Shown here: positions 1 to 64,000 of the stretch, one piece after another
How positions within the stretch are numbered: position 1 is the first letter of the stretch
Layout: each line of letters opens with the position of its first letter
Assembly (NCBI RefSeq): GCF_900113765.1
Contig: NZ_FOQO01000008.1
Location: 1 to 64,000, forward strand
Reading direction: 5' to 3'
Source of the DNA: Parapedobacter indicus
GTDB lineage: Bacteria; Bacteroidota; Bacteroidia; Sphingobacteriales; Sphingobacteriaceae
DNA: 64,000 bases
Made by a program: the position numbers and the translations under genes
Notes under the pieces: model-generated
Seen by the model: the letters and a program-made list of their open reading frames with translations, nothing else
Database searches by the model: none
What the model was told of the DNA's origin: nothing

Positions 1-80
1 TGTGTCAGGGCCTGTTGGCCGTAGGTGGCAACCGACGTACACAGTAACGCCGATGCCATGATCAGTAATTTCCGTTTCAT
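1..80 (-). CDS. N-terminus of an exported protein, probably PorP/SprF-type T9SS partner (partial)
   Basis: An ATG at 80-78 opens a frame that runs off the left edge. The 26 visible codons read MKRKLLIMASALLCTSVATY followed by GQQALT, a typical Sec signal peptide with likely cleavage after TYG. It starts 22 bp after the stop of the giant surface protein, in the same direction, so the two are probably co-transcribed. In Bacteroidota, genes for proteins with a type B (gliding-motility) C-terminal domain are very often followed by a PorP/SprF outer-membrane protein that anchors or exports them. That context, not the residues, is the reason for the call. Signal peptide and start are seen; family is inferred. 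Confidence 0.55.
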   Translation of the reverse strand, partial: MKRKLLIMASALLCTSVATYGQQALT

Positions 81-102
81 ATATCTTTTTTCCCCGTATT
101 CA

Positions 103-3100
103 CTAATACCGTATTGCAAAGTATCCCTTCCGGTGCTCCCATTTCCCGTTCACCTTCACCTCCACGATGTAGAAGTAGGTGCCTGCGGGCAGCTGTAGTC
201 CCGCCGTGCTGATGCCGCGGAACACCACCCGGTCGTTGTCGTAGCCGCTGGCCTCCCACAGAACCGTCCCGTTACGGCTGATCACCGTCACACGGTTCTC
301 CGGATAATCCTTTATACCTTCCACCACCAGGAACTCATTGATCCCGTCGCCGTTCGGCGATACCGCCGGATGTACCCGTACCGCAAAGTTCGAGGAACGA
401 TCCGTCACAACAATGGCCACCGTAACCGGTTCGGCCGCTTCGTAATTGCCGTCGCCTGCCTGCAAGGCCGTGATGTGAACCGTGCCCAGCCGGAGAATGT
501 TCAGCGTATTGCCGCTCACCGTAGCAACCTGTTCGTCGTCCACTTCCAGCGTTACCGGAAGACCGCTGCCTGCTGACACATCCAACTGGATGCTGCCCGC
601 GCTCCGGTCAACCTCCGCAGGGGCCGTGAAGGTGATCGCCTGCCCGGCCTTCACCACCGTCAATGTGGCACCGTGGTAGGTGAATGCGTAATCCGCCGAC
701 TCGCCGCCGCTTACTGTGATGGCATAGCTGCCCGGTACGCTCGTTTCCGTGGCATCCGTTGCTGCCGAAGGTATCCGGTCAAGCGAAGAAGCATCCTCTC
801 CGGACACGAAACCGTCGTAGGACACTTCAAATGCCGGGTTGGCTTCGCCGTAGGCCCGCTTGGCATCTTGTATGCTGACCGAAAGCGGTGCCCTGACGAT
901 GTGCAGGGTTCTGCTCACCGCTGCTGCCGCAGCATATTCCAGACTGCCATCCTGGCTCGCTGCGATCACCACCTCTCCTGCGCTGTGGATATGGAGTTTG
1001 TTATCGTTTCCGATGGATGCGATAGCTGTAGCGTTGCCTTCCAGATCCGTCACCGTATAGCTCACCGGCAGGCCGCTTGTGGCCGTTGCGCCCAGTGTGA
1101 CCGGTCCCTCGCCGTAAGTCACCCCTTCCGGTTCAACAAAGGTGATCGTCTGTGGCTTGTTATCCACCAGCAGTAAGCCTACCGATACCGAGCGCTCCCC
1201 CTTGCCGCCGGAAACAATGCCGTTCGCCTGAAGTGTATGTTGACCCAGTTCCAAGTTTGTGGGCACCGGCAGCGTGCCCGCAAAATTGCCCGAGCCATCT
1301 ACCGTCAGGTGGCCCACCAGCTCGGGTATCGAAAACAGGTATACCGTCACCACAGTACCCGGCTCAAAGCCGTTGCCACTGATGTAAACCGCGGCACCCG
1401 CGCCTCGTACCAACCGGATGACCGCATCGATCGCCGAGATCGGGATCCGCTCGCCATTCGTGCCCAACGAGGACAGTTCCATGGCATAGCCATCCCCACG
1501 GAGCCTCAAATATTCTTCATCTACCACCTCTAGCGTAATGGCCTCGATGCCACCGTCCGTAATCACCACTGTCTCTCCAGGTTCAGGTTTGGGAAGTTCA
1601 CCGTCTGCGTTGGGTATCGGCTTTGTCGGGATGATGTCCGTAAGCGCCGCACTGAACACACCGGTGCCAACAGCGTTTTCAGCAGCAACACGGAGCCGGT
1701 AGGATCGATTGTTGTCTAAGCCGATTACTACGGCCTGCGTGTCGGCAGAGGTGGCGTGCTTCGCCGCAATCCACGTTTGTCCACCGTCATGGGAATATTG
1801 GATCACGTAATTCTTAATCGGCTGTCCGCCATCCGAAGGAGATTGCCAACTTAGTTTCACCTGCCGATCTCCAGCAGTAGCCGAAAGCCCGGTCGGTATA
1901 CCCGGAACCGCCCCGGGCTCTACCGGAATATCTGAAACCGTGAATTTCACCACTGTCTCGTTGCCTTCCGTATCCCTTACAATCAGTGTATATTCACCTT
2001 CTTCGGTTATGGTTGTACCTGATGTATATGGCTTTCCGTTCAAGGTCGCCGTACCCACTTCGAAGATCGGCGTCACCGCTTTGTTGTATACCGCACCATT
2101 CGTAACTCCCGTCACTACAGGGTTCGCTTTGTAAAAAGTTACGCTACTCCCATCCGTTGTAGCCACCACATCCACAGCCTCATTGCCTGCGGCATCGCCA
2201 AGACCGCTTACTGCAAATTCGATGACCCCTTCGATGTCGGCCGTCGTAAGCACGTATTCCGCCTTCCACGACAGACCGCCGTCATCCTCCGCACTCACGG
2301 TTGCAGTCTGACCTGCGATCGTTACTAACGGTGTCCGGATCGACTCACTCGCAGTAAATGTTAGTGCCACTTTATTCCCTACCTTTGCTACGGAAGCGGT
2401 CGCATTATTCGATACGATAGCCACAACCGTTAATTCTGGCCGGATGCCATCGATGCGGATACCCACCGTTGAAACCGGGCAGTAAGAAAACGTTGCATCA
2501 AGGACAATACCATCAATATCTTTGTCGCCCTCCGCCACCTTATAGCCAAAGATTACCTCATGGCCATTGTCGGACGTTCCGACAACGGATGCATTTTTGG
2601 ACTGATTGCCGACCGTTAATTGCAGGGAAGGATCATCGCCGACATTCACAGGCTGGTGAAAATCAACTGTAAAAAGAAGCTTATCACCTATTTTATACAT
2701 GCTATCCGCAGGAACGGTCAACCGTGGCGTGAGCACCTCGGTATACTCCAAAGCACCAATATCCACCGTGCCCCACGCAAGTCTCGGATTGCCTGCCACA
2801 TCATTGTGACCGGTCAGCGAGTCCAGCCCGCCTCGATACCGCATATTATCGCCCGCATTTATTGCCGGGCTGCACCCCACAAGTTGGTAGTTGCCGGCAA
2901 CGGTCGGAACATCTGCGGTTGCAGGTTGATAATCTGCAAAGATATCCGAAGGTAAGCCTACATATTCTTTGCCATTAACCACATTATGGCCTTCCAATCC
3001 ACCAATCAGGTTGTTTCCGGATAGCGGAGATATAGTACCCTCATAATCGGCTGGTCCATTGCCCCAAACTAGGCTGTTCTGCAACGTCGCACTTCCTCCA

Positions 3101-6100
3101 TCGGCTACCTTTATACCCGCATCTCCGGCTATGTTACCGCTGATCGTTGCGTTGAGTACATTTACAGCCGAGTTGCGCCCCACATAGATGCCTCCGCCAC
3201 CTCTTGCAATATTGCCCGTGATAACGGTATTAATCAGTGTAATCGACGCACCGTCAGTAGCGGTCAAGCCACCGCCTCCGCCGTCGGAAAAATTGCCGCT
3301 GATCTTCACATTGATCAATACCGGGTGCGAATCGCCGTCGCTACTCAGGGCACCGCCGTAACTTGTGGCATTATTGTTTTGTAGAACCACATTGATCAGC
3401 GTTGGTGAAGCATTGACATTTGCAATTCCACCGCCTTTATAGGCCTGTATATTTCCACTGATCATCAAATTCCGTAAAATCGGTGAAGCAAAGTAATTAC
3501 GGATTCCCCCACCAAAAGCTGACGTCGCAATACCTTTGGTAATCGTAAAGCCATCTAAAATCGCCGTTGCAGCCAATGTGTCTTTTTTGCTATAACTATT
3601 ATCGACGACCGTTCTTTCCTCATTCCCCGACAAAATCGTCTCATTTCCGACCCAGTTGCGTTCGCCCAGCTCCGTTTCATTCCCCGAAAAACCACCGTAA
3701 ATTGCGACTCCATTTTTCATGCGGAAACTGGTGTCCGGCGCAACGTAAGTGCCTGCCGCTACCCAAACTTCGCCACCGCCTTTCGCAGCAAGTACGTCGA
3801 TCATTGCCTGCAGGTCGCTGCTTGCCGTACTCCAGCCGTTTCCGATTCCGGTAGGTGTCCCACCGTTGCTTTGTGCTTTTACAAAACGGACACTGCTACC
3901 GGCAACCACCGGTCCTACGCGGAGGCTTTCTACGGCCGTTCCGTCGTCTTCGCCGTCACTGGGCAGTACCTCCACACTAATCCATTTATCGACATCCCCA
4001 GCCTGTAGCACATAGGTCGCCGCTGTAGCTCCCTCAATGGTTGTTTTACCCCCGTCTCCCACGGCGGTATCATAGCGGTACCACGTAAAGGTCGAAGCCT
4101 CTGTATCTTCATCGGCATCCAAGTAGGTATAATTGGCGGACAACCTGCCGCCCACTTCCAGCAACCCCTCGGCCGTCACACCGGAAACTACCGGCGGTGT
4201 ATTGGGTATGATAGGCGGTGTACCCGATGTCATCACGCTGGGAATACTGCGGGAGACAGCGACAAACAATTCATTTGCGTGGGTGAGCCCTGCCCATATC
4301 CCCATTTCTGCAGCTGCCTGAGCGGTCCAGTTGATTCCATCCGGACTGGTCATCACATAATTATCACCATGCCTGGATACCGCCACGAACTGACCTTCGC
4401 CATAGGTGACATCCATCCAAATGCCTCCGTGTGTGTTTTCCACACTCCAGTTGGCACCATCGGTGCTGATCATCGCCTTGCCGTCATCAGACACCGCAAC
4501 AAACCGATCGGCACCATAGGTTACCGCTACCCATTGGCCGGTTGTCTCCGGGGTTTGTACCGTCCAATTCTCTCCATCCGGACTGGTCATTACATAATTG
4601 GAACCATAAATAGACACCGCTACAAACTGCCCGGCACCATATGTGACAGACAACCAGTAGCCCTTATGCGCCAACACCGAGGTCCAATCCGTTCCGTTTT
4701 CGCTGACCATCACGTGATTGCCCTCGCCTCCCTCAAAAGCAACAGCCACAAACTTGCCATTGCCGTAGGTCACCGATCGCCAAGTCCTATCTTCCGACGC
4801 CGGGTGGGCATCCCAATTGACGCCATCCGTGCTGGTCATGACACGATTTGTTCCGTCCTGCGCAACTGCAACGAACTTCCCATCTCCGAAGGTGATATCT
4901 TGCCAAGCATTGCTTTCCGGAACAGTCCGCGCCGTCCAATTCACCCCATCCGGACTGGTCATGACCCGGTTTGTGCCCCCATAGGCCACTGCTACAAACA
5001 AACCATTTCCATAAGCCACCGAATTCCATTGACCTTCCGGTGCTGGTGTCCGTAATGCCCATTCGCTGCCCGGAACTGGGCCGGCTTCCCCAATTGGCCC
5101 TTGAGCTTCACTTTCCACCCCTGTTCCGTCAACAGAACCATCATTCGGTGTTACCTCGAAGCTGATGAACTTACCTTCGTCCTCAGCTTGTAACGTATAG
5201 GTTTTTTCAGTGGCACCATCAATGGCAGCCTTATTGGAAACCGATGCATCATCCGCTCGGTACCACTTAAACGTTGATTTATCTTCGTCGGCATCCGGAT
5301 CGTCGAAGGTGTAGTTCCCTATTAGCGTTGCGCCTACTTTTAATGTACCCGTAAACGATACATCCACTGCGCTAGGCACACCATTAGGTATACTAACCTC
5401 GCTTTCATAAGCTCCGATGTCAATGATGCCTCGGAGACTGTATTCATAGAGCCGCTGATTACCTGCCACATCCTTATCCTCATCTAGATTACCGCCGGCC
5501 GATACATAGGCATCGTTGCTGCCTGCATTTGCAGCCGGACTGGTCGCTTTGAGACTCAGGTTACCGCCCGTCGTCGGCATATCGGTCAGATCTATGTCTT
5601 CCTCAAATTGCGGATCACCGCTAATGTTGTTACCACCATTGACACCGATCGTTCTTATCCAATCGCCATTGTCGTCTAAGCTATTGGCAATAAGGCTGTA
5701 TGAAATAGACGGGATGTAAGGGAGATAGCCAGTGTAGTTGAAAATAGATGCGGAAACCGTTTCAGCATCCCCGCCAGCCGTGTTATTCCAAATGATCGAA
5801 TTGACCAATTCAAAACCAGCAGTACTGTATATACCGCCGCCCGCACCTGCCGCATTGCCACTGATGGTAACATTGGTGAAGGTCGAATTACTTGCATTAT
5901 ATATTCCGCCACCTTGGTTTGTCGCTGAATTACCTCTGATGACGACATTTTTAACCGCTAAAGCACCTGCATAGATGTAGAGCCCCCCGCCCTGACTTGT
6001 TGCCGAATTACCGCTAATCACCACATTCGTCAACTTGGCATCGGCGCCTTGACTATACATTCCACCACCGTTAGCGGCCACGTTGTCTATGATCGATACA

Positions 6101-8310
6101 TTGGTAAAGGTTGCAAGGCTACCGGAATTATGTATCCCCCCACCTGTCGTAACAGCGGAATTGCCACAAATAACCACGTCGGTAAAAACCGGCTTAGACT
6201 CGATTCCGCTAATGATAATTCCGCCAGCTTGGCCTACGGTAGCCGTATTGTCACGGATGGTTACATTCGTAAAGGTTGCATCAGCACTGTTCATCACCCC
6301 TGCCGCATAAGCTGCGGAATTGTTACTAATGACCACGTCGGTCAAGGTAGGATTTCCACCTTGGATAGAAAATCCGCCACCCCACTCTCCCGCGATATTG
6401 TTGCGGATGGTCACATCGGTCAGCTTTGGACTCGAACCGTCTTCACTTAACATTCCCCCCCCACTATTCGCCGCCTCATTGTATTCAATCGTAACGTGAT
6501 TCAACACGGGAACGGCACTACTTCCATAATTATACATGCCACCGCCATCATCATCGGTCGCCAAATTATGGCTGATTGTGACATCAGTGATCATGGGAGA
6601 TGCGCCATCGTTATGCATTCCTCCGCCTCCTCTTAACGCTTTATTGCCGATAATGGCCAGGTTGGTAAGCGTTGGTTTACCGCCCAGGTTGGAGATGCCA
6701 CCGCCCCTAATGCCGTTTGGCCCGGTATCGGCATTGCCCGCCGTGATGGTAAAACCATCGAGGATAGCGGTATTAAGCGTCGCCAAACCCGTCACGACGT
6801 GATAGCTGTTGTTTCCTATTATCTGCGTAGCAGGATCGGTGATGATTTCTTCCGCATCATCGTTGCCAATATCGCCGCTTAGAATCGTCTTGTAGGTGTC
6901 CCAATTGCGTTCATCCATCGTAGGTGTCCCGCTGTTGGGAAATCCGCCATAGATTTCCACGCCACTTTGCAATGGAAAGGTAGCCGCGCGGTCCGACGGA
7001 TTGCTTGTCGGTGTGTATTTGCCTTCGGCCACCCAGATTTGCAGCGTACCGTCGGTCGCTGCGTTCCAGTTACCCTTGGCCCATTGTAAAGCGTCCGACA
7101 GTTCATTGATGGCGTTGGGCCAGCTGTCGCCGGATCTGTTACCGCCTTCAACGTTTTTATTGACATATAAAATTCCAGCTGCATCCGGGCTAATTTCTGC
7201 TGCTGCCGGTTCATCGCGCAGGTAAGGATAGGCTGCGCCCCCATCTACGGCCCAATCGTTGATGAAATCAAATCCATCAAACGATGCAGCATTCTTAAAC
7301 TGACTATCTGAAAGTCCGGTCATCCCACTGGATGAGCCGTTGCCTACGGCGTTAGCCCGTCCTGAGGTTGTCATGTTCCAGTAACCATGCGTAACAGTCC
7401 CCTGAGCGTCACCCACCAAACCACCAACCTGGCTAGTACCCGACACGCTGCCTGTGGCGTAACTGGTTGTAATAGTCGTGGCCATATAATGGTAACCGAC
7501 AAGCCCACCGACGACATTACCGCCCGATACATTACCCATGGCGTAGCTAGTAGTTATGGAACCGCTATTAGTACCGGCCAAACCACCAACATTATTACCG
7601 CCCGTAACACTGCCCGTGGCGTAGCTGGAGATGAGAGGACCACCATTAAAACCTATCAGACCTCCAATATGGGTCACTATGCCTGAAACACTGGCCGTTG
7701 CATAACTCCGGACAGTAGTGCTATTTGCGGTCATGCCAATTAAACCGCCGACAGCGGAATTACCTGAAACGCTACCCGTGACGTAACACACTTCGATGGT
7801 ACTGCCCGGTTGGACACTGCCCGCTAAGCCACCGACATTGTCACCCCCAACGATATTGACTCCCTCTAGGGCCACATTGCTAATCTTAGCCGGCTTGCCG
7901 ATTATGCCAACCATACCGAACAGGCCGACATATGAAACCATATCAACCGTGGGGCGGTTTATGCTCAAACCCGTTATCTTCTTGCTATTTCCGTTAAACG
8001 AACCAACAAACTGAGCATCTATACCCGGCTTGCCAACTGGCTCAAACCCGGCACCACTGTTCCATCCTGCTGTTACTGAAGCATTGATGTCGGCGACGAG
8101 GATAAAATGCTTGTCCAAATGCTCCCTCATGGCCTGAAGCTGTTCTACAGTTGCAATCTGATAGGGGTTGTCTTCCGTGCCGCTTCCGCCCGCAAAGGAC
8201 ACACCGGGGACACTCCCTGCCAGGCGGGTGACAATCAACAATGTAAGTAATGTGTTAAGCAGCAGCTGTCCGACTAATTTCGGACCCGTTGAACGAGTAA
8301 AAATATGCAT
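103..8310 (-). CDS. Giant T9SS-secreted surface protein: GLUG repeats, two beta-helices, propeller, Ig/FN3/MBG domains
   Basis: Exported repeat protein of about 2735 residues, probably a surface adhesin. I start it at ATG 8310 because a signal peptide follows at once (MHIFTRSTGPKLVGQLLLNT); the longer frame to 8415 begins with TTG and adds 35 residues unlike a signal. Order from the N-terminus: GLUG-type repeats (VGGLxG...SYATGSV, about nt 7380-7870); a right-handed beta-helix of GNSAT..GGGIYN-type coils (about nt 5700-6800); an Ig-like domain; seven WxSVTYGxGxFVAV repeats forming a predicted propeller (about nt 4220-5060); another Ig-like domain; a second beta-helix (about nt 2980-3900); FN3 (about nt 1650-1920); MBG-type domains; and a C-terminal domain with VSPNGDGIN...GTYFYIVEV..GYFAIRY, the type B T9SS sorting signal. 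Role as adhesin is inferred. Confidence 0.9.
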   Translation of the reverse strand: MHIFTRSTGPKLVGQLLLNTLLTLLIVTRLAGSVPGVSFAGGSGTEDNPYQIATVEQLQAMREHLDKHFILVADINASVTAGWNSGAGFEPVGKPGIDAQFVGSFNGNSKKITGLSINRPTVDMVSYVGLFGMVGIIGKPAKISNVALEGVNIVGGDNVGGLAGSVQPGSTIEVCYVTGSVSGNSAVGGLIGMTANSTTVRSYATASVSGIVTHIGGLIGFNGGPLISSYATGSVTGGNNVGGLAGTNSGSITTSYAMGNVSGGNVVGGLVGYHYMATTITTSYATGSVSGTSQVGGLVGDAQGTVTHGYWNMTTSGRANAVGNGSSSGMTGLSDSQFKNAASFDGFDFINDWAVDGGAAYPYLRDEPAAAEISPDAAGILYVNKNVEGGNRSGDSWPNAINELSDALQWAKGNWNAATDGTLQIWVAEGKYTPTSNPSDRAATFPLQSGVEIYGGFPNSGTPTMDERNWDTYKTILSGDIGNDDAEEIITDPATQIIGNNSYHVVTGLATLNTAILDGFTITAGNADTGPNGIRGGGISNLGGKPTLTNLAIIGNKALRGGGGMHNDGASPMITDVTISHNLATDDDGGGMYNYGSSAVPVLNHVTIEYNEAANSGGGMLSEDGSSPKLTDVTIRNNIAGEWGGGFSIQGGNPTLTDVVISNNSAAYAAGVMNSADATFTNVTIRDNTATVGQAGGIIISGIESKPVFTDVVICGNSAVTTGGGIHNSGSLATFTNVSIIDNVAANGGGMYSQGADAKLTNVVISGNSATSQGGGLYIYAGALAVKNVVIRGNSATNQGGGIYNASNSTFTNVTISGNAAGAGGGIYSTAGFELVNSIIWNNTAGGDAETVSASIFNYTGYLPYIPSISYSLIANSLDDNGDWIRTIGVNGGNNISGDPQFEEDIDLTDMPTTGGNLSLKATSPAANAGSNDAYVSAGGNLDEDKDVAGNQRLYEYSLRGIIDIGAYESEVSIPNGVPSAVDVSFTGTLKVGATLIGNYTFDDPDADEDKSTFKWYRADDASVSNKAAIDGATEKTYTLQAEDEGKFISFEVTPNDGSVDGTGVESEAQGPIGEAGPVPGSEWALRTPAPEGQWNSVAYGNGLFVAVAYGGTNRVMTSPDGVNWTARTVPESNAWQDITFGDGKFVAVAQDGTNRVMTSTDGVNWDAHPASEDRTWRSVTYGNGKFVAVAFEGGEGNHVMVSENGTDWTSVLAHKGYWLSVTYGAGQFVAVSIYGSNYVMTSPDGENWTVQTPETTGQWVAVTYGADRFVAVSDDGKAMISTDGANWSVENTHGGIWMDVTYGEGQFVAVSRHGDNYVMTSPDGINWTAQAAAEMGIWAGLTHANELFVAVSRSIPSVMTSGTPPIIPNTPPVVSGVTAEGLLEVGGRLSANYTYLDADEDTEASTFTWYRYDTAVGDGGKTTIEGATAATYVLQAGDVDKWISVEVLPSDGEDDGTAVESLRVGPVVAGSSVRFVKAQSNGGTPTGIGNGWSTASSDLQAMIDVLAAKGGGEVWVAAGTYVAPDTSFRMKNGVAIYGGFSGNETELGERNWVGNETILSGNEERTVVDNSYSKKDTLAATAILDGFTITKGIATSAFGGGIRNYFASPILRNLMISGNIQAYKGGGIANVNASPTLINVVLQNNNATSYGGALSSDGDSHPVLINVKISGNFSDGGGGGLTATDGASITLINTVITGNIARGGGGIYVGRNSAVNVLNATISGNIAGDAGIKVADGGSATLQNSLVWGNGPADYEGTISPLSGNNLIGGLEGHNVVNGKEYVGLPSDIFADYQPATADVPTVAGNYQLVGCSPAINAGDNMRYRGGLDSLTGHNDVAGNPRLAWGTVDIGALEYTEVLTPRLTVPADSMYKIGDKLLFTVDFHQPVNVGDDPSLQLTVGNQSKNASVVGTSDNGHEVIFGYKVAEGDKDIDGIVLDATFSYCPVSTVGIRIDGIRPELTVVAIVSNNATASVAKVGNKVALTFTASESIRTPLVTIAGQTATVSAEDDGGLSWKAEYVLTTADIEGVIEFAVSGLGDAAGNEAVDVVATTDGSSVTFYKANPVVTGVTNGAVYNKAVTPIFEVGTATLNGKPYTSGTTITEEGEYTLIVRDTEGNETVVKFTVSDIPVEPGAVPGIPTGLSATAGDRQVKLSWQSPSDGGQPIKNYVIQYSHDGGQTWIAAKHATSADTQAVVIGLDNNRSYRLRVAAENAVGTGVFSAALTDIIPTKPIPNADGELPKPEPGETVVITDGGIEAITLEVVDEEYLRLRGDGYAMELSSLGTNGERIPISAIDAVIRLVRGAGAAVYISGNGFEPGTVVTVYLFSIPELVGHLTVDGSGNFAGTLPVPTNLELGQHTLQANGIVSGGKGERSVSVGLLLVDNKPQTITFVEPEGVTYGEGPVTLGATATSGLPVSYTVTDLEGNATAIASIGNDNKLHIHSAGEVVIAASQDGSLEYAAAAAVSRTLHIVRAPLSVSIQDAKRAYGEANPAFEVSYDGFVSGEDASSLDRIPSAATDATETSVPGSYAITVSGGESADYAFTYHGATLTVVKAGQAITFTAPAEVDRSAGSIQLDVSAGSGLPVTLEVDDEQVATVSGNTLNILRLGTVHITALQAGDGNYEAAEPVTVAIVVTDRSSNFAVRVHPAVSPNGDGINEFLVVEGIKDYPENRVTVISRNGTVLWEASGYDNDRVVFRGISTAGLQLPAGTYFYIVEVKVNGKWEHRKGYFAIRY
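4220..5060 (-). repeat. Seven tandem propeller-blade repeats inside the giant surface protein
   Basis: Seven consecutive units of about 38-42 codons, each starting with W followed by (S/D/A)VTYGxGxFVAV, then VMTSPDG and NWT. The pattern resembles BNR/sialidase-type blades. Seven units with this spacing suit a seven-bladed beta-propeller. The last unit is shortened and has lost part of the motif (ELFVAVSRSIPSVMTS). Confidence 0.75.
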
Positions 8311-8359
8311 AGGTATGCGGTCTATTAAGCAGTGAGAATGAGATTGTGTTCGATGGTTA

Positions 8360-8379
8360 AGGCATGGGTAAACATGCCT
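8360..8379 (-). promoter_or_regulatory. Hairpin in the 5' leader of the giant surface protein
   Basis: On the minus strand AGGCATG and CATGCCT form a perfect 7-bp stem around a TTTACC loop. It lies between the promoter-like element at 8413-8457 and the start codon at 8310. Its function is not known. Confidence 0.4.
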
Positions 8380-8412
8380 AAGTAAATTTTCATAGTAGTA
8401 GATATTTAGTCG

Positions 8413-8457
8413 CAAAGAAAAATATTCCGATTAAGAATATGCCCACCCAAAAGGGTA
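8413..8457 (-). promoter_or_regulatory. Bipartite palindromic promoter-like element, copy 1 (giant surface protein)
   Basis: Read on the minus strand: ACCCTTTTGGGT (perfect palindrome, 8445-8456), a short linker, a second dyad TATTCT-N5-GGAATA (8423-8439), then TTTCTTTG (8413-8420). TTTCTTTG differs by one base from the Bacteroidota -7 box TAnnTTTG. There is no clear -33 box; the dyad occupies that place, which suggests an activator or an alternative sigma factor. Predicted transcription start is near 8407, about 97 nt before the gene. Two further copies are at 8842 and 9192. Confidence 0.65.
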
Positions 8458-8617
8458 GTTTTTACTTTATATAGACACGCTTGTAGCGCCGTCAGCGCAA
8501 CTGTCTCCTTCGTGTCTCCTTGAACGACGGATCCATCGGGTCCAATTACGAGAAACAGCCATCCAGACAGATCACCCCTATGGGTGTATAGATACAGATT
8601 GCTTATCGGCAGTTACC

Positions 8618-8836
8618 AAAAAAACGGCAGAATCGGCTTACTATGAAAACCGATTACTACCGTTTTCCTTTTCGGCCGAAGGAGCGAATCGGCCATCGTT
8701 CAGGTGCCCCATTGTCTATGCGGTTATTACTTATAACGCTAATATTCGATCGTGTATCGCATTGTACGTTTTGCTACTGCTCCTCATTAACATGCTAGAT
8801 AATATACATCGATTCAGCTAATTTATATAGTAGATG
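8618..8836 (-). ncRNA. Putative structured small RNA A
   Basis: Predicted transcript of about 219 nt from promoter-like copy 2 to a 7-T run at 8618-8624. The 3' 88 nt (8705 to 8618) match the 3' 88 nt of RNA B in length and layout: ACCTGAAC; a hairpin GGCCGA/TCGGCC whose loop contains GCTCC; the linker ACGGTAGT; and a terminator hairpin ATCGG/CCGAT with outer ACGG/CCGT, followed by T7. Stem bases differ from RNA B while pairing is kept. No convincing protein is encoded; the longest ATG frame noticed is about 20 codons. Start site is a prediction. Confidence 0.55.
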
Positions 8837-8841
8837 TATTA

Positions 8842-8887
8842 CAAAGAAATGTATTCCATATTGGAATATACCTACCCAAAAGGGTGG
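8842..8887 (-). promoter_or_regulatory. Bipartite palindromic promoter-like element, copy 2 (RNA A)
   Basis: Same layout as copy 1: ACCCTTTTGGGT (8874-8885), dyad TATTCC-N5-GGAATA on the minus strand (8852-8868, perfect arms), then TTTCTTTG (8842-8849). It points at RNA A. Copies 1 and 2 also share ATCTACTA just downstream. Confidence 0.65.
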
Positions 8888-8933
8888 CTTTTCATTTTTC
8901 CAACACTGCAACCCAAGGCCGTAATATGCTGGC

Positions 8934-9186
8934 AAAAAAACAGCAGGATCAGTCTTTTAAACTGATCACTACCGTTCTAAATATCGGCCAAAAGGAGCAA
9001 TTTTTTGGCCAGAGTTCAGGTTAGCCCACATTAATATCACTGCAAAACTACGAAAGCCCATATGGCTAAAACCTTAGGTGGTTAAGCCATCCGGATATGG
9101 CTACACCTCCCGAAGAAATCTTAGGTCCTGTTATTTGATGCGATACACAATCATTGGCCTAATATTTTTTTTCACTATTAGAATGA
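8934..9186 (-). ncRNA. Putative structured small RNA B
   Basis: Predicted transcript of about 253 nt from promoter-like copy 3 to a 7-T run at 8934-8940. Its 3' 88 nt (9021 to 8934) parallel RNA A: ACCTGAAC; hairpin GGCCAAAA/TTTTGGCC with a loop containing GCTCC; ACGGTAGT; terminator hairpin GATCAG/CTGATC with outer ACGG/CTGT; T7. Further upstream it can form AGCCAT/ATGGCT (about 9075-9100). No protein coding is apparent. Function is unknown; the promoter shared with the adjacent surface protein suggests joint control. Confidence 0.55.
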
Positions 9187-9191
9187 TGAAA

Positions 9192-9238
9192 CAAAGAAAG
9201 AAATTCCCGTTAGGAATATACCTACCCAAAAAGGGTGG
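9192..9238 (-). promoter_or_regulatory. Bipartite palindromic promoter-like element, copy 3 (RNA B)
   Basis: Minus strand: ACCCTTTTTGGGT (one extra T, 9224-9236), dyad TATTCC-N5-GGAATT (9202-9218), then TTTCTTTG (9192-9199). Spacing between the parts is as in copies 1 and 2. It points at RNA B. Confidence 0.65.
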
Positions 9239-9408
9239 TTTTCTATTTTTTTAAACAAATGCGGAATGTTTCGGCATTGGTCTTGAAATTAGTTAAGCAG
9301 TTTCCTATATTTGATTGAACAACCATAAATACCGTAACCATTTTCTTAATGAAGTATACCGTAACTACATCGAGTAAAGACAATTTTGGGGACGTCTTGG
9401 AGATAAGT

Positions 9409-9463
9409 CCATAATGATACCATAATTTCTCCATAATGATACCATAATTTCTCCATAATGACA
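9409..9463. repeat. 11-bp tandem repeat, five copies of CCATAAT-N4
   Basis: Five units of exactly 11 bp begin with CCATAAT at 9409, 9420, 9431, 9442 and 9453. Tails alternate GATA, TTCT, GATA, TTCT, GACA, so a 22-bp unit is also visible. The period is close to one DNA turn, so a protein could bind one face. It lies about 170 bp upstream of promoter-like copy 3. Confidence 0.7.
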
Positions 9464-9531
9464 CCTTAATTTTCTGTTATTTCATGGACTCAATAGGGAC
9501 GGTTTATGATGTTATCAATGATACATGGTGA

Positions 9532-9619
9532 AAACAAGACAAATACGATACGGAGCGGCCCATTGCGCGGTACTTGGAGTTGGGAAGAGTGGCTGAATGG
9601 TTTGGACTGATGGCACTAA
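9532..9619 (+). pseudogene. Possible C-terminal remnant of an unknown protein
   Basis: An open stretch with no start ends at TAA 9617-9619 and reads ...DTERPIARYLELGRVAEWFGLMALK. Its composition is protein-like, but it is too short to place in a family. It may be a decayed gene end or chance. Confidence 0.2.
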
Positions 9620-9665
9620 AGTAACTATAAATCAATATACGACCAAATTAAAACCAACTTTCAAA

Positions 9666-9745
9666 ATGGCTTCAAAAGACAAAACGGAAAAATACGGGGT
9701 AAAATTGACAACATTGTTTACCGGAGTTATAACGGCAAACAGATT
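9666..9745 (+). other. Frameshifted true start of the following gene
   Basis: ATG 9666 begins ATG GCT TCA AAA and is out of frame with the gene at 9746. Adding one A to the AAAA run at 9673-9676 would give MASKRQNGKIRGKIDNIVYR then SYNGKQIMQRAPKR, joining the downstream frame. That segment looks like the N-terminus of known Sphingobacterial uncharacterised proteins (GKIxxxVY..NGKQ..R..PK). The in-frame stretch between TAA 9617 and 9746 has no ATG, GTG or TTG. So there is either a one-base deletion or a homopolymer sequencing error. Confidence 0.6.
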
Positions 9746-10537
9746 ATGCAAAGGGCTCCCAAGCGGGTAAATCAGACACTCGCCACTAAGGTAAGCGCAC
9801 TCGAATTCGGCTTGGCAGCCATATGCGCTAAGGCAATACGCGAAGTCTTCCATAACGTATACGAAGAATACGACGGCTATATGGTAAGACGGCTTACTGC
9901 AACAATCGCTGCATGTATCCGGACATCGGACAACGATGCCGGAGCGCGTGATTTACACGATGGGGACCTGAGTTTATTGAAAGGATTCACATTCAATACA
10001 GCTGCACCATTTGAGCGATTGGTTGCCGTGTCACCGACACTTGAGGTGGTTCACAACGGTACCATCCATTTCCAAATGCCACTGTTCATTCCGAAGGAAG
10101 ACGTTGTATACCCATCCAACCTTCTTCGGCCAAACGGCTGTTTTGGCATCTATATAGTGGCATTCAGCTTCCGTGACGGCCGTGTGCATATTATCGACTA
10201 CGCCGGTTTCGACGTTGCGTACGATGAAAGCAATCCACGGGAAATCAACTGGACATGCAGCAAGCGACTTCCTAAAGGTTACATCGTTCTGGTTATATTT
10301 GGGTTGCGTTATTTTTCCTTGAACTGGCTGAAGCAACGGGTACAAACGACCGATAAGGACTTCTATCCGACGATCGTCCTTGATGCTTTTCATGTGACCG
10401 ACGAAATGGCCACATTGGGAATCGAAGACAATCTTGAAGAGCCATCAGAGAAAAATTTGTCGGGTTTGGAAACAATAGAGGCCGACAGCCTTAAACGAGA
10501 GATCGCGAAACTGAAGAAAAAAGCGGCAAAAAAATAG
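9746..10537 (+). CDS. Uncharacterised protein of Bacteroidota
   Basis: 263 codons from the first in-frame ATG; the natural N-terminus probably begins about 27 residues earlier (see the frameshift entry at 9666). I do not recognise a named domain. The start (NGKQIMQRAPKRVNQT) recalls the N-termini of DUF6266-like Sphingobacterial proteins. The rest has no signal peptide and no membrane segment. The C-terminus is charged and probably helical (EADSLKREIAKLKKKAAKK). It ends 6 bp from the convergent epimerase gene. Function unknown. Confidence 0.65.
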   Translation: MQRAPKRVNQTLATKVSALEFGLAAICAKAIREVFHNVYEEYDGYMVRRLTATIAACIRTSDNDAGARDLHDGDLSLLKGFTFNTAAPFERLVAVSPTLEVVHNGTIHFQMPLFIPKEDVVYPSNLLRPNGCFGIYIVAFSFRDGRVHIIDYAGFDVAYDESNPREINWTCSKRLPKGYIVLVIFGLRYFSLNWLKQRVQTTDKDFYPTIVLDAFHVTDEMATLGIEDNLEEPSEKNLSGLETIEADSLKREIAKLKKKAAKK

Positions 10538-10543
10538 CGCTTC

Positions 10544-11692
10544 CTACCTAAACCGATATACCGTCCGCGTACGGTATTCCGCTTTGGGTTCTAACACGGT
10601 CGACGGAAAATCGGGCTGGTTTGGCGAATCCGGAAAATGCTGCGTTTCAAGGCAGAATGCAGAACGATGTCCATAGGTTTTTCCGCCTTTTGCGTTCTGA
10701 ACGTTATCCATGAAATTGCCGCTGTAAAACTGCAAACCCGGTTCTTCCGTTAACACATCCATGATAATACCTGTTTTGGGGCTTTCAACGGTTGCAACAA
10801 GCTGCAGACCCGGATCTTTTTTAAGCACGAAATTGTGATCATATCCTTTTCCGAGCAATAACTGTGCATCTGCGGTATCGATACGTTTCCCGATAGCGGT
10901 GGGCTGACGGAAATCGAAGGGCGTATTTTCAACCGATGCAATTTCGCCGGTCGGTATCAGGGTTTCATCAACAGGCGTATAACCATCCGCGCGGATAGTG
11001 AGCAGGTGGTCTAAAATGGTGCTGTCTCCCTCGCCACTGAGATTGAAATACGCATGATTGGTAAGGTTTACTACCGTGGCTTTATCGGTGTTGGCACGAT
11101 AGGTGATATCCAACCCGTTGTCCGAAGTGAGCGTATAGGTTACGGTTGCATCCAGTTTACCGGGATAACCTGCATCGCCATCGGGCGATATATATTGCAG
11201 CTCCAGGCTACTATCGGTCGCGTGCTTCACCTCCCACACTTTCATAAAAAATCCATTTGTACCACCATGTAGCGTATTAGGCCCATCATTGAGCTCTAAT
11301 TGATATTGCTGCCCTTCCAGCTCAAACTGCCCCTTGGCAATGCGGTTGCCATATCGCCCCACGATTGCCCCATAAAATCCTTCACCCGGTTTCCGATAGG
11401 AGGCCAAATCTTTATATCCGAGTACAACATCTACCAGCTCGCCATTTTTATCGGGCACCTGTAGGCTGATGATCCGCGCACCGTAATTGGTAATGGCAGC
11501 TGTTGCGGTACCGTTCGTAAGGGTGTATAATTGCACCGAATCTCCATCTATTTCCACAGCGAAATCTGCGGGCGATACCGTCAATTCAATTGGTGTGGTA
11601 TCCTGAGCTGACTGCTCCTGTGGCGGATTACAGGCCGATATTCCAACTATTGCGGCAACGACGGCCAACGACTTGCTTGCTTTGTGTTTCAT
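10544..11692 (-). CDS. galM: Aldose 1-epimerase (galactose mutarotase), lipoprotein
   Basis: Interconverts alpha and beta anomers of aldohexoses such as galactose and glucose. 382 residues. It begins with a lipoprotein signal peptide (MKHKASKSLAVVAAIVGISAC; lipobox ISAC), so it should sit in the periplasm or on a membrane rather than in the cytoplasm. Family motifs are visible: GPNTLHGGTNGF, TNHAYFNLSG (catalytic His region), GYDHNFVL, GLQFYSGNF and a late Glu in CLETQHFPDSPNQ (catalytic base region). It stands alone: convergent with the uncharacterised gene and divergent from hemA. Exported mutarotases are common in Bacteroidota and probably help sugar uptake. Confidence 0.92.
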   Translation of the reverse strand: MKHKASKSLAVVAAIVGISACNPPQEQSAQDTTPIELTVSPADFAVEIDGDSVQLYTLTNGTATAAITNYGARIISLQVPDKNGELVDVVLGYKDLASYRKPGEGFYGAIVGRYGNRIAKGQFELEGQQYQLELNDGPNTLHGGTNGFFMKVWEVKHATDSSLELQYISPDGDAGYPGKLDATVTYTLTSDNGLDITYRANTDKATVVNLTNHAYFNLSGEGDSTILDHLLTIRADGYTPVDETLIPTGEIASVENTPFDFRQPTAIGKRIDTADAQLLLGKGYDHNFVLKKDPGLQLVATVESPKTGIIMDVLTEEPGLQFYSGNFMDNVQNAKGGKTYGHRSAFCLETQHFPDSPNQPDFPSTVLEPKAEYRTRTVYRFR

Positions 11693-12007
11693 GCTTTAAA
11701 CAGTCTAACGGTACCCATACTTTCATTGCATCTGCACAAGATACTGAAACCAAAGGTCTCCTATTCAACATCAGGTTTGTAAAATGGGATAATCCCTCGA
11801 CAAAGATAAAAGTAAAATCGGTTTTTTTGCTGTTTGCACAGTCACGGTTTTACGAATTCGCCTCTTCACAACTTCACCGCTTCGCAACGCTGTAACGAAT
11901 CTAATTTATAACCATTCTAAATATCTGTGTTTGACACATTTCTGACAGACCTCTGCAAGGAGATGTTGTACTTTTGTTACCGTAAATTTAGTGAGGACGG
12001 TACAACC
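11693..12007. other. Intergenic region between galM and hemA
   Basis: 315 bp between divergent genes. I see the hemA -7 box at 11969-11976 and no other clear structure. Several in-frame codons upstream of hemA (from 11927) are open but lie at or before the promoter. Confidence 0.5.
11969..11976 (+). promoter_or_regulatory. -7 box for hemA (TACTTTTG)
   Basis: TACTTTTG fits TAnnTTTG exactly. The best -33 candidate upstream is weak and badly spaced. The box puts transcription start near 11982, downstream of ATG 11927 and ATG 11963, which argues for translation from TTG 12008. Confidence 0.5.
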
Positions 12008-13249
12008 TTGAAGAATCTCAAAGTCATAGCATTCACCCACAAACATGTGGATTTGAAAGATTTAGGCAATCTAGTTATCTGTAATGAAGAACTGGAAAGT
12101 CGACTAATCAACCTCAAACATAGCTTTGACATTCCTGAAATTTTTTATATCGGCACCTGTAATCGGGTGGAATTTGTCTTCTACGGTGCGCACGAGCTGA
12201 AACCGGCGTTCATCAAAGAATTTATGCATAAGCTGAATTTCTGTGTTCCTTCCGAGCGGTTGGAATGCTTTCTTGACCAGGTAACCACCTATGAAGGCAT
12301 GGAAGCGCTCAATCATTTGCTACGGATGTCGTGTTCACTGGAAAGCTTGGTGGTGGGAGAAAAAGAGATCCTTGCCCAGGTACGTAAAGCTTACGAGCGC
12401 TGCCGTGCAAGCGGATTCACCGGAGATTTTTTGCGGATGGTGATGGACCGATTGGTCAAAACGGCCAAAGAAGTATACACTCATACACGCATTTCCCGCA
12501 ACCCGGTTTCTGTCGTTTCCCTTGCCTACCGTAAATTGCGAGAAATTAAATTGCACGAAAATCCGCGTATCCTCATCATCGGTGCCGGAGAAACCAACCA
12601 AAACTTTGCTAAATACTTGCAAAAACACCGGTTTTCCAATTTTGTAGTATTCAACCGTACGCTGGAAAATGCCCAGAGTCTGAGCATGGAGTTAAATGGT
12701 CAAGCCTATCTGTTGAGCGAACTATCCCAATATAAAGGCGGTTTTGACATTCTAATCACTTGCACGGGCGCTCCCGAAGCAATTGTGGATACCGCGTTGT
12801 ACCACTCCCTGCTAAATGGAGAGACGGACAAAAAGGTGATTGTAGACCTTGCCATCCCCAACGATGTGCATCCCGATGTACTTCAGCACCATCCCATACA
12901 TTACATTGAGGTGAGCAGTTTGCAGGCAATTGCTTCCAAAAATGTACAACAGCGCTACGACGAGCTTACCCATGCCGAACAGATCATTGCGGATAATATC
13001 CAGGAGTTCCTTCCAATACTCAAGCAGCGACGCGTGGAACTGGCCATGCGTGAGGTACCTGAAAAGGTGAAAGAAATCCGTTCATTCGCTCTTAATGAGG
13101 TTTTCGCCACCGAGGTAAATGCACTGGATGCAAACTCACGGATGGTGCTTGAGAAAGTAATTGACTACTTGGAAAAAAAATACATCAAGGTGCCCATGGT
13201 CATGGCCAAGGATATTTTGGTCAAAACCAACAACGCCGATCTCAATTAA
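12008..13249 (+). CDS. hemA: Glutamyl-tRNA reductase
   Basis: Reduces glutamyl-tRNA to glutamate-1-semialdehyde with NADPH, the first committed step of C5-pathway haem synthesis. From TTG 12008 the protein has 413 residues and begins (M)KNLKVIAFTHKHVDL, as family members do. The catalytic Cys in YIGTCNRVEF is then residue 51, next to Cys50 of the E. coli enzyme. The frame stays open back to 11927, but that stretch overlaps the promoter. Other motifs: SCSLESLVVGEKEILAQVRKAY (substrate site) and IGAGETNQNFAKYL (NADPH fold). The C-terminal dimerisation helix is present. First gene of hemA-hemCD-hemB-hemL. Confidence 0.95.
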   Translation: MKNLKVIAFTHKHVDLKDLGNLVICNEELESRLINLKHSFDIPEIFYIGTCNRVEFVFYGAHELKPAFIKEFMHKLNFCVPSERLECFLDQVTTYEGMEALNHLLRMSCSLESLVVGEKEILAQVRKAYERCRASGFTGDFLRMVMDRLVKTAKEVYTHTRISRNPVSVVSLAYRKLREIKLHENPRILIIGAGETNQNFAKYLQKHRFSNFVVFNRTLENAQSLSMELNGQAYLLSELSQYKGGFDILITCTGAPEAIVDTALYHSLLNGETDKKVIVDLAIPNDVHPDVLQHHPIHYIEVSSLQAIASKNVQQRYDELTHAEQIIADNIQEFLPILKQRRVELAMREVPEKVKEIRSFALNEVFATEVNALDANSRMVLEKVIDYLEKKYIKVPMVMAKDILVKTNNADLN

Positions 13250-13384
13250 AACTGGGAATGTTCTGTTTTTTTAAAACATATCCATTCGGATTATGTAATG
13301 AATTAAGCACTTTTATATGAAACTATTAAAATTGCATATCAAAGTGAACTTAGCGGAGCGATCTCATTGACACCAAAAAGAATA

Positions 13385-13415
13385 TTGGTCGATATCAATA
13401 AATTATCTAAGTTTG
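13385..13415 (+). promoter_or_regulatory. Promoter upstream of hemCD (TTG-N20-TAAGTTTG)
   Basis: TTG at 13385-13387, 20 bp, then TAAGTTTG at 13408-13415, an exact match to the Bacteroidota -33/-7 consensus. Predicted start of transcription is at about 13420, so the leader is very short or absent. hemCD therefore has its own promoter besides any read-through from hemA. Confidence 0.65.
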
Positions 13416-13418
13416 CTT

Positions 13419-15056
13419 ATGCTAATTGAGGAACCCTTGACGGAAATCGCCAAAGAGCGTACAAAAGCGATAGACCGTGTACTCATCATCGGTACGCGGG
13501 GTAGCGAACTCGCTTTGTGGCAAGCTAACTTTGTTAAAAGCAAATTAGCGGATATCGGTATTCAAGCCGAGTTGAAAATCATCAAAACCCAGGGAGACAT
13601 CGTACAGCACCTACGCTTGGACAAGTTGGAAGGCAAGGGCTTCTTTACGAAAGAACTGGAAGAGGAGTTGTTGACAGGCGGGATCGACATTGCCGTACAT
13701 TCACACAAGGATCTGCCAACGGTACAGCCACCGGGGTTGACCATCGCTGCGGTAAGCTCCCGTGAAGATCCGTCTGAGTTACTCATTATCCATAAAGACT
13801 GCGTTGACCTTAAAAAAAGGCTTGCTCTCAAGCATAATGCTACAGTAGGTACATCTTCCAATCGCCGAAAGGCGCAATTGCGGGCTATGCGTCCCGATCT
13901 CGAATTTGATGATTTACGGGGCAATGTACTAACACGCATTGAAAAACTACGAGATGAAAATTACGATGCGATTATGCTGGCTAAGGCCGGCATCACTCGG
14001 GTGGGAGTAGATCTCAGTGATTTCCATGTAGAAGAGCTTCCTCCCGTAGAGATCATTCCCGCACCTGCCCAGGGCGTACTGGCCATACAGATTAAAGAAA
14101 GTGACAAAGAGTTATACGATATACTGCAGCTGATCAACGATGCCGAGGTGGCGGAGACCATCGCCGTGGAACGTGAAGTCCTGAATCGGTTTGATGCGGG
14201 ATGCCATGCGCCATTGGGTTGCTATTGCCGTAAACAAGACGGCAAATTTGAGGTGTGGACCTCCAAGGCGGATAGCGACGAAGAGTTTCCGGACCGACTG
14301 TATCTAGCGGCAAACAGCACCGATGGATTGGCGGAACGGATCGCTAACAAGTTTGACAAAAACCGCAAGCTGCCCTCCCATGTCTTTATCACACGGGATG
14401 TAAGTGAGTCCAATTATTTCTACCGAGCAATGGCCGCCCGCGGCATTACCGTGGAAGGCCGGTCGCTGATCCGAATATTCCCCATCATCAATAAACTGGA
14501 CCCCTATATTCTCAAATATGTAGATTGGATATTCTTTGGTAGCAAAAACAGCATTGAAAACTTTTTCCGGCTGGAGCCGAGACTGAGCAAGCGGACAAAA
14601 TTTGCGGTGATTGGGCGGGGATCCGAGGAAATGCTGCGCCAGTTTGGCCATGCACCCGATTTTTCGGGTGAACGATTGGGTATTAATATGGAACAGATCG
14701 CTGCGGAATTCGCAAACATCGCATCCGGAACAACCGTTTTAATTCCGAGGGCCAAAGATTCATTGGAAACCATTCAGCAATCGTTGACCGCCGATACAAA
14801 AACCATTAACCTCCCGGTTTACCAGACTCATATAGACACCAATGTATCGAAGTCTAATGCAGATGTGCTGGTTTTCACCAGCCCTTCCAATGTGGAAGCG
14901 TATTTCGTAGATAACTTAGTTGATCCCGGACAGAAAATCATTTGCATAGGACGTTCCACCGCTAAAAAAATTGAAGAATTAGGCCTTTCTTATAACCTTC
15001 CTTATTCACCGGATGAAATCGGGCTGGCAGAAGCTGTATTTGGATTAGATTACTGA
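13419..15056 (+). CDS. hemC: Porphobilinogen deaminase / uroporphyrinogen-III synthase fusion
   Basis: Joins four porphobilinogen units into hydroxymethylbilane and then closes it to uroporphyrinogen III. About 545 residues. HemC part, residues 1 to about 300: GTRGSELALWQANF, KTQGD, AVHSHKDLPT (catalytic Asp region), GTSSNRRKAQL, RGNVLTRIEKL, PAPAQGVLAIQ, and Cys262 in FDAGCHAPLG, which carries the dipyrromethane cofactor. HemD part, about 320 to the end: VFITRDVSESNYFYRAMAARG, FFGSKNSIENFF and LVFTSPSNVEAYF. No stop or frame change lies between them. I chose ATG 13419; TTG 13413 lies inside the promoter and TTG 13437 is another option. hemB follows 21 bp downstream. Confidence 0.93.
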   Translation: MLIEEPLTEIAKERTKAIDRVLIIGTRGSELALWQANFVKSKLADIGIQAELKIIKTQGDIVQHLRLDKLEGKGFFTKELEEELLTGGIDIAVHSHKDLPTVQPPGLTIAAVSSREDPSELLIIHKDCVDLKKRLALKHNATVGTSSNRRKAQLRAMRPDLEFDDLRGNVLTRIEKLRDENYDAIMLAKAGITRVGVDLSDFHVEELPPVEIIPAPAQGVLAIQIKESDKELYDILQLINDAEVAETIAVEREVLNRFDAGCHAPLGCYCRKQDGKFEVWTSKADSDEEFPDRLYLAANSTDGLAERIANKFDKNRKLPSHVFITRDVSESNYFYRAMAARGITVEGRSLIRIFPIINKLDPYILKYVDWIFFGSKNSIENFFRLEPRLSKRTKFAVIGRGSEEMLRQFGHAPDFSGERLGINMEQIAAEFANIASGTTVLIPRAKDSLETIQQSLTADTKTINLPVYQTHIDTNVSKSNADVLVFTSPSNVEAYFVDNLVDPGQKIICIGRSTAKKIEELGLSYNLPYSPDEIGLAEAVFGLDY

Positions 15057-15077
15057 AGGATTTTTTATTATTAACAC

Positions 15078-16049
15078 ATGCTGATAAGACCGAGAAGAAA
15101 CCGCAAGTCTGCGGTGATACGTGATTTAGTACAGGAGACACATCTCACCGCAGCCAACCTGATTTTTCCGCTGTTTATCCTGGAAGGTAACAACGTAAAG
15201 TCAGAAGTAAGTTCGATGCCGGGTATCTTCCGATATTCCATAGACAACCTGCTTCGCGAAGTGGAAGCCTGCATGAAACTGGGACTTCATGCTTTTGATC
15301 TCTTTCCCAACATTGACGAAACGTTAAAAGATCGATACGCCACCGAAGCCACGCGGGAAGGCAGCTTATACCTCCGCGCAATTGCCGAAGTGAAAAAAGA
15401 ATTTCCCGAAGCGTGCGTAGTTACCGATGTAGCGATGGATCCATATAGCAGTGACGGCCATGACGGCATTGTAGAAAATGGCGAAATCCTCAACGATGAA
15501 ACGCTTGAAATTTTAGGAAGGATGGCAGTGGCCCATGCACAGGCGGGGGCAGATATTATTGCTCCATCCGACATGATGGATGGCCGAATTGGCTACATAC
15601 GGAGCGTGCTGGATGAACAAGGGTTTTCCAATGTGTCACTTATGTCGTACACGGCAAAATATGCAAGTGCGTTCTACAGCCCCTTCCGCGATGCGCTCAA
15701 TTCGGCCCCAAAACTTGGCGACAAAAAGACATACCAAATGAATCCTGCCAATCAACGGGAAGCTTTGATCGAAGCCGAGCTGGATGCACAGGAAGGAGCG
15801 GATTTCCTGATGGTGAAACCGGCGTTACCCTACCTAGATGTCATCAAACTCCTCCACGATCAGTTTGATCTACCTATTGCCGCTTACAATGTAAGCGGCG
15901 AATATGCGATGGTCAAAGCATCGGCACGCAACGGTTGGCTGGATGAGCGCCGCGCGACCATGGAAGTACTGCTGGGCATACGACGGGCCGGTGCTACAGC
16001 TATCCTTACCTACCACGCGAAGGAAGTACTGGAAAATAGGTGGCTGTAG
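15078..16049 (+). CDS. hemB: Delta-aminolevulinic acid dehydratase (porphobilinogen synthase)
   Basis: Condenses two 5-aminolevulinate molecules to porphobilinogen. 323 residues, normal length. The two Schiff-base lysines are in SYTAKYASAFYSPFRDA and FLMVKPALPYLD. The metal-site loop reads VVTDVAMDPYSSDGHDG: it has Asp where zinc-type enzymes carry the CxC...C cluster, so this should be a magnesium-type rather than zinc-dependent enzyme. The signature GADIIAPSDMMDGRIG is intact. It lies 21 bp after hemCD and 73 bp before hemL, in the same direction. Confidence 0.96.
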   Translation: MLIRPRRNRKSAVIRDLVQETHLTAANLIFPLFILEGNNVKSEVSSMPGIFRYSIDNLLREVEACMKLGLHAFDLFPNIDETLKDRYATEATREGSLYLRAIAEVKKEFPEACVVTDVAMDPYSSDGHDGIVENGEILNDETLEILGRMAVAHAQAGADIIAPSDMMDGRIGYIRSVLDEQGFSNVSLMSYTAKYASAFYSPFRDALNSAPKLGDKKTYQMNPANQREALIEAELDAQEGADFLMVKPALPYLDVIKLLHDQFDLPIAAYNVSGEYAMVKASARNGWLDERRATMEVLLGIRRAGATAILTYHAKEVLENRWL

Positions 16050-16122
16050 GGAGAGGTAGGAGACGTCAGCTATCTGATTTTAGGATATTAGATTTACATT
16101 TTAGATTTTAGCGTTACGAAGC

Positions 16123-17493
16123 ATGTTAGATGCATTAAAGAAAGCTTTCGCCGGCAATGATGAACAGAATGCTGTTGCATCCGGAAAGAAAGGTGATATT
16201 TCAAGGGAGAGGTCTTCCGAACTCTACGAAAAAGCCCAACAATATTTTCCCGGAGGCGTAAATTCTCCAGTCAGGGCGTTTAAATCCGTACATGGTACTC
16301 CCCTATTCATCGAACGGGGCGACGGTTGCTTTTTATGGGACGCAGATGGGAATCAGTTCATTGACTTTTGTTGTTCCTGGGGTCCGCTTATCTTAGGACA
16401 TAACCATCCCAAAATACGCGAAAAAGTAACTAAAACGCTAGAAAAAGGATTGAGTTTCGGGGCGCCCACGGCGCTGGAAAATGAACTTGCCGAGCTCATC
16501 CTCAAACACAATCGTTATATCGAAAAACTCCGCTTTGTCAGTTCCGGTACGGAGGCTGTGATGTCCGCCATCCGATTGGCACGCGGATATACGGGCCGTG
16601 ATAAAATCATCAAATTTGATGGATGCTACCATGGCCATTCTGACTCGTTGTTGGTTAAAGCCGGGTCGGGCCTGGTCACTTTCGGCGAGACTTCGTCTGC
16701 CGGAGTACCCAAAGCATTTGCCGACGAGACCCTTGTTATTCCATTGGCCGATCGGGAAGCTGTGGAGGCTGCTTTTTCGGAGTTCAAGGGACAGATCGCA
16801 GCGGTCATTATCGAAGGGATTCCTGCCAACAACGGCTTGCTCATCCAAGAGCCTGAATACATCCATTTTCTTCGTAACATCACAAAAGAAAATGGCGCGC
16901 TTCTCATTTTTGATGAAGTGATCACCGGTTTCCGATTGGGTTTTGAGGGCGCAGCTGCTTATTACGATGTCCAGCCTGATATCCTTACTTATGGCAAGAT
17001 CATCGGTGGCGGTATGCCCGTAGGGGCTTACGGTGCTTCAGCAGAACTGATGAGCCGCATATCTCCCGATGGGGGCGTCTATCAAGCGGGAACGCTGTCT
17101 GGCAATCCAGTGGCCATGGCTGCCGGAATCGCGCAACTCACCGAATTGCGCAGCAGTGGGTTTTACAAAAACCTCAACCAAAAAACTGCCGAGTTTGTAG
17201 AGGCCGTACAGCGTTACGCTACCGCAAAAAACTACAAGGTAACCTTATTCAACGTGGGATCCATTTTCTGGTTCGCATTTACCAATCAGTCGACCATCCG
17301 TGCCGCGAGCGATATCGATCATAGTACCATGGAATTGTACAAAACATTCCATCGTGAGTTGCTCAACCGCGGGGTTTACCTCGGTCCTTCGGGTTACGAA
17401 GTGGGGTTTGTGTCAGCAGCTCACAACAAAACCCAACTGGAAAAAGCCAAGCGTGCTATTTTTGAAAGCTTGGATGAGGTGTTTAGGCATTGA
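16123..17493 (+). CDS. hemL: Glutamate-1-semialdehyde 2,1-aminomutase
   Basis: PLP enzyme that turns glutamate-1-semialdehyde into 5-aminolevulinate, the step after hemA. 456 residues, about 25 more than usual: a polar N-terminal extension (LDALKKAFAGNDEQNAVASG) precedes the normal start SSELYEKAQQYFPGGVNSPV. The PLP lysine is Lys292 in TYGKIIGGGMPVGAYG; FVSSGTEAVMSAIRLARG, CYHGHSD and LLIFDEVITGFR are intact. Last haem gene here; hemE and later steps are not in the window. It ends 10 bp from a convergent membrane-protein gene, with no obvious terminator between. Confidence 0.95.
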   Translation: MLDALKKAFAGNDEQNAVASGKKGDISRERSSELYEKAQQYFPGGVNSPVRAFKSVHGTPLFIERGDGCFLWDADGNQFIDFCCSWGPLILGHNHPKIREKVTKTLEKGLSFGAPTALENELAELILKHNRYIEKLRFVSSGTEAVMSAIRLARGYTGRDKIIKFDGCYHGHSDSLLVKAGSGLVTFGETSSAGVPKAFADETLVIPLADREAVEAAFSEFKGQIAAVIIEGIPANNGLLIQEPEYIHFLRNITKENGALLIFDEVITGFRLGFEGAAAYYDVQPDILTYGKIIGGGMPVGAYGASAELMSRISPDGGVYQAGTLSGNPVAMAAGIAQLTELRSSGFYKNLNQKTAEFVEAVQRYATAKNYKVTLFNVGSIFWFAFTNQSTIRAASDIDHSTMELYKTFHRELLNRGVYLGPSGYEVGFVSAAHNKTQLEKAKRAIFESLDEVFRH

Positions 17494-17503
17494 GTCAGGG
17501 CCT

Positions 17504-18241
17504 TCACGTTGCTTTCGACCGTAGTTTACGTTTCAAACGATAGAACCGGAATAGTAACTCGTCATATCCGAGTGTAAATAACAATACTACCACGGGCAAA
17601 AGCAGGGCCCTCAGTTGGAGGTATTGGTAGAGGTAACCGCCAGCAATTCCTCCAAAGAAGAAGCCGATAATGATCATTAGTTTCAGAAAGATACTTTTGC
17701 GCAACCGCGTCCGTTCGGTGTTACCTCGGTAGATGAGTCGTTGGGCCAGTTCAATTCCCAAATCCGTAAATAATCCAGTGAGGTGGGTAGTCCGTACTAC
17801 CGATTGGGAAACGCGTGTGACCAATGCATTCTGCAGTCCCATTGCAAACAAGAGTGCACACGCTAAGGCGCCGATTGGAGACCTGTCAGTACCATAGTAA
17901 ATCTCACCGAACGCCGTCACCGCGCAAAGTATCACGATTTCAAGCGCCAGCGGCATTACATAGGCTGTGTGGAACCGTCCACTCACCGATTCGGTCAATA
18001 GCCCCGATACAAATGCGCCCAACAGAAAAAACAAGATATAAACCATGAACACCAGCGCAGTACTGAAATCTTGCAGAAACAACGTTTCGGCGAAGTAAGC
18101 AAAATGCCCGGTAACGTTGGTGGTTAGTGTACCTAATGCAAACACGCCGCATATATTAACCATGCCGGCCACTCCGGATAATAATGACGCCAGTTTGAGA
18201 TTGTGGGAATAGGTCCGGCCTTTCCCCTTATGCCTTAACAT
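17504..18241 (-). CDS. DUF1275 (YoaK-type) membrane protein
   Basis: 245 residues with about six hydrophobic segments. Family hallmarks are SGVAGMVNICGVFALGTLTTNVTGH near the N-terminus and ALVTRVSQSVVRTTHLTG in the middle. The function of DUF1275 proteins is not established. It is the last gene of the leftward run GNAT-argG-argC-DUF1275, 22 bp after argC, so it may be co-transcribed by proximity only; nothing in it points to arginine. The C-terminus is basic (RFYRLKRKLRSKAT). Confidence 0.85.
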   Translation of the reverse strand: MLRHKGKGRTYSHNLKLASLLSGVAGMVNICGVFALGTLTTNVTGHFAYFAETLFLQDFSTALVFMVYILFFLLGAFVSGLLTESVSGRFHTAYVMPLALEIVILCAVTAFGEIYYGTDRSPIGALACALLFAMGLQNALVTRVSQSVVRTTHLTGLFTDLGIELAQRLIYRGNTERTRLRKSIFLKLMIIIGFFFGGIAGGYLYQYLQLRALLLPVVVLLFTLGYDELLFRFYRLKRKLRSKAT

Positions 18242-18263
18242 GATAGTTCTATTCCAGCAATGC

Positions 18264-19283
18264 TTAAAACCCGACGCTCTTCAGCCTCAGGCCTGCACGC
18301 TCTTCGAGGTCAAATAGGAGGTTCATGTTTTGAACGGACTGTCCACTGGCCCCTTTCAGCAAATTATCTACAATGCTGATAATAAACAACTTATCACCAT
18401 GCTTTTCCAGGTGCAGCAGGCATTTATTCGTATTAACCACCTGCTTCAGATCGATATTGGCCTTGCTGACATGTGTAAATGGATGTTCAGCATAAAAGGA
18501 CTCATAGAGCGCGTACGCTTCATCTTCATTCAGCGTACTGTCCAGATAAATAGCGGAAAGAATTCCCCTGGGAAAATTGCCCCGCTGCGGGATGATATTA
18601 ATACGCGCCATGGCGCGTTGCAGCAACGTGCCTTCACCGCCGGGAAGAAATCCCGGTTGCAACTGATCCAACGATTCACTGATTTCCTGCAGGTGCTGAT
18701 GTTCAAACGCCTTGTAAATAGAAAGATTATTGCTGCGCCAGCTGAAATGGGACGTGGCTGATGGCTTCTGCCCGGCTCCTGTGGAGCCTGTTGTTGCATT
18801 AATATGAATCTGGTCTGAAAGCAGTCCCTTAGCCGCTAACGGCAGAAGCGCCAGTTGAATGCCTGTAGCGAAACAACCGGGATTGGCAATATACCGTGCC
18901 GACCGGATCGCCTCCCGATTTAATTCGGGAAGGCCGTATACGAAGGCTCTTCCTTGGTAGGCTGTATTTGCCTGCAGTCTGTAATCCTGTGAAAGGTCGA
19001 TGATTTTAATGTGGGGAGAAAATGTATTGGCATCTAAAAATTTCCGTGCGTCTCCATGACCGACACAGAGGAACAGTACGTCTATTTCGCTATGGTACGT
19101 CTCAGCGAACCTTAAATCGGTATCGCCCAATAAATCGGTGTGAACATCCGAAACCTGCTTTCCAGCATTGCTCGCGCTATGCGCAAACACAATATCTGCA
19201 TGCGGGTGGTTAATCAGTATGCGCAACAGCTCCCCACCGGTGTAACCGGCCGAGCCAATAATGCCTACCTTAACATTGTCCAT
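18264..19283 (-). CDS. argC: N-acetyl-gamma-glutamyl-phosphate reductase
   Basis: Reduces N-acetylglutamyl phosphate to the semialdehyde in arginine synthesis. 339 residues. The N-terminal NADP fold begins VGIIGSAGYTGGELLRIL; catalytic Cys137 is in ANPGCFATG; NATTGSTGAGQKPSATSHF and PQRGNFPRGI are typical. Some Bacteroidota use N-succinyl instead of N-acetyl intermediates, so the acyl group is not certain. It lies 38 bp after argG. Confidence 0.95.
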   Translation of the reverse strand: MDNVKVGIIGSAGYTGGELLRILINHPHADIVFAHSASNAGKQVSDVHTDLLGDTDLRFAETYHSEIDVLFLCVGHGDARKFLDANTFSPHIKIIDLSQDYRLQANTAYQGRAFVYGLPELNREAIRSARYIANPGCFATGIQLALLPLAAKGLLSDQIHINATTGSTGAGQKPSATSHFSWRSNNLSIYKAFEHQHLQEISESLDQLQPGFLPGGEGTLLQRAMARINIIPQRGNFPRGILSAIYLDSTLNEDEAYALYESFYAEHPFTHVSKANIDLKQVVNTNKCLLHLEKHGDKLFIISIVDNLLKGASGQSVQNMNLLFDLEERAGLRLKSVGF

Positions 19284-19321
19284 TTAATGTCCTTTCATTT
19301 TTATTCTCACGGTTCTTGTTC

Positions 19322-20506
19322 CTACCGTCCGTTTACCTTGTGCCAAATAGACACTTGATTGCCGAATATCTTGGAAAACCCTTTTACATCTTCTCCAGAC
19401 CATGTATTGTTCATTTCTCCGTAGCTACCAAATTTATTCGACATCAGGTCGTGTGAAGATTCGATGCCGATTATGGTAAACCGATAGGGATTCAGTTCGA
19501 CAAATACTTTTCCGCTCACGGTTTGCTGGGTGTTTTGCAGGAATGCCTCGATATCACGCATCACCGGATCATGCATTTGCCCTTCATGCATCCAGTTACC
19601 GTAAAATGCGGCCAATTGGTCTTTCCAGCTGAGCTGCCACTTGGTAAGTGTGTGTTTTTCCAGCGTATGGTGCGCTTTGATCAGAATGAGCGGTGCTGCA
19701 GCTTCGAAACCTACCCGGCCTTTGATACCGATGATGGTATCGCCCACGTGGATATCCCGGCCGATACCATACGGCTGGGCAATGGCTTGTAGCTCTTGGA
19801 TTACTTTTACAGGTCCGATACGGTTACCATCCAATGCCACCGGTTCGCCCTTTTCGAACTCAATGGTAACGCGGCGGGGTTCAGTCGAAGTAACCGGAGT
19901 CGGCCATGCTTCTTCTGGCAGCGTATCATGAGAGGTCAATGTCTCTTTACCTCCCACGGACGTCCCCCATATGCCTTTGTTGATCGAGTATTTCGCTTTT
20001 TCGGCATTGAATTCCACCCCATGTTTATGCAGGTACTCGATCTCTTCTTCCCGGCTAAGCTTGAGGTCGCGGATAGGGGTGATGATCTCTACTTCAGGGA
20101 TCAGTATATTGAAAATCATGTCAAACCGTACCTGATCATTGCCCGCCCCGGTACTGCCATGTGCCACATATTCTGCCCCGATCTTTTTCGCGTAATTGGC
20201 GATGGCTGTGGCCTGGCTTACCCGTTCTGCACTCACTGAAAGCGGATACGTTGCATTTTTAAGTACGTTGCCAAAAATGAGGTACTTGAGACTATGGTCG
20301 TAATAGTTCTGCGTTTCATCCACCACGGCATGAGACTTTACACCCAGCGCATACGCCCTCTTCTCAATCTGAACCAGTTCATCCGCCGAAAAACCTCCGG
20401 TGTTTACAATAACGGAATGTACTTCCAATCCCCTGTCTTTGGATAGATAAATGCAGCAAAAGGAGGTATCCAATCCTCCGCTGAACGCTAATACGACTTT
20501 GTCCAT
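19322..20506 (-). CDS. argG: Argininosuccinate synthase
   Basis: ATP-dependent joining of citrulline and aspartate, the penultimate step to arginine. 394 residues, normal length. The PP-loop AFSGGLDTSFC is at the N-terminus; HGSTGAGNDQVRFD and YSINKGIWGTSVGGKE are conserved family stretches. It sits between the GNAT gene (23 bp) and argC (38 bp). Confidence 0.96.
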   Translation of the reverse strand: MDKVVLAFSGGLDTSFCCIYLSKDRGLEVHSVIVNTGGFSADELVQIEKRAYALGVKSHAVVDETQNYYDHSLKYLIFGNVLKNATYPLSVSAERVSQATAIANYAKKIGAEYVAHGSTGAGNDQVRFDMIFNILIPEVEIITPIRDLKLSREEEIEYLHKHGVEFNAEKAKYSINKGIWGTSVGGKETLTSHDTLPEEAWPTPVTSTEPRRVTIEFEKGEPVALDGNRIGPVKVIQELQAIAQPYGIGRDIHVGDTIIGIKGRVGFEAAAPLILIKAHHTLEKHTLTKWQLSWKDQLAAFYGNWMHEGQMHDPVMRDIEAFLQNTQQTVSGKVFVELNPYRFTIIGIESSHDLMSNKFGSYGEMNNTWSGEDVKGFSKIFGNQVSIWHKVNGR

Positions 20507-20529
20507 TGATTATTTATTGATATCTACAA

Positions 20530-21240
20530 CTATACTGTTTTCGGATAGCGGGCAACAAATGCGGTAACCATCTTTTTCGTGGATTTCCAAAGCCTGGCTT
20601 CGATCCGTTTCAAGAGCGAAGATTTCTTCGTAATCTGTTTTAAACGCTCCTTGGCCTTGGCTTTCATTTCGATCCGTTCGCGCAATTCTTTTTCTTTCTC
20701 CACGGGATCCCAAAGCATTGCCGTGCACATACAGTTTTTACGCTGCTTCATCGTCAGGATGTCGTAATTGACACAACTTTGGCACCCTTTCCAAAACTCC
20801 TCGTCCTGCGTCAATTCCGAATAGGTGACCGGCTCATAGCCTAGATCCGAATTGATTTTCATCACGGCCAATCCGGTTGTCAGGCCGAAAATCTTAGCCT
20901 TCGGGTATTTTTCCCTGGAGAGGTCGAAGATACGTTTTTTAATTGCCTTGGCCAAGCCCACTTTACGAAAGTCCGGATTGACCACCAAACCCGAATTGGC
21001 AACGAAATCGCCATGGCTCCATGTTTCGATGTAACAAAATCCCGCCCACACTTTATCAGCTTTTCGCAACGCGATCACCGCCTTGCCTTCCCGCATCTTG
21101 TTTGCCACGTACTCCGGGCTCCGACGCGCAATGCCTGTGCCACGTGCCTTGGCCGATTCGGCCATTTCGTCACAAATTTGCTGGGCATAACCGACATACT
21201 GCTCGGTCGCCGGGATGATCATAAAGTCTGAAAGTTCCAT
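20530..21240 (-). CDS. GNAT acetyltransferase of the arginine operon, candidate N-acyl-glutamate synthase
   Basis: 236 residues from ATG 21240; the longer frame to 21270 starts with TTG and adds nothing family-like. Single GNAT domain: VIALRKADKVWAGFCYIETW, then SGLVVNPDFRKVGLAKAIKKRIF (acetyl-CoA motif A) and GLTTGLAVMKINSDLGYEPV. First gene of the run with argG and argC, which in Bacteroidota is where a GNAT protein often sits; it may make N-acetylglutamate in place of the classical ArgA or ArgJ. That role is inferred from position. Odd feature: a CxxC and a CxC (GCQSC...KNCMC) after the GNAT core, perhaps a metal site, followed by a lysine-rich helical tail. Confidence 0.8.
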   Translation of the reverse strand: MELSDFMIIPATEQYVGYAQQICDEMAESAKARGTGIARRSPEYVANKMREGKAVIALRKADKVWAGFCYIETWSHGDFVANSGLVVNPDFRKVGLAKAIKKRIFDLSREKYPKAKIFGLTTGLAVMKINSDLGYEPVTYSELTQDEEFWKGCQSCVNYDILTMKQRKNCMCTAMLWDPVEKEKELRERIEMKAKAKERLKQITKKSSLLKRIEARLWKSTKKMVTAFVARYPKTV

Positions 21241-21671
21241 TGGATATACGACCCTGAAAATTGAAAACAACCAACTTGACGTTGTGTTTTTTTAATACTA
21301 ATTACTTCAAGAATATTGGTAAAGTATAGCTTCGGACTCTTTGCCATACGTGTTCGAAGAGAATGCCCCTTATTAAGCCCGGGGCAATATGGGTCGTCGG
21401 AACCGGAGTACCGGTCTTTCGGCGGTTGAAATTCCACACAAAAAGCAGGTTGCATAATGCTGAACGCATGATGCAGTAGATACAGCTATTATATTTTTTG
21501 TGTTCATCCTAAATGCTTATCACGGCTATTCCGCAATTAAGGTGCCAAATTTAATAAAAATATTTTTATAATTTGGCATTTTTTTACGTTTTTATTTCCG
21601 CGCTTTTGTCTTATTCACATCGAAAAAACAAAAAAACAGAAATACAGAAAACAAATTACGATCTTTGTAAC
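21241..21671. other. Intergenic region between the GNAT gene and a small membrane protein
   Basis: 431 bp between divergent genes. It holds the long dyad at 21543-21578 followed by T7, and the box GATCTTTG just before ATG 21672. I see no RNA gene or convincing protein in the rest. Confidence 0.5.
21543..21585 (+). terminator. Long AT-rich inverted repeat followed by T7
   Basis: TGCCAAAT...ATTTGGCA arms continue inward through AT-rich sequence to a nearly closed stem of about 17 bp with a 2-base bulge; seven Ts follow at 21579-21585. The shape is that of a rightward terminator, but no rightward gene precedes it. It may instead be an operator for one of the divergent genes. Confidence 0.4.
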
Positions 21672-21899
21672 ATGATTGGAACCAGTTGGTTTTTTATTTT
21701 GATTTTTGCGATTCCTCTCATCGCCTTCCTTATCTGGTTAATGAAACAGGATAAGCGCAAAGGAGTCTGGGGCATTATCCTTGTTATCATCGCTGCTGCC
21801 GCAGCGATGTATGTTTCAACCAAATATGGCTCTGGTGTGGCAGCAGCCAATTTCGAGCTCCGCAAAAAAGAGGCGCAGGAACAACGCCAGGGGGAATAA
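21672..21899 (+). CDS. Small two-helix membrane protein, unknown
   Basis: 75 residues from ATG 21672; upstream codons in the same frame lie before a -7-like box (GATCTTTG, ending 5 bp before the ATG), so a short leader is likely. Two hydrophobic segments, WFFILIFAIPLIAFLIWLM and GVWGIILVIIAAAAAMYV, are separated by KQDKRK, and a charged tail follows (FELRKKEAQEQRQGE). No family recognised. It ends 28 bp from the convergent sugar porter gene. Confidence 0.6.
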   Translation: MIGTSWFFILIFAIPLIAFLIWLMKQDKRKGVWGIILVIIAAAAAMYVSTKYGSGVAAANFELRKKEAQEQRQGE

Positions 21900-21927
21900 G
21901 CTTCGGGCGCCGTAATTAGCCCGCAAC

Positions 21928-23319
21928 TTATTTGTTTTTCTCCAGCCACTCGCTTTCGATATCCTCAAGCGATTTGCCTTTCGTCTCGGGCAACAACCGG
22001 TAAACGGTAACAAAGGCAAGCATACACCATAGTGCGAAGAACCAGAACGTAAAAGCAGTACCGATGCCTTCCAGCAGCAGGGGCGTCAATTGCCCGATCA
22101 CCGTGTCGGCCACCCACATAACTAGGATACTGAGCGCCATCGCCTTTGCCCGAATGTGAGAAGGAAAAATCTCGGCCGCTACTACAAACTTCAGCGGACC
22201 GATCGAAAATGCGAAACTGGCCAAGAATACAATGACTGAAAAAAGGAGTAACAGCCCTTGTGTATTTTCTCCATAGAGGCAACTCCCGACTACCAGCAGG
22301 CTCAACGCTGCCGCCAACGTTCCTACCAGATAAAGCGGCCTTCTGCCCAGCTTATCCACTTTCCATACGGCGATCAGCGTAAACGCCAAATTGGCCACAC
22401 CAAAAATAATCTGACTTTGCAATGAACTTGACAAGCTTACGCCGGTCGTGCTTAATATACTTGGACCATAGTAAATAATCGCATTGATTCCACAGAATTG
22501 GGAGAAGAACGGCAGGAGCAGTCCGAGTAAGAGTGGTTTGCGCAATTGCGACGAAAATAAATCCCGATAGGACGACCGGCGTTGTCCCTGGCGCTGCCTG
22601 CTTTCCAAATCCGCGGTTGCTTCTTCTTCACCCACAAACCGGGTGAGTAATGCCATTCCGGCAACCGTCTGTCCTTTTTGCAGGAGCCAGCGTGGACTTT
22701 CTGGAACACCCAGCAATCCCAACCCAAACACAAGCGCCGGCAGCGCACCTACAATGAACATTCCCCGCCATACTTCCTCGTGGAACCATACACCGAGCCA
22801 TCCGGACACGTTGTCCACTGTACCGAGTGCAGTCTCTACGAGAAACGCATTACTCAGGTACGCCACCAAGATTCCGAATGTCACGGCCAGTTGGTAATAC
22901 GTTACCAACCGGCCCCTGATTTTGGCAGGTGCAATTTCAGATATATATAACGGCACCATGCTGGAAGCAATGCCTACGCCTATCCCTCCTAAGATACGCG
23001 CCACAATAATGGATGAAAACGTCGGTAACAGCCCACATCCCAAGGCAGATACCATAAATAAGACAGCCGCCAGCAGCAGAATCCGACGGCGACCGAATCG
23101 ATCACCAAGCTCGCCGGACATCGCCACGCCTATAATACAACCCACAAGCGCCGAGGAAACAAACCACCCCTGTTGGAAAGCAGCGAGTGAAAATTGTTTT
23201 GTGACCAACGGCAGTATCCCGGACACCACCGCCATGTCAAACCCAAAAAGAAAGCCTCCCAGCGCCGCGACGATACAGGCAAACCAAAGAATTTTCGGAA
23301 GTTTACGAGGTTGATCCAT
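21928..23319 (-). CDS. MFS sugar porter (XylE/GLUT family)
   Basis: Inner-membrane sugar:proton symporter of 463 residues from ATG 23319 (start MDQPRKLPKILWF). Twelve helices expected. Signatures: GGFLFGFDMAVVSG in helix 1, GDRFGRRRILL loop, RILGGIGVGIASSMVPLYISEIAPAKIRGR, PESPRWLL, and PETKGKSLEDIE at the C-terminus. The start lies inside the end of the mannose-6-phosphate isomerase gene (17-bp overlap), so the two are translationally coupled. With GH92 and ManA upstream the likely substrate is mannose, an inference from context. Confidence 0.92.
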   Translation of the reverse strand: MDQPRKLPKILWFACIVAALGGFLFGFDMAVVSGILPLVTKQFSLAAFQQGWFVSSALVGCIIGVAMSGELGDRFGRRRILLLAAVLFMVSALGCGLLPTFSSIIVARILGGIGVGIASSMVPLYISEIAPAKIRGRLVTYYQLAVTFGILVAYLSNAFLVETALGTVDNVSGWLGVWFHEEVWRGMFIVGALPALVFGLGLLGVPESPRWLLQKGQTVAGMALLTRFVGEEEATADLESRQRQGQRRSSYRDLFSSQLRKPLLLGLLLPFFSQFCGINAIIYYGPSILSTTGVSLSSSLQSQIIFGVANLAFTLIAVWKVDKLGRRPLYLVGTLAAALSLLVVGSCLYGENTQGLLLLFSVIVFLASFAFSIGPLKFVVAAEIFPSHIRAKAMALSILVMWVADTVIGQLTPLLLEGIGTAFTFWFFALWCMLAFVTVYRLLPETKGKSLEDIESEWLEKNK

Positions 23320-25144
23320 GATTGTCTTTAACAAACGCTTTAACCACCTTAGCAATGCCGCTACCGTTATTGACCAGTGTATACTGCGATACCGCTGCCG
23401 GGATCACGAAGGTTTCCGCGAAACGGAACACTGTTTCTCGATCGCCTACCTGCACCGAAACCGCTGTGCCCTCCACCAGCATCAACACATGACAAACCTG
23501 ACGGGTTTCTACCGTTACTTCCTCTTTAAATTCGATGCGGTGCACATCATAAAAATGCGCCTCATGCGTAGGCAGGTGGACCGTTTTCCAGCCTTCGCCC
23601 TGCACTAAAATATAGGGTTTGGAAATATGCTCATGCGCTATCCGTTGTCCTTTCCGATCAAACCGCAGGTTGTTGAAGGCATGTTCGATACTGATTGGGC
23701 GCGGGTCGCCATTTAGATCTTTGCTTAACCAGTCATACATCTTGAACGTAAAAATATAGGGCGTCGCACTGATTTCAAGCACCAGGTTGTTTTTTCCTGA
23801 GCTGTGCACCGTACCGTTCGGGATCAGAAACAGGTCATGTTTTGCCGCGGCAAAAGTCTGCACATACTTACCGATGGTCACTTCGGTATTGTTTTCCACG
23901 CTGCTTTCCAGTTCGTGCCTGAAAGCTGCTGGATCAATGTCATCTTGGAAGCCTAGGTACACCTTAGCATCGGGTGTGCAATCCAGAATATAGTACGTCT
24001 CGTCCTGTGTAATCGTCTCGCCGAAGTTTTCCCTGATGTACGACAATGAAGGATGGCATTGGATCGATAAATTGCCCCCCTCAAACGTATCGAGCAAATC
24101 AAACCGTATGGGAAATTCGTTACCGAAATCCGGATGGTGTTTACCCAAAACATCCGACCCGGCAACTATCATCAAGCAATCAAACGAGACTTCCAGCAGG
24201 ACGCCTCTGTTTTCGAAAACCAAGCCATTTTCAGGAGCAATGAGCTCGAACGACCAAGCGTAGTTGGGTTCTTCCTGATTCACCTGGTGAAAGTGTTCCT
24301 TTATCCACTGCCCTCCCCAGGAGCCCGGCGTAAACCAAGGGCGCGGTCTGAATACCGACTGGGAAAGCGATTTTAAACCGTTTACTATATCCGGTGTATA
24401 AGCCCATGTAATCCAGTCAATCCCCTGGCCATCTGCCAATACATCCGTACGGAGCAGCAAAGATTCTTTATGCTTGTTACAAACCACCCAATCTACAAAG
24501 TAAAATCGTTTGTACATTGCCGTTGGTTTTTCAGGAGAAAATTTACCCAAATTGGTGATCGTCCCAGCATGCATGCGGTGCTGCAATTCATTCTTGGGCA
24601 AATCGATATAAATCACCGATGCGTCCCATTCGCTTAGCGCGGCACCTGTACCGATCAGGATATTTACGGTGTAGTCTGAATCCGGCTGAAGGTCCGCCAG
24701 GGCGTCCCATCGATAAAAATCGGTCAGGTTGAGTGAGGTCTTTGTGCCCCAAACCGAATCCTCGCTTCCCAAAAAGGGTGCTACCAGCCGTTCGATCTCC
24801 GCTTCGAGTTTTAGAAAATCATGCATGAAATAGCAATGGGTCTGGACTCCCAGTTTTTCCAATTCAACGGTCAGATTCGCAGCAATGTGCTCCCAGAAAT
24901 TACCGATATACCCATCAATGACGACCGTTTTCTGCTCCATCACCCATTGGGCCAGCGAATGATAACCCTTATAAATTCTGCCGTTGTCCAGTGCGTAGGC
25001 AGGATAAATTTCATATCCTTCCGTGTCCACCGTTCGCACTTCTGCCGGCATGATTTCCTGTTTCGTGTTTCGCAACGTTGAGGAGGCGCCCGTTGTCATC
25101 GTTTCCTCCTGCGCCTCACCGTTCCCTCTTAATTTCATTGACAT
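23303..25144 (-). CDS. manA: Class I mannose-6-phosphate isomerase with an N-terminal degenerate kinase-like domain
   Basis: Interconverts mannose-6-phosphate and fructose-6-phosphate. 613 residues, about twice a plain ManA. The C-terminal part (about 270-613) carries the isomerase: SWGGQWIKEHF, zinc-ligand motif LSIQCHPSLSYIRENFG, then ETYYILD, and FLIPNGTVHSSG with the last His ligand. The N-terminal part (about 70-260) looks like a nucleoside/uridine-kinase fold: VVIDGYIGNFWEHIAANL in the P-loop place, MHDFLK for the usual DDF, and VIYIDLPKNELQHRM. The P-loop lacks the GK(S/T), so ATP use is doubtful. Overlaps the sugar porter gene by 17 bp. Kinase-fold assignment is my reading. Confidence 0.82.
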   Translation of the reverse strand: MSMKLRGNGEAQEETMTTGASSTLRNTKQEIMPAEVRTVDTEGYEIYPAYALDNGRIYKGYHSLAQWVMEQKTVVIDGYIGNFWEHIAANLTVELEKLGVQTHCYFMHDFLKLEAEIERLVAPFLGSEDSVWGTKTSLNLTDFYRWDALADLQPDSDYTVNILIGTGAALSEWDASVIYIDLPKNELQHRMHAGTITNLGKFSPEKPTAMYKRFYFVDWVVCNKHKESLLLRTDVLADGQGIDWITWAYTPDIVNGLKSLSQSVFRPRPWFTPGSWGGQWIKEHFHQVNQEEPNYAWSFELIAPENGLVFENRGVLLEVSFDCLMIVAGSDVLGKHHPDFGNEFPIRFDLLDTFEGGNLSIQCHPSLSYIRENFGETITQDETYYILDCTPDAKVYLGFQDDIDPAAFRHELESSVENNTEVTIGKYVQTFAAAKHDLFLIPNGTVHSSGKNNLVLEISATPYIFTFKMYDWLSKDLNGDPRPISIEHAFNNLRFDRKGQRIAHEHISKPYILVQGEGWKTVHLPTHEAHFYDVHRIEFKEEVTVETRQVCHVLMLVEGTAVSVQVGDRETVFRFAETFVIPAAVSQYTLVNNGSGIAKVVKAFVKDNHGSTS

Positions 25145-25241
25145 AAATTTATAAATTACTATTATATATACATCGTTACCGACCGACAGTCGATTACATC
25201 ATCAAGCGCCGGTCAGTACGTGGATGGGGTACCAGATCACG

Positions 25242-26540
25242 TTAGTGAATTGTTGATGCAAATTCTTCAAACAGGAGAATGGCATCGTAAAGTACACCTG
25301 CGGATCCTCGAAAGGTACCCGAACCTTTGGGCTGATTATCCACGGTATACCATTCGTAGAAGCCGTTGTGATCGACCGCACGCTGCAACATTGGCTGTAT
25401 CTGTTCATACGCTTCCGTTACAAACCCGTAGCGCATGAGTTGCTGGATCATCCGGCCGCCAAACCAGTCCCAATCACCTCCATTTTGATAGCCATACGGA
25501 TACATTCCGGGATTTTTGAAACTGCCCTTCGGGTAGGTGGGATATAGGGTTAGTCCGATGGTTGCTGCTCCCGATTCATCGACATTGGCGATCATACGGC
25601 TTAGCGCTCGCTTTACCTGTACCTTAGTGAGCAATCCGGCCTCTATGGCCACGGCCGTGCCACCGTGGTAATAGATCGCTTCTTCGTCAAAATCCCCTGG
25701 AAAGGGCGAGCCGTTCAAGTAGATGTGCGGAATAAACTTCTCCCGTTCGCTGTTCCACAGGTGGTTCATGCACTGTTGGGCCACCTGTTCGCGGACCACC
25801 CCCCACTTTGCCTTTACCTCGGGCAAGAGCACCATTAAGTTGTCCAACGCTACAAGGAACATGGCGTTGTCATAAATATCGATGGCATAGTGTGTGCTGT
25901 CATTCAGGTATACACCCCACGAATGTTCAGGTTGTACATCCCCCCAATCTGCCGTGGTGGCACCCCATAACAACCCGTAATCCCGATTATACCGATGGTC
26001 CATGAGAAAATCCATTGCGCGCTCCAGCCGCTCGGCAACGGTCTGATCGCCGATGGTGTCTTGCAGAAAGGCCAGGTCCCCGCTCGTTGTTACATATTTA
26101 TATACGGCCTGCACCAATGAACTTTCCTGATCGGTTTCCACGGTGTTTTTGTGGCCGGCATAATTGGGCTCCAACGGGGTATAGATATACGTATATCCAA
26201 CGTTGGAGCCATGGGCACGAATCTTCGGTATAAAACCATCCACAATGTTTCCATCTTCACCCTGCAAGCGGAAAAAGACACGAACGTTCTCTTTGATCGT
26301 TTCCGCCGGGTGCACTTCGGTAGCCAACGCAATGAAGGTGTTATAATCGCGGATCCAAACTTCGGCGTATCCATCACCTGCGTTAAATCCGGATCTAACG
26401 GTTTTCCGCGCCATGGATTTAACGGTTTGCAAGAGGGTATCCTTCTGGATCCGGGAGGCCAACGCACGATCGGTATGCGTCGGGGTTCCACAGGTAATCG
26501 TGACAACGGCTGCTGTCAACAAAAATCCGGCTAGCTTCAT
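25242..26540 (-). CDS. Six-hairpin glycosidase-like lipoprotein
   Basis: 432 residues with a lipoprotein signal (lipobox ITCG; Cys17). The body has repeated Trp/Asp-rich helical hairpins of an (alpha/alpha)6 barrel: EVWIRDYNTFIALATEVH, ETDQESSLVQAVYKYV, YGLLWGATTADWGD, IDIYDNAMFLVALDNL, YGYQNGGDWDWFGGRM. These recall GH15/GH63/glycogen-debranching folds, but I cannot name the family. The acidic residues in WIRDYN, TTADWGD and GGDWDW are candidates for catalysis. It lies 25 bp after GH92 and 97 bp before the isomerase gene, so it probably trims the same mannose-containing glycan at the outer membrane or in the periplasm. Confidence 0.7.
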   Translation of the reverse strand: MKLAGFLLTAAVVTITCGTPTHTDRALASRIQKDTLLQTVKSMARKTVRSGFNAGDGYAEVWIRDYNTFIALATEVHPAETIKENVRVFFRLQGEDGNIVDGFIPKIRAHGSNVGYTYIYTPLEPNYAGHKNTVETDQESSLVQAVYKYVTTSGDLAFLQDTIGDQTVAERLERAMDFLMDHRYNRDYGLLWGATTADWGDVQPEHSWGVYLNDSTHYAIDIYDNAMFLVALDNLMVLLPEVKAKWGVVREQVAQQCMNHLWNSEREKFIPHIYLNGSPFPGDFDEEAIYYHGGTAVAIEAGLLTKVQVKRALSRMIANVDESGAATIGLTLYPTYPKGSFKNPGMYPYGYQNGGDWDWFGGRMIQQLMRYGFVTEAYEQIQPMLQRAVDHNGFYEWYTVDNQPKGSGTFRGSAGVLYDAILLFEEFASTIH

Positions 26541-26565
26541 GCTATCTTAATTAAATAACGGTTAT

Positions 26566-29500
26566 TTATTGACTTACTGGCGGATTAACCGCGGTTCCCC
26601 AATCGACATTGGGCTCGGGGCCCATTTCCAACTCCAGCTCTCCTCCTTTCAACAATTCCGATGCGGGGAACCAGCAATTTTCTAACGGCTTCCCATTCAG
26701 CCGGGCTTGCTGGATGTACCGGTTTTCCCTTGAGGTATTCGTTGCAATGATGGTAAATCGTTTGCCCCGTCCGTACCGTTCGCCGAGATTAATATCGACG
26801 CGCTCGAAAATCGGGCTACCGATTTCATAGATAGGCTCCTGCCGGGCGCCGCCGTCGGTCTGAAACAAGCCCAGTGCACTCATTACAAACCAAGCACTCA
26901 TCTGGCCCTGGTCTTCGTCGCCCAGGTAGGCATTGGAAATCCCGTGACCATAGTAGCGATCCATAATGGACCGGCTCCATTTCTGTGTCTGCCAGGGCTG
27001 CCCCACCCAATTGAACAAATAGGAAAAATGCATGGATTGCTGGTTGCCCTGCACCACCGGAAAATCCCAGTACTGGTCTCCCGGCGCGTTATACCTCAGC
27101 GGCTCGCTCGCTTCAAACCCCCAGGTAAGACGTTCGATAAACCGGTCTTTTCCGATGATTTCTGCTAGTGAAGGCATATTTTGCGGCACAAAAAACGTCA
27201 TTTGCCAAGCATTTGCTTCTACATATTGACGGTTGCCTCCCGACCTAAAGGGATCAAAGTCTTTTTCCCAATCCCCATTGCTGTATCGCACACGGGCATA
27301 ACCTGTTTCCGGATCGATGGCATTCTGCCACCAGTTTCCACGTTCTTTAAACGCCTCATAATCCGCTTCCTTACCCAAGGCTTTCGCCAGCTGTGCCACG
27401 GTCCAGTCATCGTAGGAATATTCCAAGGTATTGGAAAATCGCCCCTTATCGGCCGGTACATACTTATGCTCCAAGTAGGCCGCGAGGTCACGGTTGCCTG
27501 CAAGCCCTTCGCCAACCTTTTCGGGCAGGGTAGTCTGCATCTTTTTGGCGGCGGAAAACACTTTTTCCACATCGAAATTTCGTATTCCCATTTGGTAGGC
27601 ACTGACAAGCAGGGGAATTTCGTGTTCGGCAACCATCACCGGAACATACTCCATTCCTGCGGGGCCTTTGGCCAACCATCCGTTGGCATCGTACATGCCG
27701 AGCTGGGACTTTACCCAGCGTGATGACCATTCCGGCGTGACCAGGTTCCACAGTTGATTGAGGTTCCAAAACGTATTCCAAAAGGCATCACAGCCTAAGG
27801 CAACCGCGTCGGGATCATCAAATTGCTGGATTTTCTCGGCGGCGTCTACCCAACGCCCATCCACATCGCTGAACATATTCCGGCAGTAAGAGCGGTACAT
27901 ATTGGTATAAAACCGGACCTTCTCCCGTTGATCGTTGGTTTGGACGGCGATACGAGAGAGTATATCGTTCCAGGCTTGGCGGTTATGTTCCTGCACCGCA
28001 TTAAAATCCCATCCGAACGGCCCTGCTACTTCTTCTTTTAAATTTTTCCGGGCACCTTCGATATCAACATAGGAGATGGCGGAGCGAACCTGTACGATAG
28101 GATTGCTTCGAGTATCAAATTCGGCAAAATATCCCATACGATCGGGGCGTTGAGCAGTTATTTCGCGATCGTTAACAACCTCCTCATTGATCCATCCGCC
28201 GAAATTGGTCATATCCTGGTCAAACTCGATGACGAAAAAGAGGGTATAATCCTGATCACTATCCCGCGACCAAATGTGTTTCGATTGTTGTTTGCTGTAT
28301 CCTTCGATCCTGCGGCTGCTGACCCGGGTAATCCGGCTATCCAGTATATCGTATTTATACTCTGCCGGAATTTTCAGATCAATCATTATGCGGGAGTCCG
28401 TACTCCCGGGATACGTATAACGCTGGAAGCCACATCGCGTAGTGGATGTCAGTTCAGCTTGTATTCCATAATCAGCCAGTTCTACTTTATAATATCCCAC
28501 GTCCGCCACCTCACTTGATTTATCAAACGATGACCGATAAATGGTACTGTCTTTTTTAAAGATGGACTGATCGCCTATTTTCGTCTTCAGTTTTCCGTTT
28601 GTGGGCATGATGCCCAATCCGGCCATGGTCCATTCGTGGATGTGGCTAAAGGTACCGATACTTTCGTAAGCCGGATCATAACCCGACTGCCATCCCGGGT
28701 TCTGATTATCCGGACTCAGCTTGACCATACTGAAAGGCATCCACGGGCCCGGCGCAATCATCCAGCGCGAATGTGCCGTTCCCATACGGGTGTCGATATA
28801 GTCAGCGAAATCGGCCCGCTTTTGGGGCGATCGGGTGATGTACCCTTCATCGATCGTTTTGCCATCCACTGAAATCCGATAACTGCTCCGTTTTGCGGAT
28901 GGAACGGGCGGCATTGGCGCTTCAAAAACATAACGGCCCTGCTCCAGGGTTCGTTTAAGGATCGTTTTCCCATCCACGTCTACCTGAATGTTGGGCGCCC
29001 CCTCCAGATGTTCGATATCTACCAACAAGGGTTGGACATCGGGCTCTTGCAGTTGGTAATCCGCCGGCGCTACCTGGCGAAGATACGCCCGGCCGATTTC
29101 CCGGTCTACCATCGCATTTTGCGGACCTTCTAACCTAATATCATCAAAAATGAGCCACGATCCTTCCAAACTGGTCAGGTTGATTTCATTCCCTCCATTT
29201 CTGATCAAGGTTGCCGCCAATGGGATTTCAAGCGTATGCTTGAGGCGCTTTCCATCATCTCCTACCAACGGTTTGTCGCCTCCTCCTTTGGGCAACATAA
29301 ATCTCCACGACTGCCCGTTGACCGTTACCTTCAAATAAGGCGGGTGGTCTTTGTGAGTGTCCAACACATCAATCACCAGCTTCCAATCGCCTTGCTGCGG
29401 AGCGGATTTCATGCTGAAAAGTATATTCAGCACATGCGTCCGTATACCGGCTGTTCTGCTCGTACCTCCCCATGCGTCATCGGGCCCGGGTAAGACATAC

Positions 29501-29727
29501 GGAAAATCGTTCGCAGGGGTCGATTTTCCGACTAGGTAGAATCGATCTTCCCAGCCGAAGTCATGATCCAGAAATTTTTCATAGTTACCCCCTGAAAGTG
29601 CAAACTCTTCCGCGCTGGCATCCGGTTTCCCGATCTGCCAAACAACCGTTGTGTCGCTGATTTTGAAGCTGCAAGTCAACACAACCAACAAACAACCACT
29701 AATGACGCTTAAAATATTTGGTATCAT
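26566..29727 (-). CDS. GH92 alpha-mannosidase
   Basis: Calcium-dependent inverting exo-alpha-mannosidase; 1053 residues. Signal peptide with possible lipobox VLTC. Residues about 20-290 form a beta-rich extension, the first half resembling a carbohydrate-binding/lyase-type jelly roll (QGDWKLVIDVLDTHKDHPPYL). The GH92 core starts at DYIDTRMGTAHSRW and includes FSHIHEWTMAG, GMYDANGWLAKGPAGMEY, EANAWQ (Glu837, matching the general acid of characterised enzymes as I recall it) and GDEDQGQMSAW (Asp937, Asp939). The usual GNEP motif is GNQQ here (895-898), so linkage specificity may differ from alpha-1,2. First gene of a leftward run with the six-hairpin protein. Confidence 0.93.
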   Translation of the reverse strand: MIPNILSVISGCLLVVLTCSFKISDTTVVWQIGKPDASAEEFALSGGNYEKFLDHDFGWEDRFYLVGKSTPANDFPYVLPGPDDAWGGTSRTAGIRTHVLNILFSMKSAPQQGDWKLVIDVLDTHKDHPPYLKVTVNGQSWRFMLPKGGGDKPLVGDDGKRLKHTLEIPLAATLIRNGGNEINLTSLEGSWLIFDDIRLEGPQNAMVDREIGRAYLRQVAPADYQLQEPDVQPLLVDIEHLEGAPNIQVDVDGKTILKRTLEQGRYVFEAPMPPVPSAKRSSYRISVDGKTIDEGYITRSPQKRADFADYIDTRMGTAHSRWMIAPGPWMPFSMVKLSPDNQNPGWQSGYDPAYESIGTFSHIHEWTMAGLGIMPTNGKLKTKIGDQSIFKKDSTIYRSSFDKSSEVADVGYYKVELADYGIQAELTSTTRCGFQRYTYPGSTDSRIMIDLKIPAEYKYDILDSRITRVSSRRIEGYSKQQSKHIWSRDSDQDYTLFFVIEFDQDMTNFGGWINEEVVNDREITAQRPDRMGYFAEFDTRSNPIVQVRSAISYVDIEGARKNLKEEVAGPFGWDFNAVQEHNRQAWNDILSRIAVQTNDQREKVRFYTNMYRSYCRNMFSDVDGRWVDAAEKIQQFDDPDAVALGCDAFWNTFWNLNQLWNLVTPEWSSRWVKSQLGMYDANGWLAKGPAGMEYVPVMVAEHEIPLLVSAYQMGIRNFDVEKVFSAAKKMQTTLPEKVGEGLAGNRDLAAYLEHKYVPADKGRFSNTLEYSYDDWTVAQLAKALGKEADYEAFKERGNWWQNAIDPETGYARVRYSNGDWEKDFDPFRSGGNRQYVEANAWQMTFFVPQNMPSLAEIIGKDRFIERLTWGFEASEPLRYNAPGDQYWDFPVVQGNQQSMHFSYLFNWVGQPWQTQKWSRSIMDRYYGHGISNAYLGDEDQGQMSAWFVMSALGLFQTDGGARQEPIYEIGSPIFERVDINLGERYGRGKRFTIIATNTSRENRYIQQARLNGKPLENCWFPASELLKGGELELEMGPEPNVDWGTAVNPPVSQ

Positions 29728-29803
29728 TTTTCTCAGTTAATAATTTAAGGCTATCCGATTCCGGCACAGCAGGCAGATCTCGTCTATAATTGCTCGGAGG
29801 CAT

Positions 29804-29831
29804 CAAAGCGTACGCGTACCCGAACTGTCAA
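29804..29831 (-). promoter_or_regulatory. Candidate promoter of the GH92 gene
   Basis: Minus strand: TTGACA (29831-29826), then TACGCTTTG (29812-29804), which is TAnnTTTG with one extra base. The GntR-type palindrome at 29851-29866 lies just upstream of the -33 region, an activator-like position. Confidence 0.35.
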
Positions 29832-29850
29832 GCTGACCGTTTTTGCATTA

Positions 29851-29866
29851 TAATGTATATACATAA
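29851..29866. promoter_or_regulatory. GntR-type operator, GH92 side
   Basis: TAATGT-ATAT-ACATAA; the inner 12 bp ATGTATATACAT are a perfect palindrome. It shares the ATATGT-N4-ACATAT pattern with the sites at 29925, 35576 and 35688. Confidence 0.6.
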
Positions 29867-29924
29867 AGCGATATTAAATTAAATCTAACCAACACAAGTT
29901 ATCAAAGATATTTTAAGAATGTTT

Positions 29925-29940
29925 ATATGTATATACATAT
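29925..29940. promoter_or_regulatory. GntR-type operator, regulator side
   Basis: ATATGT-ATAT-ACATAT, a perfect 16-bp palindrome about 70 bp before the GntR start. Suggests autoregulation and joint control of the divergent GH92 gene. Confidence 0.65.
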
Positions 29941-30011
29941 GCAAATGTAAGTTTTTTTTAAAAGAAACCAAATTATTTTATAAATTAGCTTCTGTTTCAT
30001 TCTCAGATAAA

Positions 30012-30773
30012 TTGGATTTAAAAATCAATCATAAAAGCCCGATACCGCTGCATGTACAAGCGGAGAACTTGCTACGAAAGCTCATCGAAAGCCCGGAGTA
30101 CCAAGCGGGTAAGTTTTTGCCGAATGAGGTGGATTTAGCCAAGCGGCTTGCGATATCACGTGCGACGTTAAGGCAAGCAATCAATAAGCTTGTGTTTGAA
30201 GAGTTGCTGGTCAGGAAGAAAGGCGTTGGCACCAAAGTAGTCAATAAAAAGTTCAGCTCCAGGTCTAACAACTGGCTTAGCTTCTCCCAGGAGATGGCCG
30301 CCCGTGGCATCCCGGTCAAGAACTTTGAGTTCCACGTTTCATGGGAACTTCCCAACGGTGGCCTGGTGGATTTCTTCGACATTGATCCGGATCAGAAAAT
30401 ATTGAAACTGGAACGCGTACGCGGCCGTCCGGAGGAGCCGTTTGTGTATTTTGTTTCCTATTTCCATCCGCGCATCGGACTGACCGGTGAGGAGGATTTC
30501 AAACGACCGCTCTACGACATTCTGGAAACGGACTACCACACCGTCGCAGATTTATCCAAGGAAGAAATCAGCGCTTTGGCGGCTGATAAATTCCTTGCCG
30601 ACAAACTGGAAACGGAAGTTGGTGCAGCCATCCTTTTTCGCAAAAGGCAGGTATTTGATCAGGCGGACCGCCCCCTGGAATATAATCTTGGCTACTATAA
30701 GGCAGATAGTTTTATTTATACCGTCGAAAGCAGGCGGCAAACCGCCAAACCGTTAACACAGGTTCATTTTTAA
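30012..30773 (+). CDS. GntR family regulator with UTRA domain
   Basis: Transcription factor of 254 residues from TTG 30012, giving (M)DLKINHKSPIPLHVQAENLLRKLI, the usual N-terminus of this group. The open frame continues back to 29919, but that part runs through the operator palindrome. Winged helix at about 10-75: FLPNEVDLAKRLAISRATLRQAINKLV...GVGTKV. UTRA ligand-binding domain follows (LKLERVRGRPEEPFVYFVSYF, LYDILETDYH, ILFRKRQVFDQADRPLEYNLGYY). It lies between the GH92 run and susCD, both leftward. Palindromes of one type at 29851, 29925, 35576 and 35688 mark its likely regulon. Ligand, probably a mannose-derived sugar or phosphate, is unknown. Confidence 0.88.
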   Translation: MDLKINHKSPIPLHVQAENLLRKLIESPEYQAGKFLPNEVDLAKRLAISRATLRQAINKLVFEELLVRKKGVGTKVVNKKFSSRSNNWLSFSQEMAARGIPVKNFEFHVSWELPNGGLVDFFDIDPDQKILKLERVRGRPEEPFVYFVSYFHPRIGLTGEEDFKRPLYDILETDYHTVADLSKEEISALAADKFLADKLETEVGAAILFRKRQVFDQADRPLEYNLGYYKADSFIYTVESRRQTAKPLTQVHF

Positions 30774-30796
30774 CCTTGCACCGGATTTGATGGGAA

Positions 30797-30831
30797 CACC
30801 CCGTCCGCTGCGAAATACCGCAGACGGGGTG
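30797..30831. terminator. Bidirectional terminator-like hairpin between the GntR gene and susD
   Basis: CACCCCGTC (30797-30805) pairs with GACGGGGTG (30823-30831), with an inner TGCG/CGCA stem. It lies between two convergent genes. The following T-runs are weak on both strands. Confidence 0.6.
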
Positions 30832-30858
30832 GAAAATCGAACCCGTGAGCGCATGACA

Positions 30859-32445
30859 TCAATCGGTCTCGCTGTATCCCGGATTTGGGTCAAGAGCAGG
30901 ATTACGCTGTATCTCGTCGTCCGGTATGGGATATAGCAAATGCTTTTCGGCATAGGTAGCGCCAAAACTATTCCGGTGACCAACGACATCGACAAAGGTA
31001 ATTTCGCCGTCATCGGTTACTGGAAATTGCCGCGTACGCTGGATATCAAACCAGACATGAAATTCGAAAATAAGCTCGCGCAATCGCTCCTTCCATACCT
31101 CGGCCACAAATTGCTGGGGGGTTAAGCCGGTCAATTGGGCTTTTATCTGTTCGGCAGACTGTTTCCAATAGGCACGTGCACGTACTTGGGACAGGTAGTC
31201 TACTGCCTCAGCGGTGACTCCTTCAGACAGGGCAATGGATTCCGCAGCGATGAGCAACACATTGGCATAGGTATAGATCGGCAAGTCCTTGTCGGACGTT
31301 GCGGTTTCGAATGCGGCCTCTTCGTCATACCAAAGGTACGGTGCTTTCTGAAAATTGACCACGGTGCCGTCTGCTTTCGTGAACGAAGAATGGAAATATT
31401 GCTTCTCCTGCCCCCGGAGATCCTCAGCGGGGTCGTAGGCTGCCAATAAGCTTGGCGTAGGCGCATAGGCATTGTTGGCAATGGCATACTCGAGTTCCGG
31501 AGAAATATTCGTCGGAAACGCCCATTGTGCGTAACCAGAATTGGCGATACCCACCGTGTATTCAAAATAATAGATGTGTTCATTCTGCAAATTATCTGCC
31601 AACCGGGCTTTATTATATGCGCTCGCTGCGGGAATGACCGCCCCTGCGCCGTTCCGGTCGTGCTGAGTTAGATTAAACACACCGTCGCTGATCAACGACC
31701 GGGCCTGCTGTGCGGCGTCGGCATAATGATCGGCTTGCAACGGATATCCGCTCATCGTAAGATATACTTCTGCCAATAACGAGGTAGCGGCACCCTGCGT
31801 AATCCGATTGCCGTTGCTGCCCATGGTGGTATTGGGCAAGTTCCCTTCCTGCGATGCATATTGAAGGTCCTCAACGATTAGGGTGTATACGTCGCCCACT
31901 GAAGCTCGCTCCACGTACAGGTTTTCCAAGCTTTCGTAGGGCTCGGTAATCAGTGGTACTCCTCCGAAAAAACGCACGAGGTAGTAATAATTCAATGCAC
32001 GGAAGAACCGTGCTTCGGCCAGCAGCTTATTTGCTTCTGTCTCGGGCAAGCCCGGCGTTGTCGGGATGTACTTGACGGCATTGTTGGCCCGTGAAATACC
32101 CAGGTATAAATCTCGCCAGATCCCTCCGAGGTAGCTTGACATATTGACAGGGTTCAGGGTCAGTTGCTGTGCATGCTGTACATGCACTTCCTGCCCCTTA
32201 TATTCATTATCTACGAGCCCCGACGTGTAGGCGCCAAACATGATCCGTGAACCGGAATATACCCCGCCGCTAAACAGCGAAGGCAAACCGGAGCGGTACA
32301 AGGCATTGACTGCGTTGTACGCATGATCGGAGTTCTTGAAAAACTGGCTGGGCGCAATCTCATCTTTCGGTATCTCGGTAAGAAAATCTGAGCAGGAGGT
32401 TGCCAATATTCCCGCCGTGGCTATGATGGTGATTAACTTTTTCAT
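30859..32445 (-). CDS. SusD-family outer-membrane glycan-binding lipoprotein (mannose locus)
   Basis: Surface lipoprotein that captures oligosaccharide and closes over its SusC partner. 528 residues from ATG 32445, where the signal peptide MKKLITIIATAGILATSC begins (lipobox ATSC); the longer frame to 32553 would run into susC. Typical SusD parts: FLTEIPKDEIAPSQFFKN at the N-terminus, LLAEARFFRALNYYYLVRFFGGVPLITEP in the first third, WKERLRELIFEFHVWFDIQRT near the C-terminus, and LYPIPDDEIQRNPALDPNPGY at the end. It lies 17 bp after susC. Confidence 0.95.
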   Translation of the reverse strand: MKKLITIIATAGILATSCSDFLTEIPKDEIAPSQFFKNSDHAYNAVNALYRSGLPSLFSGGVYSGSRIMFGAYTSGLVDNEYKGQEVHVQHAQQLTLNPVNMSSYLGGIWRDLYLGISRANNAVKYIPTTPGLPETEANKLLAEARFFRALNYYYLVRFFGGVPLITEPYESLENLYVERASVGDVYTLIVEDLQYASQEGNLPNTTMGSNGNRITQGAATSLLAEVYLTMSGYPLQADHYADAAQQARSLISDGVFNLTQHDRNGAGAVIPAASAYNKARLADNLQNEHIYYFEYTVGIANSGYAQWAFPTNISPELEYAIANNAYAPTPSLLAAYDPAEDLRGQEKQYFHSSFTKADGTVVNFQKAPYLWYDEEAAFETATSDKDLPIYTYANVLLIAAESIALSEGVTAEAVDYLSQVRARAYWKQSAEQIKAQLTGLTPQQFVAEVWKERLRELIFEFHVWFDIQRTRQFPVTDDGEITFVDVVGHRNSFGATYAEKHLLYPIPDDEIQRNPALDPNPGYSETD

Positions 32446-32462
32446 AATTCGACTGTTATCGT

Positions 32463-35400
32463 TTAAAATTGGAAACTGGTACCTAAGGTGAACGTCCGTG
32501 GGTTGGGGTACTGATGGAAGAAGATGTTCTGCCCCCATTGATCGCCTCCCCATGAAGTAGCCTCCGGGTCGTAGCCCTTAAAGTCATCCGATTTGATAAG
32601 GAAGGCATTCTGTACGCTTGCGTAGATGCGCAGGCCCTTGAGGTTAAGCTTGTTGAGCGAAACGCCGCCGAAGTTGTAACCGAGGGAGATCAGGTTACCC
32701 CGGATATACGATCCGTCTGCCACCCAATGATCGTCCACTTCACTGTTTTGCCCAGTGTACGGACCGTTCCTGATCTGTTGGATCATCGTGTTCTGGTGAT
32801 CTTCCGTCCAGCTGTCGTAGAGGGTGACGGCCAACCCGTTGGAATAGCCGGTACGGTCTTCCATAGAGTGGGTGAATTGCTGGAGGATGTTGACCCCCCA
32901 TACGAATTGCAAATCAATGGTAAGATCGAAGTTTCTATAACGAACGTTGTTAACGAAGCTGCCCATCCAATCGGGAAGTCCGTTGCCAATGATCTGGCGT
33001 TCGCTGCTCCGCTTGGCTACCCCCGGAATGGCGCCCACGGCTGCGGCTTCATCCGCTTCGTCTGTTCCCCAGATACCGAGACGACGATAGCCCCAAAAAG
33101 AGCTAAGCGGTTCGCCCACTCGCAGGATCGTTTGGCTGCCCGACACCCAACTGGGGCCAGGGAAGATATCCTCGCCGTTTTCGCCCAACGCTTCGATGCG
33201 GTTCTTGTTGAAGTTGAAATTGAGGGTTGATTGCCACCCGAACACATCATTGGCTACGGGAGTGCCACTTAACATCACTTCTACGCCACGATTGGACACC
33301 GAGCCAATATTATCCCGTACTCCGACGAAGCCGGTGGATGTTGGTACAGGTTTATCCAGCAAAAGATCCGTCGTGAGTTTGTAATAATAGTCGAAACTCA
33401 TGTTTAGACGACGATTAAACAGCGCTAAGTCAAAGCCTGCATCGAACTGGTTGGTTTTCTCCCACTCCAGGTTAGGGTTGGGCAACCGATTGATATAGCT
33501 CTGCGACACGCGCACACCGTTAAGCAATGTCGTGTTTGTCGATATGGTACCTAACGACTGATAAGTCGGAATTTCTGTGTTCCCGGTGATCCCATAACTC
33601 GAACGGATTTTGAGTTCGTCTAATCCCGCCACATCACGCAGGAATGGCTCCTCAGAGAGCACCCATCCCAGTCCCGCGGAGGGAAACACACCATATTTAT
33701 TGTTTTCACCAAACCGCGACGACCCGTCGATACGGCCGGTAACGGTGAGCAGGTACCGGTTTTTGTAGCTATAGCTGCCCCGCAGGAAATACGAATTCAT
33801 CGCCCACTTGTCGTGCGACGAGTTGGGCGCGCCGGGCTGGCTGGCCGACTGAATGGCATTGAAACGGAAGAAGTCGTCCGCAAATCCCTGTGCAGTAATC
33901 CAGTTGTCCCTATAGACGCGCTGCTGCCAGCTTAATCCCAACACGGAGTTGATACGGTGATCACCGATTTCGGTATTGTAGTTCAGGTAGGTTTCTTCCT
34001 GCCAATAAAACGACTGTCGATTTTCCAACCGTGCGGAACCTAAGGGTTGCGAAATATTGATCAGGTCGGTCGGGCTGTATTCTTGAATATTCGTATCGTG
34101 CTTATCAAAACCGAACTGCGTGCGCAGATCCAGTCCCGGCAGGATGTGGAACGTCAGGTAGGCATTGCCGAAAAGCTGCTGGCGTTTGCGAATGCGATCC
34201 TGTGTTTCCAAGACGTGAACAGGGTTTGGAATTGCCTCCAAGCCGTAAGGGTCGGTAACCATGCTGCTGTTGGACCAGGTGCCATCCGGAAACTTAACCG
34301 GGAATATCGGCGGCATCTCCAGCATCGACCGCCGCGGCATCTGATAGCCGCCCCCTTCATCTACTTCATTATCGCGAGTATAGTTGGCCAATAAATTGAC
34401 CCCCAGCGACAGCCAGTCTTTCGGCTTTGCATCATAAGCTATTTTACCATTTATCCGTTCCAGACCACTGCTAAGCATGATGCCTTGCATATTGGCATAA
34501 TTGAGAAATGCGCCGAATGAAGCATTGTCGCCTTTGGTCTGCACGGAAAACTGATGGTTGTGCGACATGGCTGTGCGCGTGGCTTCCTCCTGCCAGTCCG
34601 TATCGTACAGCGGATTACCCTGTGCATCAAACAGTCTTGGATCGTTACGCGTAAACGCTGGTATGCTGGTGGTACGGTATTTCGAATGATTGGCAAATCC
34701 CCGTTCCAACACTTCCATAAACTCTGCAGCGTTAAGCACGTCGAGCTTGCGGGGCAATACACCCACGTTCAAAAATCCTTCATAGCCCACGATGGTTCCT
34801 CCGACACTAGCGCCACGCCGGGTGGTGATCAATACGACTCCATTTGCACCTCGCGCCCCGTAAATGGCTGTAGAAGAAGCATCCTTGAGGACCTCCATGC
34901 GTTCGATATCGTTGGGATTGAGGAACTGAATGTTTTCCATCACCACGCCATCCACCACAAACAGTGGATTTGACGAGGAGTTGATGGTGCCTAGTCCTCG
35001 GATCAGGATGCGGGGGCTGCTGGTCGGCGACCCCGAGTTCAAAAATACGTTTACACCGGCAACCCGACCTTTCAGCCCCTGCAAGGCGTTGTTTACAGGC
35101 GCCTGCAATAGCTCTTTTCCAGATACGAGACCAACGGAGCCCGTTAGGTCCGATTTGCGTTGCGTACCGTAGCCCACCACAACTACTTCATCCAATTGCT
35201 GATCCTCCGGGGAAAGCAATACCTCGATCGGTTCATTCGTGTCCACTTGAACCTCCTGGCGCTGATACCCCAAGTAATTGAAAATCAACACAGCACCCTC
35301 CGTAGGAACTTCGATGCTGAACCGACCAGCCTGATCGGTCGTGGCGCCGGTCTTCGTCCCCTTTAATGTAATACTTACGCCTTCTAGAACCGGATTGTTC

Positions 35401-35549
35401 TGTGATGCGTCTGCAGATCTCACGGTGCCTATAATGGTCAATCCGCTCTGCGCTTGACTGATCCACGGTAACGCGCAGGTCAGCACAAAAACAAAGTAAA
35501 ATACGCGGCGCGTCTCCTTTGCTGTCAGAAAAAATAAATCTTGTACCAT
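32463..35549 (-). CDS. SusC-family TonB-dependent receptor (mannose locus)
   Basis: Outer-membrane barrel that imports oligosaccharides with energy from TonB; 1028 residues. Signal peptide ends ...LPWISQAQ. Then a carboxypeptidase-D-like domain (IIGTVRSADASQNNPVLEGVSITLKGT), TonB-box region DEVVVVGYGTQRKSDLTGSV, plug (GRVAGVNVFLNSGSPTSSPRILIRG, IYGARGANGVVLITTRRG), and a 22-strand barrel ending YPNPRTFTLGTSFQF. There is no STN domain, so it should not signal through an anti-sigma factor; control is more likely by the GntR sites upstream of its start. Confidence 0.96.
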   Translation of the reverse strand: MVQDLFFLTAKETRRVFYFVFVLTCALPWISQAQSGLTIIGTVRSADASQNNPVLEGVSITLKGTKTGATTDQAGRFSIEVPTEGAVLIFNYLGYQRQEVQVDTNEPIEVLLSPEDQQLDEVVVVGYGTQRKSDLTGSVGLVSGKELLQAPVNNALQGLKGRVAGVNVFLNSGSPTSSPRILIRGLGTINSSSNPLFVVDGVVMENIQFLNPNDIERMEVLKDASSTAIYGARGANGVVLITTRRGASVGGTIVGYEGFLNVGVLPRKLDVLNAAEFMEVLERGFANHSKYRTTSIPAFTRNDPRLFDAQGNPLYDTDWQEEATRTAMSHNHQFSVQTKGDNASFGAFLNYANMQGIMLSSGLERINGKIAYDAKPKDWLSLGVNLLANYTRDNEVDEGGGYQMPRRSMLEMPPIFPVKFPDGTWSNSSMVTDPYGLEAIPNPVHVLETQDRIRKRQQLFGNAYLTFHILPGLDLRTQFGFDKHDTNIQEYSPTDLINISQPLGSARLENRQSFYWQEETYLNYNTEIGDHRINSVLGLSWQQRVYRDNWITAQGFADDFFRFNAIQSASQPGAPNSSHDKWAMNSYFLRGSYSYKNRYLLTVTGRIDGSSRFGENNKYGVFPSAGLGWVLSEEPFLRDVAGLDELKIRSSYGITGNTEIPTYQSLGTISTNTTLLNGVRVSQSYINRLPNPNLEWEKTNQFDAGFDLALFNRRLNMSFDYYYKLTTDLLLDKPVPTSTGFVGVRDNIGSVSNRGVEVMLSGTPVANDVFGWQSTLNFNFNKNRIEALGENGEDIFPGPSWVSGSQTILRVGEPLSSFWGYRRLGIWGTDEADEAAAVGAIPGVAKRSSERQIIGNGLPDWMGSFVNNVRYRNFDLTIDLQFVWGVNILQQFTHSMEDRTGYSNGLAVTLYDSWTEDHQNTMIQQIRNGPYTGQNSEVDDHWVADGSYIRGNLISLGYNFGGVSLNKLNLKGLRIYASVQNAFLIKSDDFKGYDPEATSWGGDQWGQNIFFHQYPNPRTFTLGTSFQF

Positions 35550-35575
35550 AATTCGTAATAATTGGTGATTAAAAA

Positions 35576-35591
35576 ATATGTATACACATAT
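35576..35591. promoter_or_regulatory. GntR-type operator, susC proximal
   Basis: ATATGT-ATAC-ACATAT, arms identical to the site at 29925. It lies 27 bp before the susC start codon. Confidence 0.6.
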
Positions 35592-35679
35592 GTAAATTCT
35601 ATTTGGTTAATTCAATTTAAAGGAGTCGTTAACCGCAAAAGACCCCATCAGAGTGAAAACATCAAGCGAATGAACAGCT

Positions 35680-35703
35680 ATATGTACATATGTACGTACA
35701 AAT
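35680..35703. promoter_or_regulatory. GntR-type operator, susC distal (composite)
   Basis: Two overlapping dyads: ATATGTACATAT at 35680-35691, and ATATGT-ACGT-ACAAAT at 35688-35703, one base from the consensus. About 110 bp upstream of the proximal site. Confidence 0.5.
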
Positions 35704-35939
35704 CTACATATTTTTTTTAAAAACCAAATCATTTTTTTATTTCGCTTGCGGCAGCGCTTTCTTTGGTAAATTGAATTTTTTCAAACAAGTCAGCGCTACT
35801 CACTGCAGGAGAAAGCAGAAAAGACCTCAAATGCAACTCTGCTGACACGCGAGGGAACAGACCATCGGATAGAGTTGGCTTTTCAATTCGTTTAATTTAA
35901 TCAAAACAGTATATTGCAGCCTGATTAAAGAACCGAATT
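35704..35939. other. Intergenic region between the mannose locus and the sigma-factor gene
   Basis: 236 bp, AT-rich with runs of T and A near 35710-35740. Together with 35550-35703 it separates two divergent systems. I see no RNA gene here, and no clear promoter for the sigma-factor gene. Confidence 0.4.
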
Positions 35940-36512
35940 GTGGACGTCAAAGAGAGTAAGCTAATCGACATGCTTATCGAAGGGCGGAAATCTGCGTTTG
36001 AACAACTCTATCATAGCTATTCAAATCGGGTTTTCAACTTATCATTTTTCCTGCTAAAAGACACGGGGTGGAGTGAAGATGTGGTGCAGGATGTCTTCGT
36101 GAAACTTTGGGAGAACCGAAGTGGCTTACAGCGCGATCAAAATCTATGGACCTATCTATATGTCATGACCAAGAGACAAGCACTCAATAAACTACGGAGT
36201 GTCAAACGGTCCAATGCCTGTTTCGAACGATTGTGGACGCAAATTTCTGAAGTGGAAGACAACCTTCATGATACCGTTGTTGCCAAAGAATTGAAGGAGA
36301 ACATCAAAAAGCTCCTTAGGCTGCTTCCTAGACAGCAACGAACCGTTTTTTCCCTTAGCCGTCTCGAAGGGTTCAGTCACCGGGAAATCGCCGAACGATT
36401 AAATATTTCACCTAACACCGTCAAAAACCACATCGTACAAGCTGCCAAATACCTCAAAAACGAACGTCTGTATCACGACCTCTTTCTGTTAGCCATCTTC
36501 TTTTCACTCTAG
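35940..36512 (+). CDS. ECF sigma factor, FecI-like
   Basis: RNA polymerase sigma factor of 190 residues from GTG 35940. Region 2: SAFEQLYHSYSNRVFNLSFFLLKDTGWSEDVVQDVFVKLWENR. Region 4: LLRLLPRQQRTVFSLSRLEGFSHREIAERLNISPNTVKNHIVQA. The gene is followed by FecR and an STN-bearing SusC, the classical trans-envelope pathway in which ligand at the receptor frees the sigma factor to transcribe the uptake genes. Confidence 0.94.
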   Translation: MDVKESKLIDMLIEGRKSAFEQLYHSYSNRVFNLSFFLLKDTGWSEDVVQDVFVKLWENRSGLQRDQNLWTYLYVMTKRQALNKLRSVKRSNACFERLWTQISEVEDNLHDTVVAKELKENIKKLLRLLPRQQRTVFSLSRLEGFSHREIAERLNISPNTVKNHIVQAAKYLKNERLYHDLFLLAIFFSL

Positions 36513-36610
36513 TTTAACAAAAAATATCGCCTAAACTAGTCCCTTTTTCCAAGCATCGGTGTTCTTTACCAGCATCTTCATTTGGAGATAACAAATGTAT
36601 TAAAAGAGCA

Positions 36611-37798
36611 ATGGGTCAAGACCAATTGAACGATTTACTGACGCAATATCTCAACGGAACCATCGACAAGGGTGAACTTCGCCGCTTACTCGGTTTGATA
36701 GCGGACAAAGACATACTTGAAATTGATCCAATCATTGACCAGCTGCTGCAAGCAAATTTCCAACCCGATCAACAGAGTGGCCATTTTGACTCGGATGCGG
36801 TACTGAGCCGGATTCGGCTCCGCACAAATGAGCAGAAAGAGCCCCAGGGGGCGGACAGTACGAAACGCACTGGAAGACGCATACGCATGTACTGGGCTGC
36901 TGCCAGTATAATGGGATTTTTAATCATTCTTTCGGTATTGTTTAATCAAAACAGCAAAAGCACCTCAACCGACAAGGCGCTAGCTTCCTCAGATATTTTT
37001 CTCTCCGCAGAAAACCAAGTGGTACTCTATCTCGTTGATGGTTCCTTCCATGACCTGACACGGGCTAATCCGGAAACCTTACGTGACATCGGCGTAGACG
37101 TCACCATCGATGAAAACGGTGAGAGACTATTTATTTTAACCCCCTCCAGAAAAAAAAGTGACGGGTACCGTATCATTAAGAACGGAAAGGGGAATGTCTG
37201 TCAGCTGCAGTTGACCGACGGAAGCCACGTCTGGTTAAATGCTGATGCTACCCTCTCCTATCCCGGCCAATTTACGGAATCAAAACGACAGGTTGGTATT
37301 GAAGGCGAAGCGTTCTTCGAGGTGTCGCATGATGAGCATAGGCCCTTTGAAGTTTCGACAGCAAATACGGTTATCCGTGTGTTAGGTACGCAGTTTAACA
37401 TCGCAAACGACCGGTCGAGCGGCATTACCCGTACTACATTGGTAGAGGGTTCTGTAAAAGTCAGCAGAGAGCATCATGCGGTCGTGCTCCATCCGGGATG
37501 GCAGGCAACTACCGATGAGATTGCAAAGGGGATATCAACAGATACCGTAGACCTTCGGGATGTAACTGCATGGAAAGAAGGATATTTCAGGTTTAACGAC
37601 CATACGATAGAAGAGGTTATGGCACAATTGGCGGCCTGGTATAACATCAAGCACGTCTACCTCGAAGAACAAACCCAAGATCGCTTCACGGGGTCTATTA
37701 CCAGAGGCCAAAAGCTCTCTGAGGTACTCGTGCAACTCGCCGAAATATCGAATTATAGATTCAAAATTAAAGAAGGGAGCGTATATATTATGAAGTAG
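36611..37798 (+). CDS. FecR-family anti-sigma factor
   Basis: Inner-membrane anti-sigma factor of 395 residues. A cytoplasmic N-terminal part (LNDLLTQYLNGTIDKGELRRLLGL) would hold the sigma factor. One membrane helix (YWAAASIMGFLIILSVLF, about 95-112). Periplasmic FecR domain with LTDGSHVWLNADATLSYPGQF and GEAFFEVSHDEHRPFEV; C-terminal DUF4974-type domain (GYFRFNDHTIEEVMAQLAAWYNI) that meets the receptor STN domain. 98 bp after the sigma-factor gene. Confidence 0.94.
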   Translation: MGQDQLNDLLTQYLNGTIDKGELRRLLGLIADKDILEIDPIIDQLLQANFQPDQQSGHFDSDAVLSRIRLRTNEQKEPQGADSTKRTGRRIRMYWAAASIMGFLIILSVLFNQNSKSTSTDKALASSDIFLSAENQVVLYLVDGSFHDLTRANPETLRDIGVDVTIDENGERLFILTPSRKKSDGYRIIKNGKGNVCQLQLTDGSHVWLNADATLSYPGQFTESKRQVGIEGEAFFEVSHDEHRPFEVSTANTVIRVLGTQFNIANDRSSGITRTTLVEGSVKVSREHHAVVLHPGWQATTDEIAKGISTDTVDLRDVTAWKEGYFRFNDHTIEEVMAQLAAWYNIKHVYLEEQTQDRFTGSITRGQKLSEVLVQLAEISNYRFKIKEGSVYIMK

Positions 37799-37816
37799 TA
37801 TAATGGCACACCGGAA

Positions 37817-37847
37817 TCAGCAGCTTAAGCAGGTTTTTAGCTGCTGA
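37817..37847 (+). promoter_or_regulatory. Hairpin in the leader of the STN SusC gene
   Basis: TCAGCAGCT and AGCTGCTGA pair perfectly (9 bp) around a 13-base loop, between fecR and the receptor gene. It could be a partial terminator or a stabilising stem; no T-run follows. Confidence 0.4.
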
Positions 37848-37897
37848 CCGAGATCGATAGGAAGATGTTTCACAATTGACTACCTAATACATGAACA

Positions 37898-40800
37898 ATG
37901 CACAAATCTGATTCTCGCCGCTGCGCTTACCGGCGCCAAACATTGCTAAGATATATGATCAAGATGAAAATCATGCTCATATGTATAATCACATCATTAG
38001 TGTCTGTGCGCGCTACCACTTATGCCCAAAAGGTTACCTTGAAGTTTGAACAAGCCACGCTCCGGGATGTGCTGGATGAAATCCAAAAACAAACCGGATA
38101 TGACTTTTTGTACAACAGCACACTCATTGCCAAAGAACAAGCCATCAGCTTAACCGTCAACGATCGCGACTTCAAAGAGGTTCTCACCGAATTGCTTCAT
38201 CCACGTAATTTGCGTTTTGAAATAAAGCGAAATACCGTATTCGTCCGTAAGCGGGGACCGGATGTGAATCCAGCACCCGACAGGCTTCCAGCGGCGAATC
38301 ATCAGCAAACCGCCCATGGAATCATCAGGAACACACAGGGACAACCGCTAAGCGGTGTCACGGTTGGTCTCAAAGGAACCTCAGTAGCCACGGCTAGCGA
38401 CGAGGGAGGCCGTTTTTCATTACCCGCCGAAGCGGGTCAAACCTTGGTGTTTTCCCTGCTGGGCTACGTTCCCCAAGAAATCGCCGTTCCCTCTTCGGGC
38501 GGAATGGAGGTTCAGCTATTCGAAGAAATGAGCGACCTGGATGAGGTAGTTGTCGTGGGCTACTCTACACGCAAAGTGCGCTACCTATCCAGCTCGGTAA
38601 CGACCATCCCCAGTGAAAAACTCAAAGACGTAACCTCAAACGACCTTTCGACTATGCTGCAGGGCAAGGCCCCCGGGGTGGTAGTGTCCTCTCCTTCGGG
38701 AGCGCCTTCAAGTGCTCCCCGCGTACTCATCCGAGGTGCGGGCACCATTTCGGCCAGTACTTCTCCACTCGTGGTAGTCGATGGCAATATCGGCGGGAAT
38801 TACAATCCAGCAGATATCGAATCGGTATCCATCCTCAAAGACGCTGCCGCAACAGGATTATATGGATCTCGCGCTGCAAACGGTGTCATCATCATTAATA
38901 CGAAACGGGGTGAAGCGGGTAAAACTAAGGTCGAATTCAACAACTCGTTCGGTTTCGGCAATCCAACCACCGGCAATTTCCGGCTCATGAATTCGCAGGA
39001 GCTGTACGACTTTCAAACTACGTTCTACGACCGTGATCCTTCTGTACTCCAAAACAATACCGATTGGTGGGGACTTGCATTTGGTCAGGGGTATGTCAAC
39101 AACCATAACCTATCCATCTCCGGCGGCTCGGAAAACGTCCAATATTATGCGTCAGGTGTGTTCTACCGGGAAGAAGGGACACTAGCAGGAACGGGACATA
39201 CCGGATATAATTTCCGCACCAATCTCGACGCTAAGCTCACCGATCGCCTGAAAGCGTCCGTTCTGATTAACGGAAACGTAAACAAAAACCAATTAGAAAA
39301 CAGCAGAACGATGTACGATGCATACACGAATCTGCCTTTTGATCCCGCGTTTGACGGTGAAGGGAATCCCATCGATGCCCGCTTTCACCCCAATTGGCTG
39401 GGCAGAGAGAAAGAAAATTTCCTTCATTCACTACTATACAACTACAGTAAAGACCGGAGTTGGGCAATAAGCGGCGACCTTAACCTGGATTACACGTTAA
39501 CTGATAAAATTACGTTATCTAGCTACAACCGCACCCAATTTGCCAATGGTCAAACAGCCCAATTCTTTGACCGAAATACCAAGCAAGGCGGAGCCAATGG
39601 CGGCGAACTCCGCAACGGCACGAGCAGTTCGAACCGGTTGCTGACCTCCAACCGAGTTCGGTATGCCGATACCTTCGGTGAACACGATCTAGCAATACTA
39701 GCCGCCGCGGAGGCGGAAACAACCACTTCCGACTGGTCAGCAACATCCGGAAAAGGATTACCATCGGGCAGGGATGTTATGTCCGTGGCTACCGATGTTT
39801 TGTTAAGCCCCAGTGGAGCCCGGGAGCAAGTAGGATTCCGGAAATACCTGGCCCAAGCCGACTATAGTTACAACAATAGGTATTTCTTCGTAGCTTCGTT
39901 TGTCAATGAGTTTTCGTCAAAATTCGGAAAGAATAATCCTATGGCCAATTTTTACCAGCTCGGTGCATCGTGGATTCTGACGAATGAACCGTTTTGGCAG
40001 GAAAACCGAATACTGTCCTTCGCCAAGCTACGGGGAAGTTATGGTACCGTTGGTAATGCCGATGGTATTTCCAATTTTGCGGCGTTGGGGCTGTATTCCA
40101 TTACGCAGGATGCCAGCTACTCGGGGTTGCCAGGAGCTGCCCCCTATCAAAAAGGCAATCCCAACCTGAGCTGGGAAAAAATCCGGTCTGCCAACCTGGG
40201 TGTCGACCTGACGTTATGGAACCGCGTAGGCATCAGTTTAGATATCTACGAGAAAAAAGCATCGGAATTACTCTATAGGCAACCGCTCGTGGCTACCACA
40301 GGGTACAGTTATGTGTGGGTAAACGCTGGCTCCGTACGTAACCGGGGGTTGGAGCTCAATGTCACTTCTCAGAACTTCAAAGCAGGTAATTTTACCTGGG
40401 AAACGAGTCTGAACATGGCATTCAACCGAAACCAAGTCCTGGAGCTTAGCGATGGATCAGCAATATTCAATCCCGGAGCCCGACAACCGATCGCCGTAGG
40501 GTATGACATGGATGCTTACAACCTTCCCATCTGGGCCGGCGTGGACCCTGCAAATGGAGACCCGTTGTGGGAAAAAGTGACAATAGATGAAAGTGGAAAC
40601 CGATCAATCGCTACGACCAACGTCTACAGTGAAGCCGCCACTTCCGATTCACGCCAATTTACCGGAACTTCCGCCGCACCGAAATTTACGGGCGGCATCA
40701 GCAACACGCTTACGTACCAGAACTTCACGCTATCGGCATTTTTCAATTTTGTGTACGGCAATTACGTATATAACGACACACGTGTTTATTTTGACAACGA

Positions 40801-41188
40801 CGGTCTTTACGAAGCGTTTAACTCGATGGTATTGCCCAAAGGCTGGACGCGCTGGGAGAAGGAGGGCGACAAGGCCACTCATCCAAAACCGATCGTGGGA
40901 GGAAACAAGGACTCCAATCAATCTTCTTCGCGGTATTTGGAAGAAGGAAGCTATATTCGTCTGCGGAATGTGCGCTTGGGGTACAACTTCCCGGAAAAAT
41001 GGCTCCAGTCCGCTCGGATTTCGAGGCTACAGGTATTTATAAGCGGGGATAATCTCTGGACAGGCACTAAATTTTCGGGCCCCGATCCCGAGGTTTCACT
41101 CAGTCAGGTTGATCTAGCATCGGGTGTATCCAGTTTCAAGTACCCCGTTAGCAAAAAGGTCCTCTTTGGTTTAAATGTAACATTTTAA
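37898..41188 (+). CDS. SusC-family TonB-dependent transducer with STN domain
   Basis: Outer-membrane receptor of 1096 residues that both imports a glycan and signals. After the signal sequence (MIKMKIMLICIITSLVSVRATTYAQ; the preceding 19 residues are usual in this group) comes an STN domain, about 45-115: VTLKFEQATLRDVLDEIQKQTGYDFLY...LRFEIKRNTVFV. Then a carboxypeptidase-D-like domain (GIIRNTQGQPLSGVTVGLKGT), TonB box DEVVVVGYSTRK, plug (GKAPGVVVSSPSGAPSSAPRVLIRGAG, LYGSRAANGVIIINTKRG) and barrel ending SKKVLFGLNVTF. The STN domain fits the FecI/FecR genes just upstream. Its susD starts 3 bp after the stop. Confidence 0.95.
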   Translation: MHKSDSRRCAYRRQTLLRYMIKMKIMLICIITSLVSVRATTYAQKVTLKFEQATLRDVLDEIQKQTGYDFLYNSTLIAKEQAISLTVNDRDFKEVLTELLHPRNLRFEIKRNTVFVRKRGPDVNPAPDRLPAANHQQTAHGIIRNTQGQPLSGVTVGLKGTSVATASDEGGRFSLPAEAGQTLVFSLLGYVPQEIAVPSSGGMEVQLFEEMSDLDEVVVVGYSTRKVRYLSSSVTTIPSEKLKDVTSNDLSTMLQGKAPGVVVSSPSGAPSSAPRVLIRGAGTISASTSPLVVVDGNIGGNYNPADIESVSILKDAAATGLYGSRAANGVIIINTKRGEAGKTKVEFNNSFGFGNPTTGNFRLMNSQELYDFQTTFYDRDPSVLQNNTDWWGLAFGQGYVNNHNLSISGGSENVQYYASGVFYREEGTLAGTGHTGYNFRTNLDAKLTDRLKASVLINGNVNKNQLENSRTMYDAYTNLPFDPAFDGEGNPIDARFHPNWLGREKENFLHSLLYNYSKDRSWAISGDLNLDYTLTDKITLSSYNRTQFANGQTAQFFDRNTKQGGANGGELRNGTSSSNRLLTSNRVRYADTFGEHDLAILAAAEAETTTSDWSATSGKGLPSGRDVMSVATDVLLSPSGAREQVGFRKYLAQADYSYNNRYFFVASFVNEFSSKFGKNNPMANFYQLGASWILTNEPFWQENRILSFAKLRGSYGTVGNADGISNFAALGLYSITQDASYSGLPGAAPYQKGNPNLSWEKIRSANLGVDLTLWNRVGISLDIYEKKASELLYRQPLVATTGYSYVWVNAGSVRNRGLELNVTSQNFKAGNFTWETSLNMAFNRNQVLELSDGSAIFNPGARQPIAVGYDMDAYNLPIWAGVDPANGDPLWEKVTIDESGNRSIATTNVYSEAATSDSRQFTGTSAAPKFTGGISNTLTYQNFTLSAFFNFVYGNYVYNDTRVYFDNDGLYEAFNSMVLPKGWTRWEKEGDKATHPKPIVGGNKDSNQSSSRYLEEGSYIRLRNVRLGYNFPEKWLQSARISRLQVFISGDNLWTGTKFSGPDPEVSLSQVDLASGVSSFKYPVSKKVLFGLNVTF

Positions 41189-41191
41189 CGA

Positions 41192-42715
41192 ATGAAAATT
41201 ATGATACGTCCATCAATATATGGTAAACTGAAGCTGATGACCGTGGCGGTCCTATTTTTCTCCTGCCAGAAATATTACGATCCCACGGAGTTCATCAATG
41301 AAGAAGATGCATTGGCTAACGAGTCGGATGTGGAAACCGCTACCATAGGTACCTATGCGGTACTGAAAAATGCAGCTTACGTGCGTAGCGGACATTTTAT
41401 CATGGAATATCCGGGAGATGCGGTGGCTCAGGGACAATCCTCAGCAGACGACCTGACGCGCGCATACCGGTACACACATATCAACACGTCCGACCACTGC
41501 ACGAATTTTTGGTCGCAAGCATACAAGGTCGTCGCTGCCGCAAACAATGTTATCGAATTTGTGCCGAACGAATCATCCGAGGGGTTAAGGCAACTCAAGG
41601 GAGAAAACCTGTTCCTGCGGGCTATGATGCATTTCAATCTGGTGCGGATTTTCGGACGGCCTTACCCACAGAATAGCGGAGAAAACCCAGGGGTCCCTAT
41701 CCTAAAAGAAGGGTTAAGCGATGAAGAAGCGGAAACGCTGTCGAGGAGTTCCGTAAAAGAAGTCTATGATTTTGTCATCAGCGATTTGCTTCAGGCTGCA
41801 GAACTGATGAGCCAGTCTAAAAACAATTCCTTTGCCTCGAAGGAAGTTGCCTACGCCTTGCTGGCCCGGGTATATCTCTATAAAGAAGACCAGGAAAATG
41901 CCATCAAATATGCCGATCTAGTTATCAACTCCGATCGATATGCACTGTTGCAGGGAAGCGAATATGCCGGCTATTTCAGGGCGCAGCCCGACAATAACCG
42001 GGAAACGATATTTGCCATACGGCATATGAAGGTTGAAGACCGAGCGATGTCTTCCATCGGTTCGATGTATTTCAGTGGCGATGTTTCCGGCAATCCGCTT
42101 GGCCAGGGTGTCAGCGGATGGGCAGAAATCTACGCTTCTAAAAAATATTACAATTTCCTCAACCAACATCCTGAAGATCTCCGTAATTCCTTTATCACAC
42201 CCTACGTAGTAAACGGCGAACTGCAGTACAACCAAAAGCTCACCCCCGTTACACCCATGTATTATGTAAATAAATATTCACTCCAAGAGGGGCTCATTAA
42301 TCTTAGTTCGCCTGTGTACCTACGGTTGGCGGAAATGTATCTCATCAGGGCGGAGGCAAATGCCAAAGAAAACAATATCGACGCGGCATTAGCCGATGTC
42401 AACCTATTACGCAAACGGGCGGGCTTATCGGAAGATGCGCTGTACACTCCCGAAAAGCTAGCCACAGCAGGAAAGACCGCACTGGACGTGGTGCTGGAAG
42501 AGCGGTGGCTTGAGTTGGCGTTCGAAGGGCACCGCGCTTACGATCTTTTCAGGAACAACCGCTCCGTGGTACGTGATTACCCCGGCACCCATTCCCTAAA
42601 TAACACGCCAACAACCGACTTACATCAGGAAGTGAAACCCACCGATAATCGGGTTGTATTTTACATACCCCAAGCGGAAATCAACAGAAACAGTGCACTA
42701 AAACAAAATCCATAA
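41192..42715 (+). CDS. SusD-family glycan-binding lipoprotein (FecI/FecR locus)
   Basis: 507 residues with lipobox FFSC (MTVAVLFFSCQKYYDPTEF). Typical helices: LKGENLFLRAMMHFNLVRIFGRPYPQ, KEVAYALLARVYLYKEDQENAIKYADLVI, VLEERWLELAFEGHRAYDLFRNNR, and the end FYIPQAEINRNSALKQNP. Partner of the STN SusC, 3 bp away. The following oxidoreductase gene begins 12 bp downstream, so all are one transcript. Confidence 0.95.
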   Translation: MKIMIRPSIYGKLKLMTVAVLFFSCQKYYDPTEFINEEDALANESDVETATIGTYAVLKNAAYVRSGHFIMEYPGDAVAQGQSSADDLTRAYRYTHINTSDHCTNFWSQAYKVVAAANNVIEFVPNESSEGLRQLKGENLFLRAMMHFNLVRIFGRPYPQNSGENPGVPILKEGLSDEEAETLSRSSVKEVYDFVISDLLQAAELMSQSKNNSFASKEVAYALLARVYLYKEDQENAIKYADLVINSDRYALLQGSEYAGYFRAQPDNNRETIFAIRHMKVEDRAMSSIGSMYFSGDVSGNPLGQGVSGWAEIYASKKYYNFLNQHPEDLRNSFITPYVVNGELQYNQKLTPVTPMYYVNKYSLQEGLINLSSPVYLRLAEMYLIRAEANAKENNIDAALADVNLLRKRAGLSEDALYTPEKLATAGKTALDVVLEERWLELAFEGHRAYDLFRNNRSVVRDYPGTHSLNNTPTTDLHQEVKPTDNRVVFYIPQAEINRNSALKQNP

Positions 42716-42727
42716 ACTTTTAATTAT

Positions 42728-44044
42728 ATGAACTATTCTAGAAGGGAATTTCTGAAAACAGCAGGCATGACCACCCTTGCCGGTGTAGCCACAACGAATT
42801 ACGTATTGGCATCGAACAACATTTGGTCGCTCAACACCGACACGCTCAAGGTGGGACTGATCGGTTGCGGAGGCCGTGGTACCGCTGCGGCGATGGAAGC
42901 GCTTAATGCGGATCAAAACGTTGTATTGTCTGCCATGGCAGATGCCTTTGCCGACCGGCTTGACGAATCGTACAATACGCTTAAGTCCAAGATGGGTGAC
43001 AAGGTACAGGTTACTGAGCCCCATAAATTCGTGGGATTGGATGCCTACCAACGCCTCTTGGAAAGCGACGTTGATGTCGTTTTGTTAGCCGCCCCTCCCG
43101 CATTCCGGCCCGCACATTTAGAAGCTTCAGTGAATGCAGGTAAGCATATTTTCTGCGAAAAGCCTTTCGCGGTGGATGCACCCGGTCTGAGACGGGTCAT
43201 CGCGGCATCGGAGAATGCGAAATCAAAGAACCTCGCATTGGTAGCGGGGTTCTGTTGGCGTTACCACCTTCCTAAACGGGAAACATTCGGTCGGGTATTG
43301 GACGGAAAGATCGGAAACATTCTCTCCGCGGAGGCTACCTACAATACCGGAGAATTATGGTACAAAGAACGGCAACCCAAGTGGACGGATTTTGAATACC
43401 AGCTGCGGAATTGGCTGTACTATAACTGGCTTTCGGGAGATCATATTACGGAACAAGCCATTCATAGCTTGGATATGATGCAATGGGCCATGGGCGACAA
43501 GTTGCCCATAAGCGTTACGGGAAGCGGTGGGCGCCAAAAAAGGACAGACAAAAAATTCGGCAACGTATTCGACCATTTCGCCATGGTTTATGAATATGAA
43601 GACGGCGTAAAAAGCTATTTCTTTTGCAGGCAGCAAGCAGATACTGCGCCTGCCTATGCTGTGGAGCTCGTAGGCAATAAGGGCCGGTGCATTGTTGATT
43701 GCCGGACGGGAAGGCATGAAATCACGGGGCGTAGGGACTGGAAGTATGATGATCAGACCAAGTTCACCGATGAAAATGCCTATAAAAACTCCGAATCCCG
43801 GAGTATGTACCAGCAAGAACATGATGAATTATTTGCCTCTATCCGCAAAAACAAACCCAAGTACGATGGCGACTGGATGGTGAAGGCGAATCTGGTTGCT
43901 TTAGCTGGCCGGATGGCGGGGTATACCGGACAAACCATTTCCATACAGGATGCGTTGGCATCCAATGAGGTACTGTTCCCCGAAAACGTCTCGTGGGACC
44001 TGAAATACGAAATACCTGTAGCGGTGCCTGGAATTAATTCATAG
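42728..44044 (+). CDS. Gfo/Idh/MocA oxidoreductase, Tat-exported
   Basis: NAD(P)-dependent sugar dehydrogenase family; 438 residues. A twin-arginine signal (NYSRREFLKTAGMTTLAGVA) sends it folded to the periplasm, with cofactor presumably bound. Rossmann motif VGLIGCGGRGTAAAMEAL; active-site Lys in FCEKPFAVD; later GDHITEQAIHSLDMMQWAMG with the His expected in catalysis. Followed after 8 bp by the TIM-barrel gene. Substrate unknown; see the 3-keto-sugar finding. Confidence 0.9.
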   Translation: MNYSRREFLKTAGMTTLAGVATTNYVLASNNIWSLNTDTLKVGLIGCGGRGTAAAMEALNADQNVVLSAMADAFADRLDESYNTLKSKMGDKVQVTEPHKFVGLDAYQRLLESDVDVVLLAAPPAFRPAHLEASVNAGKHIFCEKPFAVDAPGLRRVIAASENAKSKNLALVAGFCWRYHLPKRETFGRVLDGKIGNILSAEATYNTGELWYKERQPKWTDFEYQLRNWLYYNWLSGDHITEQAIHSLDMMQWAMGDKLPISVTGSGGRQKRTDKKFGNVFDHFAMVYEYEDGVKSYFFCRQQADTAPAYAVELVGNKGRCIVDCRTGRHEITGRRDWKYDDQTKFTDENAYKNSESRSMYQQEHDELFASIRKNKPKYDGDWMVKANLVALAGRMAGYTGQTISIQDALASNEVLFPENVSWDLKYEIPVAVPGINS

Positions 44045-44052
44045 CAAAGACG

Positions 44053-44967
44053 ATGGAAAGAAAAACTTTTATAAAGACAGCTACCTTATTGGCTACGGGC
44101 GCAACGTTCGCTCCCGTATTGAAAGGTTATGGTACGCACATTATCCAAACGCCTTCGCAGGCACTCAACTTAAAAATAGGACTGGGATTCGGAATGATCA
44201 AAGAGGATTTATCGTTATTGGATAAATTCAAGTTGGTAAAGGACCTGGGGTTTGACGGTATTGAGTTTAATAGCCCGTTAGATATTCCGGTAAAGGAATT
44301 GCATACCGCCAGGGATAAAACAGGTGTCGAGCTACCCAGTGTGGTCAATAAAGACCATTGGTCGAAACCATTGTCCGACCCTGACGCATCCGTCAGGCAA
44401 TTCACGATCGATTCGGTTGCCAAGTCATTAAGCGAGGTCAAGGAACTCGGCGGCGACACCGTTTTGGTTGTCCCCGGCGTGGTAAATGAAAAAGTTCCTT
44501 ATGAGGTTGCGTATAAGAATGCACTGGAATCCGTTCGGAAACTTATTCCACATGTCGAAAAAACCGGCATGAAAATCGGACTCGAAAATGTTTGGAATAA
44601 TTTTATACTGAGTCCGATTGAGGCGCGAGAATTTGTGGATACCATTGACCATCCATTGATCGGTTGGTACTTCGACATCGGAAATATTTTGCGGTACGGA
44701 TGGCCGGAACATTGGATCGAAACGTTGAATTCACGTATCGTGAAACTCCATGCGAAAGAGTTCAGCCGTGAAAAGATGAACAACGAAGGTTTATGGAAGG
44801 GGTTCGAGGTAGACCTGCTAGCGGGCGACAACAATTGGCCTGTTGTTATGGAAGCTTTACGGAAGGCAAATTACAAAGGAGGGTGGCTCACTGCGGAAGT
44901 AAAAGCAGGCGATAGGAATCACCTTAAAAAGATAGCCGAACAGCTCGATGAGATACGCAAGCTATGA
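44053..44967 (+). CDS. Sugar isomerase/epimerase-like TIM-barrel protein, exported
   Basis: 304 residues of the AP-endonuclease-2/xylose-isomerase-like TIM-barrel family. The N-terminus MERKTFIKTATLLATGATFAPVLKG looks like a signal peptide (possibly Tat-derived, but only R-K rather than R-R). Metal-site stretches: GFDGIEFNSPLDI, GLENVWNNFILSP, WYFDIGNILRYG, IVKLHAKEF and GGWLTAEV. Last gene of the rightward run; a strong hairpin lies 41 bp beyond its stop. Exported members paired with Gfo/Idh proteins are often epimerases or lyases of keto-sugars. Confidence 0.87.
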   Translation: MERKTFIKTATLLATGATFAPVLKGYGTHIIQTPSQALNLKIGLGFGMIKEDLSLLDKFKLVKDLGFDGIEFNSPLDIPVKELHTARDKTGVELPSVVNKDHWSKPLSDPDASVRQFTIDSVAKSLSEVKELGGDTVLVVPGVVNEKVPYEVAYKNALESVRKLIPHVEKTGMKIGLENVWNNFILSPIEAREFVDTIDHPLIGWYFDIGNILRYGWPEHWIETLNSRIVKLHAKEFSREKMNNEGLWKGFEVDLLAGDNNWPVVMEALRKANYKGGWLTAEVKAGDRNHLKKIAEQLDEIRKL

Positions 44968-45008
44968 GTAGGATTGTCCAACCGGAAATCGATGTTTATT
45001 AATGCAAA

Positions 45009-45032
45009 GAGGCCGTCAGTGATGACGGCCTC
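45009..45032. terminator. Bidirectional terminator hairpin
   Basis: GAGGCCGTCA-GTGA-TGACGGCCTC: a perfect 10-bp stem with a 4-base loop, between two convergent genes. T-runs are modest on both sides (TCTCTTCC rightwards, TTTGCATT leftwards). Confidence 0.8.
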
Positions 45033-45062
45033 TCTCTTCCCATTATACGGTGAATAATTCCA

Positions 45063-46505
45063 TCATACGGTAGGCAACTCCCAACCCTGACGGTATTTCC
45101 GCTTGACGAACTGGTTAACTGCGTCAAAATTGGTTACCTTCATGGCATCGTTGTCCCAAATCAATTTCAGACTTCTTCCTGGATATTTGTTATCGATGCG
45201 TAGATCGGAACCGCGGATAGCGAGGTTCGCCATCAACAGCGCTTCGGTTAATGGTCCTGCGATTGCAAAAGGCGAACTCACTTCCTTATTACCAGGTCCT
45301 GCGATACAGGCTTCCACCCACTGTGCGTAGTGTCCGCCTGCCCCTCCGGGTACACGGGTATATTTAACGGGCAGTTTGTGCTGCTCGGTCAATGACGTGG
45401 GCAGTAATCGCGGATTTTCTGCATAACATCCAGCCATCATTTTGCCCTTGGTACCCATAAAAAGGATTCCGTTACCGCCGTCGCCAAAGACCTCATTGGC
45501 CCCTAATTCTTCCGGGCGTTGCGGTTGGATACCACCATCCATCCAATGGATTGTTACATCACCTGAAGTTTTTTCAGATTTGGGGAATGTCAATACTGCG
45601 TAACTCGACGGCGGACAGCTTTCGGGAAAATATCCACGCTTAAATTCGTCAACGTATACGCTGCCAACGCTTGCCTGTACATCTTTCACATACTGAAGTC
45701 CTAATATGCTAAACGGTGCTTCCATAATGTGACAGCCCATATCACCCAATGCTCCGGTGCCATAATCCCACCATCCGCGCCAGTTGAAAGGCACCAATTT
45801 ATCTACGTACTCTTTATACGGCGCTGTACCAAGCCAAAGATCCCAATCCAATTCTTTGGGAACTTCCGCTTTTTGCTGCGGCCATTGAATACCTTGAGGC
45901 CATACCGGGCGATCTGTCCAGGTATAGATGGTATGCACATCGCCAATTAGCCCGGCATCAAACCACTCGCGCATGATCCGTACGCCGTCCCCAGAAGCTC
46001 CTTGATTTCCCATCTGGGTGACCACGTTGTATTTTTTCGCGGCCTCCGTCAACGCACGTGCTTCAAAAATATCGTGTGTCAATGGCTTTTGTACATACAC
46101 ATGTTTACCTAATTGCATGGCAGCAAGGGCTTGGATCGCATGGTTATGATCAGGTGTTGATACCGAGACCGCATCGATATTTTTATGCTCCTTATCGAGC
46201 ATTTCTCGAAAGTCTTTGTAATACTTTGCTTTCGGGAATCGCTTCACGGAATCCGCTGCGCGACGGTCGTCCACATCACAGAGAAAAGCGATCTCTGCTT
46301 TACCACTATCGTGAAAATTTTTCAAATCAGAATTGCCTTTACCACCGACGCCGATACCCGCGACAATTAGCTTGTCGCTGGGGGCGACAAAACCCGCACC
46401 ACCCAGTACATGCCGTGGTACTACCATAAAACCTGCCGCTGCCGCAGCACCCGTTTTGATGAAATCTCTACGGGTTGCACCTGTTGATTTATTATTACTT
46501 TCCAT
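45063..46505 (-). CDS. Gfo/Idh/MocA oxidoreductase, Tat-exported (second)
   Basis: 480 residues with a twin-arginine signal (GATRRDFIKTGAAAAAGFMV). Rossmann motif VAGIGVGGKGNSDLKNF; active-site Lys in VYVQKPLTHD; long C-terminal part with WDYGTGALGDMGCHIMEAPF and GTKGKMMAGCYAENPRLLP, typical of the larger Bacteroidota subgroup. Not a close copy of the enzyme at 42728. It has its own upstream region with two dyads, and converges on the FecI/FecR locus. A paired role with that enzyme is inferred. Confidence 0.9.
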   Translation of the reverse strand: MESNNKSTGATRRDFIKTGAAAAAGFMVVPRHVLGGAGFVAPSDKLIVAGIGVGGKGNSDLKNFHDSGKAEIAFLCDVDDRRAADSVKRFPKAKYYKDFREMLDKEHKNIDAVSVSTPDHNHAIQALAAMQLGKHVYVQKPLTHDIFEARALTEAAKKYNVVTQMGNQGASGDGVRIMREWFDAGLIGDVHTIYTWTDRPVWPQGIQWPQQKAEVPKELDWDLWLGTAPYKEYVDKLVPFNWRGWWDYGTGALGDMGCHIMEAPFSILGLQYVKDVQASVGSVYVDEFKRGYFPESCPPSSYAVLTFPKSEKTSGDVTIHWMDGGIQPQRPEELGANEVFGDGGNGILFMGTKGKMMAGCYAENPRLLPTSLTEQHKLPVKYTRVPGGAGGHYAQWVEACIAGPGNKEVSSPFAIAGPLTEALLMANLAIRGSDLRIDNKYPGRSLKLIWDNDAMKVTNFDAVNQFVKRKYRQGWELPTV

Positions 46506-46557
46506 TTAATATAAATTATTGATATACTGTTCGTTTTAGTGGAATCAATGAAATCAC

Positions 46558-46579
46558 TACGCTAAGTTGTTTTAGCGTA
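46558..46579. promoter_or_regulatory. Operator-like dyad upstream of the second Gfo/Idh gene
   Basis: TACGCTAA-N6-TTAGCGTA, perfect 8-bp arms, 53 bp before the start codon at 46505. Possible binding site of a LacI- or GntR-like regulator. Confidence 0.4.
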
Positions 46580-46606
46580 TACTTGAATATTAAAATACAT
46601 TGGTTA

Positions 46607-46631
46607 GCACAATCTATCTCTCTGATTGTGC
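46607..46631. promoter_or_regulatory. Second operator-like dyad upstream of the Gfo/Idh gene
   Basis: GCACAATC-N9-GATTGTGC, perfect 8-bp arms, about 100 bp before the start codon. Confidence 0.4.
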
Positions 46632-46645
46632 GGGGCTAATATACT

Positions 46646-46684
46646 AAAAATTGCCAGCAGTTGCGTAACAACTTGCTGGCAATT
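46646..46684 (-). terminator. Rho-independent terminator of the GH106/SGNH operon
   Basis: Minus strand: AATTGCCAGCA...TGCTGGCAATT, an 11-bp stem extended inward by GTTG/CAAC, followed by TTTTT (46650-46646). It lies 65 bp after the SGNH gene. Confidence 0.8.
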
Positions 46685-46748
46685 ACTGATAAATTGTCAA
46701 AACCCCAAGATGTTGGTAGTGCTTAACTTGGGCTTGCTTTAACGAGCG

Positions 46749-47456
46749 TCAAAACCATTTCAGCAGTTCCGCCATAATAAGCGCATGCCCTTGTCTATTG
46801 GGATGGTTGACACTGGCCATATAAGGTTTGATATCCGCTTTGCTGGCAATGCGCTTAAATACGCCGTATACATCGACAAATCCGATGTTATATTGTACGG
46901 ACAGATCGTGGATCTGTGTGGATAGCGCATCGAGCGGCGTATCATTTGCTCGAATATCCACCCGTTGATCCGGAGAAGGCGTAAGGAGAATAACATTGAT
47001 TCCACGCGCCAGTGCAGATTCGATCATTTCGGCATAAGCATCTTTGACTCGACGGATGTCTTGAAATCGATCATTCAAAGCATAGTCAATGAATAAAACA
47101 TCGGGCTGGTGGGACAGCACCTCGTTTTCAAAGCGCGCGGCTCCTTGGATCGAATTTTCGCCGCCGATGGCCGTGACGATGCTATTAATGGGTGCATAAG
47201 GATAGCGTTCTTTCAGCTTTTCAAGCAAGAGATGAGGATACGCCTCCAACGTATGTACTTCATGTCGATCGCCATACCCGGCCGGCACGGAATGTCCGTG
47301 AAAAACCAAATTGACGGTCCGATTTTTTGGCCATACCTTTTGAAGCTCAGCCTTGACAGCCGCGAGGTATTTTTCCGGTGAGGCACCTTCCTGAGAAAAA
47401 CCCGGCAGGTTCATTGTCAACCAGAAAAGAGAAAAAATAATAAGTCGTTGTTTCAT
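46749..47456 (-). CDS. SGNH/GDSL-type hydrolase, exported
   Basis: 235 residues with signal peptide MKQRLIIFSLFWLTMNLPGFSQ. SGNH blocks: FHGHSVPAGYG (Ser nucleophile region, replacing GDS), AIGGENSI (Gly block), DYALNDRF (Asn block), and NHPNRQGHALI (His block). Probably a carbohydrate esterase such as a deacetylase acting on the glycan degraded by this locus. 25 bp after the GH106-like gene; a terminator follows, so it closes the operon. Confidence 0.87.
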   Translation of the reverse strand: MKQRLIIFSLFWLTMNLPGFSQEGASPEKYLAAVKAELQKVWPKNRTVNLVFHGHSVPAGYGDRHEVHTLEAYPHLLLEKLKERYPYAPINSIVTAIGGENSIQGAARFENEVLSHQPDVLFIDYALNDRFQDIRRVKDAYAEMIESALARGINVILLTPSPDQRVDIRANDTPLDALSTQIHDLSVQYNIGFVDVYGVFKRIASKADIKPYMASVNHPNRQGHALIMAELLKWF

Positions 47457-47481
47457 GATATTCTGTTATCGCAAGTTCTCA

Positions 47482-50289
47482 TTACTGAAGCAGGTGCTCT
47501 TTATTACGAATAACCTGCAATTTTACCGGACCAAAAAGTCCCGATGGTTTCAAGGGAACTTCAGCCCAAGGAATCAGATTCTTGTTTGCTTTTGCCAAAT
47601 TGGTTTGTGTAAACCGTTCTCCCAGCACAGCGTCTCCCGTCAGCCGATTCGACCAATTATTCGCTATTTCAACACGGAGCGTATTGGCGCCCGGTTTCAA
47701 CATCGAAGTAATTTCAAATCGATAAGGCGGGCACCAGGAAATACCAAGATGCCGGTCATTCACCCAAACATCAGCCACTTCGGCAAAGGCGCCTAAATCC
47801 AGCCATGCTGTACCGCCTTCTTCTACGGGTGGTTGGTCAAATTCATGCGTATACGTCGCGATTCCCGAGTAATACCGGATGTTCGGATCGTTGGATTCGT
47901 GCCACGAAATGAGGTCGGGGAACTGAACGTTGATGTTCGTATCCACAAATGTGACGTCCCAAACACCTGTTAGGGGATGTTCGTCTAGCTGCTGCTTCCA
48001 GGTGATCTGTTGATTATCCCGGATTAACTGATAACTCCCCGGCTGTAAAAACATGATCCCTTGCTCGGTGTATGTAAGATCGGGCGGATAAGGCCCCTGG
48101 TAGTTGATCCGGTCGAAATGCGTAACATCCTTACCTTTTCCAAATACCACAAAAAAAGTCTCATGTGGGGCAAAGGTCAGCGGGATTTTTACCTGATTGT
48201 CCTGTTGTTCCCAGATGGGTATTGCACAGCTACTCCCCGTTACCGGGTACCATATTTCAGGCATTCTACCACTTTGCCGGAATAAGCATTCCCTCGATAT
48301 GGTCTGATCTTGTGTATTCCGGACCAAGTAAAAGTCGGCGTCTTCGCTTTGATAATGAATGTAATCCAACGTCCCTTGTTCGATTCCCTCGTAGTGAAAA
48401 TCCGGCGGCACATCTAGCGACTGGAGGATGTCCGTTTCGGCGACCACTCCACCCTTTTTCTTCAATGAATCGATTTTTTCCATCGCCTGCGTATTAATGC
48501 GATGGCCCTGCCCCAAGCTCAACGCTTTGTAGCGGCCTACTCCCGGTAAAACCCATTCCCCATCTTCAACCGTCAACTCGTTCAACAGCACCTCAGTATT
48601 GACAATTTCATAGTCGTATCCATCCCCCACTTTGAAACGGGTATTTTTTGGTGGAACCAGGTTCGGAATATCATCCCCGTAATAATACAACACGTCTGCA
48701 ACGAATTGCGTGTTCTGCAACACATAGGATATCCGGGCCAGGTAATCGTTAAACGGTCTGATTTTGGGCCACCAAACCCGTTTGTCGTTGTAATGTGTCC
48801 CCGCCCAATAAACGATACCCGGATTACCGAACTCACTGGGATTATGCGTAAAGCCATGAATAACCAACCGGTTCATTCCTTCGCAAAAAGCCCGGTCTGC
48901 ATATGCTTTCAGGTCGGCGGGACCTTCCTGCCAATCCCAATAGCTGGTAAACGCCTCTTCCTCTACGATTCCCCTTTTATAAATATGGGACGCTGCTGCA
49001 ATTTCTTTTACCAGCCAAACCATGTCTACGCCATCTTCATCGTAATAAGGACGTTTGTACCAAAATTCGCCCCGGGGAATATCCAATGCACCCAGTGCTT
49101 TCAATGTTTCGACGGGAATGTGGTGCATGTGGCCCGGACCACCCGACTCTGAGACGAGCTTCAAACCGTGGTTATTGCAGATTTCCTTCGCTTTCCCATA
49201 ATGATTATGAATCATCAACTCGGAGTAGGTTTTCGACAAATCAAAGCTGAACTTCTCCTTGAGTGAGTTGTCCAAAAAATCCGGGTTGAAGATAGCGGGC
49301 AGCAATTTATGAATGGAATAACCATGTAATGCCTGAAATTTATCCGGAAGGCTGTGGGTCCATGCAAAATCCTTAGCTTCATAGCTCGCTAAATAAAAGT
49401 ATTTCAGCGCGGTTTTGGAAAAGTCGCCCAGAACCGGTTTGAGTTTGTCTACAAAATAATTTAGGTGCATTTCTGTCGCCAGCGAGTCAAAGTGGTCGAT
49501 GATCGGGCCGGCCGAATGGGGAGAGGGACTGATCAGCTGCTCTCCTGAATTTGAACTGACAAACCGGTGGATTTCCCAATCGCCTTCCGGTGCCTCCCAT
49601 GAAAGCAGGTCATTGACACCATCAAAATGGGCCGTAACGTCAATCACCTGGGAAGTGTCCTGCAACGGCTGACTACCCGCCGGGACTGCTACTACTGCGA
49701 CGTCCTCCCAATAGGCGGGTCGACCATCGGCACCGTATGTGATAGCCCGTGGATTTCCCCGCTTGTCTACCTGAATGGACGGAAACGGCACCTTTACCGT
49801 TAAACTACCCGCTTGCCCATGCCTAACCAAGATTTTGGATTGGTAAAGTGTTTTGGCAGCGTGTTCAGGCTTCACCCAGCTTCCCCCGGCATTCCAACTG
49901 CTGGCTAGCCCCAATCCCACTTCCATATCCAGCTTACCCGCTTCTTCCACAGCGAAACAGATCGCTGCCACCGATGAATCACTCATAAAAGCCGGTCCAG
50001 CCGGAATGATCTTATTCGGGTCGCTCGCCGGGCGGATGCCTATTTCAAAGATGTCCACGCCGGAAATACCCGCTTCTTTCATAGCCCGGAGCTCCGCTTT
50101 GATCCGTACGCTGTCGGTGTATCCGTTTAACCACCACCAATACACTTTGGGCCACGCTGTCTGCGGGGGTTGTGCAAACCCTTCTTTTAGGGTCTGGGCT
50201 GGAGTAGTTGATCTTCCGGTAGGGTTATTGCAAGCATATGGGATAGCCACCCAATAGGTGATAAAGAGCATGCAGATTAATCTTTTCAT
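47482..50289 (-). CDS. GH106-like glycoside hydrolase, lipoprotein (paralogue 1)
   Basis: 935 residues; lipobox PYAC. Start of the catalytic part: PKVYWWWLNGYTDSVRIKAELRAMKEAGISGVDIFEIG, then GLGLASSWNAGGSWVKPEHAAKTLY, SESGGPGHMHHIPVETLKALGALDIPRGEFW and GIVEEEAFTSYWDWQEGPADLKAYADRAFCEGMNR. These match the large GH106 (alpha-L-rhamnosidase) family. The C-terminal 150 residues (GGTAWLDLGAFAEVADVWVNDRHLG) form a galactose-binding-like jelly roll. Very similar in layout to the next gene; see the paralogue finding. Substrate linkage unknown. Confidence 0.85.
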   Translation of the reverse strand: MKRLICMLFITYWVAIPYACNNPTGRSTTPAQTLKEGFAQPPQTAWPKVYWWWLNGYTDSVRIKAELRAMKEAGISGVDIFEIGIRPASDPNKIIPAGPAFMSDSSVAAICFAVEEAGKLDMEVGLGLASSWNAGGSWVKPEHAAKTLYQSKILVRHGQAGSLTVKVPFPSIQVDKRGNPRAITYGADGRPAYWEDVAVVAVPAGSQPLQDTSQVIDVTAHFDGVNDLLSWEAPEGDWEIHRFVSSNSGEQLISPSPHSAGPIIDHFDSLATEMHLNYFVDKLKPVLGDFSKTALKYFYLASYEAKDFAWTHSLPDKFQALHGYSIHKLLPAIFNPDFLDNSLKEKFSFDLSKTYSELMIHNHYGKAKEICNNHGLKLVSESGGPGHMHHIPVETLKALGALDIPRGEFWYKRPYYDEDGVDMVWLVKEIAAASHIYKRGIVEEEAFTSYWDWQEGPADLKAYADRAFCEGMNRLVIHGFTHNPSEFGNPGIVYWAGTHYNDKRVWWPKIRPFNDYLARISYVLQNTQFVADVLYYYGDDIPNLVPPKNTRFKVGDGYDYEIVNTEVLLNELTVEDGEWVLPGVGRYKALSLGQGHRINTQAMEKIDSLKKKGGVVAETDILQSLDVPPDFHYEGIEQGTLDYIHYQSEDADFYLVRNTQDQTISRECLFRQSGRMPEIWYPVTGSSCAIPIWEQQDNQVKIPLTFAPHETFFVVFGKGKDVTHFDRINYQGPYPPDLTYTEQGIMFLQPGSYQLIRDNQQITWKQQLDEHPLTGVWDVTFVDTNINVQFPDLISWHESNDPNIRYYSGIATYTHEFDQPPVEEGGTAWLDLGAFAEVADVWVNDRHLGISWCPPYRFEITSMLKPGANTLRVEIANNWSNRLTGDAVLGERFTQTNLAKANKNLIPWAEVPLKPSGLFGPVKLQVIRNKEHLLQ

Positions 50290-50366
50290 CAGAAAATGTT
50301 TTTGTTTAAAGGTCTGATGGAACCGGCATATTCATCACCTTGCCTTAGGCGACGACACGGCAGGTT

Positions 50367-53156
50367 TCATTTTATAAGACGCAATGTAACCGGACCTAAT
50401 AATCCTGACTTCAGTAAGGGAGTCTCTGCCCAGGTCGTTTCCCTGGACCCTCGTTCTTTTAAATTTGTATTCGTAAATTTCTTCACGCTGTTCAGGTCGC
50501 CGATAATCCGGTTCGACCAGGTATTCACCACGTCGATCTTTAGTGTATTTGTGCCTGCCGTCAATAAGTCGGTCACATCATACCGATACGGAGGTGTCCA
50601 GGTAATTCCCAACGGTTTCCCATTCAGCCATACATCGGCCACTTTCGACACCTTTCCTAAATCCAGGTAAATACGACCGGATGTATCCCTGGAAAACGTA
50701 GTCTCAAAAGATTTTTCATAACTAGCGGTTCCGGAATAATACTTGATTCCTTTATCTGCCGAAGCCGTCCAACTCATTAATTCCGGGATAGTCACCGCAC
50801 CGGGACCGCCCCACGCCGGGTCAAAACTTACCTTCCATTCTCCTTTCAGTGTGATGGGGTTGGTTTCTCCTTCACGGATGATCTCCATACCACCGTCTGT
50901 ATAAGTGATGCGTGTATCCGAAGAGATTTCTGCAAAGTCCTCAATTCGCGGCTTTCGGTCCGAATGCCGGAATTCCACGAAAAATGCACCGTGAGGTGGA
51001 AACGTCAGTGGAACCTCCATTTGATCTTCCAACTGCCGAAATGCCGGTATGGCGTGTATTGCCCCATCAACCGGATCCCAAAGCGATGGGGCCTTATGCT
51101 GCTGACGGAACAAACAGGAGCGGGTGACCCATTCGTTGCGTGTGTTTCTGATAAAGTAGAAATCAACACCCTCTTTCGCGTAGTGGATAAAATCCAAAAC
51201 CGGCTGGTCTGTCGTCATGTAGTCCAGTCTCGTGGATCCTTTGTCCGGGTAGTCGAAATCCGGCACGATACCTTTTGCCGTCAACGCGGCCGATACGTTT
51301 GAGTGACTGGCATCGGTAATCACTGCCCCCTGCTTACGGAGTTCCGCAATTTTTTTGTGTACGGCTTCGTTTTCTTCCGAAACATGCCCCATCGCCAGTA
51401 CGCGGAAACGTGCCCCGTTTGCCAATGTCAACCAGCCATCGCGGAATGTCAGGCTATCCAGCAGGATATCCGTATTGATGATTTCATAGTCATATCCTGA
51501 TCCTGCTGCAAACCGGGTATTTTTAGGGGCTGCGAAGTTGGGCACGTCATCGCCATAATAGTATAGCACGTCTGCCTGAAAATCCGCGGATTGGAAAACA
51601 TACGAAATCCGGGACAGGTAATCGTTAAAGGGCTTCACTTTGGACCACCACGTAGTGCGATCATTATAGTGAGTTCCCGCAGCATACACGACGCCCGGGT
51701 ATCCCATCCCCGGCGGATTATGGGTGAATCCATGAATCACGGCACGGCTCATGCCCTCACAGAATGCTCGATCACCGATCGGCTTCATGTCTCCGGGTCC
51801 TTCCTGCCAATTCTGGAAACTGGTGAATGCCTCCAACTCAACGATGTCATGTCCATAAATGCGCGATGCCGAAGCAATTTCTTTCACCAACATCAACAGA
51901 TCGACACGATCCGGGGCATAGCGCGAATGGTTGATCCAGAATTCACCCCTTGGAACATCAAGTGCACCCAATGCTTTGAGTGCCTCTACGGGTACATTGT
52001 GAAGTGGTGGCCCGGGTCCGCCGGACTCCGAGATCAATTTTAATCCATATTTATTAGCAAGCTCCCTCCCTTTCCTATAATGATTGTTAATCATTAGTTC
52101 CGAAATCGTCTTTTCCAGGTCATTCTGAAACCTTGCCTGCACATCCGGAGCAAACGCTGCTTCATCGAAAACCGCCGGCAACCATTTCCGAATATTGTAT
52201 CCATTCAATCGCTGGAATTCGGCCGCCATCCGTTCTGTCCAAATCCGGGTACGCGCCTCAAAACTGGCCAGATAGAAATTCTTTAGTGCAGTTCCTTTCA
52301 GGTCTCCCAGTTCGCTTTGCAAGCGCTTGATGAAATACATGAAATGAGCTTCGGTCGCTTCCGCATCAAAATGATCGAGCATCGGCCCAACGGATTTGGG
52401 ACTTGGCAAAAGCAATTGTTCGCCGGTATTCGAACAGACATACCGATGGATTTCCCATTCTCCTTTGGGTGCTTTCCACCGCACGAGATCTTGCGCCGTA
52501 TCCAGGTAGGCGGAGACATCGATGATTTGGGCTGTATCCAGGAACCCGCCTTCTGGGACGACCGGAATAGCAAGTACCGCAACTTCGCTATGGTATACTG
52601 GCTTACCATCTGCGTTAAATTCGATCCGCTTTTCTTTTCCGTTTGCATCCTTGTTGCTTATGGTAGGAAATGGAACGGCGAATTCACGTTGACTACCCGA
52701 CGAAGATATCGCCGTTTTCGACACATATAATGTCTTGGCCGCGTGTTTAGGTTTCACCCAGGTGCCCCCCGCATTCCAACTGCTGGATAAATTTAATCCG
52801 ACTTCCAAATCCAGTTTTCCGGCTTCTCTTATGGCAAATGCAATGTCAGCAAGTGATGAATCACTCATAAATGCCGGCCCGGCAGGTACAATCCCATCCG
52901 GGCGGAAGCCGATTTCAAAGATGTCAACCCCGCCAAGGCCCGCATTCTTGATCGCGTGGAGTTCCTCCTTGATCCGATCCCAATCGACAAAACCATTGAG
53001 CCACCACCAGTATACTTTTGGGCGGGCGCTTCTATCCGGATTTTCGAACGCCTTCTCGATGTTTGTCACATCAGCCGTTCCGGATTTCTTACCGCCGAAT
53101 CCGCCAAATAAAAGTGGCAGCAATAGGGCCATAAAAAGTGATCCGCTTATTTTCAT
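50367..53156 (-). CDS. GH106-like glycoside hydrolase (paralogue 2)
   Basis: 929 residues from ATG 53156 (signal MKISGSLFMALLLPLLFGGF; the longer frame starts with TTG inside the preceding gene). Same domain order as paralogue 1: PKVYWWWLNGFVDWDRIKEELHAIKNAGLGGVDIFEIG, SSWNAGGTWVKPKHAAKTLY, SESGGPGPPLHNVPVEALKALGALDVPRGEFW, IVELEAFTSFQNWQEGPGDMKPIGDRAFCEGM and the C-terminal jelly roll (GRIYLDLGKVSKVADVWLNGKPLG). 8 bp after the 848-aa gene and 77 bp before paralogue 1. Not lipidated, so probably periplasmic, whereas paralogue 1 is membrane-anchored. Confidence 0.85.
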   Translation of the reverse strand: MKISGSLFMALLLPLLFGGFGGKKSGTADVTNIEKAFENPDRSARPKVYWWWLNGFVDWDRIKEELHAIKNAGLGGVDIFEIGFRPDGIVPAGPAFMSDSSLADIAFAIREAGKLDLEVGLNLSSSWNAGGTWVKPKHAAKTLYVSKTAISSSGSQREFAVPFPTISNKDANGKEKRIEFNADGKPVYHSEVAVLAIPVVPEGGFLDTAQIIDVSAYLDTAQDLVRWKAPKGEWEIHRYVCSNTGEQLLLPSPKSVGPMLDHFDAEATEAHFMYFIKRLQSELGDLKGTALKNFYLASFEARTRIWTERMAAEFQRLNGYNIRKWLPAVFDEAAFAPDVQARFQNDLEKTISELMINNHYRKGRELANKYGLKLISESGGPGPPLHNVPVEALKALGALDVPRGEFWINHSRYAPDRVDLLMLVKEIASASRIYGHDIVELEAFTSFQNWQEGPGDMKPIGDRAFCEGMSRAVIHGFTHNPPGMGYPGVVYAAGTHYNDRTTWWSKVKPFNDYLSRISYVFQSADFQADVLYYYGDDVPNFAAPKNTRFAAGSGYDYEIINTDILLDSLTFRDGWLTLANGARFRVLAMGHVSEENEAVHKKIAELRKQGAVITDASHSNVSAALTAKGIVPDFDYPDKGSTRLDYMTTDQPVLDFIHYAKEGVDFYFIRNTRNEWVTRSCLFRQQHKAPSLWDPVDGAIHAIPAFRQLEDQMEVPLTFPPHGAFFVEFRHSDRKPRIEDFAEISSDTRITYTDGGMEIIREGETNPITLKGEWKVSFDPAWGGPGAVTIPELMSWTASADKGIKYYSGTASYEKSFETTFSRDTSGRIYLDLGKVSKVADVWLNGKPLGITWTPPYRYDVTDLLTAGTNTLKIDVVNTWSNRIIGDLNSVKKFTNTNLKERGSRETTWAETPLLKSGLLGPVTLRLIK

Positions 53157-53164
53157 TTCAACTC

Positions 53165-55693
53165 CTACCAAGACACCACCAATGTACCGGTGACGTCCGT
53201 TAACAGAAAATAGTTACCCAGTTCGTCATCCTTTCTTTCAAAACGAGCGTGTCCTTTCTTCCAGGGATAACCGGCGTTCACATAGGCATGAAAATGCTGT
53301 TCATCCACGTCGTCCGCAGCATAGACACGTACCGTTGCGCGATTCAATCCCGATACGCTGTATCGCTTTTTTATTCCCCGTTGGCCCGAATGCAATTCTT
53401 TATGCGAAACCATCCCTTCCCCTTGTTCGATAAATATCCTGCACTCCCTATTCCACGCTGTTGGCAAGGTATACGTCGAACAACTATCGGCTAAAACAGT
53501 TTCCAAGCCAAGTAACAAGGGAGCCCCCTGTTTGAACTTCATCCGTTGCCTGACCGTACTATTGGGATGATATCCCGAAAAAATAAATGCGTTGTTTGAG
53601 CGAGCGATGGTGAGCACCGGACTTTTTACTTCGGGCGACTGTTTATCGATTGCTAGGGTGGTACCGAACGCTTCCAATACATACCGGAGCAGGAGCGGAC
53701 CCGTGAAATATTTTTCAGGATTGTCAGGCGTTAGCAGGCGCCCCCCGGTGAAGTTACTCGAATTGGTTCCCCGTACATAGGCCACCTGCCCACCCTTCCA
53801 TGCAGGATCAGCCCGCACCCAAGCCGCGTCGCGGGTTTGTCCCTCTTGGGTAGCTTGTGCCAGCACCTTCGTATAAGGGTCCGCCGTATTGTTGACAACG
53901 GTCCGGAACCCGCCGCCACTGAAAAGTTCGCGGTGATTAAGTAGCCGTGGAAAATCGTTCTCCAATTGATCGGGTTGACGCTTGAGATCCACCGTAAATT
54001 CGCCCGACAAGGGGGTCTCATTTTTTAGATTGAGCAGCTCTCGGAATGAATCGCTGGAATGGTCAACCGGACCAAATACGATTAGTTTACCCCCTCCTTG
54101 AACGAATGAAATCAAGTCTTTTTCCAGGGATGACCCCGCATCCGGTGCAATGGTAACCAGCATGGATTCCTTGAAAAAATGAGGGGACCGTGCAACCACG
54201 GAACGGAATGAAGTAGTGGAGATGACGGTATTCAACGGAAATCCATTGTTGATCGCTTGCCGTATAAACCAATCGCCGTAGTAAACTTCCGGCAACCGAT
54301 CGCGGTGGTCATATGCCCAATCGTGGTATTCATCAAACGGATATACCCACACCAAGGGACCTGGAGCCGTTGGCTGATCATACCTTGCTTTCAGGATGTG
54401 GGGTATCACCTCATCCGGCACCTGCGTAGGCATGTTGCCATACGTATCATCGATCGTCAAGAAACTCAGGTGGGTGGGCACAGCGACGTTGCCATTGCTG
54501 TCAATCCGGCTAACCGCCATAGGCAAATAAATATCGTGTGGCTCCCGCCCGTAGCGATCCAGCCACGGACTATTCAGCCACCAGGGGTCGTGCGTATAAT
54601 ACCGGAACAGAAACCGGTTGTCGGGCAACTCGGCCATGCGCGATAGGTAACCGACCAACTCAAGACCGAAATCGCCGTCGAGCGCTGCCCAGGGAGAGTT
54701 CGGCGGGGGTAGCATATTGAAACCACCGTCGTAGATCGCCCGCAGGTCGACTGCATCCCGTGCCAGATCGGCACCCACCGACAGATTCGTGCCACGCGTC
54801 TGGATCGGAAAATCCGGGCATTCCTGCCGAAACAGTTTCCAAAAACCCAGTACTTTATGGGAGAATTCCGCCAGCTGATCTTGCCGAAACCCCTTTCCAT
54901 CAAATATCGCTCCGGTAGACGACCAGCCTTCGGCACCGAAGCCGAAACCATTGCTGAGCCAGATAAAATCAAAAGCCAGGTCTGTCAAAAAGTGTTGGCT
55001 TTGCCTGCCGAAGAATGTTCCAAACGGTGTCTGATCGGGTATGCCCGTTGGAAATCCAGCATATTTGTCTCGATCGCCGTTTAGCACGGCGTAACAGTTG
55101 ACAAAGGTTTTATGCCCCATGGCATTGCCGCCTAAGATCTCGGGATGCTTTTGGTATTTGAATTCCGACTTAGCGAACTCTGGCCCGGGGTCAAATGTTG
55201 CCCCCACCTGGATTGGCTTACCCGTAACCTGTCTGCCTTCTTCTTTCAATGCCTGAATGATGAATCGTAAATCGCCGTAGGTAAACTTCGGCGGATCGTC
55301 CACATAGAGAAATGCCCGCTCGTGAATCGATAATTCCTCCGGCCCGGACCCCACCTCATGCTCGGTATTCGGATTTCCCATATAACGTGCCCACTCCAGA
55401 GGCTGCCCCATCCTACCTTCGTAGTCAAGAATTTCCGATCCATCGCCGGTCCAGAGCATGATGGAAACCGTATCGGCATGCCGCAATAAAGACTGCCATT
55501 GCACAAACATTTCTTTGGCGACGGCCCTTATGTAAGCCTTTTCGTTGATCTTAAAGGGTTTCAGTGACGCCTCCAGCGTAATGTTGTTGAACGGCTTCCC
55601 CGCTAATGTTTCCAGCTGATACTGACCATGGGCTTCCAGGGACAGGAGCAACCCGATCAATACCCATCCCGTAAGTAATTTAATAGTCTTCAT
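53165..55693 (-). CDS. Unrecognised exported 843-aa protein, candidate glycoside hydrolase
   Basis: From ATG 55693 the protein starts with signal peptide MKTIKLLTGWVLIGLLLSLE, cleaved near AHGQ; the frame is open back to 55711 (848 residues). I cannot assign a family. The N-terminal two thirds look like a TIM barrel: ITLEASLKPFKINEKAYIRAV, VSIMLWTGDGSEILDY, FIWLSNGFGFGAEGWSS, DGGFNMLPPPNSPW, LVWVYPFDEYHDWAYD. Then a GATase-like region as in the trimerisation domain of GH42 enzymes (DLISFVQGGGKLIVFGPVDH), and a beta-sandwich end. It overlaps susD by 14 bp and precedes a GH106-like gene by 8 bp, so it belongs to glycan breakdown. Confidence 0.75.
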   Translation of the reverse strand: MKTIKLLTGWVLIGLLLSLEAHGQYQLETLAGKPFNNITLEASLKPFKINEKAYIRAVAKEMFVQWQSLLRHADTVSIMLWTGDGSEILDYEGRMGQPLEWARYMGNPNTEHEVGSGPEELSIHERAFLYVDDPPKFTYGDLRFIIQALKEEGRQVTGKPIQVGATFDPGPEFAKSEFKYQKHPEILGGNAMGHKTFVNCYAVLNGDRDKYAGFPTGIPDQTPFGTFFGRQSQHFLTDLAFDFIWLSNGFGFGAEGWSSTGAIFDGKGFRQDQLAEFSHKVLGFWKLFRQECPDFPIQTRGTNLSVGADLARDAVDLRAIYDGGFNMLPPPNSPWAALDGDFGLELVGYLSRMAELPDNRFLFRYYTHDPWWLNSPWLDRYGREPHDIYLPMAVSRIDSNGNVAVPTHLSFLTIDDTYGNMPTQVPDEVIPHILKARYDQPTAPGPLVWVYPFDEYHDWAYDHRDRLPEVYYGDWFIRQAINNGFPLNTVISTTSFRSVVARSPHFFKESMLVTIAPDAGSSLEKDLISFVQGGGKLIVFGPVDHSSDSFRELLNLKNETPLSGEFTVDLKRQPDQLENDFPRLLNHRELFSGGGFRTVVNNTADPYTKVLAQATQEGQTRDAAWVRADPAWKGGQVAYVRGTNSSNFTGGRLLTPDNPEKYFTGPLLLRYVLEAFGTTLAIDKQSPEVKSPVLTIARSNNAFIFSGYHPNSTVRQRMKFKQGAPLLLGLETVLADSCSTYTLPTAWNRECRIFIEQGEGMVSHKELHSGQRGIKKRYSVSGLNRATVRVYAADDVDEQHFHAYVNAGYPWKKGHARFERKDDELGNYFLLTDVTGTLVVSW

Positions 55694-57122
55694 TTTGGGT
55701 AAGATCATCATTTAATTCGATTTCAGCGAGCGGAATGGGGAATAATAACTCATATTCTTCCACTGAAAAATTCTGATTCTTACCCGCGTAATAGGCATTC
55801 ACCACTTCCCGGGTGTGTCCGCTACGAAGCAGGTCAAACCACCGATGCCCTTCAAATGCAAATTCCACCCTTCGTTCATTTTCGATGGCTTGTGTACAGG
55901 TCTGCTTGTCCAAACCGTCCAAATCACCCAATCCCACGCGATCCCGCACTTTGTTGATCTCGGCAAGCGCGTCGTCCGTTCGGTCAAGACCGTTTAATGC
56001 TTCCGCATACATCAGTAACACATCCGCATACCGGAGTACCGTAAATGTTATGGCTCCGTCGGATGTCGCTACGGCATCCCAGTCGACGAATTTCATAGCA
56101 TATCTGGCATACGTCTTGTTTCCATTGATAAGCGGCACGGAATCATTCACGGAAACATCTTTTCTTCCATCCCCTTCTTCATACGCGTTAAACAGATTCA
56201 ATGAAGGCGTGATCCGGCCCGACCCCTGCAGGTTATTCGGAAAAATCGCCATGCTGGTAATCGCTGGTGTAAACAATGCGGAATAGTTATTACCCAATCC
56301 CCGCCCCCTCACGTATTGGATTTCCAAAATCGACTCCTCCAAATTGTTGTTCCCTTCTGAAAACAACGCACCATAATCCGCATGCAGTCCGTATTGTCCG
56401 GACGTTATTACCTCACTCAGTTCAGTTGCAGCTGCGTCAAAGTTACCCCGTGTCAGGTAGACCTTGCCCAGCAGGGTTTTCACGGTACCGATAGATGCAC
56501 GTGTTTTATCGCTATTGAGCGTGGAGGGGAGCAGCGATTCCGCACTTGACAGATCATCGATGATTACCTGATATACCGCATCAACGGGTTTTCGAGTTAA
56601 ATCGGCTTCGGCGATCTGTTCGGGACTTGAAAATTCCTCCGCCGTGATAGGCACTTCACCGAATAATTGGACCATGTAGAAGTAACTGAATGCACGCAGG
56701 AATTTGGCTTCGCCGATGATTTTATTTTTTGCCTGCTCATCGAACTCAGTGTTGCCAATACGGTTCAAGATGGTATTGCATCGCGAAATGGTCCGTAGGC
56801 AGGTATTCCATATTCCCCGCACCGTACCGTTTGTTGAAGTGAGCGCATTCTGCTCGAACTGCATTTCATCGGTAGACGGAGAAGTCCAGTGAATTTCTGC
56901 GTTATCGGTTCGTAATTCCGCCGCGTAGAGCATGGCACTGCCACTGTATAAACCACGGAAACTGCTATAAGCACCCAGCAATGCACGTTCAAAATCGTTT
57001 TGATTCTGATAAAAGCTGTTATTGCTGATCTGGTGCTCCGGATTTAATTCCAAAAAATTGTCACACGCGCTCAGGCTGGCGGCAATCAATATCGAAGCTA
57101 AAATATGTGTTCTTTTCATCAC
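55680..57122 (-). CDS. SusD-family glycan-binding lipoprotein (GH106 locus)
   Basis: 480 residues; lipobox LSAC (SILIAASLSACDNFLEL). Typical parts: NSFYQNQNDFERALLGAYSS, GEAKFLRAFSYFYMVQLFGEVPI, RVEFAFEGHRWFDLLRSG, LFPIPLAEIELNDDLTQNEDY at the end. It follows its SusC by 14 bp and overlaps the next gene by 14 bp. Confidence 0.95.
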   Translation of the reverse strand: MMKRTHILASILIAASLSACDNFLELNPEHQISNNSFYQNQNDFERALLGAYSSFRGLYSGSAMLYAAELRTDNAEIHWTSPSTDEMQFEQNALTSTNGTVRGIWNTCLRTISRCNTILNRIGNTEFDEQAKNKIIGEAKFLRAFSYFYMVQLFGEVPITAEEFSSPEQIAEADLTRKPVDAVYQVIIDDLSSAESLLPSTLNSDKTRASIGTVKTLLGKVYLTRGNFDAAATELSEVITSGQYGLHADYGALFSEGNNNLEESILEIQYVRGRGLGNNYSALFTPAITSMAIFPNNLQGSGRITPSLNLFNAYEEGDGRKDVSVNDSVPLINGNKTYARYAMKFVDWDAVATSDGAITFTVLRYADVLLMYAEALNGLDRTDDALAEINKVRDRVGLGDLDGLDKQTCTQAIENERRVEFAFEGHRWFDLLRSGHTREVVNAYYAGKNQNFSVEEYELLFPIPLAEIELNDDLTQNEDY

Positions 57123-57136
57123 CTTGCTAGTTTTGT

Positions 57137-60100
57137 TTAGAAGTTTACCCGTAGTCCCAATGTGTACGTCCGTGGATTCGGATACGCGAAGAAATCGACA
57201 CCGGTCATCCCAATATTGTCTCCGCCGGTACCACCTTCCGGATCGTAGCCAGGATAATCGGTGAATGTGAAAAGATTGGTCACATTTCCGAATACCGAGA
57301 GGCTCTGCAACCGGATCTGATTGGCGACTGCTGCGGGAAAATTATAGGCTAAATTTACATTTCGGACTCTGATAAAGGATCCATCGAATAGGTATTTTGT
57401 GGTGCCTGCGCTAAACCCGAAAGCATAATCGTTCCGGATGGCTCTTGCGATCTGTCCGGATCCGGGTTGCTCCGGGGAACGCCATCTGTCGGCCACGATG
57501 GCCAATTGATTCTGAACGCCTGCAGCGTTTAAGGAAACCTCGCCTCCTTGGAAGTACATGTCGTTTCCATGGGAAGCGTAGATATCGACGCTGAGCGAAA
57601 GGTTTTTATACGAGAAATTGTTTCCGAATCCCCAGGTAAACTTCGGCCAAGGGTTTCCCACAATCATCCGATCTGCCTGTGTGATGTTCCCATTTCCATC
57701 TGCATCCTGAAACCGGTAGTCGCCCGGTTGTACCTTCGGATGCTGGATCGGGTTTGCAGCTACTTCTTCTGCCGTTTGGAAAATACCGAGAATATTCAAT
57801 AGGCGGAAGCTGGCAATCGGATAACCGACTTCGGCGACCTGATAACTGGACGTGCTTAAGCGTGCACTTTCGGTATTCAGTTTCAGCACTTTGTTCCGGT
57901 TGAAGCTGATGTTAAAATTTGAACTCCAGTTGAAATGCTCTCCCATGATGTTCCCTGTATTCAGTGCAAACTCCAATCCTTTATTTTCGAGCTCCCCTAC
58001 ATTCTGTACCGACGACGAAAAACCAGAAGCCGCGGGTAGGGTGACCGAAAGCAGCAGGTCTTTTTTATGGCTTCTGTATGCATCGGCAGTCAATACAATC
58101 CGATTGTTAAACAATGCGAGATCTACTCCCAGATTGGTTTGATACGATTTTTCCCAACCCAACCGATCATTGGCCAAACTGGATGGAGAAATACCCGAGA
58201 TTACCTGCCCATTTGATACGATGGGTGAAATACCCAAGAGTCCCAAACTTGCATAATTCCCGATCAGGTTATTTCCGGATACCCCATAACTCCCCCGTAT
58301 TTTCAAATCATTGATCGCCGTGACATCCTTCAGGAACGCTTCCTCTGAAATTCTGTAGGCCAAAGAAAGGGAGGGAAAGGTTCCCCATTTATTGGTTGTT
58401 CCGAACCGGGAGCTCCCATCTCTCCGCAGCGTACCCGTAATCAAGTATTTGTCGGCAAATGAATAGTTAAAGCGGGCAAACCAGGAAAGCATGGACCATT
58501 GGGTCATGTAGTCGGTTCCCGAAGAAACGATCCCGGCAGCTAAATACGGTACATCATCTGTTGGGAAATCGGTCGCACCGGCCTGCAAGATATCGTCTGT
58601 ATTTTTCTGTGCCGAAAACCCGATAAGCGCATCAATGTCGTGTTTTTCGTTTATCCGCTTACGGAAGTTCAAGGTATTTTCATTCAGCCAATTGATGGCA
58701 TTAATCCGTGTTACACCGGCGATGGCCGCCCCGGTACGGCTGGTTGCCAAGCCAATTTTGGACGACTTCCACAATCGGGTTTGATTACCGGTATAGTTAA
58801 CCCCAATGGAAGACTTAAGCGTCAATCCGTCCAATATGCGGTATTCCAGGTAATTATTCGTGAATACATTGGCATTCTTCCGCTTATCGGAAAACTCGTC
58901 TGCGATCAATAAAACATGCTCGACGGGTATCCCCAGTACGTCCGAAAATTCGGAATAGTATTCGCCGTTTTCATCGTAGACTGGAATGGTGGGATCGCTC
59001 GCAACAGCCGCAGAAATCAAGCCCCGATACTGCAGGTGCCCTTCGGCCCTCGCCACATCGGCATACGAATAGTTTCCGGCTACCGAAACACCGAGCTTGA
59101 GCCGGGAAGTAAGATCGACATCAAGGTTTGTCCGAAAGTTGAATTTATCAAAATCCGACCCAATAATGATTCCGTTCTGATCCATATACCCGCCCGAAAC
59201 AAAGTATCGGATCCCGTTTCTATTTCCGGTAGCAGACAATTGATAATTCTGCACGAGGGCCTGCCTGAAAATCAGGTCTTGCCAATCCGTACCATACCCA
59301 TTGTCGGCAAACTGCTCCGGATTGCGAAACGCAGGTTTAACATATTGCCCGGTTCCCCTTACGTCGTTAGGATCCGAAGCATTCCCCCCTGCAAATACCC
59401 AGGCATTATCCCGGCCATCCGCTACAAATTCGGCATACTGCCGGGGAGTCATCAAATCAAGTTTTTTCTGTATTTCCTGCAAGCCACTTGAATGCTCAAA
59501 ATTGATGGTTGACTGGCCGTATGTACCCCGTTTGGTATTGATGATCACCACACCGTTCGCACCCCGGGATCCGTAAATAGCGGTAGCGGATGCATCCTTT
59601 AATATTTGGATGGACTCGATATCCGCTGGGTTGATCGTGCTTAATGGGTTTACACGGGTGACAGAACTTGCATCGATCGCTCCATCGACTGAGTAGGATC
59701 CTGACGCATATCCGCTCAGGTTGGATCCACCGCCACCTGTGCCGATTGCGTACCCATCCACTACATATAGCGGCTGGTTACCGCCGGTAATGGAATTGAC
59801 GCCACGGATTAATACATTTACGTTTCCCCCGGGTGCGCCGGAAGTCTGCGTAATCTGCACGCCCGCTACTTTGCCTTGCATCATCTGGTCAAAACTATTT
59901 GCCGCAGCTACGGGAACCAGGTCTTTTGCCGTCAAATTAGTTATGGAACCGGTTACATCCTTTTTTCGCTGCGTACCATACCCGACAACCACCACTTCCT
60001 CCAGTTGCTCTTCATCGGAAACCAACGCGATTGCTAACGATTTCGAATCGTTAACGGTAATGGTTTGTGTCACATATCCGGTGAAAGACACGACCAATGT

Positions 60101-60343
60101 GGCCGGAATGGAAGCCTGGATACTAAACCTCCCGGCATCGTCTGTTTGGCCAGCCTGATTCGTTCCCCTTACGCTGACAGTAGCGCCCGCAAGCGGCGAA
60201 CCGTCGGACGAAGCAGCGACCTTGCCCTGAATGACGGTGGGCTGGGACGATTGGCCAATCGCCAAATGTACGGGTAGCAGCAAGCTGCCCCACAATGCGA
60301 CTATCCAACATCCGGCTAACTTGAATTTGGAATAAGACATCAT
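57137..60343 (-). CDS. SusC-family TonB-dependent receptor (GH106 locus)
   Basis: 1068 residues. Signal ends LPVHLAIGQ. Carboxypeptidase-D-like domain (VIQGKVAASSDGSPLAGATVSVRGT), TonB box EEVVVVGYGTQRKKDVTGSI, plug (GKVAGVQITQTSGAPGGNVNVLIRG, IYGSRGANGVVIINTKRG), barrel ending YPNPRTYTLGLRVNF. No STN domain, so regulation is by the GntR operator rather than a sigma factor. A Gly/Ser-rich insert (TGGGGSNLSGYASGSYSVDG) lies in the plug. 46 bp after the isomerase-like gene. Confidence 0.95.
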   Translation of the reverse strand: MMSYSKFKLAGCWIVALWGSLLLPVHLAIGQSSQPTVIQGKVAASSDGSPLAGATVSVRGTNQAGQTDDAGRFSIQASIPATLVVSFTGYVTQTITVNDSKSLAIALVSDEEQLEEVVVVGYGTQRKKDVTGSITNLTAKDLVPVAAANSFDQMMQGKVAGVQITQTSGAPGGNVNVLIRGVNSITGGNQPLYVVDGYAIGTGGGGSNLSGYASGSYSVDGAIDASSVTRVNPLSTINPADIESIQILKDASATAIYGSRGANGVVIINTKRGTYGQSTINFEHSSGLQEIQKKLDLMTPRQYAEFVADGRDNAWVFAGGNASDPNDVRGTGQYVKPAFRNPEQFADNGYGTDWQDLIFRQALVQNYQLSATGNRNGIRYFVSGGYMDQNGIIIGSDFDKFNFRTNLDVDLTSRLKLGVSVAGNYSYADVARAEGHLQYRGLISAAVASDPTIPVYDENGEYYSEFSDVLGIPVEHVLLIADEFSDKRKNANVFTNNYLEYRILDGLTLKSSIGVNYTGNQTRLWKSSKIGLATSRTGAAIAGVTRINAINWLNENTLNFRKRINEKHDIDALIGFSAQKNTDDILQAGATDFPTDDVPYLAAGIVSSGTDYMTQWSMLSWFARFNYSFADKYLITGTLRRDGSSRFGTTNKWGTFPSLSLAYRISEEAFLKDVTAINDLKIRGSYGVSGNNLIGNYASLGLLGISPIVSNGQVISGISPSSLANDRLGWEKSYQTNLGVDLALFNNRIVLTADAYRSHKKDLLLSVTLPAASGFSSSVQNVGELENKGLEFALNTGNIMGEHFNWSSNFNISFNRNKVLKLNTESARLSTSSYQVAEVGYPIASFRLLNILGIFQTAEEVAANPIQHPKVQPGDYRFQDADGNGNITQADRMIVGNPWPKFTWGFGNNFSYKNLSLSVDIYASHGNDMYFQGGEVSLNAAGVQNQLAIVADRWRSPEQPGSGQIARAIRNDYAFGFSAGTTKYLFDGSFIRVRNVNLAYNFPAAVANQIRLQSLSVFGNVTNLFTFTDYPGYDPEGGTGGDNIGMTGVDFFAYPNPRTYTLGLRVNF

Positions 60344-60389
60344 AATCTAAAAATTAGTTAATGGTTATAATTGCTGTTATTCATCTCCT

Positions 60390-61871
60390 TTATTCGGTCA
60401 CTACGACTACTTCCACGCCGAGATATTCTCCTATTTTCCGAATGGTATCGGCGTGATGCCCCACTCCCAATGCAAAATGGTGGGTGGGTCCTTCTTTCAT
60501 CCACCGATAAAGAAAGGTCCGGACATCGGGCTCGAAATAACCCCGTGTGTTCGTATTTCCTGTGGGTGGAATCGGACCAGCTACCGACTGACCTTGTGCG
60601 ACAATAAATTTGAACGTACCGTTGTACGTGGAGTTAATGCTCAGCATGGTTATCGGACCCTCTTTAATTTTAAATTCGACACTTGCGCCCGAACCGTACT
60701 TCCCGTGGTATTTTTTCAGACTACGCAATACGGGCTTGCCTTCAGCAATCGCGATGTTATGCGGACCATCGTGTCCTACCAAGACAAAATCTTCTAGAAA
60801 ATCAACGGGATGGAATTCCGCAAAACTTCCCCCTATTTCCAACCGATCCATAATCAGCATCGCGATGCATGTTTTCAAATCCGATTCGCCGCACATGGGA
60901 AATCCGCGCGACGTCAGGAGTGAATTGCCGACAATCAGGTTTGACATGACCAATCGGGTATCGCTATTTTCAGGACCTTCGTAGTAATAAGCGAGCCCAT
61001 CCAACTGTTTCTCCGTCACAAAACGTTCCAGTGCCACGGTTATACGCGCTGCGGTTTCCAGATCACCATCCGTTAATTTTTCAGAAATCGGGTCGGATAC
61101 CGGCTCGGGCGTATCAAAAAAACCGAGAATATCCTCTTTGATACGATCTGAGGCAGTTTGATCGACCTGCTGGTATTGGGTCACAATTTCGTGCGCTTCG
61201 CATTGGAGGATATGCGCGCCGAAAAACGCGGTTAGCATGGTCGAATCCGAATGCATATCCAACATCGATTCAATGGGATGTCCGATATGACCGATCCGTG
61301 CCGTTCGAAGATCATGCAATACCCGGGCGATCCGGCAGTACTCCGCGATTTTTTCTTCGGCAACTGCGTCGTCATACAGGGTTCCAATAATCATGTCTGG
61401 CACCCGCTTGCCCATGCGGGCAGCCACGCCTGCAAATTCGGGAAGGGCACAGATATCGTCATTGTATAATTGCATATACGTGGAGGCCCGGCTGTAATCC
61501 ATCGCCTTGTCGGGCTGCAAGGCCACCAGCACAATGGGAATATCGATGCTCTTGATGACGATTCCGAAGGTATTGGAGGTTGCGTAGGTGAGCATGTCAC
61601 AAAAAATAAGATCGAGGTCTCCGGCCTTTAAACGGGGGACAAGCTCATAGGCTGCCTGCACATTGTCTATCAATCCAAAGTCTACAATCGTCACATCCTG
61701 ATGCTGCAATTTCTCAACGAACACACGTTGTTTTTCGAACATCGCTTCCCGCAGTCCATCAAATTGTGCCCAATATTTATAATAGGCTACCCCAAAAACA
61801 CCGATTTTGGGTTTGGATCTGCTTTGGACATGCCCTACACTCCCGTTTGCTACACTGTTAGAAGAAGTCAT
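60390..61871 (-). CDS. L-arabinose/L-fucose isomerase-family enzyme
   Basis: Cytoplasmic aldose-ketose isomerase family; 493 residues. No signal peptide. Metal-site motifs: FAEFHPVDFLEDFVLVGHDGPHN (the Glu and first His) and THHFALGVGHHADTI near the C-terminus (second His). The N-terminal fold begins KIGVFGVAYYKYWAQF. The real substrate is unclear: the sequence lies between L-arabinose and L-fucose isomerases. It sits between a transporter gene and susC and has its own copy of the 17-bp operator, 23 bp upstream of the start. The locus GH106-like enzymes suggest a 6-deoxy-sugar such as rhamnose, but a kinase or aldolase is not visible here. Confidence 0.85.
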   Translation of the reverse strand: MTSSNSVANGSVGHVQSRSKPKIGVFGVAYYKYWAQFDGLREAMFEKQRVFVEKLQHQDVTIVDFGLIDNVQAAYELVPRLKAGDLDLIFCDMLTYATSNTFGIVIKSIDIPIVLVALQPDKAMDYSRASTYMQLYNDDICALPEFAGVAARMGKRVPDMIIGTLYDDAVAEEKIAEYCRIARVLHDLRTARIGHIGHPIESMLDMHSDSTMLTAFFGAHILQCEAHEIVTQYQQVDQTASDRIKEDILGFFDTPEPVSDPISEKLTDGDLETAARITVALERFVTEKQLDGLAYYYEGPENSDTRLVMSNLIVGNSLLTSRGFPMCGESDLKTCIAMLIMDRLEIGGSFAEFHPVDFLEDFVLVGHDGPHNIAIAEGKPVLRSLKKYHGKYGSGASVEFKIKEGPITMLSINSTYNGTFKFIVAQGQSVAGPIPPTGNTNTRGYFEPDVRTFLYRWMKEGPTHHFALGVGHHADTIRKIGEYLGVEVVVVTE

Positions 61872-61893
61872 ATATAGTTTTTAAAAATATTAC

Positions 61894-61910
61894 TTAACGC
61901 ACTAAGTTAA
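61894..61910. promoter_or_regulatory. 17-bp operator upstream of the isomerase-like gene
   Basis: TTAAC-GCACTAA-GTTAA, perfect 5-bp arms. On the minus strand it contains TAACTTAG, one base from the -7 consensus, so binding would block initiation. Same motif at 63183 and 63311. Confidence 0.7.
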
Positions 61911-61925
61911 ATTGAACAAAAAAAT

Positions 61926-63176
61926 TTACACCTCACGGCGGCCGTTAACCCATGCGGGCCGCAACGTTCCTATTTGCCGGATAAATAGTACTAAAATGAG
62001 AAACCCTAACGGGTACATGACACCGGAAGCGATCCATAGCGGGGTATATCCCATTGACGTGACCACCCATCCGATCAAGGGGTTCACAACCAATGCCGAC
62101 AACGCTCCAGCGGTACCCGATAATCCCACCACGGTCGAAGTGGCTGCTGCTCCGAACGTATCCGCTATGGATGTGATGTAATTGGTGATCCAAAAGCCAT
62201 GGGCAAACGTAACCAAGCTCATCAGGCACACGGCCAGCTCAACCGACGACACAAATGCAATGGCTGGCGCGACCATTGTCAACAAAGCAGCCATACCCAT
62301 CACGGTCTTTCTACCCCGATCAACACTGAATCCTAACCTGTTAATCAATCCATCCGATAGCCATCCACCCAGAATATTCGATATACCGAGCGCCAAAAAA
62401 GGAATCCAAAATAAATTGCCAATGGCTTCATAAGACACGCCCCGTTCGGCACTTAAGTACTTGGGAATCCAAAACATCAAAAAGTATAACACCGGATCCA
62501 ATAGAAACCGGATCACAATAAAGGCTCTTACTTCCTTGATTTTGATGAGGTGTGCCAATGGGAACACACGGTGCTCAACCGGGTTTTCCACATCTGCACG
62601 GGGAGCCGCTCTTCGGTGCCGATTCGGTAATAAAAGCCATAGGATGACCCAAACAATACCAATCAAACCTGGGATTACGAAACTCCACCGCCAACCATGC
62701 GCGCTGGAAATCCAAATGGTTAGTGGCGGTGCGATCACCGCGCCAATCGCCGATCCCCCAATCGCGATGCCATTGGCCAACGCCCTTTCCTTCTTGTCAA
62801 ACCATTCGTTGACCGCCTTGGCTGCTCCCGGGAAGCAACCGCCTTCACCCACGCCCAATAGGAATCTGAATGCAGCCATTTGATGGAAACCGGTCATGAT
62901 ACCGTGCAGTACGTTCGCTACAGACCAGACGCCGACAGATGCTGCTAACCCTATTTTTCCACCATAGCGATCGATCAACCATCCACCTAACGTAAACATC
63001 AGGGCGTATCCCACCAGGAAACTGGTATTGACCCATCCGTATTCTACATCTGTCAACCCAAAAGCTTTTTCGATTTCGATGATCGCAATCGACAATACCT
63101 GCCTATCCAGGAAACTAAGCCCCGTCGCGATAAACAGCATCCATACTACAAACCACCGAAGTTTAACAGATCCCAT
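61926..63176 (-). CDS. MFS transporter, ACS/hexuronate type
   Basis: 416 residues, 12 helices. Features of the anion:cation symporter group (hexuronate, galactonate): FLDRQVLSIAIIEIEKAFGLTD in helix 1, WLIDRYGGKIGL, RFLLGVGEGGCFPGAAKAVNEWFDKKERALANGIAIGGSAIGAVIAPPL, and ISNILGGWLSDGLINRLG. This group usually carries acidic sugars, unlike the neutral sugar expected for the isomerase, which makes the substrate of the locus uncertain. Promoter and operator lie directly upstream; the isomerase gene follows after 54 bp. Confidence 0.9.
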   Translation of the reverse strand: MGSVKLRWFVVWMLFIATGLSFLDRQVLSIAIIEIEKAFGLTDVEYGWVNTSFLVGYALMFTLGGWLIDRYGGKIGLAASVGVWSVANVLHGIMTGFHQMAAFRFLLGVGEGGCFPGAAKAVNEWFDKKERALANGIAIGGSAIGAVIAPPLTIWISSAHGWRWSFVIPGLIGIVWVILWLLLPNRHRRAAPRADVENPVEHRVFPLAHLIKIKEVRAFIVIRFLLDPVLYFLMFWIPKYLSAERGVSYEAIGNLFWIPFLALGISNILGGWLSDGLINRLGFSVDRGRKTVMGMAALLTMVAPAIAFVSSVELAVCLMSLVTFAHGFWITNYITSIADTFGAAATSTVVGLSGTAGALSALVVNPLIGWVVTSMGYTPLWIASGVMYPLGFLILVLFIRQIGTLRPAWVNGRREV

Positions 63177-63182
63177 AATTGG

Positions 63183-63199
63183 TTAACGCACTAAGTTTA
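63183..63199. promoter_or_regulatory. 17-bp operator at the MFS promoter
   Basis: TTAACGCACTAAGTTTA, one mismatch in the right arm. It lies between the -7 box (63206-63213) and the start codon (63176), over the predicted transcription start, a repressor position. Confidence 0.7.
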
Positions 63200-63205
63200 T
63201 AAAAG

Positions 63206-63238
63206 CAAACATAAAAACCTTTCGTCTTATTACCAAAA
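63206..63238 (-). promoter_or_regulatory. Promoter of the MFS-isomerase-susCD operon
   Basis: Minus strand: TTTTG (63238-63234), 20 bp, TATGTTTG (63213-63206). Exact fit to the Bacteroidota consensus TTTG / TAnnTTTG with usual spacing. Predicted start of transcription near 63200, inside the operator. Confidence 0.75.
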
Positions 63239-63310
63239 TAAATTGTATTTTTATTTACATCTTTCTATTTCATACGGAATAACACAAAAAAACACGCTAT
63301 TATTGTATCA

Positions 63311-63327
63311 TTAACTTTGTGCGTTAA
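63311..63327. promoter_or_regulatory. 17-bp operator at the GntR promoter
   Basis: TTAAC-TTTGTGC-GTTAA. It contains TAACTTTG (63312-63319), an exact -7 box for the rightward GntR gene, so the regulator probably represses itself. A good -33 box is not seen. Confidence 0.7.
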
Positions 63328-63343
63328 TATAAGGAGCCGAAGA

Positions 63344-64000
63344 ATGACAAAGGACACCTCAAATAAATTCACGACGATCAGCCAAGATATCATCGAACGG
63401 ATACGGAATGGGGAATACCTGCCGGGCGATAAGATTCCGTCTGAAAACGAAATCATCCATCGCTATCGGGTTAGCAATACCACGGCACGGAAGGCGTTGT
63501 TGGAGATTGAGTTGAAAGGGTGGGCAAAACGCATCAAGGGCAAGGGGACGTTTGTGCTCAACCGAACCGAAGACAGGCATTTACTCCGCACATTGGGTTC
63601 GGTCATTGATACACGAACGGGTTTCCACGAAAAACTGAGGGCAGAAGGTTTTGAACCTCACAATTTCATCTTAGAGAAAACCATTTTAAATGAAGGTGTA
63701 TCGTCCGAAATCGGGGGAAAACACCACATCATTGAGGGTCCGGTACTGAAAGTCCACCAGCTCCGCTATGCGAATGACGTTGTAATGAAAGATGAAACCA
63801 AATACATCTCACTGGAATTGTGCCCCAAAATCCAATTGCTCCCCACTGAAGTTTCGTATTTCAAAATCTATGAGGAAAAATACCACCTTACCATCGCCGA
63901 TGTAATGCAGACATTGAGCGCGGAAATTATGGCTCCTGACGATGCTGAAAATCGGTTCGAAACCGCTGAGGCAATACCTGTCTTCGTACTGGATAGCGCC
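63344..64000 (+). CDS. GntR family regulator with UTRA domain (partial, runs off the right edge)
   Basis: ATG 63344 follows a strong AAGGAG ribosome-binding site, unusual for this phylum. 219 codons are visible without a stop. Winged helix at about 5-70: TTISQDIIERIRNGEYLPGD then KIPSENEIIHRYRVSNTTAR and GKGTFV. UTRA domain: TGFHEKLRAEGFEPHNFILEK, GPVLKVHQLRYANDVVMKDE, YHLTIADVMQTLSAEIMAPD. Divergent from the MFS operon, with the shared operator on both sides of the 167-bp gap. A local repressor responding to a sugar intermediate is the likely role. Confidence 0.92.
   Translation, partial: MTKDTSNKFTTISQDIIERIRNGEYLPGDKIPSENEIIHRYRVSNTTARKALLEIELKGWAKRIKGKGTFVLNRTEDRHLLRTLGSVIDTRTGFHEKLRAEGFEPHNFILEKTILNEGVSSEIGGKHHIIEGPVLKVHQLRYANDVVMKDETKYISLELCPKIQLLPTEVSYFKIYEEKYHLTIADVMQTLSAEIMAPDDAENRFETAEAIPVFVLDSA

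Follow-up and report, generated by a model that had tools for sequence, protein, structure and literature searches.

A candidate pair of sibling small RNAs beside a giant surface-protein gene of Parapedobacter indicus, with an apparent origin in giant-gene coding sequence

Two short segments that resemble each other lie upstream of a giant surface-protein gene in Parapedobacter indicus, in the same direction as the gene, and the question they raise is what they are, where they came from and how they relate to their large neighbor. The locus belongs to a 64-kb stretch (hereafter the window) of a 6.16-Mb genome in 33 contigs. The initial annotation of this DNA had described two minus-strand copies of exactly 88 nt, and both are indeed there, forming the conserved cores of what we call sRNA A and sRNA B (Table 1). 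They match at 64 of 92 aligned positions, a score that none of 1,000 dinucleotide shuffles attained, and each folds on its own (A, -37.1 kcal/mol, z -5.55; B, -33.9 kcal/mol, z -7.17; no equal among 200 shuffles in either case). The shared parts ACCTGAAC, GCTCC, ACGGTAGT and T7 were correctly listed for A and B, but GCTCC is lost in a third homologue described below. The description of ACGGTAGT as a linker has to be given up, as it is the 5' arm of the second hairpin, where the partner of AACGGTAG is CTGCCGTT (A) or CTGCTGTT (B). Hairpin 2 and T7 make up a single 14-bp intrinsic terminator with one bulge, and the same kind of 3' end was found in all three homologues (long stem and T7 in A and B, stem and T run in the third). 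With this terminator as its second element, the RNA would have a defined 3' end. A pseudoknot between the loop and the leader (GCUCCU with AGGAGC in leader A) was considered and rejected, as 69 of 500 shuffles were as good when only Watson-Crick pairs were counted and B offers no good partner.

Table 1. Features of the small RNA locus, large ORFs that follow the operator, and copies of Element 2. Positions without a contig or locus name are those of the window.
Feature	Position	Strand	Description	Basis
sRNA A conserved core	8618..8705	-	88 nt; 3' end of predicted ~220-nt transcript	Fold, pairing, covariance model (training sequence)
sRNA B conserved core	8934..9021	-	88 nt; 3' end of predicted ~250-nt transcript	Fold, pairing, model R2 E 2.2e-21 (training sequence)
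sRNA A hairpin 1	8673..8695	-	TGGCCGA / TCGGCCG, loop TTCGCTCCT	Fold and pairing
sRNA B hairpin 1	8985..9011	-	TGGCCAAAA / TTTTGGCCG, loop AATTGCTCC	Fold and pairing
sRNA A intrinsic terminator	8618..8664	-	AACGGTAG-T-AATCGG ... CCGATT-CTGCCGTT + T run	Fold and pairing
sRNA B intrinsic terminator	8934..8976	-	AACGGTAG-T-GATCAG ... CTGATC-CTGCTGTT + T run	Fold and pairing
Predicted 5' part of sRNA A transcript	8706..8835	-	Scant likeness to other leaders	Predicted start site
Predicted 5' part of sRNA B transcript	9022..9186	-	Homologous to G006 leader	Start predicted from -7 box
Promoter/operator of sRNA B	9192..9236	-	ACCCTTTTTGGGTAGG dyad, ATTCC-N5-GGAAT, TTTCTTTG (-7-like)	Pattern match, regulon context
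Promoter/operator of sRNA A	8842..8885	-	Same layout as that of sRNA B	Pattern match
Promoter/operator of giant surface-protein gene	8413..8456	-	Same layout as that of sRNA B	Pattern match
Giant secreted protein ORF	103..8415	-	2770 aa as listed; first in-frame ATG (MHIFTRS...) near 8310	ORF list, Pfam, translation
fn3-coding segment resembling sRNA transcript in sense	1696..1821	-		Full-transcript profile, 12.1 bits, E 0.033
Large ORF after operator	Window		Giant surface-protein gene	
Large ORF after operator	G006:C14		Giant gene	
Large ORF after operator	C32		1903 aa to contig end; CHU_C	
Large ORF after operator	C17		>=1481 aa, cut by stretch end; Laminin_G_3	
Large ORF after operator	C23 end		2644 aa; CHU_C not found	
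Large ORF after operator	G008		>=405 aa, cut by stretch end	
Element 2 copies	L221 11055, 10135, 1615 (coding), 92	-		Core match
Element 2 copies	L223 4210; L224 3751; L228 1501	+		Core match

A search for more copies in relatives had been proposed, and it brought out a third one with stem changes. The two-sequence covariance model, run against 100 genomes including the source genome, found one further clear homologue (G006:C8, E 3.2e-12), in one of the eight other genomes of the genus. This genome, G006, is that of a sister species; its copy keeps hairpin 1 with other letters (GGCCAAGG/CCTTGGTC), has the same promoter upstream and retains the terminator. A three-sequence model including this copy was then searched against nine genomes of the genus, with at most 150 candidates scored, and recovered the same three sRNAs, which are thus present in two of the nine. 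The other seven gave no sRNA with this model, at a candidate number that weak homologues could escape, and the stretches of 7.7-8.7 kb starting at the epimerase gene in the seven other genus genomes contained no model match. The wide spread through Bacteroidota that might have been expected was not borne out, as 2 of the 399 family genomes searched had a clear homologue (at most 10 first-look candidates scored per genome). At E <=0.1, and with the same number of candidates, 18 family genomes had a match. The weak matches across the 399 genomes fell in 22 places, namely the three sRNAs, two in giant genes and 17 elsewhere; 10 of these 17 were examined and rejected, since most turned out to be the ends of genes that have an ordinary terminator, and the 260 nt upstream lacked an ACCC..GGGT dyad in every case. 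A loose gapped pattern picked up at least 119 stretches in genome contigs and 10 in viral contigs, which all look like chance matches; scoring of 80 of the former (L018-L097) by model R1 gave no sRNA (best 16.2 bits, E 0.87). The plasmid collection held no match to the sRNA.

The observation that the stems vary and still pair was upheld by the alignment of A, B and the G006 copy, where pairing is kept by paired changes: 98.4% of the 63 cells pair, and both sides have changed in 3 of the 21 pairs, against 17.5-52.4% paired and zero to one double-changed pairs when the structures were slid by 1-3 columns. Covariation alone is nevertheless modest evidence, since there are three sequences, 21 of 500 within-column shuffles did as well in both paired percentage and double changes, and pair types were no more numerous than in such shuffles (500/500). 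The segments belong to no named RNA family, as had been suspected: none of the 4227 families of Rfam 15 reached its gathering score anywhere in the window, where the best permissive match was AS-pc01 (22.6 bits against a cut-off of 79), and the best Rfam match of the G006 homologue had 14.4 bits against a cut-off of 45.

The same promoter-like element was said to precede both copies and the giant gene, and this is the case; it starts 180 nt before the core in A and 215 nt before it in B. It consists of an ACCC-TTTT-GGGT dyad followed after ~20 bp by a TAnnTTTG-like box, and the sRNA and giant-gene promoters contain a second dyad, ATTCC/ATTCT-N5-GGAAT. TAnnTTTG is the -7 consensus of Bacteroidota, as quoted in the part of PMC7366714 consulted. 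In all three sRNAs the string TTTCTTTG, a putative -7 box that differs from TAnnTTTG at the second base, follows the dyad at a fixed position. The strict promoter form occurs three times in the 6.16-Mb genome, always at this locus (reversed-pattern controls, 0), and the strict double-dyad pattern was found at these three sites and before the G006 sRNA alone in 41 genomes. Of 399 family genomes, 2 contain the TnnCTTTG form of the promoter. Six sites, in four of the nine genus genomes, combine the dyad with TAnnTTTG 19-22 bp downstream, and reversed controls gave none. When a longer operator was allowed up to two mismatches, 15 sites appeared in the same four genomes, again with no reversed-control match; this set leaves out the promoters of sRNA B and the G006 sRNA, which have an extra T in the dyad. 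The five genus genomes in which the longer operator was not found are all also without a detected sRNA.

The genes downstream of these 15 sites outline a candidate regulon. Six sites precede response-regulator genes (two each in C23, G006:C1 and G003:C6, both G003:C6 sites lying before one gene), six precede large ORFs (Table 1), and the remaining three precede sRNA A, a bactofilin gene and a 281-aa ORF (G003:C16). CHU_C was found in three of the six large ORFs, and of the other three, those of C17 and G008 are incomplete. The four regulators scanned have Response_reg and GerE domains, and one of them, scanned against NCBIfam, had NarL as its best match (103.9 bits, below the cut-off of 250). 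We naturally infer that a LuxR/NarL-type response regulator, regulating its own gene, would act at the dyad; sRNAs A and B, with related cores and one shared operator, would then be siblings under its control. The operator copy before the bactofilin gene (PF04519, E 2.9e-25), at G000:C28:67957-67978 (L014), is perfect, and this gene is possibly a further member of the regulon.

The giant protein of the window has Beta_helix and fn3 domains, MBG_2 and the type IX secretion signal CHU_C (Pfam), and that of G006, with 2821 aa, has MBG_2, fn3, Beta_helix and CHU_C. The three-sequence covariance model matches not only the sRNAs but also both of these genes (G006:C14:58915-59009, E 1.6e-4; window 1687-1781, E 0.038). 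A profile HMM of the full transcript, built from the three sequences and without structure, was searched against 0.81 Mb in 96 records, a harsher background than usual since 80 of the 96 were chosen for an sRNA-like pattern. Its best match after the three sRNAs was the sense strand of the G006 giant gene where it encodes fn3 (L177 5040-4923, 31.8 bits, E 3.1e-8, a value flattering by about 60-fold because the locus was first picked from whole-genome searches of nine genomes). The second best was the orthologous spot in the giant gene of the window, where similarity is weak, 12.1 bits against 9.3 for the next, unrelated record at chance level. The best score of 300 column-shuffled models against both giant genes was 5.4 bits, column shuffling being a lenient control, and the best matches in a reversed database had E 9.4 with the core profile and E 4.8 with the full profile.

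Smith-Waterman comparisons of single sequences were less uniform. In sense similarity to the G006 segment, 0 of 200 shuffles were as good for A, 19 of 200 for B and 5 of 200 for the G006 sRNA, and for the giant gene of the window the figures were 28, 165 and 106 of 200. Among six tests of complementarity to the giant genes, the best was that of A with the G006 segment, which 4 of 200 shuffles equaled, and the poorest was equaled by 169 of 200. No giant-gene match was found for any sRNA by single-sequence blastn at E 0.05, and no protein-frame similarity was found between the sRNAs and the giant-gene segment. Considering the profile matches, a sense fragment of a giant gene is the most likely ancestor of the sRNA. 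The statement that the segments are a conserved RNA and not a DNA repeat thus holds for the structure with its compensatory changes and has to be qualified by the sense likeness to a coding segment of the giant gene.

We therefore put at roughly 60% the probability that A and B are a genus-restricted pair of sibling sRNAs, members of a response-regulator regulon, that were born from a giant-gene fragment and act in trans. Each would be a minus-strand transcript with a giant-gene promoter copy of its own, probably under the control of the LuxR/NarL-type regulator through the ACCC-TTTT-GGGT dyad, and the transcript would end some 220-250 nt on, at the strong intrinsic terminator, with its 3' 88 nt folded into hairpin 1 and the terminator hairpin. 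As to birth, a copy of the giant-gene promoter probably came to stand before a sense fn3-coding fragment of the giant gene, and this fragment would then have lost its reading frame and evolved as an RNA. The co-regulated siblings most likely act in trans, adjusting other mRNAs of the same surface programme whenever the giant adhesin is turned on; the pneumococcal csRNAs and FopS of Bacteroides, described below, can serve as working models. Several points weigh against this account: the RNAs are predicted from sequence, the covariation is thin (three pairs in three sequences from two species), and the GCTCC loop, the obvious seed, is not kept. Hybridization of the sRNAs with five leaders of the regulon did not exceed that of shuffles (z -1.33 to +1.43), by a weak method that allows whole-length duplexes. 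The leader of B is related to that of G006 (95/168 identical in a gapped alignment, 0/500 shuffles as high), but leader A is not recognizably related to the others (29/500 shuffles as high against B, 88/500 against G006).

Another conserved stretch, Element 2 (core GTTGCGGnGGTAGAACGCAAC, up to ~130 nt), was seen beside the response-regulator and giant-gene loci, most copies having two hairpin-like parts by eye. Its core has seven copies, six apparently intergenic and one within a giant ORF, in four of the nine genus genomes and none in controls, and these are the same four genomes that have the operator. No Rfam match was found at the loci searched, which were all but that of G008. The C23 copy at 10135 resembles the coding copy of C23 (77% over 88 nt, blastn E 1.3e-14), and the coding counterpart lies after MBG_2 and before CHU_C in the giant gene, so that pieces related to giant genes recur outside genes, near these promoters. 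At G000:C23:448000-462000 (L221), tandem genes for LuxR/NarL-type response regulators, separated by dyad promoters and copies of Element 2, precede the gene of a 2680-aa giant protein (FIVAR, Invasin_D3, fn3, MBG_2 and CHU_C).

That apparently non-coding giant-gene fragments such as Element 2 exist at these loci, and that the sRNA is present in just two of nine genus genomes, would also suit a relic, that is, a duplicated promoter before a decayed piece of the giant gene, possibly transcribed and without a job. We consider this unlikely. Between the two species, the core of B is identical at 66 of 91 positions (in a gapped alignment, whose gaps raise identity somewhat) and the promoter at 50 of 59, against 89 of 174 fourfold sites in the neighboring aldose-epimerase gene. 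Core and promoter are thus conserved above fourfold sites, which argues against a relic, and the stems still pair through their changes, with the terminator intact in each copy.

Element 2 also bears on a broader idea, that the giant type IX-secreted adhesin genes of the genus repeatedly yield structured non-coding RNAs that are selected as mimics of the giant mRNA and tune its fate. Sense fragments, from fn3 for the sRNAs and from the MBG_2-CHU_C stretch for Element 2, would have come to stand next to the regulated promoter of the family. We offer this as a speculative and rather doubtful proposal; if true, it would mean sRNAs made from, and acting on, one gene family. The corresponding role for A and B, as sense decoys, appears improbable. 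In this role the RNAs would stand in for the fn3 segment of the giant mRNA, which carries the hairpins, and would titrate an RNase, an RNA-binding protein or an antisense RNA that acts on this mRNA, which would be protected or tuned. The shared sense and promoter speak for such mimicry, and the G006 mRNA segment can fold into both sRNA hairpins with GCUCC in the first loop. However, neither mRNA segment folds significantly better than shuffles (G006, z -1.78, 11/200; window, z -0.71, 47/200), the segment of the window is weakly sRNA-like with a different hairpin 1, and the binding factor is putative.

Tandem, terminator-ended copies just upstream of the giant gene and in its direction could be thought to form a cis-acting leader or attenuator array governing read-through into it. 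This role is very unlikely because the G006 homologue, at a syntenic spot and with the same promoter, has no adjoining giant gene. It adjoins the same aldose epimerase (91% identical) and hemB, hemC/D and hemA as in the window, and stands alone before a convergent gene; the next large ORF being convergent, it is not placed as the leader of a controlled gene, as a riboswitch or cis attenuator would be. The giant gene of G006 is on another contig, beside enolase and with its own dyad, and that of the window has its own promoter copy past the last terminator. The sRNA can thus occur apart from the giant gene, and this argues against attenuation in cis. On the other side of sRNA B in the window, short direct repeats (TTATGGTATCATTATGGAGAAA-like, by eye) lie at 9410-9480, before a 263-aa ORF (9746-10537, plus strand) without a Pfam or NCBIfam match. 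Finally, short peptide genes can hardly be the explanation: ORFs do enter the core (A, MGHLNDGRFAPSAEKENGSNRFS; B, MWANLNSGQKIAPFGRYLER from an internal ATG in frame, within a 30-aa ORF), with ATG at matching places in A and B and 3-nt length differences up to the loop, but the frames part after it, where B stops at ACGGTAG and A enters the terminator, G006 has TTG for ATG, and the length of the ORF varies.

Sibling sRNAs that end in a terminator and answer to a response regulator are a known kind. LhrC1-5 of Listeria monocytogenes have known targets and UCCC-rich loops. They are activated by the response regulator LisR (PMC5880928), and the likeness, drawn by description from a portion of that paper, lies in sibling sRNAs with a response regulator, here a putative one. 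The CiaR-controlled csRNAs of Streptococcus pneumoniae form a family of five small RNAs under one response regulator, with two members in tandem, and act by complementarity to comC mRNA between the Shine-Dalgarno sequence and the start codon (PMC4507080). They resemble A and B as related siblings, in tandem arrangement and with a single regulator (putative in our case), but belong to another phylum and have a known target, and birth from a fragment is not described in the part of that source on which this likening by description is based. Within Bacteroidota, FopS and GibS of Bacteroides thetaiotaomicron are also paralogous small RNAs, and FopS represses outer-membrane (SusC-like) mRNAs (PMC11697453, PMC7366714). 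As described in sections of the first of these papers, FopS RNAs have ~65-70 nt, a shared 5' region, 14 members and canonical promoters, whereas the family presented here comprises two members with predicted lengths of 220-250 nt, conservation in the 3' part and a dyad promoter. Rfp18 of Flavobacterium psychrophilum is, according to the text drawn from PMC9723704, a structured sRNA conserved across Flavobacterium with a putative secreted adhesin among its predicted targets; the comparison, again by description, concerns a structured Bacteroidota sRNA with a link to adhesins, genus-wide in the case of Rfp18.

Among the matches listed in a search of the open-access literature, nothing was found on this sRNA or on the operator string. 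The sRNA family and its apparent birth from a co-regulated gene look new, although a published parallel for pseudogene-derived sRNAs or mRNA mimics may exist. The finding would join an unlisted sRNA family of Bacteroidota to a candidate regulon comprising a dyad operator, a LuxR/NarL-type regulator and giant adhesins. It would also be an unusually young and traceable case of the birth of an sRNA: since the likely parent segment is still recognizable and the sRNA was not found in seven of nine genus genomes, the passage from coding fragment to terminator-ended sRNA could be studied directly.
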